Source: Limanda limanda
Taxonomy: Eukaryota; Chordata; Actinopteri; Pleuronectiformes; Pleuronectidae
Length of the DNA stretch: 64,000 nt
Direction of reading: 5' to 3'
NCBI RefSeq assembly: GCF_963576545.1
Contig: NC_083645.1
Coordinates: 3,744,001 to 3,808,000, forward strand
The position numbers were made by a program, and so were the translations under genes. Below are positions 1 through 64,000 of the stretch, piece by piece; position 1 is the first letter of the stretch, and the number at the start of each line of letters is the position of its first letter. The notes below the pieces were generated by a model that was given only the letters and a program-made list of their open reading frames with translations, was not told the origin of the DNA and searched no databases.

Positions 1-3000
1 CAAGAGCGGAGAGCAAATAATTGAAAGGTTCATGCACAATGTGAGATTGAGAAATGTGTTGAGGTACAGATGAATAGTTTCTAAATGCTGCCTCCTGTCG
101 CATCTCAAAATCAATTAAGCCCTGCTCTCATTAGCGATTAAAAATACTTACTCAACAAATGTCTGCCAGCAAGTCTGGTTTGGCTGGAATTTCTCTTTAT
201 GAAAACAAAAAACAGATTGATTCAAGGCAGAAGTAACAACAGTTGCTTCTTAGGACAGAAGTCGTAACTTTACTCCACCGCAGTGTTTCAAGTTAACTAA
301 TCTGAATGTGTGTTGGCGGTTTGGCTATTTATTAGCTCCGGGTTTGCTGCCAAGGAAAGGCAGGAAGGACATCAAGAGGAATCTTTTCTTGTAATGGGAA
401 ACAGTGGACTTTATGGGATATATGGTCCATTCATCCGCTTTCTGCGCCCACATATCCTCTTAAAGACTGCAGGGGTTGGAGCGTGGCCCAGCACCTGTCA
501 GTGGAGAGATGCACCTCGGACAGGTCCGCCGTTGATCACAGGCCTTAAAGTTGAAGCACATATTTCTCCAGGGCTCCTTGAAAACAACCTCTGGAAACCT
601 GAGGGTTTTTCTGAAAAACCTGTTCAATCAAACCCTCATTTCTCAGCTTCTGAAGCAGATAGAGACGTGGCATGAGAAAAAAAACATTCCCCGTTATTGT
701 AAATCATTACCTTTCGCCTTGGACACGGGATATAGCTGAAAACAACAGAAACATTTGTCATAATCTTCGGGTCAGGTCAATTTTTTATTGTTGATTGATT
801 TTTTTAGTGTGTTGATGAACCCTGGGGCAATGATTTACAATAAAACCAAAAGGCTTAAGATCCCAATTGATTTGATTCAATGTTTCCTTTTTGCTTCAGA
901 GCCAAAGAAATAAAGGTTTTAGTGACCTTGTAACTATGCTGTTACGGCCTCACTAAAACCTTTATTTCTTCATCAGTCTTTACCTCCGGCTTGTAGTGGC
1001 ACTGGCTCTTATTCACCCCAATCCTTCTCCCCCCCTCCTCTGGACATGTCTCCTGCCATGATGAAGCACTCACACGACAGCAATGGAGGCTGCAAAAGAA
1101 ATGCTGCTCATTCATTTTAAACTGTGGGACGACTTGTATTTCCCAAGTGCATTGTGACTGTGTCGCTCGCCGTAGAAGTTGAAAAAGCAGCAGCTCAGGT
1201 ACCACCTAATCAAAGAAGGTAAATGCCAATAGGCTACAGGTTCTTCCTCACATATGTCAATATGAACCTGGAGAGAGGAGACAAAGACCCTGCGTATGTT
1301 TATCTGGTCTTGGAGTTTATTTGTCTGTGTACTTCCCTTTAGCGTTCTATGGATATATCATATACAAATCATGTTTTCTGCACTGCCTTTTACCCAAGCT
1401 TAGAAACTCACCCTGTTTACCTTTGTCTTTAACTATTACATTGTTATTTCAAAGGCTTACATCCTTGAATGTTGATGTTTGTATATATTTGAATGCACTG
1501 TCTAAATCCCTTTGAATAGCCTTTTATGTATAAAATGTGTTATTCAAATAGATATTTGTTTTTCTCCTTGAATGCCTTCTTGGTGCTGCACATGGATATA
1601 AAGAGGGTAGGTAACATGACTCGTTACTTTTATACATGTTTATGTGTATATATTGATATTTTGGTTGATCATAACACTTATTTTTCTCAGCCTCCTGACT
1701 TTACAACACAGCTTTATAAATAATATAAATAAATGGTGGCATATTACACTTGGCCAAATATGTATTTGGTTATCTTCGATCATCTGAGCGAGATTCCAAA
1801 TCGCTGTGCCGACATACAGTGCAAAAATGTTCAGACTGTGGTAAGGAGGTGTCACACTTTGAGATCCCTCTATATGTACATTTTGGGGCAGATTATGAAA
1901 GTTGCAGTCGTCGTAAAAAACGTCCTCATTAAACGACTCAGATTTGAAGAAAATCACGACTGAAGCAACAACATATACAGAAAACCTATTTAACATGTAA
2001 CAAACAAATGCTGCTTAATTAATGTAAGCAGATTTTTACCATTGGGTAACTTAAAGCAATGGATGGTAATCCTTGAAAAGCAAGCAAGAGCTAGTAGCAC
2101 TTTGAAAATGTGAAGGCGATACATCCCACCCCCTGCCATCAGCCCTAACATCACAGCGACGCCGCTAAAACGCATGAACATGCACTGCTTGAAGACGACT
2201 TTTATTCTTTTTTGTGACTTTTTCCCTCACCTCTGCATATCGTCTCTACTTCAGTGGTGTATGTCTCCCTGGGTGAAGACTCCGGTCATGAGAGAAGTCT
2301 GACAAACAGCATTCAGGCAAAAAGGTCGGTTAGTGACATGAAATGATTGGTCGGGTTCCTTACAGTCCTGCAAGGGCCACAGGGTTAGGGTTAGGGTTAC
2401 ACAAGCTTATTTTATTTTTCTCACACAACTTTATTTGTTGATGGCTATCGGTATATGAACAGGATTTCAACAAATAAAAAGTATCTCAGAAATAATTTAT
2501 TAATCCTGCCTTTAAACTTTATTTAATTTCTTTGCCACAAAGGTGATCATTGTAGCTTAAATCGATCATGGTAGATTAAATCGTAGTTACCTGAATTTAT
2601 TTGCGACTTTTTATGAACACTACCTTGTAATGCAAAATCAGCCTTCACATAAAAACCCATTACAAAATGTGTTTTTGAGAAAATTACACTATCTGCTTTC
2701 CAAGTTATCCTGTTCAGAAAGGGGAAAGGCTATTTGGTCTTTAGTTTGTTAGAGATGTTTATATTAAGCAATATAACTGAGCTATACAGCATCTACTAAT
2801 TGTAATCTTGATAATCTGTTGGTAAATCACTGCTCAAGACCTGAGCAGCTCCAACGCTTCTCCACCAGTGTAAAAAACATGAGGTGCATGGAGATTATAA
2901 AAACAGCTACAAATAACTCCACTCCACTGACACTGAAGTTCACAAAAGGCAAAATCAAAAGATGGGGTCGAATGGGTTTGTTTAGATTGGTGGTGTATCC

Positions 3001-5481
3001 TCGCGTCCACCAGAGATCTCACTGAATGATTCAGGTATGGAGTTATTTCCTGAAATCTTGATTTTCAAAAGTTGAATAGTTGTGGATTCATAGTTCTCAG
3101 ATGACATGGTTTCAATTGAACACAATCACGTATTTGAGTTGTTGCTACAAAGGTTTTGATGAAGACATCCACAGTGACAATTTGAAGTGGATTCTGTAGG
3201 GTCAACATTTAGGTAATCACTGTTCATGGAGTCTCTTCTTTCCAGACATCGAGTTTAAAACCCATGGTGATCAGGCAGTAGTTGCACCATGGTAACTACT
3301 ATAAATTTCTTGGTCGCTCCAAATTCAAATTTTGTGTTGATGCGTTGCCATCCACCTCAGTGGACATCGCAGCAGCTGCCAGTCAATCACTACATGACAC
3401 ATTCCAGCTACACAGAAGTGAAGCATTTTTGAGGTTTGGTTAAAAGAGTAGGAGGAAATGGCAATTTTGGGAAGGTCAGAGAAGAGGCGGCCAAAGATGA
3501 GTAGGCCATGTAATTACATAATCAATACATCAATCCTTGAGCGTCAAATGGAGAAAGCCTTTAAAGACATCTATTCTAACCAGTATTTGACTCAGTGGCT
3601 GGTGAACTGAAAAGGCGTTTCACTAAACCAAACTGTATAATCAAGAAGGGAATCTACGCACACCACCCAAAAAGCAGTACCTTTTTTTTGGAACATGAGC
3701 TCTATCAGATCAAGACAGTTGGACAGGAAAGAGAGGACTACAGAGGCTCTGTAAATTTCCTGAGGATGTCGGTTTTTAAAAAACCTCTTAAGAAGGAAGG
3801 CAATTTCTTGAGATTGTAGGGCTTAGCAATACTACCATTAAAATACCTGTCAGCTGTGCCTCATGAGCAATGCCTTATAGCCTGAAGCTTTATTAAAAAA
3901 CACCTGGGATATGACCTTTTAAATCACCTTGGGGGGTAAGTCCAGACTGAAAGAGCCATTGGATATGAATTAACCTGTGAGGCATTTCAACTCCAGTCAT
4001 AAAAAATGATGAGATATGAGATTATACAATGAGTTTGGATTTTGCTTTGAGTAGAGTGCGTGTACATCAGATGCTGCAACGATTACTCTATTTACTGTTA
4101 CTATTAGTTATTCGATTGAATATTTTGAGTCATTTTTTGTGAAAAATATGAACATTCGCTCAACAGTGAATATTAGTATACAATCTTGAATTTTGGGAAA
4201 CACTGGCCGACAATCTTCACTGTTATCTGTAATTTTATAAACCAAACCCTTGGATAAATAAAAAGGTGATGCGCATTTAAATGTGTTGTGGAGCAGTTAA
4301 CTCATTACTATCTGATGAAATGCAGTAATGCTGGTTTTACTATCACATTTATTTTATACATTAAAATCTACACATATGTGTTAGATATGGCTCAAAACTC
4401 AACCTAGTATTTTGAACTTGGACCTTCCAGGGCCAACGCTTACGTGGAGTCAACAGTTTGGGATGTCTCTATGTCCTGATATTTACATATATGATGTAAT
4501 CAAAGTGGGCGACTGTTGGAAAGTATTTCTCATGCTCATTTTAGAATAAAGGACAACATGGTCAAAGATATCCCCCATCCTTTCCTGTCCCTCAGCTGTC
4601 TCTCACACACAAACACCGTCTGAACCCCTGTCTTAGACAATCCCCTGCACTAGCAGTTTGAACGGCTCCAGACCACGGTGCTCCTCAGACAGGGTTTATG
4701 TCCGGCGGTCTTGGCACCAGCTGCCTGAGTCAGCTATTCAAACGGCTCGGCCATCAGGAAACTCAGGAGGCGAGAAGCCTCTATTTCATACGTGTTATAA
4801 AAATGTGGGTGCTGCTACTTTTGTACTAGAAAACATAAATTACCTTACCCAGAGATACCGGTAACCCTGCACATAGTTTTTTGCTGCTTTTGAGGTTTTG
4901 GTTGCCTCTTTTTGCTCCTATGACATCACTGAAGTGAAAAATATATACTTTTTAGCTTTTTAATAATGACTGCTAAAACCAGAGTCTCAGGTCGGACACC
5001 TGAGGCAACTGTGATGGCTCAGTCGTCCTACTCACTGCAGTCACAGATGTAGTTCATATCTCTTCCTGTGATGCCTGTCTGTTTGTGTGCTACCTGTCTG
5101 TATGCTATCTGCTTTGCAAAGAAACCCTTCTGTGGTCGAACAGCTTTAAGCCATGTTTTGACAATCAAGCATGTGGCATAGGAAAAAGATATAAATCCTT
5201 CCTGGTCAAAAGCCATTAAGGCCATCAAGGAGAACCAGCAGTTTTCTGGCTCAGCTGTGTGGCAATTACAGGCTAAAAAGAAAGTGCCTTCCTTGATTGT
5301 GCCTCCCTTCTTTTGCCTTGTCAACAGCCACAGTCTTTTCACTGCCAGTTTGAGCTGGAGATATAATGGATCTTAAAAGTGCTTTCTGTAAGCTTTTAGC
5401 AATAATGTTCCCCCCCACCTTTAGCAATATTCATTTCTGACACATAAATTGCACATCACCGTTGTCTTTTAAGGTTGAATG
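1..5481. other. noncoding DNA, no gene recognised
   Basis: AT-rich sequence with many stops in all frames. The short ORFs show no recognisable domain, no conserved motif and no plausible exon structure. A short telomere-like run (about three GGGTTA units) lies near 2,384-2,400. I see no RNA gene and no clear transposon end here. Confidence 0.6.
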
Positions 5482-5645
5482 AAAAAAAAAAAAAAAAACT
5501 TAACACCCACAAACCTTGAATTGTTTTGTCTAGCCATTTGTTATACGCTGGTGACCTGACCAGGGTCTTTCCTGCGTCTCGCCTTTTGTCAGCTTTGGCT
5601 CCAGTCAACACGTAGCCTTGAAAGGATAAACAATGTGGATGGATG
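5482..5645 (+). repeat. poly-A run plus LINE/SINE-type 3' tail
   Basis: A run of about 17 A (5,482-5,498) is followed at about 5,545-5,645 by a segment reading through CCTGCGTCTCGCCTTTTGTC to a GGATGGATG tail. This resembles the widely dispersed 3' end of fish LINE/SINE families that end in GGATG repeats. No coding part is preserved. The family assignment is from memory of the tail motif only. Confidence 0.5.
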
Positions 5646-6049
5646 TATTTCTTGCATTAGTTGGTCATAAAATGTGATCTGATTTTCTCTTCCTCCTTTT
5701 AACCTAATCTTTCTAGGGTTAATAAAATCAGGATATTGTTGTGTTGGAAGTAAATCTGTTGTAGATTCACATTAATGTTTAGTGGGCGCTATTCTGATGT
5801 TGTTTGACACTCAACCTGACAATATCCTCATAGAAACTCTGATTAACTTTATTCATCAAAGCTGACATACAGTGTTGTAGGGTCTTAATGCTAAAATAGA
5901 AGGATCTCTGCTTAAAAGTGGCTAGAGAGAGGGACAGGCGGAGGGGGAGCAGACTAACAGCTGGTCCTGAGACTCACAAATTAAATAACACCCAGTACTG
6001 CTCAAACTCAGACCAGCACTGCTCTCCAAACACTGATCAGACTAAACCA

Positions 6050-6385
6050 CATAACGAAATTAATAAGAGATGCCTATCTGGAACCACGGAAGAATCAAAC
6101 CAAAACTCAAAATAACCTAGATTGTTATCTGGCCCTAAACCATGAATGTAATTGGCAAAGTATCTCTTTACTGGCAGAAATACAAAGCAGACACAGATCC
6201 TGACCAAACACAGACTCAGTGACCACAGTCTAACCACAGGGAGAGGACAACACATTAAGTTCTGGCTACAAATTAGATGGAAGTCTGGTCAGTGCAGGGC
6301 AGGTGACATAGAGACAATGACGCACTTTCTTTTAAAATGTGGTAAATATAATAATATCCTAATGGCAAACTTTAAAGAAATCTGA
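6050..6385 (+). pseudogene. LINE ORF2 C-terminal fragment, decayed
   Basis: One frame (6,152-6,385) reads LTKHRLSDHSLTTGRG, then CRAGDIETMTHFLLKC and KYNNI. This matches the C-terminal tail common to non-LTR retrotransposon ORF2 proteins of fish: a 'YRLSxHSL' helix followed by a C-(x)n-E-T-x-x-H-F-L-L-x-C zinc-like motif. Upstream, about 6,110-6,180, a different frame reads CYLALNHECN, which fits the sequence normally just before it, so there is at least one frameshift. No RT core is nearby. It is an old, truncated insertion with no expected function. Confidence 0.5.
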
Positions 6386-9300
6386 CGTGTTCATACTAAA
6401 CTTCAGTGGAGTGGAAAGCAGTCGATTTGGTTTGGAGAGGGACACATTTTGTATCCACGTCGGCTGTGACGTCGGCGACGGGTCCTGTTCACGGATCCAT
6501 GTTCGGCTGGGACGTCAGCAACGGCTAGACAATTTAAGTTTTGAATATATGTCTGCTTGTGTCATTAAGAAATAATGCAAATGCTGAAAAGTGAGGAGTT
6601 TGTCTCTGCTTGCTGTGGTGAGAGCAACATCTATTGCCACACTGAAGAACACAAAACATGTTCACTTATGTGATGGATAATGATCTTATTGTACATATGG
6701 ATACACATGCAAAAGACAGTTCATTATTTCATTTAAATAATTTAATTTAAGTCCCTTAAGCAATTCTAATATAGTTTTAAATCTGTCTCACACCTCTCTG
6801 GAGCACTAGCAAAAACAGATAATGCTTCTGTCACTGGACTCATTCAAGACGACAATAAGTGTGGACATATCCTGAACAGCTGCCGTTCAGCCCTCGCCTA
6901 TGTCAGAAACTCTTGTAGGTATTTGTTTCCAAAATTACTATCATTCGGCGAGTTATAATGATTGTTGTTGTGGATAGACCTGCTTCGACAGACATGCATG
7001 CATTTGGAGCAGCTTCCAAAAATGTAGCCTTGTCGCTACATCATCACAACGAACAACAGCGACTTCATATCTGTAGTTCACACAGGAAGCGTGCATACAT
7101 TCTGCGGAGCCGCTACTGAAGTTTCTGGTATAACAACTGTATTTCCTCGAATAAAAGTGAGTCTATATACTCATCTTAAAATCAGGACTCTGCAGTATGA
7201 AGCTGTGCATCTTCAGGTCCTACAATAACAATACAAACTTGAAATGAATGGATTCAGTGGAGAGAAGAGCTAAAGCACTCTAACTTTGAAATGAGCACAG
7301 GAATGGTTTCAAATATGTATGTTTATGACAACGATCATTTCCACTGTCCGTTTTGCTGTGAACCGAATGCTGTGTGCAGAGAAAATAGGCGAGAGTCCGA
7401 CTCAGCCCTTCTCACACGCAGGAGACGTGCCTAAGTTGCTAATGAATAACATGTTCCTTTTCTTTTGTTTCCTCCCGCCTTCTTCCCCTCATCCTTTCCC
7501 TTTTTTTTCTCTACTTTGAAAAAACGTTTTTATAAACAATGCATAACCTCAGGTCAATGACCTCTCCCCTCTTTGCCGCTGAAGTAAGAAATGTATAACT
7601 TAATGCAAATTCAGCCTCTTCCTGCTGCATTTCCTTTTGTCCCGTTCTGAAACTTCAATCATTCTCTATCCTGGTGATTTACGTCTACTTCCCTTTCTCT
7701 AAATACCCACTCTTATATTGTGCTGCTGTTTACAGTAACCTTTTACATTCAGCTCTTGTAGTTCGGCTTTGTAATCTATGTTGGTATTCAACGCTCATCG
7801 CTGCAGTGTGTCTCTCTGAAGCTTAAGTTCCTCTTTCTACTCTATTGCCCAGTCTGTTTACAAAGGCGAGGCGCAGCATATGTTTTCATCTAGAGGCAGG
7901 ACAAATTAAGTCCTCTCTGGCCCAGCCACCCTTGCAAGGAACTGAGGAGAAGCTGGGGGTGAACCTGTGTTTGTGTGTGTGTGAACAGCAGGGGAAGTGT
8001 GTGAGAATGAAAAGGGAAAGTGTATGTGTAAGGTAATATGAGTTTAAGGTAGCTTTAAAATGTGTGTGTGAAAGAGAAGGTGTGTGTTTGATGTGTGTGT
8101 GTGTGTGTGGATCAGCAGGGTTCATTGCTTTAATAGACTCTGTCAGTGAATTAAACAGTTGGAACCTCTGTTCTTGTTTATGCATGTGGGCTGAACTGCT
8201 GTGGGTCAGCAGCCTGGGACTCAGCTATGTGAAATAAATGATGATGTGAAATAAAGTTCCCCAACCTCCCATCCTGCTAAGACAAAGACATTTTCTAGTT
8301 GGAGGTAAAAGGTGTGAATCGAACAGAGAAATTAAAACGTATTACATTTGGCTCGGATCGTCTTGTCCTGGACACGGTGGCACTGAGTGAAGTGTTTTTT
8401 TTTGCTGCTTATGCATTCCGTTGCAGTGCACACACAATAGGAGTCACTGCAGGGAGGTGATGAGAGGTTTGGTTTTAAATGAAAAAAAAAGTAATAGTCA
8501 GGAAGGTGCTTGCAATGCAGATTCCTGCTTTGAATTGGGATATAAAATACGTAAAGTAAAGTGTGTATAAAGTTGGACTTTCTGAATTAAGGCTATAGAA
8601 TAGAATAAGAATGATGTATGTAACATAAATGACACTATTATCTATGTTATTGAAATCTAAATTTGTCTTTTAAAACCTACAATCTAAACAACCACCTGAG
8701 TATTGCTGTAAACAGTCTATCTTCATTTGTCAATGAGACAGTAATTTCTTTGAACACTAGGTGTCCAAGCTGCTCTCAGATTTACATATTGCTGCAGCAG
8801 CAGGGGGGGCTGCATTTACATATATGATTAAAGTACATATTTATGTATGTGATTGCGTGTGTTTCAGACCATGACTCATATCCTAGAGTAGATCCAACAG
8901 CAAAATATAGTGTAGGATTTATTTGTAATGAGATCTCAAATAAATCAAACCAGTAGAATGTAGGTGTCTATGAATAACCATGGTTTTAGTTTAGGCTCAA
9001 AACTACATAAAGACAGGGACACATTTCTGAAACTTGAATAGCATGAAGTGAAACACACCTATTTCAATGCTAGGAATAATATAGGTATCAAAATCTGGGC
9101 CTGATGAAGAGACCCTTTCCATTTACCACAGCAGACATCCGACTGACTTGAAAAACACAGGTGAAAACATCAATGATGGCTCCGTTTGATGCAACTGTCT
9201 CAGTAAACCATGTCAGCATGTGCAATATTAAAGTTACAAAACTGATGCAGCCATATTAAGGTCACATTGGTCTGCTTACTACCTGACTTAAAAAAAATTC

Positions 9301-12300
9301 TAAAAGTAAGTTTTATCATGTTTCTATCCATTTACTATTCCACCAACTTTAATTTTAAAAATGGCTGTAAACGATGACAGCAAACATAGGGAGAGAATAA
9401 AAGCTGGAATTGAACCAAGTAGTATAGTAGGTAATGTATTCTGTGTCCTTAACAACATGCTCTCATATTTATGATCTACGATGCACAACATTAAAAGTAC
9501 AACCATTAAAAAATGAATTGCAAGAATCTGTGACAGAGATGTCTTGTCAGGCTCTGGGAAGTCGGTGCCAAGGTCATAGGAATGTAAAAACAAAGATAAT
9601 TTCAGGTAATTTTGATTAGGGTTCACCAATGAGTTACCACACACCATGCATCTCATGAGCTCAACTTAAGAAAACACATGGAAAATATCTTCATCAATTT
9701 GACAACACAACACAACACATTACAAGTACAGGTTGCAGCTCACCACTTACGTTAGGTGCTAGGGGCAGCAACTATGAGCCACAGCTGGTGGGGGGGGAGG
9801 GGGGTTCAGCCATCTGAGTTGGATCAATGAAGTAAGTACAGTGTTTCCTTGCTGGATACATCCTGGTAGTCACATAGTTGTTGCAGGGGTTGTATAAGGA
9901 TGTACTTGAAATAATCCGAAACCAGTTTTGTAAATGCACTGAATTGAGCTTATTAGTTTCACCTAATCACAGACCGAAAGTTTATCTATTAATTTTAAAG
10001 GTTACATCCTGTTTTGGCTTTAACATGTGACATCAGACAGTTTGTGCTTTTGAGTTATATGAAAACATTTGATCTAGGGTCAGTGCTGGAGAAAATCACT
10101 TAAAACAACGAATAAAAATACACTTAATGCTTTTGCATATTGACAGAAAAAGATGAGATGAATCAATATTCTCTCACTCTCTAGGCTATTCATTATAATA
10201 TGATTGGAAATTACCTCTTGAGAACTCCAGGGACTATCGCAGCCAGGCCCGGCTGCAAACATGAGATGAAACTTCAACTAGTTTCAGCTCTCCAGGCACT
10301 TGAACATCAGCAGCTGTGCCGATGCTCATAAGGCCCAATGTATCCAGCTTTCCATCCAGCGACAGCAGAAGCAATCAAGTCGGCCACCCCACACCGAACC
10401 CACCCTTTCGAAAATGTAGTGAGTTAAACGGCCATCAAAATAAGTGGGAAGCTAAGATGAAGTGTTGGGTAAAACCTGGCGGTAAATGTAAGAGGCATTT
10501 TTACTTTCAACCACGCCAGACACTTTGATAAGCTTCCAAGTGAGAGACATGAGAGGGCTTTCAAGAATATCTTCAATGCAAAAAAAGCAAGAGGCTGGCA
10601 GTTAAATAAAGATACCAAGCATTTGGAAATCTGACTGACACAGACACAAATAGACAAAGCCATTTTCCAGTGTAAGAACATCAAGTCTACTACTTGTTTT
10701 TTTTTGTTTGTGCACTGACCCTTTAACATGCTTCTCTTTGCCCCGATACATTTTCATGACCTTTTGAATGGGCAGCCAAGCTGGCAATTCTTCCAGTCAT
10801 TGATTCAATGTGATAAACTGTCTCTCATAAAAGCTGATGTGGATTATTCACATCTCTACGCTGCCTCAGCTGGACAGGATACAGTAGTCCTGTTCTTAGA
10901 ACTTCCTGTCTGATTCAGCATTTTTCATGAAGTGCAACAATAGTCATACATGAATCCTTTGGTTTATTACTTCTCCCAATATTTGATGCAGCAAAACAGT
11001 CCATCTTTTCTGTTATTCAGTTTGCAGTCACTCCGTAAAATGCTAGATACAAAATCTGCTGTATTCAGTAAGAAAAATTGGAGCGACTGAATTGACTTAC
11101 TCGTTTTATTCCTCTACATCACATATGAATCTCCCACAGTTGTCACTGCTATGCTGAGGCCTGCTCTTGGCACATCTAAGACTTGGCCACTTCCTATTTG
11201 AACACTCGGGTGTCAATGTGAGGAGAGTTGAGGCATGAAAATACCAACTGAATATCAGCCAGTGATTGCAGCTGAAAAAGAAAATATAACAGTTAAGTGT
11301 CCCTCATTGACTGGAGGTGCCCATATCATATCCCAGCTCTGATACTGAATTAAAAGCAGTCATGCATGGCTCCCTCCCCATCGCTGGAAAAGATACTAAC
11401 CTGACATTATTCATGTCTGAGCTGCTGAGCTGGCTGTTTCAAGCTCGTCAGGTCACACCTCCCCTGGCCTATTCTTGTCTATTCTTACTCTCCTGACTCA
11501 AAATCAGGAGAAAAAGGTCCGGTCTTTGAATATTCCCAATAATAGCCCCTTAAATGGAATATCCCCCGTGACACATGTGGAGATTAAGCATTTAATCTGA
11601 CAATCTAAGACATCGTGCTGTGAGTTAACAGCACTTTGGAAAACCATGCACCCTCCGCTTTTGCTTGTGGATAATCTTGTTCATGGGCATTGCAAATCCT
11701 CTCTAGTGAAAGCAACACCACTGACATTCTGAGGTGGAGGGCAGGTCCGTGGGAATGAGAGTATATATAATATTTACAGTGTACATCCAGCACCATGCAC
11801 GGTTCTGTTGGAATAGATGAAAATTAACAGAGGACCTACAGCAATAGAGCTAGCTGCTGTTGGTCTGATGAATTTGCTGAACAGGCTTAATGCTGAAATC
11901 AGACATAACCTGCAGCAGTTAAATCTGTGCCTTTAGTAAATAGTGAATTTATCAGGTAAGGATTTTAGATGCCTGGACATAACCTAATTAGTAGTTTTTT
12001 TCTTAGATATCCATGCACACGATATCTTACTACAGATTGAGACCCTAACCACCCCCCCAATTAAAAAAAAAAACCTTGTTAATTATGCATCAGTTCCTTT
12101 AGCTCAGCCCCAGGTGCTCCACATGTGGTTGGTGTGTGTGTGTGTGAGTGTGTGTGTGCACTTGTAATGTCAGTAGTGAAACTCAACCCTGAGCCAATTA
12201 AAGGCTGTTACATCAGCAGATGCAGAGCTTCCAGGGCTGTTGAGCAGTGTGGGGTAATAAGCACTGCAAAGACATGGGTTGTACCCCATGCTGCCATTTC

Positions 12301-13076
12301 TGCAAAGGTGTTAGCTGTGGGAACCTATTTTTCTCTGTTTATCTAATGAAGGCACAATTGGCACATTGAAATGTCGCAGTTTGCATTTTCCTTATAAGGA
12401 TTAATATATGGTGAAATGATGTATGCGGGAGGGATGAGGATCCATCACATCCTGTGTAATTAAAAGAGCTGTGGGTGTGCTGAGGGGAAAAAACTATCTT
12501 GTCATAAACGTGGAGAGTGAATTACTTGTTTACACACTGGTATTTGTTATAGTTGCCCAGGGCGGACAATGGCCCTGACTGATGTAGACCTTGTGATAGT
12601 GCCTTGGTGCAAGAATGTACTAAATGTACGATTTAATACTAAAACAATGAACTTGACTTGACATTCACATGTAATGATCATGATTGAAAGTGTATTTTTA
12701 GGGCCGTCTTCCTGCTACAGTATTTTGAGGAACAGTTTACATCAGATCTCAGCTTTCTTAGATTATAATTACTATAACAAGCACATAACTCAAAACCTGG
12801 AACTCATATCTATAAGTTGCTTCATTCAGGGAAATAAATGAGCCTTGTCTGTTAAAATTACCCTTTACATGATCACAAACCTAATCACCTGCATCTTTAG
12901 TCTAGTGTCACCACAGAGGACCCATTGAGGGTCCAAATGTGACTCTGGTCAGGTCAACTGCCCTATGATCAGCACCAATGGCCCCACCTGAATGTTGTTG
13001 AGCCTTTGGTTTACAAACACGACAAAGACAGAAAGAACCCAAACCAAAAACCCTGCTTGTTATTTGTTACTCTCCT
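6386..13076. other. noncoding DNA with short microsatellites
   Basis: No gene recognised. It contains a GC-rich patch at 6,455-6,530 with two GACGTC palindromes, a pyrimidine-rich stretch near 7,465-7,515, GT-rich runs at about 7,968-8,110 and 12,130-12,162, and short A runs. Everything else is AT-rich and without recognisable coding or transposon structure. Confidence 0.55.
8061..8109. repeat. GT-rich microsatellite
   Basis: Interrupted (GT)n sequence with a short uninterrupted run near 8,090-8,109. Simple repeat. Confidence 0.8.
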
Positions 13077-13429
13077 CTTTTCAGTAGAGATGAGCCGGAT
13101 ACTCGGCTGAAACGAGTATCCGGTACGGATAAAGCACTTTTGCCGATCACGAGTATAATACGAGTAATCGGAGTCATTATCTGTGCTCGGACTGAATGAA
13201 AATCCTCACACAGCGTCACAGCGCTCCTCCCGTCACACACGGCTCTGCTCACTCACTCACAGAACAGCTCTCTGTCTCTCAGTCACTCAGGTTCACTGCG
13301 CATCGGGACTGTTCCATAGGCTCAGTCAAGGAAGCAGAAATGATTCGTTCATTTCCCGACTGGGTCTTCGGGTACGAGTCTTTGGAAATTTTTTCACGAG
13401 ACCTGCATTGGCTCAGTAGAGGAGCGCTG

Positions 13430-13785
13430 GAGATGCGAGGGACGTTCACCGTCCCCCTGGAGAAACGAACACTCCGTGCCCCCAGCACAGAAAGACGCAA
13501 ACCACACTTGTCCACAAGCCATAATGACTGGCCTTGCCACCCTCACTCCACATCCACACCTACTTTACAGTAAAGTTTGTATGGTTTGAAATTGTCATCT
13601 ATTATCACACTGCATTTAATTATCACGGCAAACAATTACACTGCACTAAACTTTAAGTGTTAATGTAAAGTGAAAACAACAAAACCAGTCCGTATGACCC
13701 GCGAACGAACACAACTCACGTCTTTCCACACTAAAAACACAGAGCGTTCACCTCTCCGGGAGACAGTGAACGTCCCTCGCATCTC
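13430..13785. repeat. internal inverted repeat (foldback stem-loop) of hAT copy 1
   Basis: The left arm, about 13,430-13,568, is the reverse complement of the right arm, about 13,650-13,785: GAGATGCGAGGGACGTTCAC on the left answers GTGAACGTCCCTCGCATCTC on the right. A transcript through it would fold into a hairpin of roughly 135 bp. Pairing is nearly perfect in copy 2 but is interrupted here by many C-A mismatches, because T has become C in both arms. Confidence 0.85.
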
Positions 13786-13786
13786 A

Positions 13787-13787
<1 letters not shown>

Positions 13788-13839
<52 letters not shown>
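13788..13839. repeat. (CA)n microsatellite inside hAT copy 1
   Basis: Uninterrupted (CA)n of about 26 units directly following the right stem. Copy 2 has an interrupted version at the same place, so the repeat is part of the family rather than a later insertion. Confidence 0.9.
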
Positions 13840-13841
<2 letters not shown>

Positions 13842-14057
13842 GGTGTGGAAATAAATTTAAAAAAAATAAAAATAAAAAAATCCTAAAAAAATTTCAAAGT
13901 TAAAAAAGAAAGTTATGTTGAACCAGCCCACTTCCGGGTTAAATCACACCCACTTCCGGGTTAGGCCCCGCCCACTCCGAGTACGGATACGGATAATTCA
14001 TATGGTTAACAGATACAGATACAGATAATGCTGTACTCGCTCATCCCTACTTTTCAG

Positions 14058-17000
14058 CATTCCAGAAATGCCACAAGAATGAAATCAGTTGATTCATAAA
14101 GAACCAGATACCATAAAAGGTTTGAGTCTGCAAAGCAATCCGATTTACTCCCTCATTAGGCATATGGTAAGTGTGAAGGCTTAGAGACGCAGAGGGATCA
14201 CTGTACAGCAGCCCCTCTTATTTAATTATCCACGTGAGAGAGTACAGAGCCATCTACAGACATGGAGGAATTGCTATATAAAAAGTTGGCTTCTGCCAAG
14301 GAATCAATCCCTGAGCTTACTCTTTGAGATTCCAGCATGAGGTTGGGGAGTTGGCGCTGGAGAACACATTTTAGTTGAGCCAAAACCAATCCACTGTTTG
14401 GTCATTTGACTTGGAAATTTGTAAATATGCTGGTTTAAAAGTCAATACTTAGCAGTAGAAACAAGCTGAAAAACTGTGCAAAATGTGGTCTTTAACGGCT
14501 GCCTTCTTTCTTTTTCTTTGTTTCTTTCTGTCTCTTGTTTTTCGATTGTTTTCTTATTTTCTTTCTTTCATCACTTGTCCTGCAGTTTCTTTATGTAAGT
14601 GATGTGATATATAACGGCAACAGTTCAACTGTTTTATCCTCTTACATTACAGTTGGCATTTTACTGCTCTTTTGATGTGGACATTTGGAGTCATCTCCTG
14701 AGAATATTGTCTTTTTAATTAAAAAGCATGGTATTTCATATCAAGTTTACTGTCATAGTACCATTTAGTTTGTTCTTTTGCAAATACACACAGATTTTTA
14801 CATTCATTCCACAACTCAAATATATGTGGAAAATATACGTTTTCCTTGACATTCTAAATCTGTCAGTCTATTCTATTTAGATATGGATTTCTAGATGATT
14901 TTGATTGTGGAATTGATTGGCCATATATATTTATTTAATTGTTTTCATTATTGTGTCATGTCCTGTCTAGACAGTCGGACCATATCCTGACTGTAAATGA
15001 GCATCAGAAAAACATCAATTCGAGTGTAAGAGAGGGCTTCACTTCAATTATACATTTTGTAGATGAAATATAGGACTTCTGGAAGGAGAGGAGGACTGAG
15101 GCTATCAGTCAGATACGGTTGACATGTGGACCCTTGTGTTGTGGACACTCCATCAAGCACAAACAGAGCTTTACTGAGTTAGATCATTCAAAAGCATAAA
15201 TCATGATTCATAGTCTCCTGACGATTACACATTCTAGCAAGTGTTTTGTTTAAAGCAGACTGAATGCTTTAGGATACATAAAAATAGCAGATGGTTTGCA
15301 TGAGTTTATAACGTATTCCCCTAATTAAAGGCCATAAATAACTTTTTTTAGTACATAAAAACCAAAACTAAACATCAAATGTTTGTTTGGTGGCCTCCCT
15401 GAATAAAAATAATCTTAAATTGGGTGTAAAAAATATCCACTTCATCGGGAGATTCAAAGACACTGAGCTACTTAATGAAAAAAAGTTTCAGTCTTAGTCA
15501 CAAACAAAAATGCTAAATGGATAAAGATAAATTGAGTAAAACGTTATAATTATTTCGTTTGTGCAAAAAGAGTAGAGTAACAAATAACCTGCAGGGTCTT
15601 TGGTTTGGGTTCATTGTTTCTTTGTGGGGTTTGGAAAAGGCTCGACAACATTCAACAGTGTAGAAAAAAACACAGGGCGAATAAACTGCATTGGAGGCCA
15701 TGTTACTCTATCGCACATTCACTCAAGAAATAACGTGTACTTGAAATTATACATTCATGTCACTGGTAAAATGCTATGAGCTTATTTTTAATTGAGCGTT
15801 TATCCAAGCTCTAAATGGAATTGGAAAACATATATTTTTTAAATGTCTATGGTGTTTGCCTTTTACACAGCTGAGTTTGATTTGCTTTTCCTTATCCAAC
15901 TGTGGCATTAAAGTTAAAATTGCGATCCTGTTCCCCCACAATCATCATCACCATCATCATGCTGAGAGTGGGTCTCTGGAGACCAAGCCACATGGTGATT
16001 CTACCACTGCCAAACTCCAATTGACTGCCTGGCTGTAGACAGCTGCTTTTATCAGAGGGGACTGATGTTTTCTTGGGTATCCAGTGGTTTGAAATAATTA
16101 TGTATATAATCTCTGAATTTAATACTGTGTAATTCTGCTCTCATTAATAGTAATCAGTTTGCTCTGCATGGATGTGTACCTAAGTATCTGTTATCTGTCA
16201 TTCAACAGGGTTTTTCTGTGTTCAGTCTTACTTTTCTAAAAGCTGCATAACTTAAATGTTGACTTCTGGATACTGCATACCCATTTGCCCCATTATATTA
16301 TACTTATTATGTGCCCATAAAACTGAGTCAATTGTGCTTTAGGCAATGCAAAAAGCCAATATGATGCAGGGGTAGTAAAGACGGACAGGTTATAAAATAC
16401 CTCACATTCACTGCTGAACCTCTAAGAAAAATGCTGGCAAATTGCTCTTCTGTGTGGGCTCAAAGATTTCATAATTTCAAAGAAATGGGCTCATTAGACC
16501 TCAATTAGACGTGATAGTCTCATATTGTGTTGTGAAACTAAATCTGGTCTCATAATGGGCGCCCAGGGACTGTTGCACATGGGGATTCCTCCTCTGCCAA
16601 GCCCTCTGAAGTTGCTTCTTGACAATGAGCCATTTGGTCACTGTGTTCATCAAGCATCTCAAGAGGAAGGACGCTTCCAACTCCCACTTAGCAGCCTCCG
16701 AAAAGACATGTCCCAGAGCCAAAAGTTCTCAGGTCAATCAAATAATGTGGCCAATAGTGTAATACTTTACTCCATGTTTTAGTCTTTGTATGTCATTATT
16801 TTCTTTGCTGGTGGCACTTGAGCCAATGACCCAGTTTCTCATATGTAAGTCAACCATGTTGTGGCATTTATCATTTACAGTGCATCTTTCTTATATATTA
16901 CAATACTTCATCTAATTCTTACGAACCAAAGATGCGACTGGTCTAAAAACTGGCAACAGTATGTTTAGTCAGTCAGCAACAGATAAGTGCATCATTTTGA

Positions 17001-19620
17001 TATTGTTTTGTATCAAAGTGTCATAAATACACCTTTAACTAGTGTTTCACAATAGTGTCAGTTATTTTCCAGTCCCATACCATCTTTAATGGGAATCCTG
17101 GTTTCAAGCTGGGCCAATTGTTTCTAAATGTGGGTGTGTAAAATAATAAAGCTTACAAAAAAAACTCAAACGACAGCCATGACACACCTACAATGTAATA
17201 TTATCTGGCAACTGTGACAGACGATGAAATGTTCACTTAAAATTTGTATCACTATTAAAAGGCTGTGTCTATGCTAAGACTCTGGCAACAATAAAGATTT
17301 CTCACTGGAGATTTTGAGTTAACTGAGAGAATTTATAATGGCTGGATATTGCTATGGCTTTATAGACAAATACCTCCTACAGCTTGAAGAGCGAAGAAGA
17401 AGCTACAAGCTGAGGAGGGACAACTAGTTGCTGCACGGTTGCAAAGCCCTGGAAAATCATGGTGAATCTGATTACTACATACTCCAAATTGGCGATCTTA
17501 ATGAGTCTACTTCGGACACTCATGATCACATCATCGGAGTGAGACTTCATGTTGAGCAAAGCATGGAATCTCTCCGGGAAGACCCAGTTTAACATTTATA
17601 GCCTTTTATTGGCAAAAAAAAGATTGTTTTGTAGACGGTTACATTGTTGCCACTGCTGCCCTGTTGTGGCTGCAGACGGAGGCAATCTACTGTAATGATT
17701 CCAAAGGTTTTTGCAAGTACAAATTTTGTTTACACACCCACATTTATAAACATAGATCGCAGGTTGAAAAATACTGTAATTCACTTTATAAGATGGGAGC
17801 TAGAAATGGCAATCAAGAAAGTGGCTTGTTTCTTGATCTTCCAGCCTTTTTGTAATGGAATGTTGGTTGGTATCTACTCAATACAACGTGTCTGAGTTTC
17901 AAATGTGTTGTTTTCTCCTTTTTTGTGCATCCTGTTTGGCCTGACTAGATAATAACTATGCACAGTAAATGAAGCAGCTTGTTCTCTCTCTCTACTCTTC
18001 CTTCTCTAGGCCTTAGCAGCCTGACATATAACCAGCCTGAACTACCTTTTCATATCTGTAATTGTTTGAGCCAATGGAATGGTAGTTATGTTTTCACAAC
18101 CGTATTACTAGCATGTTTAATTTCGTTTTTCAGGTCAGGTGACACATGTGACAGCACTGTGTTGTTGGCCCAGCTTCTCGATCCCTTTTTACGTTTGCTT
18201 TTTGGGCTGTTTAGCAGTTTTAGTTTGTTTCTTATTCTGCACATTACCTGGCTGTAGCTCCAGTTCAATCAATAACTACAAGTAAAAGGAAAGGAAAGCA
18301 AGTAAGCAGTTTCGCACTTTGTGGAATATAAAGTATATACATGTCGATAGAAAATCTATGCTGCAAGAACCTAGAGCCAGACTCCTGTTGAACATGAAAA
18401 AGTATAAATCCAGTTTAGCCAGCCATAAGCAGATATGATTGGTCTGTCCATGTCCACACTGGAAAGACGGATGTCCAGTGCTCCTTTGACAATCCCCCCG
18501 TCGGAGACTACAGGTGGATGTTGGAGGGCTGAAGCAACTGGCAGCAATACTGACGCAGCAGCGGGGGTGAAGGGAAATTTTCTCTCCTTAAAAAAAAACC
18601 GCCTATAAGGTGGGTGTGTACTGAAAAGAAAATTGTCTGGGTACAGTAACTCTTAATAATAATAATAATAATTATTATTATATAATCATATAACCCCCCA
18701 CAAAGTTCTGAATGTTACATTTTATTGAACATTATACCTGGAAAAAAATAATTTTCATAGATGGTTGTTTCTGGCTGCCATAACTTTTTGTCAATTACAC
18801 AAAACCATGCAGACACATACATCACAAATTGGCTACAAGTGTTCATTTTATTTATTGATTACATACTCCTGTTAATCACATGAGTCAGCGTCATGGCAAA
18901 ATGGCTGCACACTGGGGTTTCAGTTCTTCTGATGCCTTGTTTATTAGATACTGCATCAAAGCAACAATAAACGCCCAAATTACCTGAAAATAAGACTTCT
19001 TTGTGCTACAGTTTATGCTGATGCTTGGGGCTCCATTGGTCTCTCATAGTATTTATTGTGTGTGTGTCTCTATCTCTCTGTGCATGTGAAAGCCTGGCAG
19101 GTGCTCCTCCTCCTTACGGCCTGGTGTCAAAGACGGTGATACCACCCCAAAACACCAAGAGGCACTTAAGGTTGTGTCAGTTGGGGCAGTTGTAAGTCCT
19201 GTGTGAACATCTCACCAAACTAGCTCCTGACATCTTGTTTGAATTATGAATTGACGTTGTCTAAGAGTCGGACTAGAAGTGTTATTCGACAATTTATGAC
19301 TTTTGATTTGAAACTGTTGTGTTGTCAGTGAGTATTCTTTTTCGTTTTGGTTTACTCAAGAAAGCTCTTGTTAAGAGTCCTCTCTTTGTTATATTTGTTT
19401 TCATATTTGAAATGGCACCTTGTTGCTGGCTTTTTGGTTAATTCATATTGCATGCATTGTCCTTCAATCTTAAAACCAGGTTTAAAAATGCACTACAACT
19501 TTCATATACCAAAAACATCTGGTTTTATGTTGCCACCTTTTTCACAGCGAGCCGAGTCGTAACATAGTGTTGTATGTTTTTTTTCTTTATGGTCTTCAGT
19601 ATGAGATTTTTTTCACTATC
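14058..19620. other. noncoding DNA, no gene recognised
   Basis: No recognisable exon or transposon. It includes a CTTT-rich pyrimidine tract at about 14,500-14,570, a CATCAT run near 15,942-15,960, and a small (TAA)n/(TTA)n inverted run at 18,655-18,682. The short ORFs have no domain signal. Confidence 0.55.
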
Positions 19621-19629
19621 ATGTTTTTT

Positions 19630-19880
19630 CTATCCAGCCAAGGTCTGGTTCGTTGGTGACAGCTATGTCCATGTGGAGACCATGGGCAACAACCTTGGTG
19701 TGGGTGGCGTCTCCTTCCACTGGTTTGGCGGAAGTGTTCTAAGGTGGAAGTGCCTACTCCCCTTGTATTCCTCATCCATGTGGAACGACCTGGGGGGATA
19801 TCTCAAGTGTCAATCTTGTTGCGCAATGAAGGAGGACTTGCAGATCCTTCATCTTCAACATACAGAAATAGATTTGTGAA
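19630..19880 (+). pseudogene. SGNH-hydrolase-like transposon-associated fragment
   Basis: The frame within 19,574-19,879 reads KVWFVGDSYVH, then ETMGNNLGVGGVSFHWFGG, VLRWKCLLPL, ND-GG and AMKEDLQ. This resembles the SGNH-like domain found in repetitive fish proteins: a block I 'GDS' followed by a 'GGND'-type block, here damaged. The fragment is short and ends soon after the AMKEDLQ helix. I take it as a relic of a repetitive element ORF rather than a host exon, since no splice-flanked neighbour exon is visible. The assignment rests on motif recall only. Confidence 0.4.
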
Positions 19881-22174
19881 CAGTGCTATTGTTACATTTG
19901 TTCATTTTTGCAATGGCAGCTTTGTACCCTTGCCCCCCTTATGCGAGGCTTGACAATCCTTGAGCTTCTGAACCAATGTTCTAAATCAATGTTCATAAGC
20001 TGCACTACTCTTAGAGCAAATCACTGTGGCAACAGCAAAAAGCAGTTATTAGTTACAATTTATAGGAGTCACATTTTTCTCCTGGCTGAACCTCTGGCAC
20101 ATTGCTTTGTTGAAGGTTTTATTAGTGGATTTACTAGCACCAATGTCCAGGTAGCCATGCATTTGACTCAGACTGCTGGTGAATGTACATTTTATCCATC
20201 ATCAATGAGCAGACGATTTCCTTCCCCCCTGTCCTCTTCTCGGAGAAATGGCTTTTTAATGAAGAGAAAAATACAACGGTAAATCCACGATCTACCAAGA
20301 TGCTTCTGTACCATTTCTGAAAACCTTAAAGGAGTTGGCAAAGCAAACGTCAACTTCTCTCTGACAAATAGCAAACAAATACACTACATTTATTTAACAG
20401 GGACAATGTACAGCTCATGGGCAGTAACAGGGTTAGCTATAAGCTCATTTTCCTCTACACTCCCTGGGCAATCTTTAGTCCCTGGGCAATCTGCATTCCC
20501 TGCACAGGGACTTCTTCTCACCAAGTGCCTCTTCTTTTAAATTCTATTCAAAATCTTGGAAGATAATTGATCTAGAATCTCCAGAAACAATGTAACTATG
20601 ATCAGTACACAGAGGTTTGTTGTTGTGGTATGCATTGGTAATAATGATAATGTGTAATTGTGTTTAAGTCTCACTTTTGTCACTGGTGACAACTAGCGTC
20701 TTTCATCACCATGGCATCATCATAATAAGCTGAAAGAATGCTAACACAAACTCTTTTGTCAATGTTGGTAATGATCCCATTATTAAACACAGAACACAAA
20801 TTTACAACAGGCCCATGAGGCTAAGAAAGATGAGAAGTTGGCCCAACTTTAACTTACCTCTGTAGAAAGACTTAATAGCTTTCATCAGATGGCCCTGATA
20901 GTTTAGTTGCTTTTCTATAAATGCTAAGATAAGTTGGAAGGCACAGTGGCCTAGTTCTGGCTCCTCTTTGGCCAACATAAAAAAAATTATCTTAAGAGAA
21001 TAATGTGTGTTAATAAATGAATTTCAAACATTTCTGATTTCAAAACTGAAATAAATGTCTGGCATAATTAAGAGAAAAACACAGCTGATGTAACCGTCAT
21101 GGACATCATGAAGAATAACAGAGATCGGAAATCATTGCTGATGGGTCAGTTTTGGCCCACGTACCGTTATTCCGTGATTTGAGAGGGAGATATGTTCTAT
21201 TTGATCCACAGACTGTTAAGCCACTGACTGCAAGGTGCTGTTTCCCTGTGTATTCCAATTTGATTTATATTGAACATTTAAGTTTGTCCAAATGGCACCA
21301 AATTTGGACTGCATATCCTCAGGCTTTTATGGACACACATTCCAAGTGTTATTGATTAATGAGATGTGTTTTTTTTTTTTAAACAGACGTAATGACACCT
21401 GTGGAATTAGCAGGTAGAAGTTCAAAAATAAGTTGTGGCATTGACTTCACTACTGGTCAAAAATAATATAAAGCTAAATAAATGGACAAACAAGTGAGAG
21501 CAAGGGAAAAAAACAATTAAACAGGTATGTATCACATCGGCAAAAAATAACTTTTGAGCTTGTGATCTTGTTGATGAACCACAAGAAGATGGACCATGAC
21601 TGTATCTTCTATATTTCATGGCAATGCATCCAACAGTTGCTGAGATACTCAAACCCATAAACATCAATATCATTCTCATGTGTCTTACTTCTTTTCTGAG
21701 CTCAGCTTGCTGTTCTTCTGAAACGTACAAGTGTTGTAGCTCTCTCCCTGGTGTGGTGATTTCAACAGGGAAGAAGAATGGATTTTAAGGAGTGGATTGG
21801 GAGGGTAGAGAGGCAGAGGAACCTGCTGAAGCTCTTTTATTCTGTCAGAGCCAATGTTAAACATGTAACTGATCCTCCCTGTGCTCAGCCAGAAGTAAAT
21901 TTTAAGCTCTGCTCTTTGGAAACATCTTGTCTTGAGTTCTTGCATCAAACAAGGATGTTATGTTTTCACCCATGCCTGTATGTCTGATAGTTGTTGTATT
22001 TTTTAGGTTTATGCAAAAAGTACTGGACTGATTTGCTCCAAACTTGGTGGAGGAGAAAAGCATGGGTCAGGGACAACCTTTCAAAATTATGGTGTCGATC
22101 CGGGACTTTAGCACCACCTTCGTCAACATTGTGGTGCCAATTATTAACATTTCTGTCAGTTTCAAATATTAATA
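19881..22174. other. noncoding DNA with old dispersed-repeat-like segments
   Basis: No gene recognised. Segments at about 21,270-21,340 (ending in CACCAAATTTGGACTGCATA) and 22,010-22,110 (TGGACTGATTTGCTCCAAAC and onward) resemble a common fish dispersed repeat with 'xxTGGACxGATTTGxxCCAAA' blocks. I cannot assign a family or ends. Near 20,458-20,500 the 13-mer CCCTGGGCAATCT occurs twice in tandem. Confidence 0.4.
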
Positions 22175-22182
22175 TTATAGAG

Positions 22183-23225
22183 CAGGGGTCCCTTACAGGC
22201 GGACCGCGGTCCGAGTCTGGACCCAGAAGCCGTCCCGTACGGAACCGGACATACAGCCAAAACAGAAGGTTATGATTTAAAACCTGACGGGGCGCTTCTA
22301 TTTGTAACCGGCACAGCTTCTGTAGTCTTAACGGTAGTGGTTTAGCGGATGAGGAAACGCATTTAGCAATTGCATGCGAGTTAATTCCATGTGATACTAC
22401 TCAGCCAATCAAGTCTGTGCATTCCAGGCGGTTTACATTGCGTCTCTACAGTGCAGACAGATGAGAGAGTTAGAGGCAAGTTACACATGAAGAGACGGTA
22501 GAAAGATAAAGAAAGATAGCGATACAGGTAGAGAAAACAGAGGGAGAGATACAAACGACTGAGCCGGAGAAAGTGGAGAAACAGGAGTGAGATGGAGGAA
22601 GGGAGAGAACAGAGGAGTAAGCCAGAGAAAATGAGAGAAACAGAGGAGTGAGACAAAGAAAGGGAGACAAACAGACGAAAAAAAATGGGGGAGTGGGATA
22701 TAGAGATATAGAGGGGAAGAAAGTGATTCTAAAACTGTTCAATTGTTAAGATGTGTTGTAATGTATTATCTGTCAAATTCTTTGAGACTTTTGAGTCAAG
22801 ATGTGAAACAGAAACATTGAAATAGTATAGTAATAGTAGCTTTTGATCCCTTTTTTATTTTTCTGAAGTTAAGCACTTTATTTGAACATGCACAGTTTTT
22901 ACATTTTATGTATTTTATGTATCTCTTATTTTGAAATGCAGCCCTACTTTATTTAGTTAATGAGAGAACATTATACATATATGCAACCATACATATATGT
23001 TCAGTTCTATGTCACGTGACAATAAATATTTTCAAAAAGGTTTTGAATCATACTGAATTCATTTGATTTGACAGTCAGGTAGTGAGTACATGCAGATGTT
23101 GATTAAACTGCTAGGCTTCTTAAATGTATATCACACTGAATAGTTAGACATTATGATCTTAAGGACCATTCCTTCAAGAAATTTTCTCCAACTGGACCTC
23201 TTTAAATTTTAGTTGAATAACCCTG
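22183..23225. mobile_element. non-autonomous hAT (Charlie-like) element
   Basis: The left end is CAGGGGTCCC and the right end, read inward, is CAGGGTTATTCAACTAAAAT. The element is flanked by the perfect 8-bp duplication TTATAGAG (22,175-22,182 and 23,226-23,233). The CAGGG terminus and 8-bp TSD are typical of hAT transposons. The interior has no transposase ORF. It contains a purine-rich (GAGA) stretch at about 22,450-22,700 and AT-rich DNA after it. A perfect TSD with recognisable tips suggests the copy was not rearranged after insertion. Confidence 0.85.
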
Positions 23226-23233
23226 TTATAGAG

Positions 23234-25778
23234 CTTTCTGAGTTAGTACGATTGAGTCCAGATGAACAGACTACTTCCCTTTTGCTTTTCATTTTTCTAT
23301 TTTAAGATCTAGGCGGGATTGTATGGCCTTGAAGGAGGTATGTGCTCTACTGCGTGGAATTTTTATCTCTTAATAGAAGCAGAGCATATTAGACTGCAAC
23401 AGTTTATCTATTCTGCTTGTGATGGCTGTTGCAGTTTCCTGCCGTTACCTTGATTTAATATTGAGAAAGAAAATTATAATGAACTCAGGATCAAGTGGAG
23501 GGACACAAAAGTTGCTGTTAACCTCTTTTAATGGTAAGTATGACATACAGGCGAAGGCATTCATATGCTGTCTGAACATGCAAACAGTACAATAATAAGG
23601 CAAGGAAAAGTCTCTTTTGAAATTTCACTATTCAATACCTGAATGATAAAGTCAGTGCTTAATTGAAGTCATATAAATGTACTGAGGTTGCAGTTGTGTG
23701 TTTCAGTTGGAGCCAGATAGCCTGTATGTGAACACTATCAAGGGAGAGAGGCAAATTATAAGCTAAACAGAGAGGCATTCTCTTCTATATAGAAGCCAAA
23801 GCCAATTATTACACCCTCTGTATTCAAGCACAGTATGTAAAAAGAATTACATTCACAATGTATGAATTCTGCGGTGCACAAGTAATGCATAATGTATAGC
23901 GACATTCATTCCAAATGCAGAGAGCAGCATGGCTTTTATTTGAGGAGGAGGAGGAACGTAACAGGATGAAAGTCACCTGGCTTTTGAGCAGGAGACTCAC
24001 ACTCTCTTCCCTTTATGACCCTGTAGCAAAGCTACACTCGTGCTGGCTGTGGGGACGGCAATGTCGCTTCATGAGGTGGCTGCTTAGTTCATCCATTATT
24101 TTGGCCTCATCAAAACAATATACAATTGTTTAATAGATTGCCAAGATTGTCGTCTTGACTTTTCCTTGAGTTTCTCCTTGAGTCCTTCCCCCCATCCGAC
24201 ATGTCGCACAATTCACTGGACTGTTACTTCACTAATTTGGTTCGTGACCGGCAACTCTACGAATATATCCATCAACAGCTTTAATCTAGATATGGCCACT
24301 GTGAGAATACTGCATGCTGTAGTAAACTGGGGGAATTCTGGTTATGTGAGCAGCGCGTGTACAAGGCAGAATGTCATGCTTTTAATTTCGGCGCCCATGT
24401 TTTCAGGTCAGAGCATCCATTACCTGTGAAAGCAGCGCATGAGTCTCTCTTCTAGAGAGTTGAGGTCTGGCCTATTTTCTCTGTGTACCGCGCACGCTTC
24501 ACAGGAATGTAGACAGTGAAAATGATCTTTCCCCACAGGGTTAGGGTTAGTCCTGATATTCAGTTGTGTATATAGCTGTACTTTTATCTAAGGAAATATA
24601 GTATTCATACCAGTTATTTTCATCTGTCATATTGATTTTTGTCAATTTAAACTGTGTGTTTTAGTTTTACATGGTAAAATCAATTTCAGTGAAAACGAGC
24701 CAGATGTCGACAACTGCATTTATGTGGCAAAAGTTTTTGTACACCTCTCATATTTTGTGTAATTATAAAAGTCACTGTGCTACTCATTCTGTATATTTCG
24801 TTCTGAATATATGATATCTCCTTGTTACTGTCAGCACTCTGGATTTTGGATCAAATGGAGGCTATTCTTAAACTTACTGGAACATTTTGATAACATAGAA
24901 TTACAATTGTCTAGTCTAGAGGTAACAAAAGCATGGCCTGGTTTCTCAGCATGCTTTCTGAGACAGGATATTGTCTCCTCTTCTGCTACCTCCGCTGTTT
25001 AGATGAAAGCACTCCCAAAATCCAATAGGAAAACGCTGTTTTTTAAGGAAGGTTATTTTTTCTTCATTTTTAAACTGCATAAATTACAAAAAGATATTAA
25101 TGAGGCACTTCAGACATGGGTAGGAGCTGAACTGTAAAGATGAGGATTAAAAATGTTTGCCGCTTTAGACTGCAAAGTTAAATGCTTCAGTCCCTTTGCA
25201 ATACCCACCCTGAACATATTAAAATAGACTGAACTTAAACCTATTTTGTCAGTTGCTGTTTTTAACATTCCTTTCTGATGTGGACACTGTAATTTGGCAT
25301 GTGTTTTAAATGAAAATTGTGTGCATTGTTGAGATTTCTCTTCAAATACATACTGTGTTTTTCATATGTGAAAGATGTGGATGTTGTTGAGCCATGAGAA
25401 AAGGAGAATTTCTGTCACAAAATCATATATTGTCCTGTTGCTTTGCAGTTTCCCTTGTAGAAGTTGGTAAAGGTAGGACAAGGAATACTTGCCCTTTTTA
25501 GTCTCCTGAGGGGCCGGAGTGACTGTCAGACCTTTTTAGCAATGGTTCAGGGGTTGATGGTTGAGGTCAGGTCGTCCATGCAGTCCAGAGAATTTGATTT
25601 TACTGAATCTCTTTTCAGCAGGTAAGGATTAGAGTCGAAGGTTAGCAGTAGATGATGGTGCTGGCCAGCTCAACTGAAATCAATTAGCACATATTTAGTT
25701 TAATTTCCATTTAGGGAGAAATTATGTTATCTGCTCCATGCATATAGCTGCTCCACTACGGTCATGTCTGCAGACTCA
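23234..25778. other. noncoding DNA, no gene recognised
   Basis: AT-rich sequence without recognisable domains or transposon ends. A single GGGTTAGGGTTAG occurs near 24,539. Confidence 0.55.
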
Positions 25779-26166
25779 TTGGGCCTCATTTACTAACAGT
25801 GCGTTCGCAGGTTTGACGCACAAATCTGGGATTCATCAGTATGGCTTACACTTTCGACGCCTTCAATTTCTGCTGTTGTGAGATTCTGTGTGTTTTACCT
25901 CTAACTTCAACTGATCAGCAGAACGCTCTCTTCATGACAAAGGGATGTCCTTATATCGAGAAATAGAGCTTGGAAGAATGCTAATTGCAGAGAGCGGACA
26001 CGAGCCTTTCAATTTAGAATGATTCTGATTCACAATCATACTCATGGTGGTGAGAAAATAATCAGCTAGTGCACATGTTTCATGAATCCAGCGGCGATTT
26101 TGTGCACGCACTTATTTTCTGCGGAGAGTAAGAACATTTCTGCGCACATGTCAGTAAATGAGGCCT
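25779..26166. mobile_element. Harbinger-like MITE
   Basis: Terminal inverted repeats of about 13 bp: GGCCTCATTTACT on the left and its reverse complement AGTAAATGAGGCC on the right. ATT(G) lies just outside both ends, consistent with a 3-bp-type target duplication. At about 390 bp with no ORF it is a non-autonomous element. The 'GGGCCTCATTTA' end is typical of PIF/Harbinger-type MITEs in fish. Subterminal parts also share GTGCG motifs. Confidence 0.6.
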
Positions 26167-26299
26167 ATTGTTGTTGATGTCTACCACTACTGTGACAGTA
26201 TCTACAGAAGTATTGATTTCGTTTGGATCAAATGTGGTTGTACAGCTGTGAGTTATGAAGCGGAGCAGTCTCAAGACAAAGGCCTGGGGTGAATCTGTG

Positions 26300-26622
26300 C
26301 TCACTGAGATGGATTTAAAGAGTGACTGTCTGCTGCTCTTTTGACAGGATGTCGAGGATCCAGTTGCAGACCCACAGGGCGGAAGCTGTTCATCCAGGTG
26401 GGATTTGACCCTTCAGGCATAAGACTGATGGAAGGCAGGTGGACATTGCTGCCTGACTGACTGTGGTGTAGTAGACGTCTGTTCTGCACAGTGTTGAACC
26501 TCACACTCAGGTAGGTTGTCAGGCCCTGCCACTTTGCATGTGTTGACTTTGGTGAAGGCCTTCTTCAGTGTGCCTGTAGACAGCTGCAGGGCCTTTGGTG
26601 CTGGATTGTTGATTTCCTCCAA
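26300..26622 (-). pseudogene. LINE reverse transcriptase N-terminal fragment
   Basis: The minus-strand frame at 26,413-26,622 reads LKKAFTKVNTCKVAGPDNLP, close to the 'VNxxKAxGPDxxP' motif that opens the RT domain of Jockey/CR1/Rex-type non-LTR retrotransposons. It continues into CEVQHCAEQ. An overlapping frame further on carries NSFRPVGL, equivalent to the 'xYRPVALT' block, so a frameshift separates the two. No catalytic FADD motif or endonuclease is seen. This is an old truncated LINE copy on the minus strand. Confidence 0.6.
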
Positions 26623-29598
26623 CCATCAGCTACCTGGTCACTGTCAGATTCATTGTTTGTTGCTCCTCTACTTTATCATACACAATAATGTTAATGTATT
26701 TCACATTATAGTAATAAAAATTGTCCTGAAATTTTGTAATATTTGTTGTTTCTATATCAACTCAAGAACAGAAAGTGTGTGAAATGGGGAAAAATAGGTG
26801 ACACAGATGTTAACTGCTAAATAAAGTTTCAGCTGGCACAAGGTATTATGTTCACTAAAGAAAGGGGGTAAGAAGGCAAAAACAATCCAACCCAACAATC
26901 TCATCAATTCAAAAATATGTATCTGACATTCATTGTGAATTTTGAATTAACATCTGATACCAACCACTTGAGAAGCCTGTAGATAAAGCACAGACTGAAG
27001 TGACATGAATGAACATCCTTAATCCCACAATGATTATTTCCAAAACCAATCATTTTCAAAAGCCCCACCGGGGCTTAACAAGAGACTGTAAGCACCCCAT
27101 GTGAATCAGCTAGTCCTCTGAAGCGATGGAAAAACAATACTGCTCTTGTTCACACCAGGGGAAGAATTGTGCCTCCGCAGCACATCAAATACACAACAGC
27201 AGGAAGTCATTACGCAGCTACAAAGGGTCCAAGTTCAAAAGTCAGAGGTCAAAAAGCAATAACTCACCTCTTTGTTTGGAATCATAAAGGCATGAATGTG
27301 CTTAGCTGACTGGTCAATATCTGAGGAACAAAAGAGACAGGACAGCCTGGTGAACTGGCTCCTTTGTTTTTTCTACGAGAGAATGATGAGAGAGGCTTTT
27401 ATTTTGAGATGACTTGAAAGAATACCTTCTGTGCCGTGTATTGGCTAAATGGATGATGTTGAGAGGAAGGCAAACTCTAAGAAATGTTTTTGAATATCAG
27501 GTCACATGTTACAAGTGTAAAAATGCATAAACTCAATGTCAAATTCATTCAAAACTGAAGTCCTACTGAAAATCATCATACTTATAAGAAGGTAAAAACC
27601 ATAGCCGTCCAATATAAATATATTCATGTTTGTGATTATGAACATTAATACTTTTGGTTTTGCTGTTCTGCACAGTAACATGAAGTTGTATGTTTCAAGG
27701 CACCATGGTATTTCTCCTCCTGGTTCACCAGGGAAAGTTTACTCGAATCAGTAGTCTGAAAAGTCTGTCAGCATATATATATATATATATATGAATTTAA
27801 CACACTGTTGCTGTAGACTTCATTGCCACCTACTGACCCGTCATGCTTGTTTGAGTGTTTGTAGTCATTTTTGTGTTCTCCTCTGGATGAAGATATTTTG
27901 TTAAATAGGTTTCAGCTTTATTTTTTTACGGTATCAATATTTACGTAACATTTTAGGAGGAAATGTATTGCAACATGAGTTTGAAATGCATGTAAGAGTA
28001 CAACTGTACATCTGGGGCATCAGATAATGTTGTTGTTAAGAAATCACAGGATGCGAAGAAAAGAAAACAATGGTGGTTAGACTCTGTTTGAAAAAACAAC
28101 AACCTGCGTACTGAATTTCAATATCAAGGATCCTGACACTACATTAAAGTTTTCTGCCCGATGTTCATTTCAGTGAGAATATCTGCTTCCCTTTTCCTGT
28201 GAGAAATAAAAATAAATCTAATTCTAATAGCTCAGGGTAGCAGCAGCTAAAATCGAAACATAATCGAGGTAATCCAGGTTTTGACCCTCTCCAAGTCAGC
28301 AGCCTAATGTATTTCTGTCTCAGGTGATTGAATAGGGGGGCCCTGTTGATATGGCAAGCCATTACCTTCTCAGCTTGCTGGGTAGCACACTCACTCAGCT
28401 GTTTCATAGTGGCAAAATCCAGAATGGAAAAAAAAAGAAGAGAGGAAAAGAGCAATCAGAATCCTGACATTGTGCCCCTGTTGTGTTGCCGTGTGAAAAC
28501 TGTAAATTAAAGAGGCCAACATAATCTGAAGAATTAAGAGGGGGAAATGAAGCTGTTACTGCCTGATATTATGTATAGGATATATTAAATATATAAATGT
28601 TCTTTAAAATGGACATAGTCTTACTTTAGCATATTCAAGCTAATTTGTTTATTAGGGTTGTTGTTCCACAGCAAACATAATGAGCTTCCTTGTGCTGCAA
28701 ACATGCTCAATTATTCTCATGGGTCGTAGCACATTCCAGGTTATTCTCAAGGGATGTCCACATGCCTTTTTTATCACCACTGTTTTATTGCAAGCAGATT
28801 GACGACTGTAATGCGTTTCTCCTTGATGTATAATTCAAGTTCTGGAAGAGAACCTGGGTATTGTATGTTGTCAATATGGCTCATTTCCACAGCCCTACAG
28901 TGTATTTGAGCCACGATGGAGTATTACCTTGAGGGATTGAAGGTAATAGTGACTGTATGTACACAGCTCTACATCGCCTTCAAGTTGCAGTTTAAGAGCA
29001 TAAGGCACAACTGTTGAGAAGCAAAGGTTTTTATCATGGTTTGTCAACACTTAAGATTGGGGTAAAGATACAGATCATTCAAGAAGGACTTGTACAAACA
29101 GATTTAACACTAAGTATGACAATTCACAAGATTTTTATAGAAATTTCCAGATATTCTCATTTTCTCTATGGAGGTTTTATCACAAGGACGTTGAATGACA
29201 GGGAATGGAAAAGGCTGCTGCAGCTTATCCACATCTGCCAATGTGGACCCCGTCAGCTGAAGTAGAGTCAAATCTCTGATCTTTTCATTGCTCTAATTTG
29301 TTTTGTCCGCCTCAGCCTCCCTATGTTTTACCTTTGCTATTCTTTACCACTCCTGGGCTCTGCAGTGCAGCATTTTGCCGGCATCCCTAGGAAAAATTAC
29401 ATTGTCTGAATGTAAAACATTATTTTGGTGCTGCTGATCTTAGGCAGATAAAAGTAGCCTGCAAGTCATCATCACATCTTCATACCTTTATCAAATGCTG
29501 ATCATTGTTTTTAGGGTTTAAAATACCAAATTTTGGTGGCAGCAGGTCATATTTCTGTTGCCAACTTGTGTTTATTCTGAGTAACTTGATAACCAAAC
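26623..29598. other. noncoding DNA, no gene recognised
   Basis: AT-rich unique-looking sequence. A short (AT)n run lies at about 27,773-27,792. The short ORFs (for example 28,165-28,455 minus and 29,014-29,265 plus) have no recognisable domain. Confidence 0.5.
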
Positions 29599-29640
29599 GT
29601 AAGTTATGACCATAACTATGGATCTATGAGACCGACCGAT

Positions 29641-29781
29641 GACCGTCACCACGGTCTTAACACGAATGATGTCCTCATCTCCCTATCCTCGAGACCAAAT
29701 ATCAACAATGTCACGTGAGTGACCTTAAGGGGGCTGGGCTCACCGCCCATAAAGCTCCCCGGTGAGCGCGGCCGCCTCCTC
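29641..29781. repeat. DIRS left inverted terminal repeat (3' end of element)
   Basis: A 141-bp segment starting GACCGTCACCACGGTCTTAA and ending GCGGCCGCCTCCTC. It is the reverse complement of 35,733-35,873 and I see no mismatch between the arms. Outside it (29,599-29,640) the left tip is unique to this end. Confidence 0.92.
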
Positions 29782-29821
29782 CTTGTCTGAACGCCTCAGC
29801 CCGTTCTGAGTGACAAAAGAG

Positions 29822-29922
29822 GGTGACGGTCATCGGTCGGTCTCATAGATCCATAGTTATGGTCATAACTTACGATCTATTTCGACCTCCCTCAGACCGT
29901 CACCACGGTCTTAACACGGATG
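29822..29922. repeat. DIRS internal complementary region
   Basis: Bases 29,822-29,873 are the reverse complement of the left tip (ending ...GGTCATAACTTAC). Bases 29,874-29,922 are the reverse complement of the right tip (starting GATCTATTTCGACC). The two are fused with no spacer, so the region represents the element's circle junction. The last codons of the recombinase ORF (stop at 29,911) overlap it, as in other DIRS elements. Confidence 0.92.
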
Positions 29923-31059
29923 ACTAGTATCATCAGGGTCGCGAAGAACGGAGGACTCTACCGCCTCACATCCTCGCCCAGCAGCTGAGAGCAGCACTGC
30001 GGAAGCCATTGGTGTGGGGGAAGCCACATTGACCCTGTAGAATCTAGAGAATGTGCAGGGAGCACTCCATGTTGCTGCTGCACATATTTCTGAAAGAGGG
30101 ACCCCCTTTAAAGCAGCCCAGGAAGTGGCCATACTCCTGGTGGAATGAGCTACCAAGGAATCTGGGACTGGTATGTTCTGTCCAGAATAGGCCTCAGTGA
30201 TAGTATTAACGATCCAATGGGACAAACACTGTTTAGACACAGGGTGGCCGACTTTCTTACCCCCAAAACAGACAAATAACTGAGAGTATGAGCCCCTCAG
30301 AGACTTTGTGCGTGCAATATAAGCCTTCAGTGCCCTTACTGGGCACAACATAGGCAGGCCGGCTTCCTCCTGTAGTAGAGCCGGATCAGGTTGAAAAGTG
30401 CTGATCTCGATCACCTGATTTACCGTCTGATGGTTTATGACCTTAGGCAAAAACGAGGGGTTTGGCCACAGAGACACACCTGAGTCACCTGCCCTCCATC
30501 TTAGACAATCGTCACTTATAGACAGAGCATGCAATTCACTCACCCTTTTGGCAGAGCATATAGCCAGGAGGAAAGCTGTTTTGTAAGATAGAGACTTAAG
30601 GCTGGATTGCCCTATGGGTTCAAAGGGAGACTGCATCAGGGACCGCAATACCAAGGGGAGTTGCCACGATGGAGCCCTGGGAGCCCTGCTTGGTCGCAGG
30701 CGGTGTGCTCCCTTAATGAACTGAGACACTAGAGGGTGTCTACCAACTGTAACATCTCCCACTGTCTCATGGAAGAAAGAGATTGCGGCAGTGTATACCT
30801 TAATGGTGCTAGGTGCCTTGTTAGAGTCCAAAAGTGACTGAAGGAAACGGAGAATCAGCTCAATAGGACAAGCGGCTGGATTTTCCTGTCTGTTGCGACA
30901 CCATGTAGAAAACACACTCCATTTATGGCCATAGTTAGCCCGAGTGGAGGGAGCCCGGGCATTGTCTATGGTCCTCAGGACAGCCTCATCTAACCTTTGA
31001 GAGAGGTACTGAGAAGGGGCCAAGCCCAAAGCTGCAGGATGTCTGATCTGGGGTGCCAT
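29911..31059 (-). CDS. DIRS tyrosine recombinase (integrase)
   Basis: The 382-aa product would integrate the circular DNA copy of the element. The ATG at 31,059 is chosen because the frame upstream of it is only the shadow of the RT ORF. An N-terminal SAM-like core-binding region (about residues 25-120, with 'APSTRANYG' and 'APSTIKVYTAAI') precedes the catalytic domain. The expected catalytic set is visible: Arg172 in AKRVSELHAL, His305-x-x-Arg308 in AHSTRSMATSW, and the nucleophile Tyr341 in FSRFYRVNV. The CDS starts inside the end of the RT ORF (70-bp overlap in a different frame) and its 3' end runs into the internal complementary region. No inactivating change is visible. DIRS elements use this enzyme in place of a DDE integrase. 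Confidence 0.93.
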   Translation of the reverse strand: MAPQIRHPAALGLAPSQYLSQRLDEAVLRTIDNARAPSTRANYGHKWSVFSTWCRNRQENPAACPIELILRFLQSLLDSNKAPSTIKVYTAAISFFHETVGDVTVGRHPLVSQFIKGAHRLRPSRAPRAPSWQLPLVLRSLMQSPFEPIGQSSLKSLSYKTAFLLAICSAKRVSELHALSISDDCLRWRAGDSGVSLWPNPSFLPKVINHQTVNQVIEISTFQPDPALLQEEAGLPMLCPVRALKAYIARTKSLRGSYSQLFVCFGGKKVGHPVSKQCLSHWIVNTITEAYSGQNIPVPDSLVAHSTRSMATSWAALKGVPLSEICAAATWSAPCTFSRFYRVNVASPTPMASAVLLSAAGRGCEAVESSVLRDPDDTSHPC

Positions 31060-33056
31060 ATCTGAGCTTCTGCCTGTGAGAGGAGGTCTGCCCTGACTGG
31101 CAGGGCCCATGGTTGACCGTGAACCAGGCGAAGGAGCGTTGGGAACCAATGCCTCCCTGGCCACCTGGGGGCTATTAACAGCACCTCGTAGTGGCCCGAG
31201 GCAACCCGGTTGAGTACCTGGGGAATCAGAGGGAATGGAGGAAAAGCGTACAACAACCCTTCCGGCCATTCTTGAGATAGTGCATCTAGGCCTAGGGGAC
31301 CTCCCTGGTTTTCCAGAGAGAACCACATCCTGCAGTGGGTTGTCTCTGCTGATGCGAATAGATCGGCCTGAGCCGTGCCAAACCGACTCCATAGGAGGGC
31401 TACAACCTCTGGATGAAGTCTCCATTCTCCTGGGAGAGGACCAGTCCTGGACAAGAGGTCTGCTGCTCGATTTACAATCCCTGGGATAAAGATTGCTTTG
31501 AGTGAAGCCAGATGCTGAAAAGCCCAAAACAGAAGTTTCTGTGCCACCTGGAGGCAACGCAGGGACCTTGTGCCTCCCTGGTGATTTATATGATACACAG
31601 TTGAAGTGCTGTCTGTCCTTATCAAGACATGCCTGCCCTGGATGGAGGAAAGGAGAGCCTTCAGAGCAAGGTGAACCGCTCTCAACTCCAGAACATTGAT
31701 GTGTTCGCCACCCCAAGGGGCTATCCACGGGCCACGCACCATTCTGCCTTCCCAGACTGCTCCCCAACCTGTGAGGGAAGCATCTGTCGTCACCACTGTC
31801 CTCCTCGAGGGAATGTTCCCAAGGGGGACTCCTTGGAGCAAGAGCACCCGGTCTGCCCATGGGCGTAAGGCTTGGAGACATGTGCGTGTCACACGAAGTT
31901 TCACGTGTCTGTCCAGCTTCGGGTCGAGCTTGAAGGCATTCAGCCACGTCTGAATTGGCCTGGCCCTGAGGAGGCCCAGAGGAACAACAGCTGCTGCGGC
32001 TGAAATCATCCCCAGCATCCTCTGAAAGCTGATAAATTGTAGCTGCCTGCCGAGACGGAATCGTTTCCGGAAGACTAGAATCTTCCTCACCCTCTGAGAT
32101 GTGAGGGATGCAGACATTGTAAGGGAATTCAAGCAAAGTCCCAGAAAAATCACCTGCTGCCTTGGCTCGAGGTTGCTTTTCGTCACATTTACCTTGAAAC
32201 CCAAGGACCGTACATGCGACAACACCCTCTGGGTATCCTCTACAACTTGGCCAAGAGATGGAGCACAAATCAGCCAGTCGTCCAGGTAGGGAAGGATTTT
32301 TACTCCTGACAACTGGAGAGGAGACAAGGCCGCCCCAACCACTCTGGTGAACACCCTTGGTGAGAGGGAAAGGCCAAATGGCAGGACCTTGAACTGATAG
32401 GCTTGCCCCTGGAATGCAAACCGCAGAAAAGGTCTGTGGTTTGGACAGATGGGCACATGGAAGTACGCGTCTTCCAGGTCTATCGAGGTGAACCACTCTC
32501 CTCTTTCGATAGATTCTAAGATCTGACCCGTGGTCAGCATCTTGAAAGGAAGTACCTTTATGAAGGCGTTTAATCGCCTTAGGTCCAAGATGGGACGTAT
32601 TCCGCCATCTTTTTTCGGCACGAGGAAATACGTGGAGTAGAAGCCAGTGAGCTGTTCGTCTGGATCTACTTTCATAATTGCATCCTTCTGCAGAAGGGTT
32701 AAAATTTCCTGTGCCAGGATTTGAGCCTGGACTGGGTCCGTGACAATCGTCATGCGGATCCTGGAGTAAGGGGGGGGCCGCCGCCGAAATTGAATTCTGT
32801 ACCCCTTTGATACTGTAGCAAGCACCCATGGGTCTGACACAGTTTCTTCCCAGCTGTCCAGGCATAGCCGAGAATGAAGTTCGGCGGGTGTCCCCCCACC
32901 CCTAGGCTGTACCGCCCCGAGGTCCTTGACCTCTGGGGGGGCGCCTCCTCTGGGGAGCACCTCTAGTCGAAAAACGGGGATAGAACCCACGTCGACTTTG
33001 TGAAGGCTGTTTGGAGTCACCAGAGGCTGTGAATCCTGTAGCCTGTCGCCTGTCAT
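30990..33056 (-). CDS. DIRS reverse transcriptase / RNase H / methyltransferase-like polyprotein
   Basis: The 688-aa frame copies the element RNA into DNA. RT motifs run from about residue 100: STYFLVPKKDGGIRPILDLR (about 141-160), catalytic Asp193 in SIDLEDAYFH, LPFGLSLSP, and the active-site box YLDD at 257-260. RNase H follows with Asp425 in TTDAS, Glu457 in LELRAV, Asp482 in RTDSTS and Asp533 in AADLLSR. The C-terminal about 130 residues (ADLFAS, then FPPFP at about 605-609) correspond to the region assigned to a Dam-like N6-adenine methyltransferase in DIRS1-type elements; the FPPF box would be its degenerate DPPY motif (inference). The start at 33,056 overlaps the gag end by 155 bp in another frame, so translation may need frameshifting or reinitiation and the true start is uncertain. 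Confidence 0.92.
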   Translation of the reverse strand: MTGDRLQDSQPLVTPNSLHKVDVGSIPVFRLEVLPRGGAPPEVKDLGAVQPRGGGTPAELHSRLCLDSWEETVSDPWVLATVSKGYRIQFRRRPPPYSRIRMTIVTDPVQAQILAQEILTLLQKDAIMKVDPDEQLTGFYSTYFLVPKKDGGIRPILDLRRLNAFIKVLPFKMLTTGQILESIERGEWFTSIDLEDAYFHVPICPNHRPFLRFAFQGQAYQFKVLPFGLSLSPRVFTRVVGAALSPLQLSGVKILPYLDDWLICAPSLGQVVEDTQRVLSHVRSLGFKVNVTKSNLEPRQQVIFLGLCLNSLTMSASLTSQRVRKILVFRKRFRLGRQLQFISFQRMLGMISAAAAVVPLGLLRARPIQTWLNAFKLDPKLDRHVKLRVTRTCLQALRPWADRVLLLQGVPLGNIPSRRTVVTTDASLTGWGAVWEGRMVRGPWIAPWGGEHINVLELRAVHLALKALLSSIQGRHVLIRTDSTSTVYHINHQGGTRSLRCLQVAQKLLFWAFQHLASLKAIFIPGIVNRAADLLSRTGPLPGEWRLHPEVVALLWSRFGTAQADLFASAETTHCRMWFSLENQGGPLGLDALSQEWPEGLLYAFPPFPLIPQVLNRVASGHYEVLLIAPRWPGRHWFPTLLRLVHGQPWALPVRADLLSQAEAQIWHPRSDILQLWAWPLLSTSLKG

Positions 33057-34515
33057 TCACCCATGGCTCCTTATGGGCCCAGGATGATGATCGGTGGGGA
33101 GGCTGGGAGCCCCTAAGTTTATACCTGGTAGACGCAGCCCCTCTGAAAGTGCGCTGTACTGACTCTCTGGTACGCCGAGACTGTTCAGCCTTATCTAACA
33201 CACCCTGGGAGTCAGGATGAAAAACATGTGCCGGCACGACTGGCATATTGGTCAGTTCTTTCCTGATATTCTCGGGAAGAGTTGTCTGTGCCAACCAGAT
33301 CTGCCTCCGAGCTACCATAGCAGATGACATAGCTGCACCAATGTCCCTTGTTAACTGGGAATGAGTGACCAGGGCAGAGTCTATCAGGCTCATGGTGTCC
33401 TGGTCCTCTGGGTTGGCTGTTCTCCTAAGAGCTGCCAATAAAATGGCGAGTGCATTGCCCGAGCGGGCTGCTCGTGTGGCTGCATTATAAGTCCGAGACA
33501 CCAGTCGGTCTGACTTATCACACTCTTTCAGGGGACAGCGTGGATTGGTGGTTACCCGCTCTGGACCCAGAGATGTTAAGGCTGCCATCTCCCGCTCAAC
33601 TGGAGGCATATCCCCCATACCTGTTTCAGGAGCATACTGATTCTTAGTCAGTCTCCGGCAACCTGCATTAAATTGAGGTGCCCCACTTGGGATGTTCCAT
33701 GCTTTCCTGAGCATGTGCAAATAGTCACCAGCCACAGGTACAGTAACTGATTGCTGGGTCTGAGTGATGCCGGCCCAAATCCCATCCATTGGAGCAGGAG
33801 CCTCAGTTGGAACATTGAGCCCCACAATTTTTGCCGCACTTGAAACCCTTGAGATGACGTCCATGGGTGAAGGCTCACTTTCACCCATGTTGCTGAGGTT
33901 GGACGCCCCCTCACATTGTGTGGATTTAGGCTGTTTTAGCCCAGCAGCACCCTCAGACTGCCCATCACTTTCAAAAAGGGAATTTTGAGCATAGAGAGAG
34001 AGAATGTCAGGGTGAACCACATTCTCCTCCTGATAGGAGGGTAACCTGTCCGGGGAGGAGTGCCCATGCCTCGATGCCCTAGCTGTTGTGGCCGGGTACT
34101 GGGCCTCAACTCTACCCAACCTGTCTGACAGACTACGTATGGCCGCTAGGATTTGCAGCTGAGTGTCATCATGCTGACCAGCTGGGTTCTGTGAAGGTTT
34201 TGGAGCCTGTGTCTCGCTTGAGTCCCGCCTGCGAACAGGGGTGTGCTCATGCCCACGTTTTCGGGGGGCTTTCCTTGAGGTGTGTCCCCTTTCATTTAGT
34301 TTGGCTGGTAGAGGCTGCACGGCCCCAGCACGAACAGACTGCTCCACCCATCTGGCTCTTTTAACACGCTCCTCCACAGGCAGTTCCACTGCTGCCACAC
34401 AGGGGTTCTCAATATCATCCATTAAATGTGCCATGCCCAAACAAGTCGGGCATTCACGGTGGCCATCTCGGGGATCCATGCTACCCCGGCAATAATGGCA
34501 CAAATGTGAGGACAT
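32902..34515 (-). CDS. DIRS gag-like protein
   Basis: The 537-aa structural protein is expected to package element RNA. The ATG at 34,515 is preferred over the upstream in-frame ATG at 34,614, because the protein from there opens MSSHLCHYCRGSMDPRDGH followed by ECPTCLGMAH, a CxxC...CxxC zinc-ribbon-like N terminus. The middle is helical and poorly conserved. The last about 60 residues are rich in Arg, Gly and Pro, consistent with nucleic-acid binding. It is the first ORF of the element and overlaps the RT ORF by 155 bp. No stop or frameshift is visible. The gag identification rests on position and composition more than on a catalytic motif. Confidence 0.85.
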   Translation of the reverse strand: MSSHLCHYCRGSMDPRDGHRECPTCLGMAHLMDDIENPCVAAVELPVEERVKRARWVEQSVRAGAVQPLPAKLNERGHTSRKAPRKRGHEHTPVRRRDSSETQAPKPSQNPAGQHDDTQLQILAAIRSLSDRLGRVEAQYPATTARASRHGHSSPDRLPSYQEENVVHPDILSLYAQNSLFESDGQSEGAAGLKQPKSTQCEGASNLSNMGESEPSPMDVISRVSSAAKIVGLNVPTEAPAPMDGIWAGITQTQQSVTVPVAGDYLHMLRKAWNIPSGAPQFNAGCRRLTKNQYAPETGMGDMPPVEREMAALTSLGPERVTTNPRCPLKECDKSDRLVSRTYNAATRAARSGNALAILLAALRRTANPEDQDTMSLIDSALVTHSQLTRDIGAAMSSAMVARRQIWLAQTTLPENIRKELTNMPVVPAHVFHPDSQGVLDKAEQSRRTRESVQRTFRGAASTRYKLRGSQPPHRSSSWAHKEPWVNDRRQATGFTASGDSKQPSQSRRGFYPRFSTRGAPQRRRPPRGQGPRGGTA

Positions 34516-34702
34516 TTCTGTGTTACTTTTGTGATTTAAGAATAAATATATAAACAATAGCGCCCAGCAGCTACGGATAGCTGGTAAAGGGGATCTTATA
34601 AACAGGCTAATCACAGCTGGCCAATATCACATAAAACGAAGGAAGGGGTGAAATAACTAATTCACCTGAAAATGCCCACTGTATGCCTGCAATGGCAGAA
34701 AA

Positions 34703-35362
34703 CAAGGGGGGTGGGGGGGTGGAGAGAGAACAACATCCCAGCCACTGCGAACAGGGCTTTAAGGGAAACAAAATAGCACCTACAAAGGGTGATAACCAAT
34801 AACCAACTGTATTTTATACAGGGAACACAGGCAAACAATCCCACCTGCTGCGCACAGAGGCGAAAAGGGGACACTACCTGGCCTCAAACACGGTTTATTT
34901 ATTCATTTTTGAAAGGCAAATAAACGTGAAAAGGTTGGCTTTAACTCACCTCCACTCATTGTGCGCGAACGCACGAGGGGGAGTTGGAGAAACCCCACTC
35001 CCTGCGGACAGCGAGTTACGGGGTGCCTTTTTCAAGGGGGGTGGGGGGGTGGAGAGAGAACAACATCCCAGCCACTGCGAACAGGGCTTTAAGGGAAACA
35101 AAATAGCACCTACAAAGGGTGATAACCAATAACCAACTGTATTTTATACAGGGAACACAGGCAAACAATCCCACCTGCTGCGCACAGAGGTGAAAAGGGG
35201 ACACTACCTGGCCTCAAACACGGTTTATTTATTCATTTTTGAAAGGCAAATAAACGTGAAAAGGTTGGCTTTAACTCACCTCCACTCACTGTGCGCGAAC
35301 GCACGAGGGGGAGTTGGAGAAACCCCACTCCCTGCGGACAGCGAGTTACCGGGTGAGGGGGG
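34703..35362. repeat. 330-bp tandem duplication in DIRS 5' leader
   Basis: Two head-to-tail units, 34,703-35,032 and 35,033-about 35,362, at an exact offset of 330 bp. Both run from CAAGGGGGGTGGGGGGGTGG through GCGAGTTAC. Only a few differences are seen (for example CGAAAAGGGG against TGAAAAGGGG, and CATTGTGCG against CACTGTGCG). The duplication lies between the right inverted repeat and the gag start, so it lengthens the 5' untranslated leader. A G13-type homopolymer follows at about 35,357-35,371. Confidence 0.92.
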
Positions 35363-35732
35363 GGGGGGGCACCCCCGATCCAAATCAGTTTTAAGGGATA
35401 GATTATTTATTGATTAAGCTTCCCAACTTTTCTACTCACTCCTGTAAGAGAACAAACTCTGTATGGACACAAACAGCACGAGATAAACAATACTTACCCA
35501 AAGCTGTGAACATGAGTAGTTAGTGCCAGGTGCAGCTAATTAAGCTGCCTGAAACAAAGAGCAGAGCTTAACACATGCAGTGTAGCCCTCTGCCTCACTT
35601 TTAGAGAAGGTGAAAAACCACAAACAATCCTCAGGGACACAAGGCGCCTGCACAAAAGTGTCGGATTGATAAAAGTGGAGTCCCAAAATATCTTACTTAC
35701 CTGTCGGTCTCGGATGAGGCGAGTGAAGAAAA

Positions 35733-35873
35733 GAGGAGGCGGCCGCGCTCACCGGGGAGCTTTATGGGCGGTGAGCCCAGCCCCCTTAAGGTCACTCACG
35801 TGACATTGTTGATATTTGGTCTCGAGGATAGGGAGATGAGGACATCATTCGTGTTAAGACCGTGGTGACGGTC
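35733..35873. repeat. DIRS right inverted terminal repeat (5' end of element)
   Basis: The 141-bp partner of 29,641-29,781 in inverted orientation, starting GAGGAGGCGGCCGC and ending GTGGTGACGGTC. The tip outside it (35,874-35,893, TGAGGGAGGTCGAAATAGAT) is unique to this end and reappears inverted in the internal complementary region. It should hold the element promoter; no clear core promoter motif is visible. Confidence 0.92.
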
Positions 35874-35893
35874 TGAGGGAGGTCGAAATAGAT

Positions 35894-38800
35894 CATCCGT
35901 TTTGAGGAAAGTGGCTCAAACGGTAACACCCCTGAAAGAGGACTGAGCCTTTCTGTAGGTTCAACACCTCCATCTTAAGTCCTATAAGTCTTCCCCATCT
36001 GAAATCTTTTTAAATACAATACATTTTTTTTTTTTTTAAATAAGTGTCTAATTGGTCTGTCAAATATGTTTTCCATTTTCGGCATCTTAATTTAACGCAT
36101 AAAAGGTCAGTTGGTCACCACAGTCATTACATGTCATCCTGCATTCTACATAAAAGGTCTGTGCCAACATTTTCGAGAGTGCATTCAGTGATAACCCAAG
36201 CCTACGATTCTCTAAATTGGGACCATCAGTTTCTCTATGGAGCTTGGTGGTAATCAATTCAATAACCGTTAGATGATATTTCCTTCTCGATCAAGGTAGT
36301 CTGGCGTACAGACCATCAAACAGACATGTAAGGGTGCAATGGTGCTAGCACAGCTAATATGAAAGAGAGGTTTAGGGTAAGAATGTCACAGTGTTGATGA
36401 GCTGAAGCACATTCATTTACTTTCTTATATGAAAAAAACACCCATGGGACATTGATGATACATTATATTCTCTGTTTCTGCTAATTCAATACAGAGAGAG
36501 TCAAGTTTCCCATCATTTCTCATGAAGGCAGTGGGAATACTTAATACTTTAATACAACTAAAATGGTAAATGGGTGCAAATGTTTGAATTAATTCCAGGT
36601 GTCTCTACAGGCATACACATACATGAACATGTTGTTCAATTACAAAAAAATCCCATGCAAGATTATTTCTTTGAAAGACAGTGTACTTCAAAAGACATTT
36701 AATATATGAGTAGGGTATAAATGCTTGAGGTAATGTAAGACCCAAACACCTATAACAACATTATTATCTCTTACTAGGGTTCTTGGATGTGCTCTCCTTG
36801 TGTTTGCATATAAGCTAAAAACGATAATATAGAGACTCCTTTAATAATGTAGACTCAGTTTCCTTTAAATTCTTGCTCATGGCTTACTGTGAACTTGTTC
36901 TCATCATTCAATTTTATACAATAGAAGTAGAGTAAAATTGATTTTAAGATAAATAAGGTCTACCTTAATGTGATGAAGACCGTACATGCAAAATGGATAT
37001 CAAATCCTAATAATAGTATGGCCTCCAGCTGTAGAGGATAGACTATTCCTCAAGTAATCACACTTGACTTGTCCAGTGCGTGTGTGAATGGTGAATGAAA
37101 CATCTGTTTTCAGGCATATTAGGATATATAGAGATTATTTCTGTTACAGGGCATTTGGACATTGGTGGTACGTTTCATTTCAAAAACCTTGTTAGTTATT
37201 ATTGCTGGATGCAGACCTCCATACATCAGACTTCTGACATTTAGATAAATACATAGGATAGTGTTCTTCGAGGAAATACAGTACTGATGCCAGAAACCTC
37301 ACATAGAAGCTCTGCAGCAGACACACTGAGCAGACACGCTCCCTGTGTGTACGACGCCTGTGTGCAACAGATCAGCTACGCAGCGAGCACAAACTAATTA
37401 TGGCCCGGGCACATAAATAACACACATCAATGAGCTACAGGGGAACTGTGTGTTCAGCTTATTTTATCTTTTAACATCATTTTTGTACCTTCTTTTTATG
37501 CATTGTGCACATGAACAGTGTAATAAAAAAAGTTATATGTATGATCTTAAGCATGCATGTGCACGCATGGGCTCAAGGGATTGTGTGACATTTGTCTCAG
37601 TTGTGTCAGAGTTGATGAGGCATCAGAAGTTTGTTTCAAAGAAGCCACACACACACATACACACTTGACTTTGGTCTTGCCTTGCTGCAGCCCTCAGTAA
37701 CTGTGAGTCAGAGAGGAAAGGAAGACAGGACTGTCTTTATACAAGCTGCTTAGGAGAAAATACAAACTGTGTGTGTGTGTGTGTGTGCGTGTTTTAGGGG
37801 GCGAGAGAGAGAGCATTCTTTTTTCCCACCAGTATGATGAGGCAAGGGAGAGATGTGTGAATGTGTAAAGCCAATATGAAAGTGCTGCCTGTTCTTTCTG
37901 TATGTATGAAGATGTCAAGAAGAAAAGAAAATCACTTCCCCGAGAGCTCATTACTAAGGATTAGAAACCGGTGACACCCACATTGTTCTGAATTTAGAAT
38001 TACTCTGCATGTCTCCAACATGTCATTCTTTCTCATATGTTGCACCTTGCATTCTAGTCTCATCTTGTGTTTTGGTGGATGTGGGGTGTTGATATTACAC
38101 TTCTGTGCACTGGCTCTGACCTTGAGGTAATACAACTTATTTCCTGCTGAAAACAATGTTAAACAGGAAATGTAACATAATAAAAACTTTTATATACAGA
38201 TTAAGAGTAACTCTGACGATGGCACCTTTATGTTTTGGTTAGCGTCTTCTTGTAGTCTTCGGCTTTGTGGAAGGAAGAAGTGACGTTGTATTCCACGGCG
38301 GGAGTTCTCACTGTGTGTTGTACAAATTTCAATGAAGATGTATTACAGGGAGGATAAAAGGATTTTACATTTTAGAAGAATTCCTACAACAATGAATCAC
38401 ACCTCAGTTATCTTTGTACTAGAGGTTTAAGTATTTACTGGCTGTGAGACTCACTGTCCTATATAGCTGTTTTTCCTTTTATTTGATTAAACCACATTTG
38501 CTCTCATGCTGCACTACAAGCAATTTGTGAAATTACTTTAATTCTATCAGTCAGTCTGTCTGCCCTCTCTAATGCACTGCTTTAGTTTGTAAGTGTACAG
38601 GTTGCTAACAAACCCACTCAGTAACTACCTACTGTCCTTTCCAGCAATGATTTCCATTTTGAGCTGAATTTTCTGATACATTTATCAATAATGTGTTTTC
38701 TTGGAACATGAATCTGTGTTCTGCAAGTGTGTTATGAAAAGATATAGAAAATGCATTTTTTTGTTTATTTCAAGTAATAGGTGTTCAGAGGCATGAAAGT

Positions 38801-41606
38801 AAATACACTACTCTTACTTGGAATAAGAAGACAGATACTACCCCTGTTTCAGCTATTTGATTACATGCTAGTCTAGCTTAGCATAAAGACTGAAATCACA
38901 AGGAAGCAGCCTTGATGTTTTTACACTTGTTGTTTTTGAACAATTGAACAAAAACAATTTAACACACATTTGTGAACTCAAGGATGCTGGCTTTCAGCCA
39001 AATTGTAAACATGCTAACGTTAGTCTCCTGCGTGTCTACAAACCGATCAATGACAAGTACACATAGACACAGCCCTCAGTGATGACAACATGACGTACAT
39101 ATGTCTTATGAAAGTCTTTAGTGTACTGCCTCCATTGAAATGTGAAACCTAAACTTACTAGCAAATTACATTTGATCTAGTAAGTTGGTTATTTGTTGGT
39201 TTCTATTTTCCAATCATGCTCAATCCTTCATTTGCAATAATGGAACACAATTGCATGCTTTGTTGGAGTTACCTACCAGACTTTACAAACTGTGGCATTA
39301 AATTTAAAGTCAATGGCAAACTGAACTTGTGTCAAATAGGTGGTGTACCCCATTTAACCTATACAAATGAAGGCCCACAACAAGCAGAATAAATGGTTCA
39401 AAGATAACAATAGTGCCTCTAGATGAGCAGGTTAGTACAGCAGTCAACAAAACACTGGAGGGTTAAGTGCAATTTGTTTCCTTATGTAAGAAAACAGAAA
39501 CATGAAACATGATTTGGATTCACTTTTTAATGAGCAATCGAGCTCAGTGCTTTTTCCTTCCTCTACATTTGCAGTGTTCTTTGTTTCATTTTGTTGAATG
39601 CGCTACGTTTGCTGAAGAGTGCACTTGCTCCCACAGGGTGATTGTTAGTGCATTATGTTGTCGAGTATTGCAAAGCACTGCAAAGAAAATAACACTGGGA
39701 TGCAGGGATATGATCAAAGCATCCATGGTTGCATCTCCTATTTGATTCTTCTGGCTTATACAAATTCAGGGTCAAAGAAGACGGGGGGAAGCAGTGTGTC
39801 CCAGTGCATCGATCAAAACGTTGAAGAACTGTATATCAGCCACACAACTGAACCTTACATAAAAGACAACTGCACATGATTCAAAGGAAGGCAAGGATAG
39901 AGCTAATCTGAAAATGCCAGGAGTAATCAAATGTACTGAGGGAATCTTTCTACCTTTTTTGAGGGAGTCAATAATAAGCTCACTCTCAGTGCAGGGGTAG
40001 TGCAAAATGTTAACTGTAACATGTCTTCAGTAGTATATTGTTGCCTATGTTTAGATATGCTGGGAGTCGAAGTACAAATGAAGGTGGAGGTTAGCGCCAA
40101 CTAGCTTCCTGCTTTGAATAATCCCAAAACAAAACAGTTAAGGCACATTGACATCATCAGTAATATGGCACAAAGTAGCAAATCATTTAGGGGTGAACTT
40201 CAATGGGCCTTACTATAAAAATTAAGGTAATAAATTATAAGGTTATAACATTTTTGTTTTCTCACATTTACACTTTTCATTTAAGTATCTCCTAGTTCAA
40301 ATTTACCTGCAGAATTACTTTATCTTATCTGCGTTTTTAAGTAAATTTCCTGCGCACTGTTTTTCTGGGGAGGTTTTACTATGTATTAGAACTGACAGAT
40401 CCTCCAGCAGGGCCTTTCTAAATTTAATGTGGGCAGGCTTAAGGCAAAAAATGTCTAAGATTGAATTACTTGTCTGAGAAAGGCAGACCGTGGATTTGTG
40501 TTATAATTGTTGTGTTCTCTGTCTTGCTGCCCGACTGCCTCTATACTGAGTTAATGTCATAACACATCCTTTTAATATTAAATATGAAAACAGTGTGATA
40601 CAAATTAGGGTGGATTGAGCCATTATTCATTCAGGTTTGTTGACGGGAAAGTCTAATCCCTCTTCAGCTGGAGATTATGTGTCCTACACTCTGCTCTCAC
40701 TTGAACTAACAAAACACTCCTCACTAGTTATCAGGACCTGAAGCTGCGCACAATGACCCTGATCCTACTCTCTCCCTCTCACACACACACACACAAACAC
40801 ACACACTGACAACTGACACATCTGTGTCGTTTGGCTCCCTAAAAACAACATCATTATATCATTTAGAGAAATAATGTGTGATAATTTGCATATAGAGTGT
40901 GGTCCAATGAGTTCTTTATCAAGACAACACCACAGTTTTTAAGTATAGCTGTTGGTTCAAGGCTGAATTTGTTTTCTTCACTACACTAATGCTGTCTGTA
41001 TTCCTGCCACAACCAATCAACAGGTCTAAAGATTACTACTGGATTCTTTTAGATATCACAGGACACATCTGGAAAGCTTGCAAGGCTTTTAATGATGACA
41101 GAGCGAATGGTTGAAGATGACAGAGAGCTGCAGAGTGAGGTGTAACTTGACAGTAAATCACACTAGCACTATTTTTATCACACCTGTTCACTAATCTTAA
41201 GTTGTTTAGTGTTTTTCTTCACTTCATTTCATGTTTCATTTTATTAACTCATCTTGTTCTCTTGTTACAGATACCGTCACCTCCTGCTGTTTTTGTTCCT
41301 TTCCCACCCTTTCCTTTAACCTACTCCGACCTCATTGCCTTCACCCGTTTCCTGTTAGTTCCTTCACCCCCAGAGTATTTAGTCTGCCATCTCCTCTAAC
41401 TCTCTGGCAGTTCAAATTGTCAGTCACCTGTAAGCGGTCCAGCATGCCCTGCTGTCTTGTAGTCCCTCTTGGTATAGGCTGTTTTTGCTCTGTGTTTTTA
41501 GATACCTTTGCTTGGCTGGTTGCTCTCCTGTGCTGAACCATTTCACTAGTAAAGATATTTTTGAACCTGTGTTGTGATCCTGATCTGACTAAAGATACTG
41601 CATGGG
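35894..41606. other. noncoding DNA with microsatellites
   Basis: No gene recognised. It contains a (GT)n run at 37,769-37,793 and a (CA)n run at about 40,781-40,806. A degraded segment near 38,840-38,900 carries GTCTAGCTTAGCATAAAGACTG, a motif common in fish dispersed repeats of uncertain family. The remaining short ORFs show no domains. Confidence 0.5.
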
Positions 41607-41690
41607 CCTTATTCATCAATATCTTCTTCAGAATTTTCTTAAATATGTCCTAAAAAGTTTTCTAAGAAAACTCTTACAGATTCATGACGC
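41607..41690. mobile_element. MITE end fragment (GGGCCTTATTCATCAATATC)
   Basis: Starts GGGCCTTATTCATCAATATC and continues into TTTTCTTAAATATGTCC-type sequence, the terminal sequence of a common fish Harbinger-type MITE. I did not find the matching inverted end downstream, so only one end is preserved or the partner is too decayed. Confidence 0.4.
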
Positions 41691-44600
41691 TTTCTTGAAC
41701 TGCATCTGTGTTCCTATACTGATGGAGCTCATATGTTTGTAAGTTGGCAGTTTTTCCGAATTACCATAGGTTAATTCCTAGTTAGTCAGTAGTGAACATA
41801 AACTACCACAGAAAATAATACATGGAATACAGTTATAAAGCCGTATCATGAGAAAGTTGCGTAACTGAAATAAAAAAAGGTTTGATCTCAGATTTGAATT
41901 CAAAATAAATTTTGTCAAACACCGAAGAGAGAGGGGAAGGAAAAGGAAAGTGCATAGAGTTTTCTGAACTTTAGCAGCACATTATTGGAAACACTGCAGG
42001 TGAATGCTCAGCTGAGCATCTGTGGATACTCGACCTGAGTCTGACGGGACCAAGATGAGCGGACATGCAGGGTCAGGATCAGGCAAAATGTTTTTAATCA
42101 TATTCAGGTCTGCTCAAAGCCCACAGGGAGCTCTGCCTCCACACACCTGGGTGCAGAGAGCACAGTGTGGTGCAGCTGCGTCTCCTGAGTCATCTCTCGT
42201 CTCGGAACTGAAATAAACAGTTTTCAGAAACAAAGCTGCAGTATACAGCGTAAAAAGCAGTGTGTAAAACACACACAGGAACTTATCACTTTCTTTTCCA
42301 TTGTGAGATGGGGTGTTTTGCTAAATCTTTATTGATTTTTCAGAGATTAATTCATGGGTCTTTTAATGAAAAGGGGCTGATATTTTTTGTGTTGCAATTT
42401 GGTGCAAATCCAAGTAACAATGTAGAACTAGTGTGAAATGTGGTTTCATAAAGGCACTGTAAGGCCTTGGTTGTGGTATGCATTCTCTTATTATCCCTTT
42501 TTTTCCACCACAAATTAAATCTGTAGGATGGGTAGTACGCAACAAGGGCATGTGACGCACCATGGACATCTCAGAAAAAAACAAATCTACAGCAATGAAG
42601 ACAAATATGTTCCTTCCCTTCTGTTGGATTTAATAAGATAAAACACCAGCCAGAGAGGAAATAATCAAGAGAGACTGGCAGGGGAAGAATTATGGAAGAA
42701 GAAGACAGATTACAGCATCTTGAACTTGTTATATTTCTAATGCTTCTCAAGCTAATTGTCAACTCTGACCACAGTTCAGTCAGGGTAAACACATAAGGCT
42801 TTAGGCGAGGTTTCCAGGATTCCCCCAAAAAACAAGGTTTTACTTTTTCCACATCAGACAGTGAAAAACTGCAAACTGAGCATCAATTCCAATGCAGGGC
42901 TGACAAATAAAGGTTTTACAGTACAGGTAGCTTGTATACTTTCTATTTATTTCCATAATCAATCAATATAACTGTCAATCACTGCAAATATGTCTTATGG
43001 TAGTTAAATTGTAAGCACAGTGGATAATAACAGCCTAACGCCATCACACAGACAACACAGTCCTTTGATGACGGATGTACAGTGGAGGTGATGACGCCAC
43101 TTGCTTATCTCAATGAGGTGTTGCTCATGGCTAGAACTGCTTTGTTTATACATTTTCACTCACTGCAAAAATATATTTCTAGAAAGCAGCGTGGCATCTG
43201 GCACCAGATAAAACACTGATTGCCTATGGGCAATAAAGAGAAATGAAAGAAAGAAAGTGGGGCAGGGGATTGGAAAAGAAAACATTGCATTAATCAGCTG
43301 GCAGTGGTTTTTGCACCAGCAATGGAGTGCAATGGAATTTTGAATTAGTTGTGGAGGCCTGCCCATTCCAGCAGCCCTACTTTCCACAGCAAACACAAAA
43401 CCTCTGCACGCTGCTGCTCACATGGAGCATGTGCACAATGACCTGACCCCTCAATGAAGTGCTGACTATATTTTTCTAACTTTTGTTTTCAGTGCATATA
43501 CAGTGCAGACAGGACTTTGAGTGGTCCCTTTCATCATGGTTCAAGGAAAGCTGAGACCTTTTTAAAAAGAGGTGGAAATGCATTTGAAAGAGCATTTATT
43601 TTTATATTGGTGTCTAAGTTGCATTAGCATTAAACTGAATTACACCTTTTAAGATGGTTTTATTATCACATTATAAAACATGATTGACTTAAACAACAGC
43701 GCACATATTCTGCTCTTTGTGAGAATGTAGAATATCTGATTTAATATCTGAGCCACAGCATTTCAACCAAAACACTTCCTTAGGTTCTGGTAAACTCAAA
43801 ATCAAGAAAGAAGAACTGACATCAGATAAACTCATCTTTAAATGCTTTAGTGGACTTTATCACATAACGGGCAGCTGCTCTGTTATCATTTCTCTAATAC
43901 CACAGACAGTGAACCACAGTTATATCGAAGATAGAGCAGTCTGATGTCAGTGAGGGACAACAGGCCTTTTGTGCAGAAGGCAAGATGGGTGGTTTCGATG
44001 TTGTGGCTGATCCATTTTAAACCATCAGTGATGTGATTTCAAGGAGTGAGATTACGATCGGGGACAAAAACAGTTGAAAGATAAATCATTTAAGTCCCAG
44101 ACGAGCAGCTTATTGCACCCCAAAAATGATTTGTTCCTCAAAAATACACATTCAGACATTTGATGAAGAAAGACCTCCAGTTGCGGCTTTAAACTGGATT
44201 AAATGTAACTTCTCACCTTCCCACCCCATTCCCTGATGGAGATCCATGTATGAGCAATTATTGCTCCACCTCATCCCCCACTCTGACTATCCTGCAGTTG
44301 GACCTGACTGGCTTCACTACTACGCTGCACAGTGACAAGGTCTAACATTACTGGAATTCAGCTATACATGTTTCAACCTGAATCTGACTCAGAAAAAGCT
44401 TGAGAGCTAATTGTGCAAGGTTACCTACATGTAGAAGTGTCACGATGATGTATTTCCATTTGAGCACAAGTTATTGTAAAAGATAGCTTTTACAACCAAA
44501 TCAAACAGCCAATATTGATGACAAAGTTAGATCAACTTTTTTCTAAGCTTTGATGCATTAGCTCGCTTACATCAGCTTTTCCCACATTGTTAATTCCATC

Positions 44601-45080
44601 TATGATGTAATGTGCACCTGCATGGGCAGCAGACTCTGACAGGTATATACAGAATAAAGGTGAAAGATACTGTGGAGGAAAATTCCACTGACCAGTGTCT
44701 AAGGTAGTGGAAATCCCCTGACTAGGTGTCTCACTGTTGTGATACTGTCTACCTGACAGGATAGAACCCTCATTTGGTGATGTTTTTCTTCCAACTGGTA
44801 ATGCGGACGGGCGGACACAGCAGATAAGACACACATGATGATCTCATGTCTTTCATGAACTTCTTTTTTTTATATTATGCCTTATGTAACGCCTCTTTGG
44901 ATAAGTTCTGGCTTTTGTGAACTTGCGGCCAGTTCCACTTAGAGCAACCATACTTGTTGTGTAAACTCTGCAGAGATTACTATTATAAAGACTCAAAGGC
45001 CAGTTTGAGAATTTCATTAATTCAAATCTCAAGATGAATTTACATCACAATACATTCTCCCGTAAGAGAAAGAACTGCAT
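41691..45080. other. noncoding DNA, no gene recognised
   Basis: AT-rich sequence, no coding or RNA gene signal. The short ORFs at 42,571-42,852 (minus), 43,160-43,396 (minus) and 44,532-44,834 (minus) have no recognisable domain. Confidence 0.5.
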
Positions 45081-45440
45081 TTCGGCCACAACTGCAGCTG
45101 AAACTATGTGACTGTTTTGGCGTGGATGGTAAACACAGTGTGGACCCTACTGTGATCTCCAAATATAACGGCCTGCTGTTTGAGATCTCTAATGTTGAAT
45201 GTAATATTGAAGGTCTTGTCCTGTCCTACCTCAATGACATAACCAACCCCTGCTAGACCCTCTACAGTTCGCCGACAGGGCAAACAGATCTGTAGAAGAT
45301 GCTGTAAACATGCTCTCCACTTCATTCTCCAGCACCTGGACTCCCAAGGAACTTGCTCTCACAGCTGAGCCTGCCCGACTCCATCTGCAGGTGGATCACA
45401 GACTTCCTGTCTGAAATGAGCCAACGGGGGCTGGGGAAAC
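45080..45440 (+). pseudogene. LINE reverse transcriptase fragment with internal deletion
   Basis: The plus-strand frame near 45,255-45,340 reads PLQFADRANRSVEDAVNML, a typical RT block 2 of Rex/CR1-like non-LTR retrotransposons ('PLQFAYxxxRSxxDAV'). Shortly after, around 45,370-45,415, another frame reads LPDSICRWITDFLS, normally located many residues further on. The intervening catalytic 'LFxDFSSAFN' block is absent, so there is an internal deletion plus a frameshift. Upstream sequence to 45,080 may belong to the same copy but is not recognisable. It is dead. Confidence 0.65.
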
Positions 45441-45827
45441 CTCTCATTCGGCTCCATACAGAACAGTACAACACAAACACTTAAGTTAGTTAAAATATCC
45501 TATACATTACATTATACAAATGTAAGACCTGATTCTCAACATGTGAACTGCACAGACGTGATGTGATGGATGATCTCCAGTTGTTTTCATCATAAACCAA
45601 TGAATAGACCATAGATGTGGTCTTGGCAGTCGTCTGATGTGTAGGGTAAGGTTCTGCAAAAGCAGCAAGATGTGGCGCTAACAGACGAAACCGATGAGTC
45701 AATCCCCTGGACTCCCATGTTAAAATTCAGAAGTTTAGCGCAAAATTATTACGATTTTTAAAGCAGGTGTTACTGAACTTAACTGCTCCTCTAATAACAA
45801 TGTATCCTGGCAGGCTTGCATACTAAC

Positions 45828-46757
45828 TAGAGATGAGCCGGATACTCGGCTGAAACGAGTATCCGGTACGGATAAAGCACTTTTGCCGATCACGAGTATA
45901 ATACGAGTAATCGGAGTCATTATCTGTGCTCGGACTGAATGAAAATCCTCACACAGCGTCACAGCGCTCTGCCCGTCACACACGGCTCTGCTCACTCACT
46001 CACAGAACAGCTCTCTGTCTCTCAGTCACTCAGGTTCACTGCGCATCGGGACTGTTCCATAGGCTCAGTCAAGGAAGCAGAAATGATTCGTTCATTTCCC
46101 GACTGGGTCTTCGGGTACGAGTCTTTGGATCATTTTTCACGAGACCTGCATTGGCTCAGTAGAGGAGCACTGGAGATGCGAGCGACGTTCACTGTCTCCC
46201 GGAGAAATGAACACTCTGTGTTTTTAGTATAGAAAGATGTGAATTATATTTGTTCACAAGTCATAATGACTGGTTTTGTTATTTTCACTTTACATTTACA
46301 CTTACTTTACAGTAAAGTAAACCTCTATTAAATACAGTACAACATGACAGTTTGTATGGTTTGAAATTGTCATCTATTATCACACTGGCATTTAATTATC
46401 ACGGCAAACAATTACACTGCACTAAACTTTAAGTGTTAATGTAAAGTTAAAATAACAAAACCAGTCTGTATGACTTGTGAACGAATATAATTCACGTATT
46501 TCTATACTAAAAACACAGAGTGCTCATTTCTCCGGGAGACAGTGAACGTCCCTCGCATCTCACTCACACACACACACACACGCACACGCGCACACACACA
46601 TACACACACACACCTGGTGTGGAAATAAATTTAAAAAAAATAAAAATAAAAAAATCATAAAAAAATTTCAAAGTTAAAAAAGAAAGTTATGTTGAACCAG
46701 CCCACTTCCGGGTTAAATCACACCCACTTCCGGATTAGGCCCCGCCCACTCCGATAC
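45828..46757. mobile_element. non-autonomous hAT element, copy 2 (right tip missing)
   Basis: The same family as 13,085-14,049, starting TAGAGATGAGC. The inverted repeat arms (about 46,173-46,310 and 46,425-46,561) pair almost perfectly, so this copy best represents the ancestral hairpin. Flanks carry the direct repeat ATACTAAC (45,820-45,827 and 46,758-46,765), yet the right end stops at CACTCCGATAC and lacks the roughly 65 bp containing the right terminal repeat that copy 1 has. A (CA)n tract with CG and TA interruptions lies at 46,566-46,613. No transposase is encoded. Confidence 0.88.
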
Positions 46758-46765
46758 ATACTAAC

Positions 46766-46916
46766 CACTGTTAGCAGCCTGAAGCTGTAAGAGCACACGG
46801 GGGAAGCTTACAAGAGACGAGAAGAAGCAGGGGGACATGAGCAGCACAGGAGATGAAGAATAACGACAGGGATTAAGACAACAAACCGAGCAGGACAAGG
46901 TGAAGCACAGAGACTT
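46766..46916. other. unassigned spacer
   Basis: Purine-rich sequence between the hAT right target duplication and repeat X. I see no recognisable feature. Confidence 0.4.
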
Positions 46917-47066
46917 ATTTCAATCAGGAGAGACTTGATATTTTTTAACAAGTTTATTTTTACAATTTACAAGAATGTAAATATTTATAGTCTTTGGCAT
47001 CCTAGACCCCTGTGTGATGTCATCAGGATAGAGGGGGGTAGAGCAGAGCATCTCACAGAAATACCC
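46917..47066. repeat. repeat X, truncated copy
   Basis: Matches 48,116-48,265 and 56,204-56,353 closely, from ATTTCAATCAGGAGAGACTT to CACAGAAATACCC, with a few substitutions (CCCCTGTG for CCCCAGTG, CTCACAG for CTTACAG). It then breaks off into a C10 run. The family is unknown; it may be the terminal part of a retroelement. Confidence 0.8.
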
Positions 47067-47103
47067 TCCCCCCCCCCGGGGTCTAGACACTGGTGGTGGT
47101 TCA

Positions 47104-47330
47104 TCAGTCAATCGTTTATTTAGATGGCCCATATATGGGCTTTGTCCTTTTGGGTTCCTAAGTGTGACATCCTCTGTCCTTAACTCACAAGAGTAAGGAA
47201 AAACTACGAAAAACCCTTCTTGAAGGGAAAACGTAGAAACCTCAGGAAGAGCCGCATGCGAGGGATCCCTCTTCCAGGACGGACAGAAGTGCAATGGATG
47301 CCACGAGTAACGGTGTGATGTCAGGCTGTC
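47104..47330 (-). repeat. L2-type LINE 3' end, diverged fragment
   Basis: Shares with 57,895-58,090 the blocks GTGACATCCTCTGTCCTTAA, AAGAGTAAGGAAAAACTAC and GGACGGACAGAAGTGCAAT, in the same orientation. There is no coding part. It is more diverged than the 58-kb copy, so it is a separate older insertion. Sequence 47,331-47,464 up to the BEL element may be more of its 3' UTR but is not certain. Confidence 0.7.
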
Positions 47331-47464
47331 AGCTGCCGCCTTGGCCCGTGATCCAAATCATCTGGATCTGGAAGGGGTGATGAATGTTCTTCTCAGACTG
47401 GAGGAGATTGGGGTGGAGGAGGGTTTGTGCGCGTCACTGAGTTGACACTGCTGAGGAAGAGAAG

Positions 47465-47957
47465 TGTAGCAGCCGATTGTCAAACAGATAAAAGTATCAA
47501 ATCAAACTTCAAATTATACTAATCAAAGGGCCACTGTTGCACCATGGGTTGTGGTGTACGCGGATGGGAAAAACATAATGTCCAAACAGATGTCCAGTTT
47601 CAACAAAAAGCGTGGTTTATTTAACCACACACCGAGCAAACAAAGAACAAAGAAAATTCCTGTGCCTCTCCCGCTCCGGTAAAAAACCATTTGCCCACCC
47701 AGGTGCATGCTGGTCCCTTACCGACAGCCTACCTATATAACTTCAGGTGCCCCCCTACCGTGCCCAAATGAAACAAAACACAAATAATAAACAAGAAACA
47801 CCTAAAGTAAACAAATAATAAACTAGAATACTAATAGAAATCTAATCATAATGAAATCAAGCAAATTGACTGAGAATAACCAAAAACTAAATACTCACTA
47901 AACAAAATAATAAACTAAACAGCACTAAGTACTACAACTAAATAAATAGCTCCAACA
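47465..47957 (-). repeat. BEL LTR (left copy, 3' LTR)
   Basis: 493 bp, plus-strand reading TGTAGCAGCC to GCTCCAACA. It matches 55,553-56,045 with one difference seen (CACACCGAG here against CACAGCGAG). On the minus strand it contains a TATA-like TTATATAGG and an AATAAA at the TTTATTTAACC site, plausible promoter and polyadenylation signals. Confidence 0.92.
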
Positions 47958-48772
47958 AGAAGAGAGGGGATTTTTAAAGTTTGACAGCTGCTGTGTGACT
48001 GGCTGAAGGAACCCGCGAGGGCCTGATTGGATGTATGGGAACTTTAGGACCGCCCGCAGTCAGCTGATCTGAATGCAGGTTTAAGTCTTCCTTATTGAAC
48101 TTACGCTGAGCTCCATTTCAATCAGGAGAGACTTGATATTTTTTAACAAGTTTATTTTTACAATTTACAAGAATGTAAATATTTATAGTCTTTGGCATCC
48201 TAGACCCCAGTGTGATGTCATCAGGATAGAGGGGGGTGGAGCAGAGCATCTTACAGAAATACCCCCAAAAGAAAGAAGACAAGGAATGTAGATCAGGGGG
48301 AGTGAGATACTGGTGAGTCTTACCTTGTGTTGTAGTATTCTAGAAGAGGATACATGCTTTGGAAACGACGAACGTTTATACATTTATCTAGTAGAATATA
48401 AAGATGACTCGTTTGGAGTGCATCTACACCCCCGAGAAGACGAGATATGAGGTAAAAGATAAAGAGGTATGTGCAAGTATAATCAGGGATCTAGAATGTA
48501 GAACATGATTAAATCAATAATAGATGACAGTAATTATATAAGGATAAGCAACCGCTACGACATTTTTGGTTGCTTGAAAATTAGGTCCGCTGGACTGAAG
48601 TTAAAATGTCGTGGTGGGTGCAGGTTTTAAATGTAGAACTTAATAAAAGGTCATTACACCGAAATGAAATTAAGGTCCAAGACCAAATAAATAACCAAAA
48701 ACTAAATACTCACTAAACAAAATAATAAACTAAACAGCACTAAGTACTACAACTAAATAAATAGCTCCAACA
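47958..48772. repeat. 815-bp inserted copy of right-flank repeat X plus LTR end
   Basis: Bases 47,958 to about 48,690 are the same as 56,046 to about 56,778, the sequence lying outside the right LTR, including its AGAAG. They are followed by a second copy of the final about 85 bp of the LTR (48,688-48,772, matching 47,873-47,957). The switch point shares a short AATAA microhomology. This is not part of a normal BEL structure. Confidence 0.88.
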
Positions 48773-48909
48773 CTCCGGCCCCTAATTGTGCACTAAATCA
48801 CAATTACTTTAATTTATCAAAGGAGCTATTCCCTCCACCCAATCTATGACTAGACAGTTCATGCATTAGCTTCAGTTCACTTTCTTCTTTATGATGTACC
48901 TGAAACAAC

Positions 48910-48955
48910 AAAAGAGAGAGAGAGAGAAAAAGAGGGAGGGAGAGAGAGAGAAAGT
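48910..48955. repeat. GA-rich simple repeat in BEL 3' untranslated region
   Basis: Purine-rich (GA)n/GGGA run just outside the integrase ORF stop. Simple repeat. Confidence 0.75.
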
Positions 48956-48963
48956 CCATGGTG

Positions 48964-49860
48964 TCACATTCCTGCTTCCAACAGCAGGCAGAGCTTCGTC
49001 ACAGGCCTCTCCAGAATGCTGGTCCTGGTCCGAAGGCGCACAGAGCGTACCAGGCCCTTTGCATCTGCTCTCACATCCAAGATTCTCCCCATCAGCCAAG
49101 ATCCTCTTGGGGCTGCAGCGTCTGCAATGAGGACGATGTCTCCAGGAACGAGATTTCTCCTTGGTCTTGTCCATTTCTGTCTCTCTTGCATCATTGGTAA
49201 GTATTCAGCAATCCATCTCTTCCAAAACAGTTCTGCCATGTATTGTATTTGCTTCCACCTTTTCCTGATGTACAAATCATTGCGATCAAACAGTCCTGGT
49301 GGCATGATTGGCTTGCCCTTTAACATCAGAATGTGGTTAGGTGTGAGTGCCTCCAGGTCGTCCGGGTCATCAGAGACTTTAGTGATGGGTCTGTCATTCA
49401 ATATGGCCTCAGCCTCACAAAAAACAGTTTGGAACCCTTCATCATCGAGAATTTGCTGTTTGAGAACTGAAGTCAGAACACTTTTCACAGAGCGAATCAG
49501 GCGCTCCCAAACACCACCATGATGGGAAGCTGCTGGTGTGTTAAAGCTCCATTTTATGCCATCCTGGACCAACGCTCTCTGAATTTTGCCATGATTTAAA
49601 CCAGCCAGACTTTCCTTCAGCTCCCGGTTAGCTCCAACAAAGTTTGTGCCGTTATCAGACCTGATGGTGGAGATTGGGCCTCGTCTACAGATGAACCTCC
49701 GGACAGCATTTATACAGGAATCTGTATCCAACATATGTGCCACCTCCAAATGCACAGCACGGCTAGTCAGACAGGTGAAAAGCACTCCATACCTTTTAAG
49801 AAGACTTCTGCCTCTTTTAACCTCAATGGGCCCGAAATAGTCAACTCCAACATCTGTGCC
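48964..49860 (-). pseudogene. BEL integrase catalytic core and C-terminal domain
   Basis: The frame from about 49,860 to the stop at 48,964 holds the integrase DDE core: VGVDYFGP with the first Asp (about 49,830-49,853), SDNGTNF with the second, and HHGGVWERLIRSVK with the Glu. A C-terminal region follows, with PRRNLVPGDIVLI and GRILDV, typical of the domain at the end of BEL/Pao integrases. It is separated from the preceding part of pol by a frameshift at about 49,860-49,885, so it has no start of its own except an internal Met at 49,785 that would omit the first catalytic Asp. All three catalytic residues are otherwise intact. Confidence 0.88.
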
Positions 49861-50672
49861 TGATAGAGCCCCTCTCTATCAGGCACCACTCTTTCCTCAG
49901 GCAAGTCCGCCATCTTCTGTTCAATGAGTTTCCCTCTGTTGCGTCTGCAAACAACACAGTCAGATATAACTTTCCTTGCAGCAGAGTTTGCATTGATGAT
50001 CCAGTACCTCTGCCGCAGCCTGGACAGCATGTGATTTCTTCCTGCATGTCCCAGTTGATGATGAATATGACGCAGAATCAGTACGGATACATGCAAATCT
50101 TTGGACAAAATGACTGGATGTTTGGACTCTGTTGGTAATGCTGATTTATCCAGCCGACCACCTACTCTGAGGATTCCATTATCCATCACCGGATCCAGTC
50201 TGTACAGAGGACTCCCTTTTGCAACATTTTTACAACCATTCTTCAATGAGGAAATTTCAGCTTTAAATTTGTGTTCTTGTACATACTGAATGACTGACTG
50301 TTCTGCTTTTTCCAGATCTTCAGGAGTCAAGATTTGTCCTTTGAGTGTGGCTTTAAAGCTCTGAATTTTCCTTTTCACTTCCTGCTCTTTTGGCTCCAGC
50401 TTGTCCTGGCTGAGATATTTAGAGGCACACAGCTCCTTTCTCTTCTGTCCCAATAACACAAGAGTTCTCTTGACCTTCAGCAACCAGGCAACAGACCTTT
50501 TTAGTCTCGTCCAGGATGAAAAGTAACAGAGCAGGCGATCTGTGGCACTTTCAGAATCCACAACAACAGAATTTACAGTCAACTCCCTTTTGACCTCTGG
50601 GTCATCTGCAGGAATAACATGAAGATCAGCATCCAATTTAGGCCAAACCTCCTTTGGCCCACAGAGAAACTT
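49767..50672 (-). pseudogene. BEL pol middle part: RNase H/integrase linker and integrase zinc domain
   Basis: In frame with the gag-pol ORF but downstream of its TAA stop at 50,673-50,675. An internal Met at 50,636 opens a 289-codon frame. It contains a linker region and then the integrase HHCC zinc-binding domain (HIHHQLGHAGRNHMLSRLR... then CVVCRRNRGK, about 49,940-50,075). Past the frameshift near 49,860-49,885 the frame translates the core out of register and ends at 49,767. With the stop upstream and the shift downstream, this piece cannot yield a functional integrase. Confidence 0.85.
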
Positions 50673-53600
50673 TTATCCATCCGGCCCATTTATCCATCTC
50701 CTGCCTGTCAGGAAATTATCTGCCGTCATTCCTCTTGATGCATCATCTGCTGGATTCTCCTTAGAACAAACATATCTCCACTGATCAGTATCTGATGCTC
50801 CTCTGATGAAGGAGACTCTGTTTGCCACGAAAGTTTGAAATCGTCTGGTTTCATTACAGATGTATTTAAGAACAGTTGTGCTGTCGGTCCAGAAAACTGA
50901 CTTTTCCAGCTTAAGTTGCAACTCCTTCTGAAGCATCTTGTCAACTCGAACTGCAAGAACTGCTGCTGTGAGTTCCAGTCGAGGAATTGTTGTCTGCTTA
51001 AGTGGAGCAACTCTGGCCTTTCCCAACAGAAATGAAACCTGAACGCTGTCATCCTTTTCCAGTCTCAAATAGGACACTGTTCCATATCCAACTTGGCTGG
51101 CGTCAGAGAAGTGGTGAAGCTGTGCAGTGGCAGGGTCTCCAAAGTCTCTGGGTTTCATACAGCGATCCACATTGAATTCAGCCACCTTCTGAAGATCCTC
51201 CAACCACTCAAACCACTTCTTGGAGAGAGAATGGGGGATAGCTTCATCCCACCCCAAGCTTCTCCTACAAAGCTCCTGTAACAACAGCTTAGCTGGAATG
51301 GTGAGTGGGGACAAAAAACCTAAGGGGTCATAAAGTGAGCTGACCACTGACAAAATACCTCTTCTTGTCTGTGGCTGTTCTTGCACTGAGGTTCTAAACT
51401 TGAATTTGTCAGTTTCAATGCACCACTGTAGCCCCAAAGCTCGCTCCATCGGAAGCTGGTCCACATCCAAATCCAGCTCCATCACTTCCTTTGCTCTGCA
51501 GTCTTCAGCAATTGACAGCAGCACTGTTCGGCTGTTGCTGATCCATTTGGAAAGATTAAATCCTCCTTTGTGACAAAGCGCAGTCACATCCTTGACCACT
51601 TGCACTGCCACCTCCTCTGAGGCCACTGATTTCAAGCAATCATCGACATAAAAATTACACTTTACTGTATTGACCACTTCATGGGGGAAATGTTCGGCAT
51701 TGTCATCTGCTGTTCTCCTCAATGCATAATTTGCACAGCTTGGTGACGACACAGCTCCAAACAAATGAACTTTCATGCGATGTTCCACTGGAGCCTGTGA
51801 AACGTCTCCCCCAGGCCACCAGAGAAAGCGGAGAAAGTTGATGTGCTTTTCAGAAACATGAACTTGGTGATACATTGCTTGGATGTCGGCCATTACTGCA
51901 ACGGGCTCTTGTCTAAATCGAACAAGGACTCCAACTAGAGAGTTGGTAAAGTCAGGGCCCTGTAAAAGCTGACAGTTCAGTGACGTCCCTTTGTATGCTG
52001 CTCCACAGTCAAAAACAACTCGCAGCTTGCCTTTTCTGGGATGATAAACCCCGTGATGAGGGATATACCATACATTTCCATCACTCTGTTTAAGTTGATC
52101 AGAAGGCACCACTTCAGCATATCCTTGAGCCACCATGTTGTTTAAAAATGTGATGTACTCTCCTTTAAATTGACCATTCTTGGCAAACTTTCTTTTCAGG
52201 CTCTGGAGGCGCTGTTCTGCAACATGACGATTATTTGGCATGAGAGGGTTTTCCTGCCTGAAGGGTAAGTCAATGCAGTAATGGCTTCCAATTAACTTTG
52301 TGGTGTTATTCATAACATTCATAAACTTGACATCCTCTCTGGACATTTCAATCTGTTCATCTGATGACCTCTCATTAAAATCATGGTTAAACTGTTTAAC
52401 CAGCATTTCTTGAAGATGTTCAACAGAGATCCGGTTGGATGTTACAGCAGAGCAGTCACTTTTATTCTTGTTGCTCCCACCACGAAGTGGACCATTAATG
52501 ACCCAACCGACCCTGGTTCTGACAGCATAAGGTCCTTCATCCTGGCTGTTTATGAGCTCCCAAGGCTCCATCACTTTTGGTGCATCAGTTCCAATGAGCA
52601 GATCAACACCTTCCTCAATGTCATGAAGTTGAACAGCCTTGAGATACGACCACTGATCAACGTCCTCTTGTCGTGGAATATTGAGTGATGAGACAGGCAT
52701 GTTCTTTTGTGTTAAAACATCAGGTAACTCAATAAAGTCATTCATATTCAGACCAGACACTTCCAGACCTGACAACACATGAGCATTTACTATCTTCTTT
52801 TGACCCATTGTTCTTAACAGAATACTTGTCCTTTTACCTCTCACATTCAATTTTCTTGCCAAGTTCTCCGTACAAAATGTTCCTGAGCTCCCAGGATCCA
52901 AGAAAGCATACGTCTGCACAGTTTTGTTGCTCCTCTGACTCTTGACTTTGACTGCAACAATAGAAAAAATGGAGGCATCTTCCTGACCGGCCCCAATATG
53001 GCCACAGGTCTGAAACACTGCAGGTGAAACATTTGAAGAGCTCACAGACTGTTGATCAGAGGGTGTGGCTTTATCCTGACGCTCTATATGAAGGACACTT
53101 GGGTGCTTTTGGTGACACACGTTGCAATCCAAACGACTCCTGCAGTATTTGCTAGTGTGGCCTTTTTTCAGGCAACCAAAACAGATTCCTTTTTCTTTAA
53201 TGAAATTAATCTTGTCCCTGTGTACTGTCATCTTGAACTGTGAGCATTGGTCCATTGAATGATTAACTTGTGAACAGAACAGGCAGTTGAGAGTGGAGGA
53301 CTTGATCTTGTTTCCTGTATGTTGAGTTATGACTCCATCCTTTACTGTAGTGACGTTAGTAGCAAAGCTGCTTCCCTTTTTCCTTTGTTTGAAGTGACTA
53401 ACAGTGGAAGCTTTGGAGTTGGTGAGCTGTGGGTCTTGAATGTTGCCAAAAACTGGATCTGAAGCAATTTTGACTTGTCTTTCAATAAAACCAACAAGAT
53501 CAGCGAACATTGCTCTGTTACCTCTTCGTTCTTGCAGATCACAAGCAACATTTCTCCATCTTTCCCTTAACTTGTAAGGAAGTTTCACAATGATGCTCCT

Positions 53601-55070
53601 CATGTTAGATGGTAAGTCCAGCTCTTTCATGTTCATCAGTTGCTCTGTTAAGTTTGAACATCCACGTAGAAACAAAGAGAATGATTGCAACCCTTTAATG
53701 TCCTCACTTTTTACAGGTGTCCAGGTAAGTATTTTTGCCATGTATGCAGCTGCAATTTTGTGTTCATTTCCAAAGTGCTCCGCAAGAAGACTCTTGGCTC
53801 GGTGGTATCCCTGCTCTGAAGGCAAGTGCTGACAACTGTGCACCAGGTCTTTTGGCTGCCCCCTGGTGTACTGTTCAAGGAAGTGCAAACAGTCACTCCA
53901 ATTGTCTGTTTTCTCCTCCACTCCATTTTCAAAAGCTCTGATGAAAGACCTGTATTGGAGTGGGTCTCCATCAAAAACAGGGATATTCCTAGATGGGAGG
54001 TTAGAGCACAGATTTTGTTGGACAAGCAACGCAGCAATGTCATTTTGTCTTTGCATAATGTTCACAATGTCATTTTGATGGTTGTCAGTCAGAGCAGTTT
54101 GATGGTGAGCATGTCCCATTTGAGTTCCATTTACAGTTTGCATCACATGAACTGGAGCTTCAACTTTTAATGTCATTTCATCCATTTGTTTTTGTTTAGG
54201 CTTAACCAATGGTGGTTGGAGTTCAGGAGCAGACAAACCAAGAGCATGATCTTTTTTTTTCATTTTATCAGGCACAAAGGTGTTGGCATGGGGATTTAAT
54301 TCACTCGCACCATGAGAGTTGTTCCTTTCAAAATAAGAGTTCATGCCGTTTGAATGTTTTGAGCCACACTGTGAACGGATTTCCAAGACTTGAAGCTTTG
54401 CCTTTGTTGCTGCCAGTTCCGTTTCAAGCTCAAGTTGTTCCTTTTCTCTCCTCAGTTTTTCCTGTTGCGCTTCTATTTGATGTTTCCTTTTTTGCGCAGC
54501 GATGCGCTCCACAAGCGCTGCCTTATCGGCCTCAGCTTTGATGCGTGCAGATGATATTGATGAACTCCGTGATAGTCGGGAGTGTGATCTTAGCGAACTT
54601 GATTTTATACTTGCAACATTGGAGGCACTATCTTCAGGATGTATTCCATCAGCAACACATTGATTGTCAGGATCGTCTTTATTTGTTTCAACATATGGAT
54701 GACCCGCCTTGAAGAGCCAGCCTTTTACGTTGTCAGTGAAATCACAAAACATTGTCATTTTTTCCAAGAAGTATTTGCTTTGCCTTTCAACTTCATCTTT
54801 GGGCAAAGCTAGACTCATAAAAGATGTATGGGTTTCATTTGCGTCTTGGTAACATTGCATGAACACAGCAAGCTCATTCTTTACTGAATCAACGTTTTGT
54901 ATTGATGCCATCAACGCACTCATATGTTCCATGCATCTTTTAGCTTGTTTGCATTTTGCACTCCTTTTTTCCTGATACCTTATCACAATGTATTCCATTC
55001 CTTTAGGAGACATTTTAACAACTCTTTTTGATGACGGCTCTTCAGCCTCCGTTGCAGCAACATCAGACAT
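50673..55070 (-). CDS. BEL/Pao gag-pol polyprotein (truncated by stop before integrase)
   Basis: 1,465 residues from the preferred ATG at 55,070 (MSDVAATEAEEPSS); the ORF is open to 55,145. Order: N-terminal coiled-coil-rich gag, then a DUF1759-like gag block (IPVFDGDPLQYRSFIRAFE), and CCHC-type knuckles (CLFCSQVNHSMDQC at about 53,243-53,285, then CFGCLKKGHTSKYC). The aspartic protease has FLDPGSSGTFC at about 52,876-52,905, with DPG where many proteases have D(S/T)G. The RT has GKLRVVFDCGA, MADIQAMYHQV and active site YVDD (51,639-51,650). RNase H has FSDASQVGYG and WTDSTTVLKYI. The frame stops at TAA 50,673, just after RRWINGPDG, where other family members continue into integrase. gag, protease, RT and RNase H look intact. 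Confidence 0.92.
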   Translation of the reverse strand: MSDVAATEAEEPSSKRVVKMSPKGMEYIVIRYQEKRSAKCKQAKRCMEHMSALMASIQNVDSVKNELAVFMQCYQDANETHTSFMSLALPKDEVERQSKYFLEKMTMFCDFTDNVKGWLFKAGHPYVETNKDDPDNQCVADGIHPEDSASNVASIKSSSLRSHSRLSRSSSISSARIKAEADKAALVERIAAQKRKHQIEAQQEKLRREKEQLELETELAATKAKLQVLEIRSQCGSKHSNGMNSYFERNNSHGASELNPHANTFVPDKMKKKDHALGLSAPELQPPLVKPKQKQMDEMTLKVEAPVHVMQTVNGTQMGHAHHQTALTDNHQNDIVNIMQRQNDIAALLVQQNLCSNLPSRNIPVFDGDPLQYRSFIRAFENGVEEKTDNWSDCLHFLEQYTRGQPKDLVHSCQHLPSEQGYHRAKSLLAEHFGNEHKIAAAYMAKILTWTPVKSEDIKGLQSFSLFLRGCSNLTEQLMNMKELDLPSNMRSIIVKLPYKLRERWRNVACDLQERRGNRAMFADLVGFIERQVKIASDPVFGNIQDPQLTNSKASTVSHFKQRKKGSSFATNVTTVKDGVITQHTGNKIKSSTLNCLFCSQVNHSMDQCSQFKMTVHRDKINFIKEKGICFGCLKKGHTSKYCRSRLDCNVCHQKHPSVLHIERQDKATPSDQQSVSSSNVSPAVFQTCGHIGAGQEDASIFSIVAVKVKSQRSNKTVQTYAFLDPGSSGTFCTENLARKLNVRGKRTSILLRTMGQKKIVNAHVLSGLEVSGLNMNDFIELPDVLTQKNMPVSSLNIPRQEDVDQWSYLKAVQLHDIEEGVDLLIGTDAPKVMEPWELINSQDEGPYAVRTRVGWVINGPLRGGSNKNKSDCSAVTSNRISVEHLQEMLVKQFNHDFNERSSDEQIEMSREDVKFMNVMNNTTKLIGSHYCIDLPFRQENPLMPNNRHVAEQRLQSLKRKFAKNGQFKGEYITFLNNMVAQGYAEVVPSDQLKQSDGNVWYIPHHGVYHPRKGKLRVVFDCGAAYKGTSLNCQLLQGPDFTNSLVGVLVRFRQEPVAVMADIQAMYHQVHVSEKHINFLRFLWWPGGDVSQAPVEHRMKVHLFGAVSSPSCANYALRRTADDNAEHFPHEVVNTVKCNFYVDDCLKSVASEEVAVQVVKDVTALCHKGGFNLSKWISNSRTVLLSIAEDCRAKEVMELDLDVDQLPMERALGLQWCIETDKFKFRTSVQEQPQTRRGILSVVSSLYDPLGFLSPLTIPAKLLLQELCRRSLGWDEAIPHSLSKKWFEWLEDLQKVAEFNVDRCMKPRDFGDPATAQLHHFSDASQVGYGTVSYLRLEKDDSVQVSFLLGKARVAPLKQTTIPRLELTAAVLAVRVDKMLQKELQLKLEKSVFWTDSTTVLKYICNETRRFQTFVANRVSFIRGASDTDQWRYVCSKENPADDASRGMTADNFLTGRRWINGPDG

Positions 55071-55552
55071 TTTTCCGTTTCTTTTAATTGCTTTCTTTCC
55101 TTTTTTATTACACCAATGACAGTCCACAAGCGCACATAAGAGCAAGTTGCGAACACACGATGCTTATTGACCAACAGATCCTCTTCATCAAACAAACACA
55201 CACTGCGGCCGGCTTTTTATGAATAAATGAATGCGCCGTGGCCGTGCGTAAAAGTAGACATGTAGCGATTCAACCATGCACTCATTGAACTCCATGTATT
55301 GTGAGATACTGTGTCAAACTCCACTCGTTTGGCCGTTTTCCATTACAGCTTTTTACAGTTATATTACATACCGGTTTCTTTGAGAAGGTTGAACGTCTTG
55401 TCGATCTGGGCCAGAAGCAGCATGCGCGCCGTGGCTGAGTCCAAAAGGTGATTAAACAATCTCTGCTTTCCATTCGTCCATAATGCGCACAATGCAACAA
55501 GTCCAGTGTTGAAGCTTATTTCCTTTGAGTCCAAGGGCAGGTTTTTTACTTA

Positions 55553-56045
55553 TGTAGCAGCCGATTGTCAAACAGATAAAAGTATCAAATCAAACTTCAA
55601 ATTATACTAATCAAAGGGCCACTGTTGCACCATGGGTTGTGGTGTACGCGGATGGGAAAAACATAATGTCCAAACAGATGTCCAGTTTCAACAAAAAGCG
55701 TGGTTTATTTAACCACACAGCGAGCAAACAAAGAACAAAGAAAATTCCTGTGCCTCTCCCGCTCCGGTAAAAAACCATTTGCCCACCCAGGTGCATGCTG
55801 GTCCCTTACCGACAGCCTACCTATATAACTTCAGGTGCCCCCCTACCGTGCCCAAATGAAACAAAACACAAATAATAAACAAGAAACACCTAAAGTAAAC
55901 AAATAATAAACTAGAATACTAATAGAAATCTAATCATAATGAAATCAAGCAAATTGACTGAGAATAACCAAAAACTAAATACTCACTAAACAAAATAATA
56001 AACTAAACAGCACTAAGTACTACAACTAAATAAATAGCTCCAACA
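55553..56045 (-). repeat. BEL LTR (right copy, 5' LTR)
   Basis: 493 bp, TGTAGCAGCC to GCTCCAACA on the plus strand. This is the upstream LTR in element orientation, 483 bp before the gag ATG. The internal side (minus strand after ...GCTACA) reads TAAGTAAAAAACCTGCCC; no standard primer-binding site is recognisable directly at the LTR edge, and a TGG occurs about 20 nt in. AGAAG follows on the outer side. Confidence 0.92.
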
Positions 56046-56778
56046 AGAAGAGAGGGGATTTTTAAAGTTTGACAGCTGCTGTGTGACTGGCTGAAGGAAC
56101 CCGCGAGGGCCTGATTGGATGTATGGGAACTTTAGGACCGCCCGCAGTCAGCTGATCTGAATGCAGGTTTAAGTCTTCCTTATTGAACTTACGCTGAGCT
56201 CCATTTCAATCAGGAGAGACTTGATATTTTTTAACAAGTTTATTTTTACAATTTACAAGAATGTAAATATTTATAGTCTTTGGCATCCTAGACCCCAGTG
56301 TGATGTCATCAGGATAGAGGGGGGTGGAGCAGAGCATCTTACAGAAATACCCCCAAAAGAAAGAAGACAAGGAATGTAGATCAGGGGGAGTGAGATACTG
56401 GTGAGTCTTACCTTGTGTTGTAGTATTCTAGAAGAGGATACATGCTTTGGAAACGACGAACGTTTATACATTTATCTAGTAGAATATAAAGATGACTCGT
56501 TTGGAGTGCATCTACACCCCCGAGAAGACGAGATATGAGGTAAAAGATAAAGAGGTATGTGCAAGTATAATCAGGGATCTAGAATGTAGAACATGATTAA
56601 ATCAATAATAGATGACAGTAATTATATAAGGATAAGCAACCGCTACGACATTTTTGGTTGCTTGAAAATTAGGTCCGCTGGACTGAAGTTAAAATGTCGT
56701 GGTGGGTGCAGGTTTTAAATGTAGAACTTAATAAAAGGTCATTACACCGAAATGAAATTAAGGTCCAAGACCAAATAA
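56046..56778. repeat. repeat X, full copy flanking BEL
   Basis: The same as 47,958-48,690 where compared, and in its part from 56,204 similar to 46,917-47,066. It continues without break into the tandem array to the right, so this is the original location and the left copy is the derived one. The family is unrecognised. AT-rich with TTTTTTAACAAGTTTATTTT near its middle, and no ORF beyond chance. Confidence 0.75.
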
Positions 56779-57640
56779 AATAAAATATCAACGAAAGTGT
56801 AAAGCGGTACGGCCTACCGCAACAGAATTTAAGTCGCATGACAAACAGAAATTAAAACGGCTCGGCACACCGTCAAAAGAAATTAAGTGGCATGCCAAAA
56901 CTTATGTAGGTCCACTGGACCGAGTTAAAGCCATGTGAGTGCAAGATGTAGAACTTAGTAAACAGTCACAAGGACCAAACTTAAATAAAAGGTCGTTTGA
57001 CCAAAAGGAAATTAAGGTCCAAGACCAAATAAAATGAAATGTCAACAGAAATGCAAATTGGCACGACCACCGTAACAGAAATTAAGTCTCATCACAAACA
57101 GAAATTAAAACGGCTCGGCACACCGCCAACAGAAATTAAGTGGCGTGGCAAACTTAAATGAAGGTCCACTGACCGAGTTAAAGCCATGTGAGTGCAAGAT
57201 GTAGAACTTAGTAAACAGTCACAAGGACCAAACTTAAATAAAAGGTTGTTTGACCAAAAGGAAATTAAGGTCCAAGACCAAATAAAATGAAATGTCAACA
57301 GAAATGCAAATTGGCACGACCACCGTAACAGAAATTAAGTCTCATGACAAACAGAAATTAAAACGGCTCGGCACACCGCCAACGGAAATTAAGTGGCGTG
57401 GCAAACTTAAATGAAGGTCCACTGACCGAGTTAAAGCCATGGTGAGTTCAAGATGTAAACTTAAAAAACGGTCACGAGGACCAAACATAAATAAAAAGGT
57501 TGAAAATAAGGTCCAAGACCAACTGAAATTAAATGTCAACAGAAATGCAAATCAGCACGACCACCGTAACAGAAATTAAGTCATATGACAAACTGAAAAT
57601 AAGGTCCGCTGGACTGAAAGTAAAATACAGGGTGCACATA
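56660..57640. repeat. tandem array of about four ~250-bp units
   Basis: The phrase GGTCCAAGACCAA recurs at about 56,764, 57,016, 57,269 and 57,510 (spacings about 252, 253, 241), and GGTCCRCTGGAC-type phrases at about 56,672, 56,909, 57,163, 57,416 and 57,603. Within each unit shorter blocks such as AACAGAAATTAAGT recur several times, so the array has a nested period. Units 2 and 3 are nearly the same; the outer ones are more diverged. Confidence 0.88.
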
Positions 57641-57874
57641 CGCCGCTCGCACATATGCGGTCCTTCCGACCAGATGTAGTGTAGGCAGAGACCGTGTCTC
57701 AATGTGTGAGGGGAGTGCTTGGATGTGTATATTAAATGAGAAGTTATATATAGCTATGAGACTCAGAAACTGAGGCAAATAATGAACCACCACCAGTTAT
57801 ATGAATTGCTTACCGACATCAAGGTTTCAGTGATATTTGATATGAAAGGACGGTGTTTATATCCGGGCGAATAT
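57641..57874. other. unassigned spacer
   Basis: Sequence between the tandem array and the LINE tail. No recognisable motif. Confidence 0.4.
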
Positions 57875-57875
57875 A

Positions 57876-59157
57876 TCAATCAATCAATCAATCAAATTTT
57901 ATTTGTATAGCCCACATTCACAAATAACAATTCGTCTCATGGGGCTTTAACATTGTGTGACATCCTCTGTCCTTAACCCTCAACAAGAGTAAGGAAAAAC
58001 TACTAAAAACCCTTTTCACAGGTAAAAATATGTAGAAACCTCAGAGAGAGCCACATGTGAGGGATCCCTCTCTCAGGACGGACAGAAGTGCAATAGATGT
58101 CAGGTGTAAGAAAACATCATCAGGATTTTTAGCAGCATCCATGAGGCTAAACATTTTCCAATACTATGTGTCAGGCAGTCCCGCTGCAATCACAGTCTCT
58201 GGCCAGCAGCCAGCAAGACCACGATCCAGCATCAGGATGAGATCCACTACAGTCCACAGTCATTGTCCACCGCCGCCAGTTAGAATCCATTATCAGCTGC
58301 CGCCTCGGTCGTGGTCCCTCATCATCCGATGCCAACGCGACAAAGGATCCTCCATTACAACGACGATCAGCTGGCACGATACAGAATCCACCGAACTGGA
58401 TCCACCATTGCGACCTCCGACACGCGATCCACAATCATAATCCATGGTGCGGCCACAGCTGTGGCCCTGCATCCGCGGGCGCTAAGGCACAGAAACTCCG
58501 GGAAAAGGGGTCAAGTTAGTAACATGTACTGATCAGATAAGAATTATCTTGATGTGATAAATATGGCGAAAAAGGAAGGAAGGAGAAGCAGGAAAGAGAA
58601 GCTCCGTGTGTCTTGTGTCATAAATTCCCTGTGCGTCTTAGCATCATCAGGGGTTTTTGCCATTTAATCAAATTTGGAACATCGCACTAATTAGCTCTAA
58701 CTATAAGCTTTATAAAAAAGGAAGGTTTTGAGTCTACTTTTAAACGAACAGAGCGTGTCTGCTTCCCTAACTGAAAGTGAGAGATTATTCCACAGCAGTG
58801 GGGCTTGATGGCTAAAAGCTCTGGCTCCTACTCTACTTTTAGAGACTTTAGGGACAACAAGTAAACCTGAGTTCTGGGATCGGAGTGCTCTAGTAGGTTG
58901 ATATGGTACTAACATCTCTTTAAGGTAAAGAGGTGCCATATCATTAAGGGCCTTGAAGGTGAGGAGGAGAATTTTAAATTCGATTCTAGATTTAACAGGA
59001 AGCCAGTGTAGCGATGCTAATACTGGAGAAATGTGCTCTCTTTTCTTAGTTCTCGTCAGGACACGTGCTGCGGCATTTTGGACCAGCTGCAGAGTGTTTA
59101 ACGACTTGCTGCTGGAGCCTGATAATAATGAATTACAATAGTCCAGTCTCGAGGAGG
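57876..59157 (-). mobile_element. 5'-truncated L2-type LINE
   Basis: Minus-strand non-LTR retrotransposon end. ORF2 C terminus at 58,697-59,157, about 800 bp of 3' UTR, then a 3' tail of (TTGA)n/(ATTG)n seen as (CAAT)n on the plus strand at 57,877-57,895. UTR blocks GTGACATCCTCTGTCCTTAA and AAGAGTAAGGAAAAACTAC are typical of an abundant fish LINE 3' end and recur at 47,104-47,330. The 5' end is truncated exactly at the Ngaro recombinase remnant. Confidence 0.85.
58697..59157 (-). pseudogene. L2-type LINE ORF2 C-terminal part
   Basis: About 153 residues after the RT palm: SSRLDYCNSLLSG, LQLVQNAAARVLTRTKKREH, LHWLPVKSRIEFKILLL, then LWNNLSLSVREADT and FKSRLKTFLFYKA. This block is characteristic of the thumb and C-terminal region of L2/CR1-group ORF2 proteins. 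It is open through to the stop at 58,697 with no frameshift, so the insertion is not very old. Endonuclease and RT palm are absent by 5' truncation. The ORF extends upstream to 59,185 because it is fused in frame with a few codons of the Ngaro recombinase. Confidence 0.85.
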
Positions 59158-59640
59158 TGAAGGCCGAAGAAGACCATCTCCCCATTTGTTGAAGTGCAGA
59201 AGAGGAAATACCTTGGTTTGCAGCAGAAGTAGCAGCTCCAATCCTGAAAGAATGGGCTGAATAATGCTCGGGCGATAGGTTGCTTTTAATTAGGATTTTT
59301 TTAAGATGAAGATTGTACCAGTTTTTTTTTTAAGGGGAAGTTTCCCGGGAATGAGGAATAGGGGACCGAGAGGGCTGGTGGAAGGCCTGATTTTGAGAAA
59401 ATTAATCATAGACTGCAGTAGCAGATGAATGCGCACACTACATTTATAAGTATAGGTTTAGGTGTTATGTGAACGGAGATGCAAAACAAAGAAAAAGTCC
59501 TCCAGGCGAAATCATACATTCTTAAAGTGGATGTTGCTAATCCTTTTCTCATATAGAATTTTGCTGATTCGAGGTATTTAAACAGGGGTTCGTCTTTTAA
59601 TAGAGAGAGAACGTGGAGAGGAGGAACTTGAATTGGGCTG
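59157..59640 (-). pseudogene. Ngaro tyrosine recombinase, internally deleted
   Basis: The N-terminal part (about 59,406-59,600) reads KYLESAKFYMRKGLATSTLRMYDFAWRTFSLFC, a SAM-like core-binding start. After a stop, the C-terminal part at about 59,157-59,260 reads HYSAHSFRIGAATSAANQG and QQMGRWSSSAF, carrying the conserved H-x-x-R and the segment just before the catalytic Tyr. Only about 100 codons separate these blocks, whereas the family has well over 200, so the region with the first catalytic Arg is deleted. The Tyr itself is lost at the fusion with the L2 LINE. Confidence 0.8.
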
Positions 59641-60907
59641 GAGCAGGCGCCTGGACAGAGACGTCGGAATGTCTGAAAATTTAAACGGGAAAGAGAATCA
59701 GCTAGGGTGTTGAAATGCCCTGGTACGTGACGTGCAGTGATGATGAAATTATGTGTAATGGCAGACCACGAGATGCTTCTCATGAATGGCATGATGACTT
59801 TGCATGAGGACCGCCCTTTGTTGATTATGTTCACCACCGTTTGGTTGTCACAGAGGACCGAAATTCGCTTACGTGCCCAATGCTGTCCCCAGATGTGACA
59901 TGCAACGGCAATGGGGTAAATTTCGGATAAAGCGGAAGATAAGTTGTGTGTTGGGAAGGAGGGAGGCCAGCGGCTAGCGAACCACTGACCTTGAAAAAGA
60001 AAAAAAAAAACACGGATGGGGCGGCATCCGTGAATAACTAATGAGTCGGAGGACTGAACCAGGTCTTTATAAAAAAAAGTGACGCCGTTCCAATGGTTGA
60101 GCAGGTGAGACCAGAACCGCAGGTCATCGCTTGATCTTCGTCAAGCGATATTTTATCATGAAGATTCGGAAAGGAGGTTGCTGTTTCCAGAAGACGGGAG
60201 ATGAAGGAGCATTCCTTGGGGAATTACACGCATTGCAAAGTTCAGGTGACCAAGGAGGTAATGTTTTTAACGTCGCTGTATGTTTTTGCGATTTCAGCAG
60301 AATCCAGCACAGCGCCTCGGACAGGTGGTTAAATATGCTTGGGCTACTCCTACACCCGAAAGTCAGGCGTACCGCAAAGTAGAATTTAGATTCCTATCGG
60401 ACGCCAAGCAGATTCCACTCTGAGGGATCTACGGGGATGATTTTAAACGCGTCGGTGATATCTACTTTTGAAAGCCAGGCTCCTTGCCCTGCGAGTTTTA
60501 TAAATTTTATTGCGTAGTCGACTGTGGCGTAATTGAGAGAAAATTGCTCTAAAGGGATGGTACTATTTATGCTTGCAAAGGGGCCGGAGCGGGGGGCTGA
60601 GAGATCGAAAATTAATCTCTTTTTCCCAGAATATTTTCATGTGGCTATGCCTATGGGGTTTGAGCGAAACACTGCGAATGGAGATGATTTAAATGGACCG
60701 ATGATGTAGCCTTTTCCCACTTCTTTCTCGAGCAACTGAGAAACAATTCCTGATTCATGTATTGCGGACTGGAGGTTTTTTGCCACATATGTGACTGTGG
60801 GAGAGGACGGGACCCCCACGTGAAAGCCTTGGGAAAGTCCGGTGATTAAATAGTTCACGAATACGGAGTCGGGATGCGAGGGCAATTCTGCTGCTAGATA
60901 TTGTACA
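59640..60907 (-). pseudogene. Ngaro reverse transcriptase and RNase H, inactive
   Basis: RT opens with TPINVQYLAAELPSHPD and LITGLSQGFHVGV (about 60,780-60,910), followed by KEVGKGYIIGPFKSSPF. The first catalytic Asp block KVDITDAFKIIPVD is at about 60,440-60,480, then CRSSPSIFNHLSEALCWIL. Soon after comes GHLNFAMRVIPQG, which lies beyond the active site, so roughly 90 codons including the catalytic Asp pair are missing. RNase H follows: ALSEIYPIAVACHIWGQHW, CDNQTVVNIINKGRSS and ARHVPGHFNTLADSLSRL. Its first Asp region sits next to an A-run (59,998-60,010) with a frameshift. Several stops interrupt the reading frame. Confidence 0.8.
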
Positions 60908-61366
60908 TTAATTGGTGTGGAGAGATGAGTGTGCAAAAGAGCTTTGAGCCACGACGTTTCTGCATCTGAGGTGGGTTCCGGAATAGGATCTGGCGTCTGG
61001 GGCAGACGGACTTGGGATGTGCTTCTTTGCAGATACTACAGATGTGAAGAAAGTGGCAGTTGGGAAAAGTACACAAGTTAAGGTTGAATTTGATACATAT
61101 TCCGGGCTGGTAGAAATTGTGCACCTGCTGGCCCGGGCTGTCGTTATGCTGAGATGAGGATGGACGGGAAATGTTGTTTTGAAATGGAACTGAAGGACAG
61201 AAAAGCTGCGTGTGACCCATATTTCCGCAGGAATTACAAGCAATTGCCTGAGCGCCTCCAGCGACCAGGAGGAGCAATTCTGTGTCCAGTTCGGACCAGT
61301 TCAGACGTGTATTGTATTGCGCTATGTATAGTGCGGCCTTGCTGGAGAAGGCTTTATGGTATTGAA
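60908..61366 (-). pseudogene. Ngaro gag, C-terminal part
   Basis: It reads YHKAFSSKAALYIAQYNTRL (about 61,300-61,366), then LLLLVAGGAQAIACNSCGNM with GHTQLFCPS, a zinc-knuckle-like CxxC...H...C. About 40 residues later comes ICIKFNLNLCTFPNCHFLHI and CSICKEAHPKSVCP, a second Cys/His cluster typical of Ngaro gag proteins. It is cut at 61,366 by hAT copy 3; the rest of gag resumes at 61,790. Confidence 0.8.
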
Positions 61367-61789
61367 TAGAGATGAGCCGGATACTCGGCTGAAACGAGTA
61401 TCCGGTACGGATAAAGCACTTTTGCCGAGTACGATTATTATACGAGTAATCGAAGTCATTATCTGTGCTCGGACTGAATGAAAATCCTCACACAGCGTCA
61501 CAGCGGTCCTCCCGTCACACACGGCTCTGCTCACTCACTCACAGAACAGCTCTCTGTCTCTCAGTCACTCAGGTTCACTGTACATCGGGACTGTGTGTGT
61601 GTGTGTGTGTGTGTGTGCGTGAGTGAGATGCGAGGGACGTTCACTGTCTCCCGGAGAAATGAACACTCTGTGTTTTTAGTATAGAAACACGTGAATTATA
61701 TTTGTTCACGTCATAATGACTAGTTTTGTTATTTTCACTTTACATTTACACTTACTTTACAGTAAAGTAAACCTCTATTAAATACAGTA
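61367..61789. mobile_element. non-autonomous hAT element, copy 3 (right half missing)
   Basis: Starts TAGAGATGAGC like copies 1 and 2 and matches copy 2 through AATACAGTA at 61,789, then stops in the hairpin loop, so the right arm and right tip are gone. The left 8 bp (GTATTGAA) is not repeated on the right. Between 61,590 and 61,633 the left arm carries a (GT)n run and GTGAGTGAGATGCG, the reverse complement of what lies beside the right arm in the other copies. It interrupts the Ngaro gag. Confidence 0.88.
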
Positions 61790-62142
61790 GACGGAGCATA
61801 TGGTGTCGCGGAAGATACTGAAGGCAATAATAATAAGGAATTGTCTAATTGATAAATCTCTGATTAGACGTGGATCAGTGGTTTTGAACACGGCAGTTAG
61901 GTTCTCTCCTCTGGCAATTGTTTTGTCGCACTCTGGCGATGGCAGGATGAGGCTGACTAGGTTTATGTCTTTGCCTTGTAAGATTTTAGATCGGAGGCGT
62001 GCTGAAATGTTTGCAGCCTGAGGGATGTACGGCCTACCTATACCGGGGCCGGGACGGCTGAGGCCAAGGTGTGTTGGGTGTTTTCGCTTGGTAGGGAGAA
62101 CGTGTGCGTGGCTGTTTGTGCTAAAGAGATTTGCGGAGCCAT
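61790..62142 (-). pseudogene. Ngaro gag, N-terminal part
   Basis: A likely start ATG at 62,142 opens MAPQISLAQTATHTFSLPSE but meets a stop after about 34 codons. In another frame 61,800-62,010 reads ISARLRSKILQGKDINLVSL, LLPSPE-type sequence, TDPRLIRDLSIRQF and FSIFRD, matching the conserved N-terminal part of Ngaro gag proteins. About 35 expected codons before YHKAF are missing at the hAT junction. Confidence 0.75.
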
Positions 62143-62460
62143 GGTGTTTGTAGAGGATGAGGCGAAATGTGCGTCGTTTTTTTCACAACAACCTTTAAAA
62201 AAATTAGCGTTAGCATACCAGTGTTAACATGCTAGTGATATTTTTTTGCATGATAAACCCGGATTTTGGATTCGACTAATGATGATGTGTCAGGTTTTCG
62301 CGACGACCAGTGATGGTGTAACTGCTTCTTGAAGAGTTGTCCCAATTGGTAAGGGAAGCTTTCAACCACTACCCCTCATGACTCCGTTTCAAAGGGCAAG
62401 ATAACCCTCGAAAACAAGAGGTAGGGGTAGGGCCAAGGGGTAAACGGGATTGGGCCTTAG
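62143..62460. other. possible Ngaro 5' leader and a small CCCAAT-ended repeat
   Basis: Sequence upstream of the gag start, without ORF. At about 62,340-62,458 a segment begins GTCCCAATTGGTAAGGG and ends GGGATTGGGCC, giving short inverted CCCAAT ends with GGTAGGGGTAGGGCCAAGGGG between. It could be a small MITE; the inverted match is only about 6 bp, so this is weak. Confidence 0.3.
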
Positions 62461-64000
62461 TATTGATGTTTAATGTGTAATTGATTTGTATTGATATTTT
62501 CCTCATTGCCTTTCACATTAAATATAAAAAATGCCTCTAGGTGTAACTAGTGTGTGGGTTGTCTGCTCATTGGCCTGACACTGAGCATCCCAGCAGCAGC
62601 AAGGTCTGTTCCTGAACTTCTTTGCATTTTCATTCTCATCATGATCCTTTGGCTAGGGACCAAAGTGGGACCAAGGCATTGTTCATGTAGATACTCATGT
62701 AGATGAGCAGTGAGAGCTGAATAGGAAGCCATGCAGATGTGAAGGATATGTTGCTTTGTGCAAGGCCTGAAAGCATGTGTGAATGTGTACTCACATACAG
62801 AGACCACTCTTGTTTTTTTCTGTTTGAGTTAATGTTACTGAAGCTGTTTGAAATGCTGTGCAACTTTTCTTCTCTTTTGTTTGTCACAGATACCTATATG
62901 GTATAGTGAAGTTTTTTAAATAAATCCATTTCTGCTGCTCCAGAGTAGCCTTAGTGATTCCTCTCACAGATCTTATGCTAATTTATGGGGAAATGAGAAG
63001 CATTTTAATGAACAGATTATACAGGCTCCACTAGAAATTGTGCTACTTCTTACAGCTTAACTGCATATTGTGAGTTTTTTATTCTTTTTTCCAGACCTGA
63101 ATTTCTTGTATAGGAGGTTCTTGAAAGCCACTTGAGATGTCTCATACATGACACATCAAACTGAATGTAGTCTGCAATACTTTTCTGATTATTAAATTTG
63201 TTTCAAACGAGTCTGCATTCATGTGTACCACAGCAGCACTGGAAAATGTTTGTAAATCGTCACCAAATCAAAGAAAGAAAACCATTAAATGTCTTTTAAT
63301 GGTTAACACACCTGGCTCTGTGAAAGCGGCTTGACACTAATTTTCTTTTTTTTGCTTATTTTTAGTTAGAAAATAGCAATGAATGTAAAGTGAGGAAAAC
63401 CTTGGACAGTATGAGTTGTGTTCTTTGGTTCTGTGTGTGTGAGCACCTTTTAACTCTGTGCCTTTTGAAATAAAACCAAACCAAAACCAGTGGGGGAAGC
63501 CTGCAAACACTCATTAGGAAACTGCTGGCTTCTTTTACAGGGAGGAGGTTTGAGAGGTACTTATTTCCATCCATTACTGAAGCCTGCCCCAGCTCCACCT
63601 GCTGATAAAATATTCCTCCCACTAATAATATGTCCATCTTGTTCCAGCCTCTTATCCAGATTGTATCACGCTATCAAAGCATTGGACTTTTGCCACAGTT
63701 GCTCACTTGGTGATTTATCGTATGCTTGCATCTGCAACTGTGTCGAGGTTCATGAAACCTGACATCAGTCTTGGACCAACCTGCACGCCTTTCAGTGATT
63801 TGGAGTGAGAATGAAATTAAAATAATAAAAAATTTATATTTGTGACTGACAAGGCTAATTCTATTATTTTATTTCCACTGATACATATGTTATTAAATGA
63901 AATTATCTTAATGGAACGTAGTGTGCTTTATTCCATTCCTTTGTGTTTTAAAGCGGTTGTGTAAATGTGTGTGTCATCTGCATAACTGTGATAGTGTTCT
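62461..64000. other. noncoding DNA, no gene recognised
   Basis: AT-rich sequence. The short ORFs (for example 62,639-62,887 minus and 63,490-63,762 plus) show no domain. No transposon ends recognised. Confidence 0.5.

What the first reader, a model, noticed from the sequence alone, without database searches (positions are those of the whole stretch)
13449..13752. Hairpin-confined T-to-C hypermutation in a hAT transposon: an ADAR-like editing scar in DNA
Seen by hand alignment of copy 1 with copy 2 (45,828). In the left stem (13,449-13,561) I count about 31 T-to-C differences and only about 3 others; in the right stem (13,675-13,752) about 13 T-to-C and about 3 others. The roughly 80-bp loop differs by one indel plus the absence of a segment of about 30 bp, and the 340 bp outside the stem has only scattered differences. 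Example: copy 2 GTGTTTTTAGTATAG is GTGCCCCCAGCACAG in copy 1. Polarity: in copy 2 the Ts pair with As in the opposite arm, and those As are still A in copy 1, so T to C is the derived change; copy 3 also has T. Both arms changing T to C on the same strand means A to G on a minus-strand transcript, in both stems and not the loop. That is the signature of ADAR acting on a self-folded RNA. The element has hAT ends and a TSD, so no RNA intermediate is expected. Possible routes are RNA-templated repair, editing of DNA in an RNA-DNA hybrid, or another deaminase acting on an extruded cruciform.
Basis: partly seen in the sequence, partly recalled or inferred. Interest (0 to 1): 0.9.

Follow-up and report, generated by a model that had tools for sequence, protein, structure and literature searches.

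The report
RNA-editing scars in transposon DNA
Many copies of a hairpin-forming jumping element in this fish-like genome carry, in their DNA, dense clusters of changes with the signature of an enzyme known for editing RNA, which suggests that edited RNA was copied back into inherited DNA more than once.

Summary
Copy 1 (13085-14049) differs from copy 2 by 44 T>C and 5 other substitutions in the two stem arms, none in the aligned loop. In 150 near-complete stem-loops sampled from the same genome, 32 are T>C-only, 72 A>G-only, 46 unedited, none both. Counts are bimodal (0-5 or at least 16); no other substitution type exceeds 6 per copy. Edits lie in the arms, hardly in loop or flanks. On the edited strand the 5' neighbour ranks U 0.61, A 0.52, C 0.31, G 0.06 (p about 1e-11); UAG is the best triplet and the same positions are hit on both strands (rho 0.74). 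That is ADAR's signature. Strand alone needs two events; site patterns form 7 to 22 groups by threshold, the largest with 34 and 23 sampled copies. All 22 edited copies whose two ends I found carry an 8-bp duplication. Best reading: ADAR hyper-edits hairpin transcripts and the edited sequence is written back into germline DNA. The write-back route is inferred. One family only; no reads, no RNA data.

The parts
13085..14049 (+). Copy 1: complete 965-bp non-coding hAT-type palindromic element, T>C-edited
   Evidence: Ends TAGAGATGAGC...GCTCATCCCTA and exact 8-bp duplication
13077..13084 (.). Target-site duplication, left copy (CTTTTCAG)
14050..14057 (.). Target-site duplication, right copy (CTTTTCAG)
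13430..13562 (+). Left stem arm of copy 1, 30 T>C and 1 other against the unedited consensus
13563..13653 (+). Loop of copy 1, no substitution, 34 bp deleted relative to copy 2
13654..13785 (+). Right stem arm of copy 1, 13 T>C and 0 other against the unedited consensus
45828..46754 (+). Copy 2: unedited copy, right end missing
   Evidence: Arms 93% complementary; 0 edits by definition as first reference, and 6 differences from the unedited consensus
46173..46304 (+). Left arm of copy 2 (132 nt)
46430..46561 (+). Right arm of copy 2 (132 nt)
61367..61789 (+). Copy 3: partial copy, left flank and left arm, unedited
   Evidence: BLAST matches and alignment

Best explanation
Copy 1 belongs to a non-coding hAT-type palindromic element with several hundred copies. 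A transcript of either strand folds into a hairpin of about 130 bp. An ADAR-type adenosine deaminase changed many adenosines in the double-stranded arms of one such molecule (shown by signature: A>G only, one strand per copy, arms only, ADAR neighbour preference). The edited sequence then became germline DNA (shown: it sits at many loci with different target-site duplications). Most likely the edited molecule was RNA and its sequence was written back by RNA-templated DNA synthesis, either as template in repair of the gap left by hAT excision or as a cDNA that the transposase inserted (inferred). Edited elements kept their ends and were transposed onward (shown for patterns found at several loci). 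Strand alone requires two editing events; the site patterns suggest roughly ten or more.
For: Of 150 near-complete stem-loops 32 T>C-only, 72 A>G-only, 46 neither, 0 both. Bimodal counts; no other substitution type above 6 per copy. Arms against loop: T>C 646/1519 and 288/1201 against 4/1300; A>G 763/2652 and 1279/3237 against 14/3236. Flanks: T>C 0/1760 and 3/1015 in 21 T>C copies; A>G 1/435 in the left flank of 5 A>G copies. 5' neighbour U 0.61, A 0.52, C 0.31, G 0.06 over 168 sites, p=9.5e-12; UAG 23/30, GAU 0/23. Plus- and minus-strand hairpins edited at the same positions, rho 0.74, n=81. Partner unchanged 462/468. 8-bp duplication in all 22 edited copies with both ends found. A_deamin exons and hAT transposase domains are in the genome. 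In zebrafish a palindromic hAT-family repeat (ANGEL) is edited in RNA at 62 of 63 adenosines, with editing highest in ovary and testes (PMC8096273, passages).
Against: No RNA, no reads, no enzyme test. The 3' neighbour preference (G) known for ADAR is not significant (p=0.12; p=0.087 after a 5' A or U). Only one family shows it; a second hairpin family with 53-bp arms gave 0 edited matches (a weak test). High-quality DNA traces of human and Xenopus showed no A-to-G excess (PMC2873906, passages). The write-back step leaves no direct trace that I found; edited copies look like ordinary hAT insertions. The number of events is soft: mosaics exist, and at a loose threshold the A>G patterns merge into 2 groups. 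Domain PF02137 is also found in relatives of ADAR (recalled), so one search does not by itself prove an active ADAR.
Confidence: 0.7

Rival explanations
1. ADAR edits the DNA directly, in an RNA-DNA hybrid. Because the arms are palindromic, a transcript can pair with the displaced DNA strand in the arms but not in the loop, so editing would be confined to the arms of one DNA strand. No reverse transcription is needed.
For: ADAR1 and ADAR2 deaminate deoxyadenosine in the DNA strand of hybrids (PMC12599245, passages). Confinement to arms and one strand per copy would follow.
Against: The same passages say efficiency is higher at A-C mismatches, whereas the sites here were A-T pairs, often a third to a half of all adenosines at once. 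The transcript would rather fold on itself (inference).
Confidence: 0.2
2. An unknown adenine deaminase acts on a single DNA strand folded into a hairpin (extruded cruciform or single-stranded intermediate).
For: Arms only and one strand per copy fit a single-stranded DNA hairpin.
Against: No such enzyme is known to me in animals (recalled); it would need to copy ADAR's 5' neighbour order.
Confidence: 0.04
3. Error-prone DNA synthesis or repair at the hairpin (for example a translesion polymerase) made T>C or A>G clusters.
For: Hairpins stall replication (general knowledge).
Against: The loop and flanks are spared and 5' G is avoided in each of 15 representatives; no other substitution type is raised.
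Confidence: 0.02
4. Ordinary divergence, a C-rich ancestral subfamily, or conversion from a diverged relative.
For: Edited patterns are shared by many copies, as subfamily markers are, and mosaics show conversion between copies.
Against: Partners unchanged in 462/468 cases; mirror-image classes; bimodal counts; edited groups have 25-43 edits but 0-3 other fixed differences in the six groups examined.
Confidence: 0.02
5. Sequencing or assembly artefact at hairpins.
For: Hairpins are hard to sequence; raw reads were not available here.
Against: The same patterns recur at many loci with different 8-bp duplications; unedited copies of the same hairpin occur in the same assembly; an error would not follow ADAR's neighbour order.
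Confidence: 0.02

Closest known systems
ADAR hyper-editing of palindromic repeat transcripts (zebrafish ANGEL, hAT family, PMC8096273; Xenopus palindromes, PMC2873906; passages read)
   Same: Hairpin repeat, A>G clusters on one strand, 5' G depleted, hAT family in a fish
   Different: There the changes are in RNA; here they are in genomic DNA, inherited and spread over many loci
APOBEC-type DNA editing of retroelements (PMC2873906 passages; genome-wide surveys recalled, not read)
   Same: Deaminase scars clustered in transposable-element DNA
   Different: There G>A/C>T in elements that pass through cDNA; here A>G in a cut-and-paste element
ADAR editing of DNA in RNA-DNA hybrids (Zheng 2017 as cited in PMC12599245, passages)
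   Same: ADAR-type change landing in DNA
   Different: Described in that review for hybrids and R-loops, not as inherited transposon scars
Non-autonomous palindromic hAT elements (MITE-like)
   Same: hAT-like ends, 8-bp duplications, no coding need, high copy number
   Different: This family contains hypermutated lineages
Repeat-induced point mutation in fungi (recalled)
   Same: Clustered transitions in repeats
   Different: C>T along repeats; here C>T is at most 5 per copy

Membership tests
ADAR A-to-I hyper-editing product | A>G only, one strand per molecule | tested here: met
   32 T>C-only, 72 A>G-only, 0 both of 150
ADAR A-to-I hyper-editing product | Confined to double-stranded RNA-forming sequence | tested here: met
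   Arms against loop and flanks
ADAR A-to-I hyper-editing product | 5' neighbour U/A favoured, G disfavoured | tested here: met
   0.61, 0.52, 0.31, 0.06; p=9.5e-12
ADAR A-to-I hyper-editing product | 3' G favoured | tested here: inconclusive
   p=0.12 overall; after 5' A/U G is highest at 0.68, p=0.087
ADAR A-to-I hyper-editing product | Depends on ADAR; inosine in the RNA | not testable with these tools
   No RNA or knockout data; A_deamin exons present
hAT transposon | Short terminal inverted repeats and 8-bp target-site duplication | tested here: met
   42 of 44 copies with both ends (50 loci looked at), at most 1 mismatch
hAT transposon | Moved by a hAT transposase | not testable with these tools
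   hAT dimerisation domains in the genome (150 scored of 1081 candidates); the partner of this family was not identified
APOBEC DNA editing / RIP | C>T or G>A clusters | tested here: not met
   Maximum per copy C>T 5, G>A 6

The most novel reading that the evidence does not exclude
A cut-and-paste DNA transposon has a hidden RNA phase in the germline: its hairpin transcripts are hyper-edited by ADAR and repeatedly copied back into DNA as mobile elements. Editing may even help the element, because an edited hairpin pairs less well, is easier to copy and makes less perfect dsRNA, so that edited lineages can flourish.
Probability: 0.6. Interest if true: 0.95.

Novelty: new variant of a known kind. 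Interest (0 to 1): 0.88.

Why it matters
RNA editing is normally considered not to be inherited. If these scars come from edited transcripts, they are a fossil record of RNA-to-DNA information flow in an animal germline, in an element class thought to have no RNA stage. They make it testable which enzyme and which polymerase do the write-back, how often, and whether editing helps an element escape dsRNA-based control. They also suggest a sequence-only assay (mirror-image A>G and T>C classes in palindromic repeats) for any genome. The known kind it extends is deaminase scarring of transposon DNA; the enzyme type and the element class differ.

Tried and rejected
Rejected: gradual divergence (bimodal counts); C ancestral (partner unchanged); APOBEC-like or RIP-like mutation; inversion of A>G copies to explain T>C copies (left flank and arms keep one orientation in the A>G copies with flanks).

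Led nowhere: a second hairpin family. Window 29598-29874 (53-bp arms; 170 candidates, 40 scored, 99-100% identical over the query) gave 0 matches to a strict edited pattern; the pattern needs two particular sites edited, so this is a weak negative. The 66-bp palindrome at 905-970 occurs only there. Other inverted repeats near the sampled loci, where I looked, were minisatellite-like or next to family copies; an earlier BLAST scan missed the 29598 pair and was not relied on. A first alignment had minus-strand loci unoriented and was redone. Ten paper searches listed no paper whose title or shown abstract start describes A>G scars in DNA-transposon copies; the library holds open-licence papers and no preprints, most papers were seen only as listings, and four were read in passages.

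Rows dropped. Of the first 93 extracted rows I set aside L001 and L001b (same as window copy 1) and L056, L080, L088, L036, L064, L097, L090, L087, L100, L046, L076, L079, L067 (partial, rearranged or poorly aligned). Of the 156 remaining, L103, L105, L106, L125, L133, L168 failed the filter. Looked at piecewise, L056, L100, L103, L105, L106, L125, L133 read as A>G and L168 as T>C, one strand each; the others show no cluster in the parts covered. L099 gave no stem-loop match. Ten loci of L031-L060 duplicate earlier ones (by place). Seventy-eight stretches (L101-L178) were chosen by an edited 16-mer or a longer edited pattern containing it, so 104 of 150 is not a frequency. Less biased: 5 of 40 copies with an identical loop (37 fetched, 3 already held) and 7 of 30 left-flank loci are edited. 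L003 and L005 share one duplicated site; L033, L034 and L038 share another; the duplications of L009 and L017 lie in an ATT run.

Full report
WHAT IS THERE. The window lies in a 717-Mb genome of 336 contigs. Its size and repeats suggest a fish; no species name was available, so that is inference. Copy 1 is a 965-bp element at 13085-14049 with ends TAGAGATGAGC...GCTCATCCCTA and an 8-bp duplication CTTTTCAG. Copy 2 (45828-46754) has two 132-nt arms, 93% complementary, around a 125-nt loop. In copy 1 the arms no longer pair well: only a 28-nt pair within them is reported. Against copy 2, the left arm shows 31 T>C and 2 other changes, the right arm 13 T>C and 3 others, and the aligned loop no substitution, with 34 bases deleted.

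THE FAMILY. Searches with the whole element, the left flank and the loop gave 792, 731 and 570 first-look candidates, 40 scored each time. I obtained 178 loci and aligned their stem-loops to a consensus of unedited copies. Of 156 rows, 150 were near complete: 32 T>C-only, 72 A>G-only, 46 neither, 0 both. Counts are bimodal: T>C 0-2 or 23-43, A>G 0-5 or 16-43. No other substitution type exceeds 6 in any copy. The sample is enriched for edited copies, because 78 stretches were picked by edited patterns. An edited 16-mer occurs at 150 places in the genome and its reversed control at none; the unedited 16-mer occurs at 345 places, control 1, and one copy can give two of these.

WHERE THE CHANGES ARE. 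In the 32 T>C copies, T>C is 646/1519 in the left arm, 288/1201 in the right arm and 4/1300 in the loop. In the 72 A>G copies, A>G is 763/2652, 1279/3237 and 14/3236. In the 46 others, the arms show T>C 2/2190 and 8/1722, A>G 7/1688 and 8/2021. Flanks are clean: T>C 0/1760 (left) and 3/1015 (right) in 21 T>C copies, against 0/840 and 6/473 in 10 unedited ones; A>G 1/435 in the left flank of five A>G copies, whose flank and arms share one orientation.

POLARITY. For 15 representatives of different patterns, the base opposite an edited position is unchanged in 462 of 468 readable cases. The edited state is mostly a C facing A or a G facing T, so the paired T-A state came first. This answers the worry that many copies carry C.

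WHOSE SIGNATURE. Read on the edited strand, all changes are A>G. Over 168 adenosine sites in the arms the mean edited fraction by 5' neighbour is U 0.61, A 0.52, C 0.31, G 0.06 (Kruskal-Wallis p=9.5e-12). Each of the 15 representatives on its own has 0-3 edited of 18-19 sites with a 5' G. By triplet UAG is best (23/30) and GAU worst (0/23); 463 of 1515 adenosines that pair in the predicted fold are edited, and 20 of 373 unpaired ones. The 3' neighbour is not significant (p=0.12). The same positions are edited in the plus- and minus-strand hairpins (rho 0.74, 81 positions), as expected if the folded palindrome, nearly the same from either strand, is the substrate. These are known habits of ADAR; papers on zebrafish and Xenopus describe the same depletion of G upstream (passages).

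HOW MANY TIMES. Strand alone requires two events. By shared sites the patterns form 6 T>C and 16 A>G groups at Jaccard 0.85; at 0.7, 6 and 10 by greedy grouping, 6 and 8 by single linkage, or 5 and 8 after removing five mosaic or noisy copies; at 0.6 by single linkage, 5 and 2. Mosaics such as L124, L159, L127 and L174, and small patches in L061 and L095, point to recombination or conversion between copies. The largest groups at 0.85 hold 34 A>G and 23 T>C sampled copies. Six edited groups examined lie 0.7-1.0% (five groups) and 1.6% (a 4-copy group) from their own consensus, unedited copies 1.1%, and each group has 0-3 fixed differences of other types. The edits thus came in bursts and edited copies then moved: all 22 edited copies with both ends found have an 8-bp duplication with at most one mismatch; 20 of 22 unedited ones do.

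HOW IT MOST LIKELY WORKS. Shown: an ADAR-type scar, on one strand, in a hairpin, in DNA, inherited and spread. Inferred: the editing happened on RNA. In zebrafish one repeat of the palindromic hAT family ANGEL is edited in RNA at 62 of 63 adenosines, and editing is highest in ovary and testes (PMC8096273, passages). The genome here has A_deamin exons on seven contigs (32 matches) and many hAT transposase domains (150 scored of 1081 candidates). Inferred with less confidence: the edited RNA was copied into DNA, as template in repair of a hAT excision gap or as a cDNA inserted by the transposase. Cellular polymerases able to copy RNA in break repair are reviewed in PMC12686478 (passages). Direct ADAR editing of DNA in a hybrid (PMC12599245, passages) is the main rival: a palindrome lets a transcript pair with the displaced strand in the arms alone, so confinement does not exclude it; dense editing at A-T pairs makes it less likely.

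A SPECULATION. Predicted RNA folding of arms plus loop is about -240 kcal/mol for the unedited consensus, -118 to -167 on the mismatched strand and -193 to -232 on the edited strand of edited representatives; but unedited copy 2 itself is at -214 and -220, so the edited strand is not clearly weaker than a real unedited copy. Editing might make the element easier to copy and less visible to dsRNA pathways. Nothing here tests this.

LIMITS. One family, one genome, no reads, no RNA. One other hairpin family with shorter arms gave no edited match. High-quality DNA traces of human and Xenopus had shown no A-to-G excess (PMC2873906, passages), so the effect is not general in vertebrates or was not visible there. 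That nothing like it is in print rests on ten searches of an open-licence library without preprints.

Noticed in passing
window 29598-29874: A hairpin with 53-nt, 100% complementary arms, part of a repeat with 170 candidates whose 40 scored copies are 99-100% identical over the query; looks very young. No edited match to one strict pattern.
   Followed up: partly
window 45828-46754: Copy 2 lacks the right end of the element, yet a short direct repeat (CATACTAAC) flanks it, as if the end was lost up to the target-site duplication.
   Followed up: no
L028: Two family copies lie head to head: one of the large T>C group and one of the large A>G group.
   Followed up: partly
L033, L034, L038: Three copies on contig C15 share the duplication AAAGTTTC, so they look like one insertion multiplied by segmental duplication.
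   Followed up: no
L036 1000-1260: A family copy fused to a rearranged inverted repeat, apparently a mosaic.
   Followed up: no
window 905-970: A 66-bp palindrome that occurs only here by an arm pattern.
   Followed up: partly
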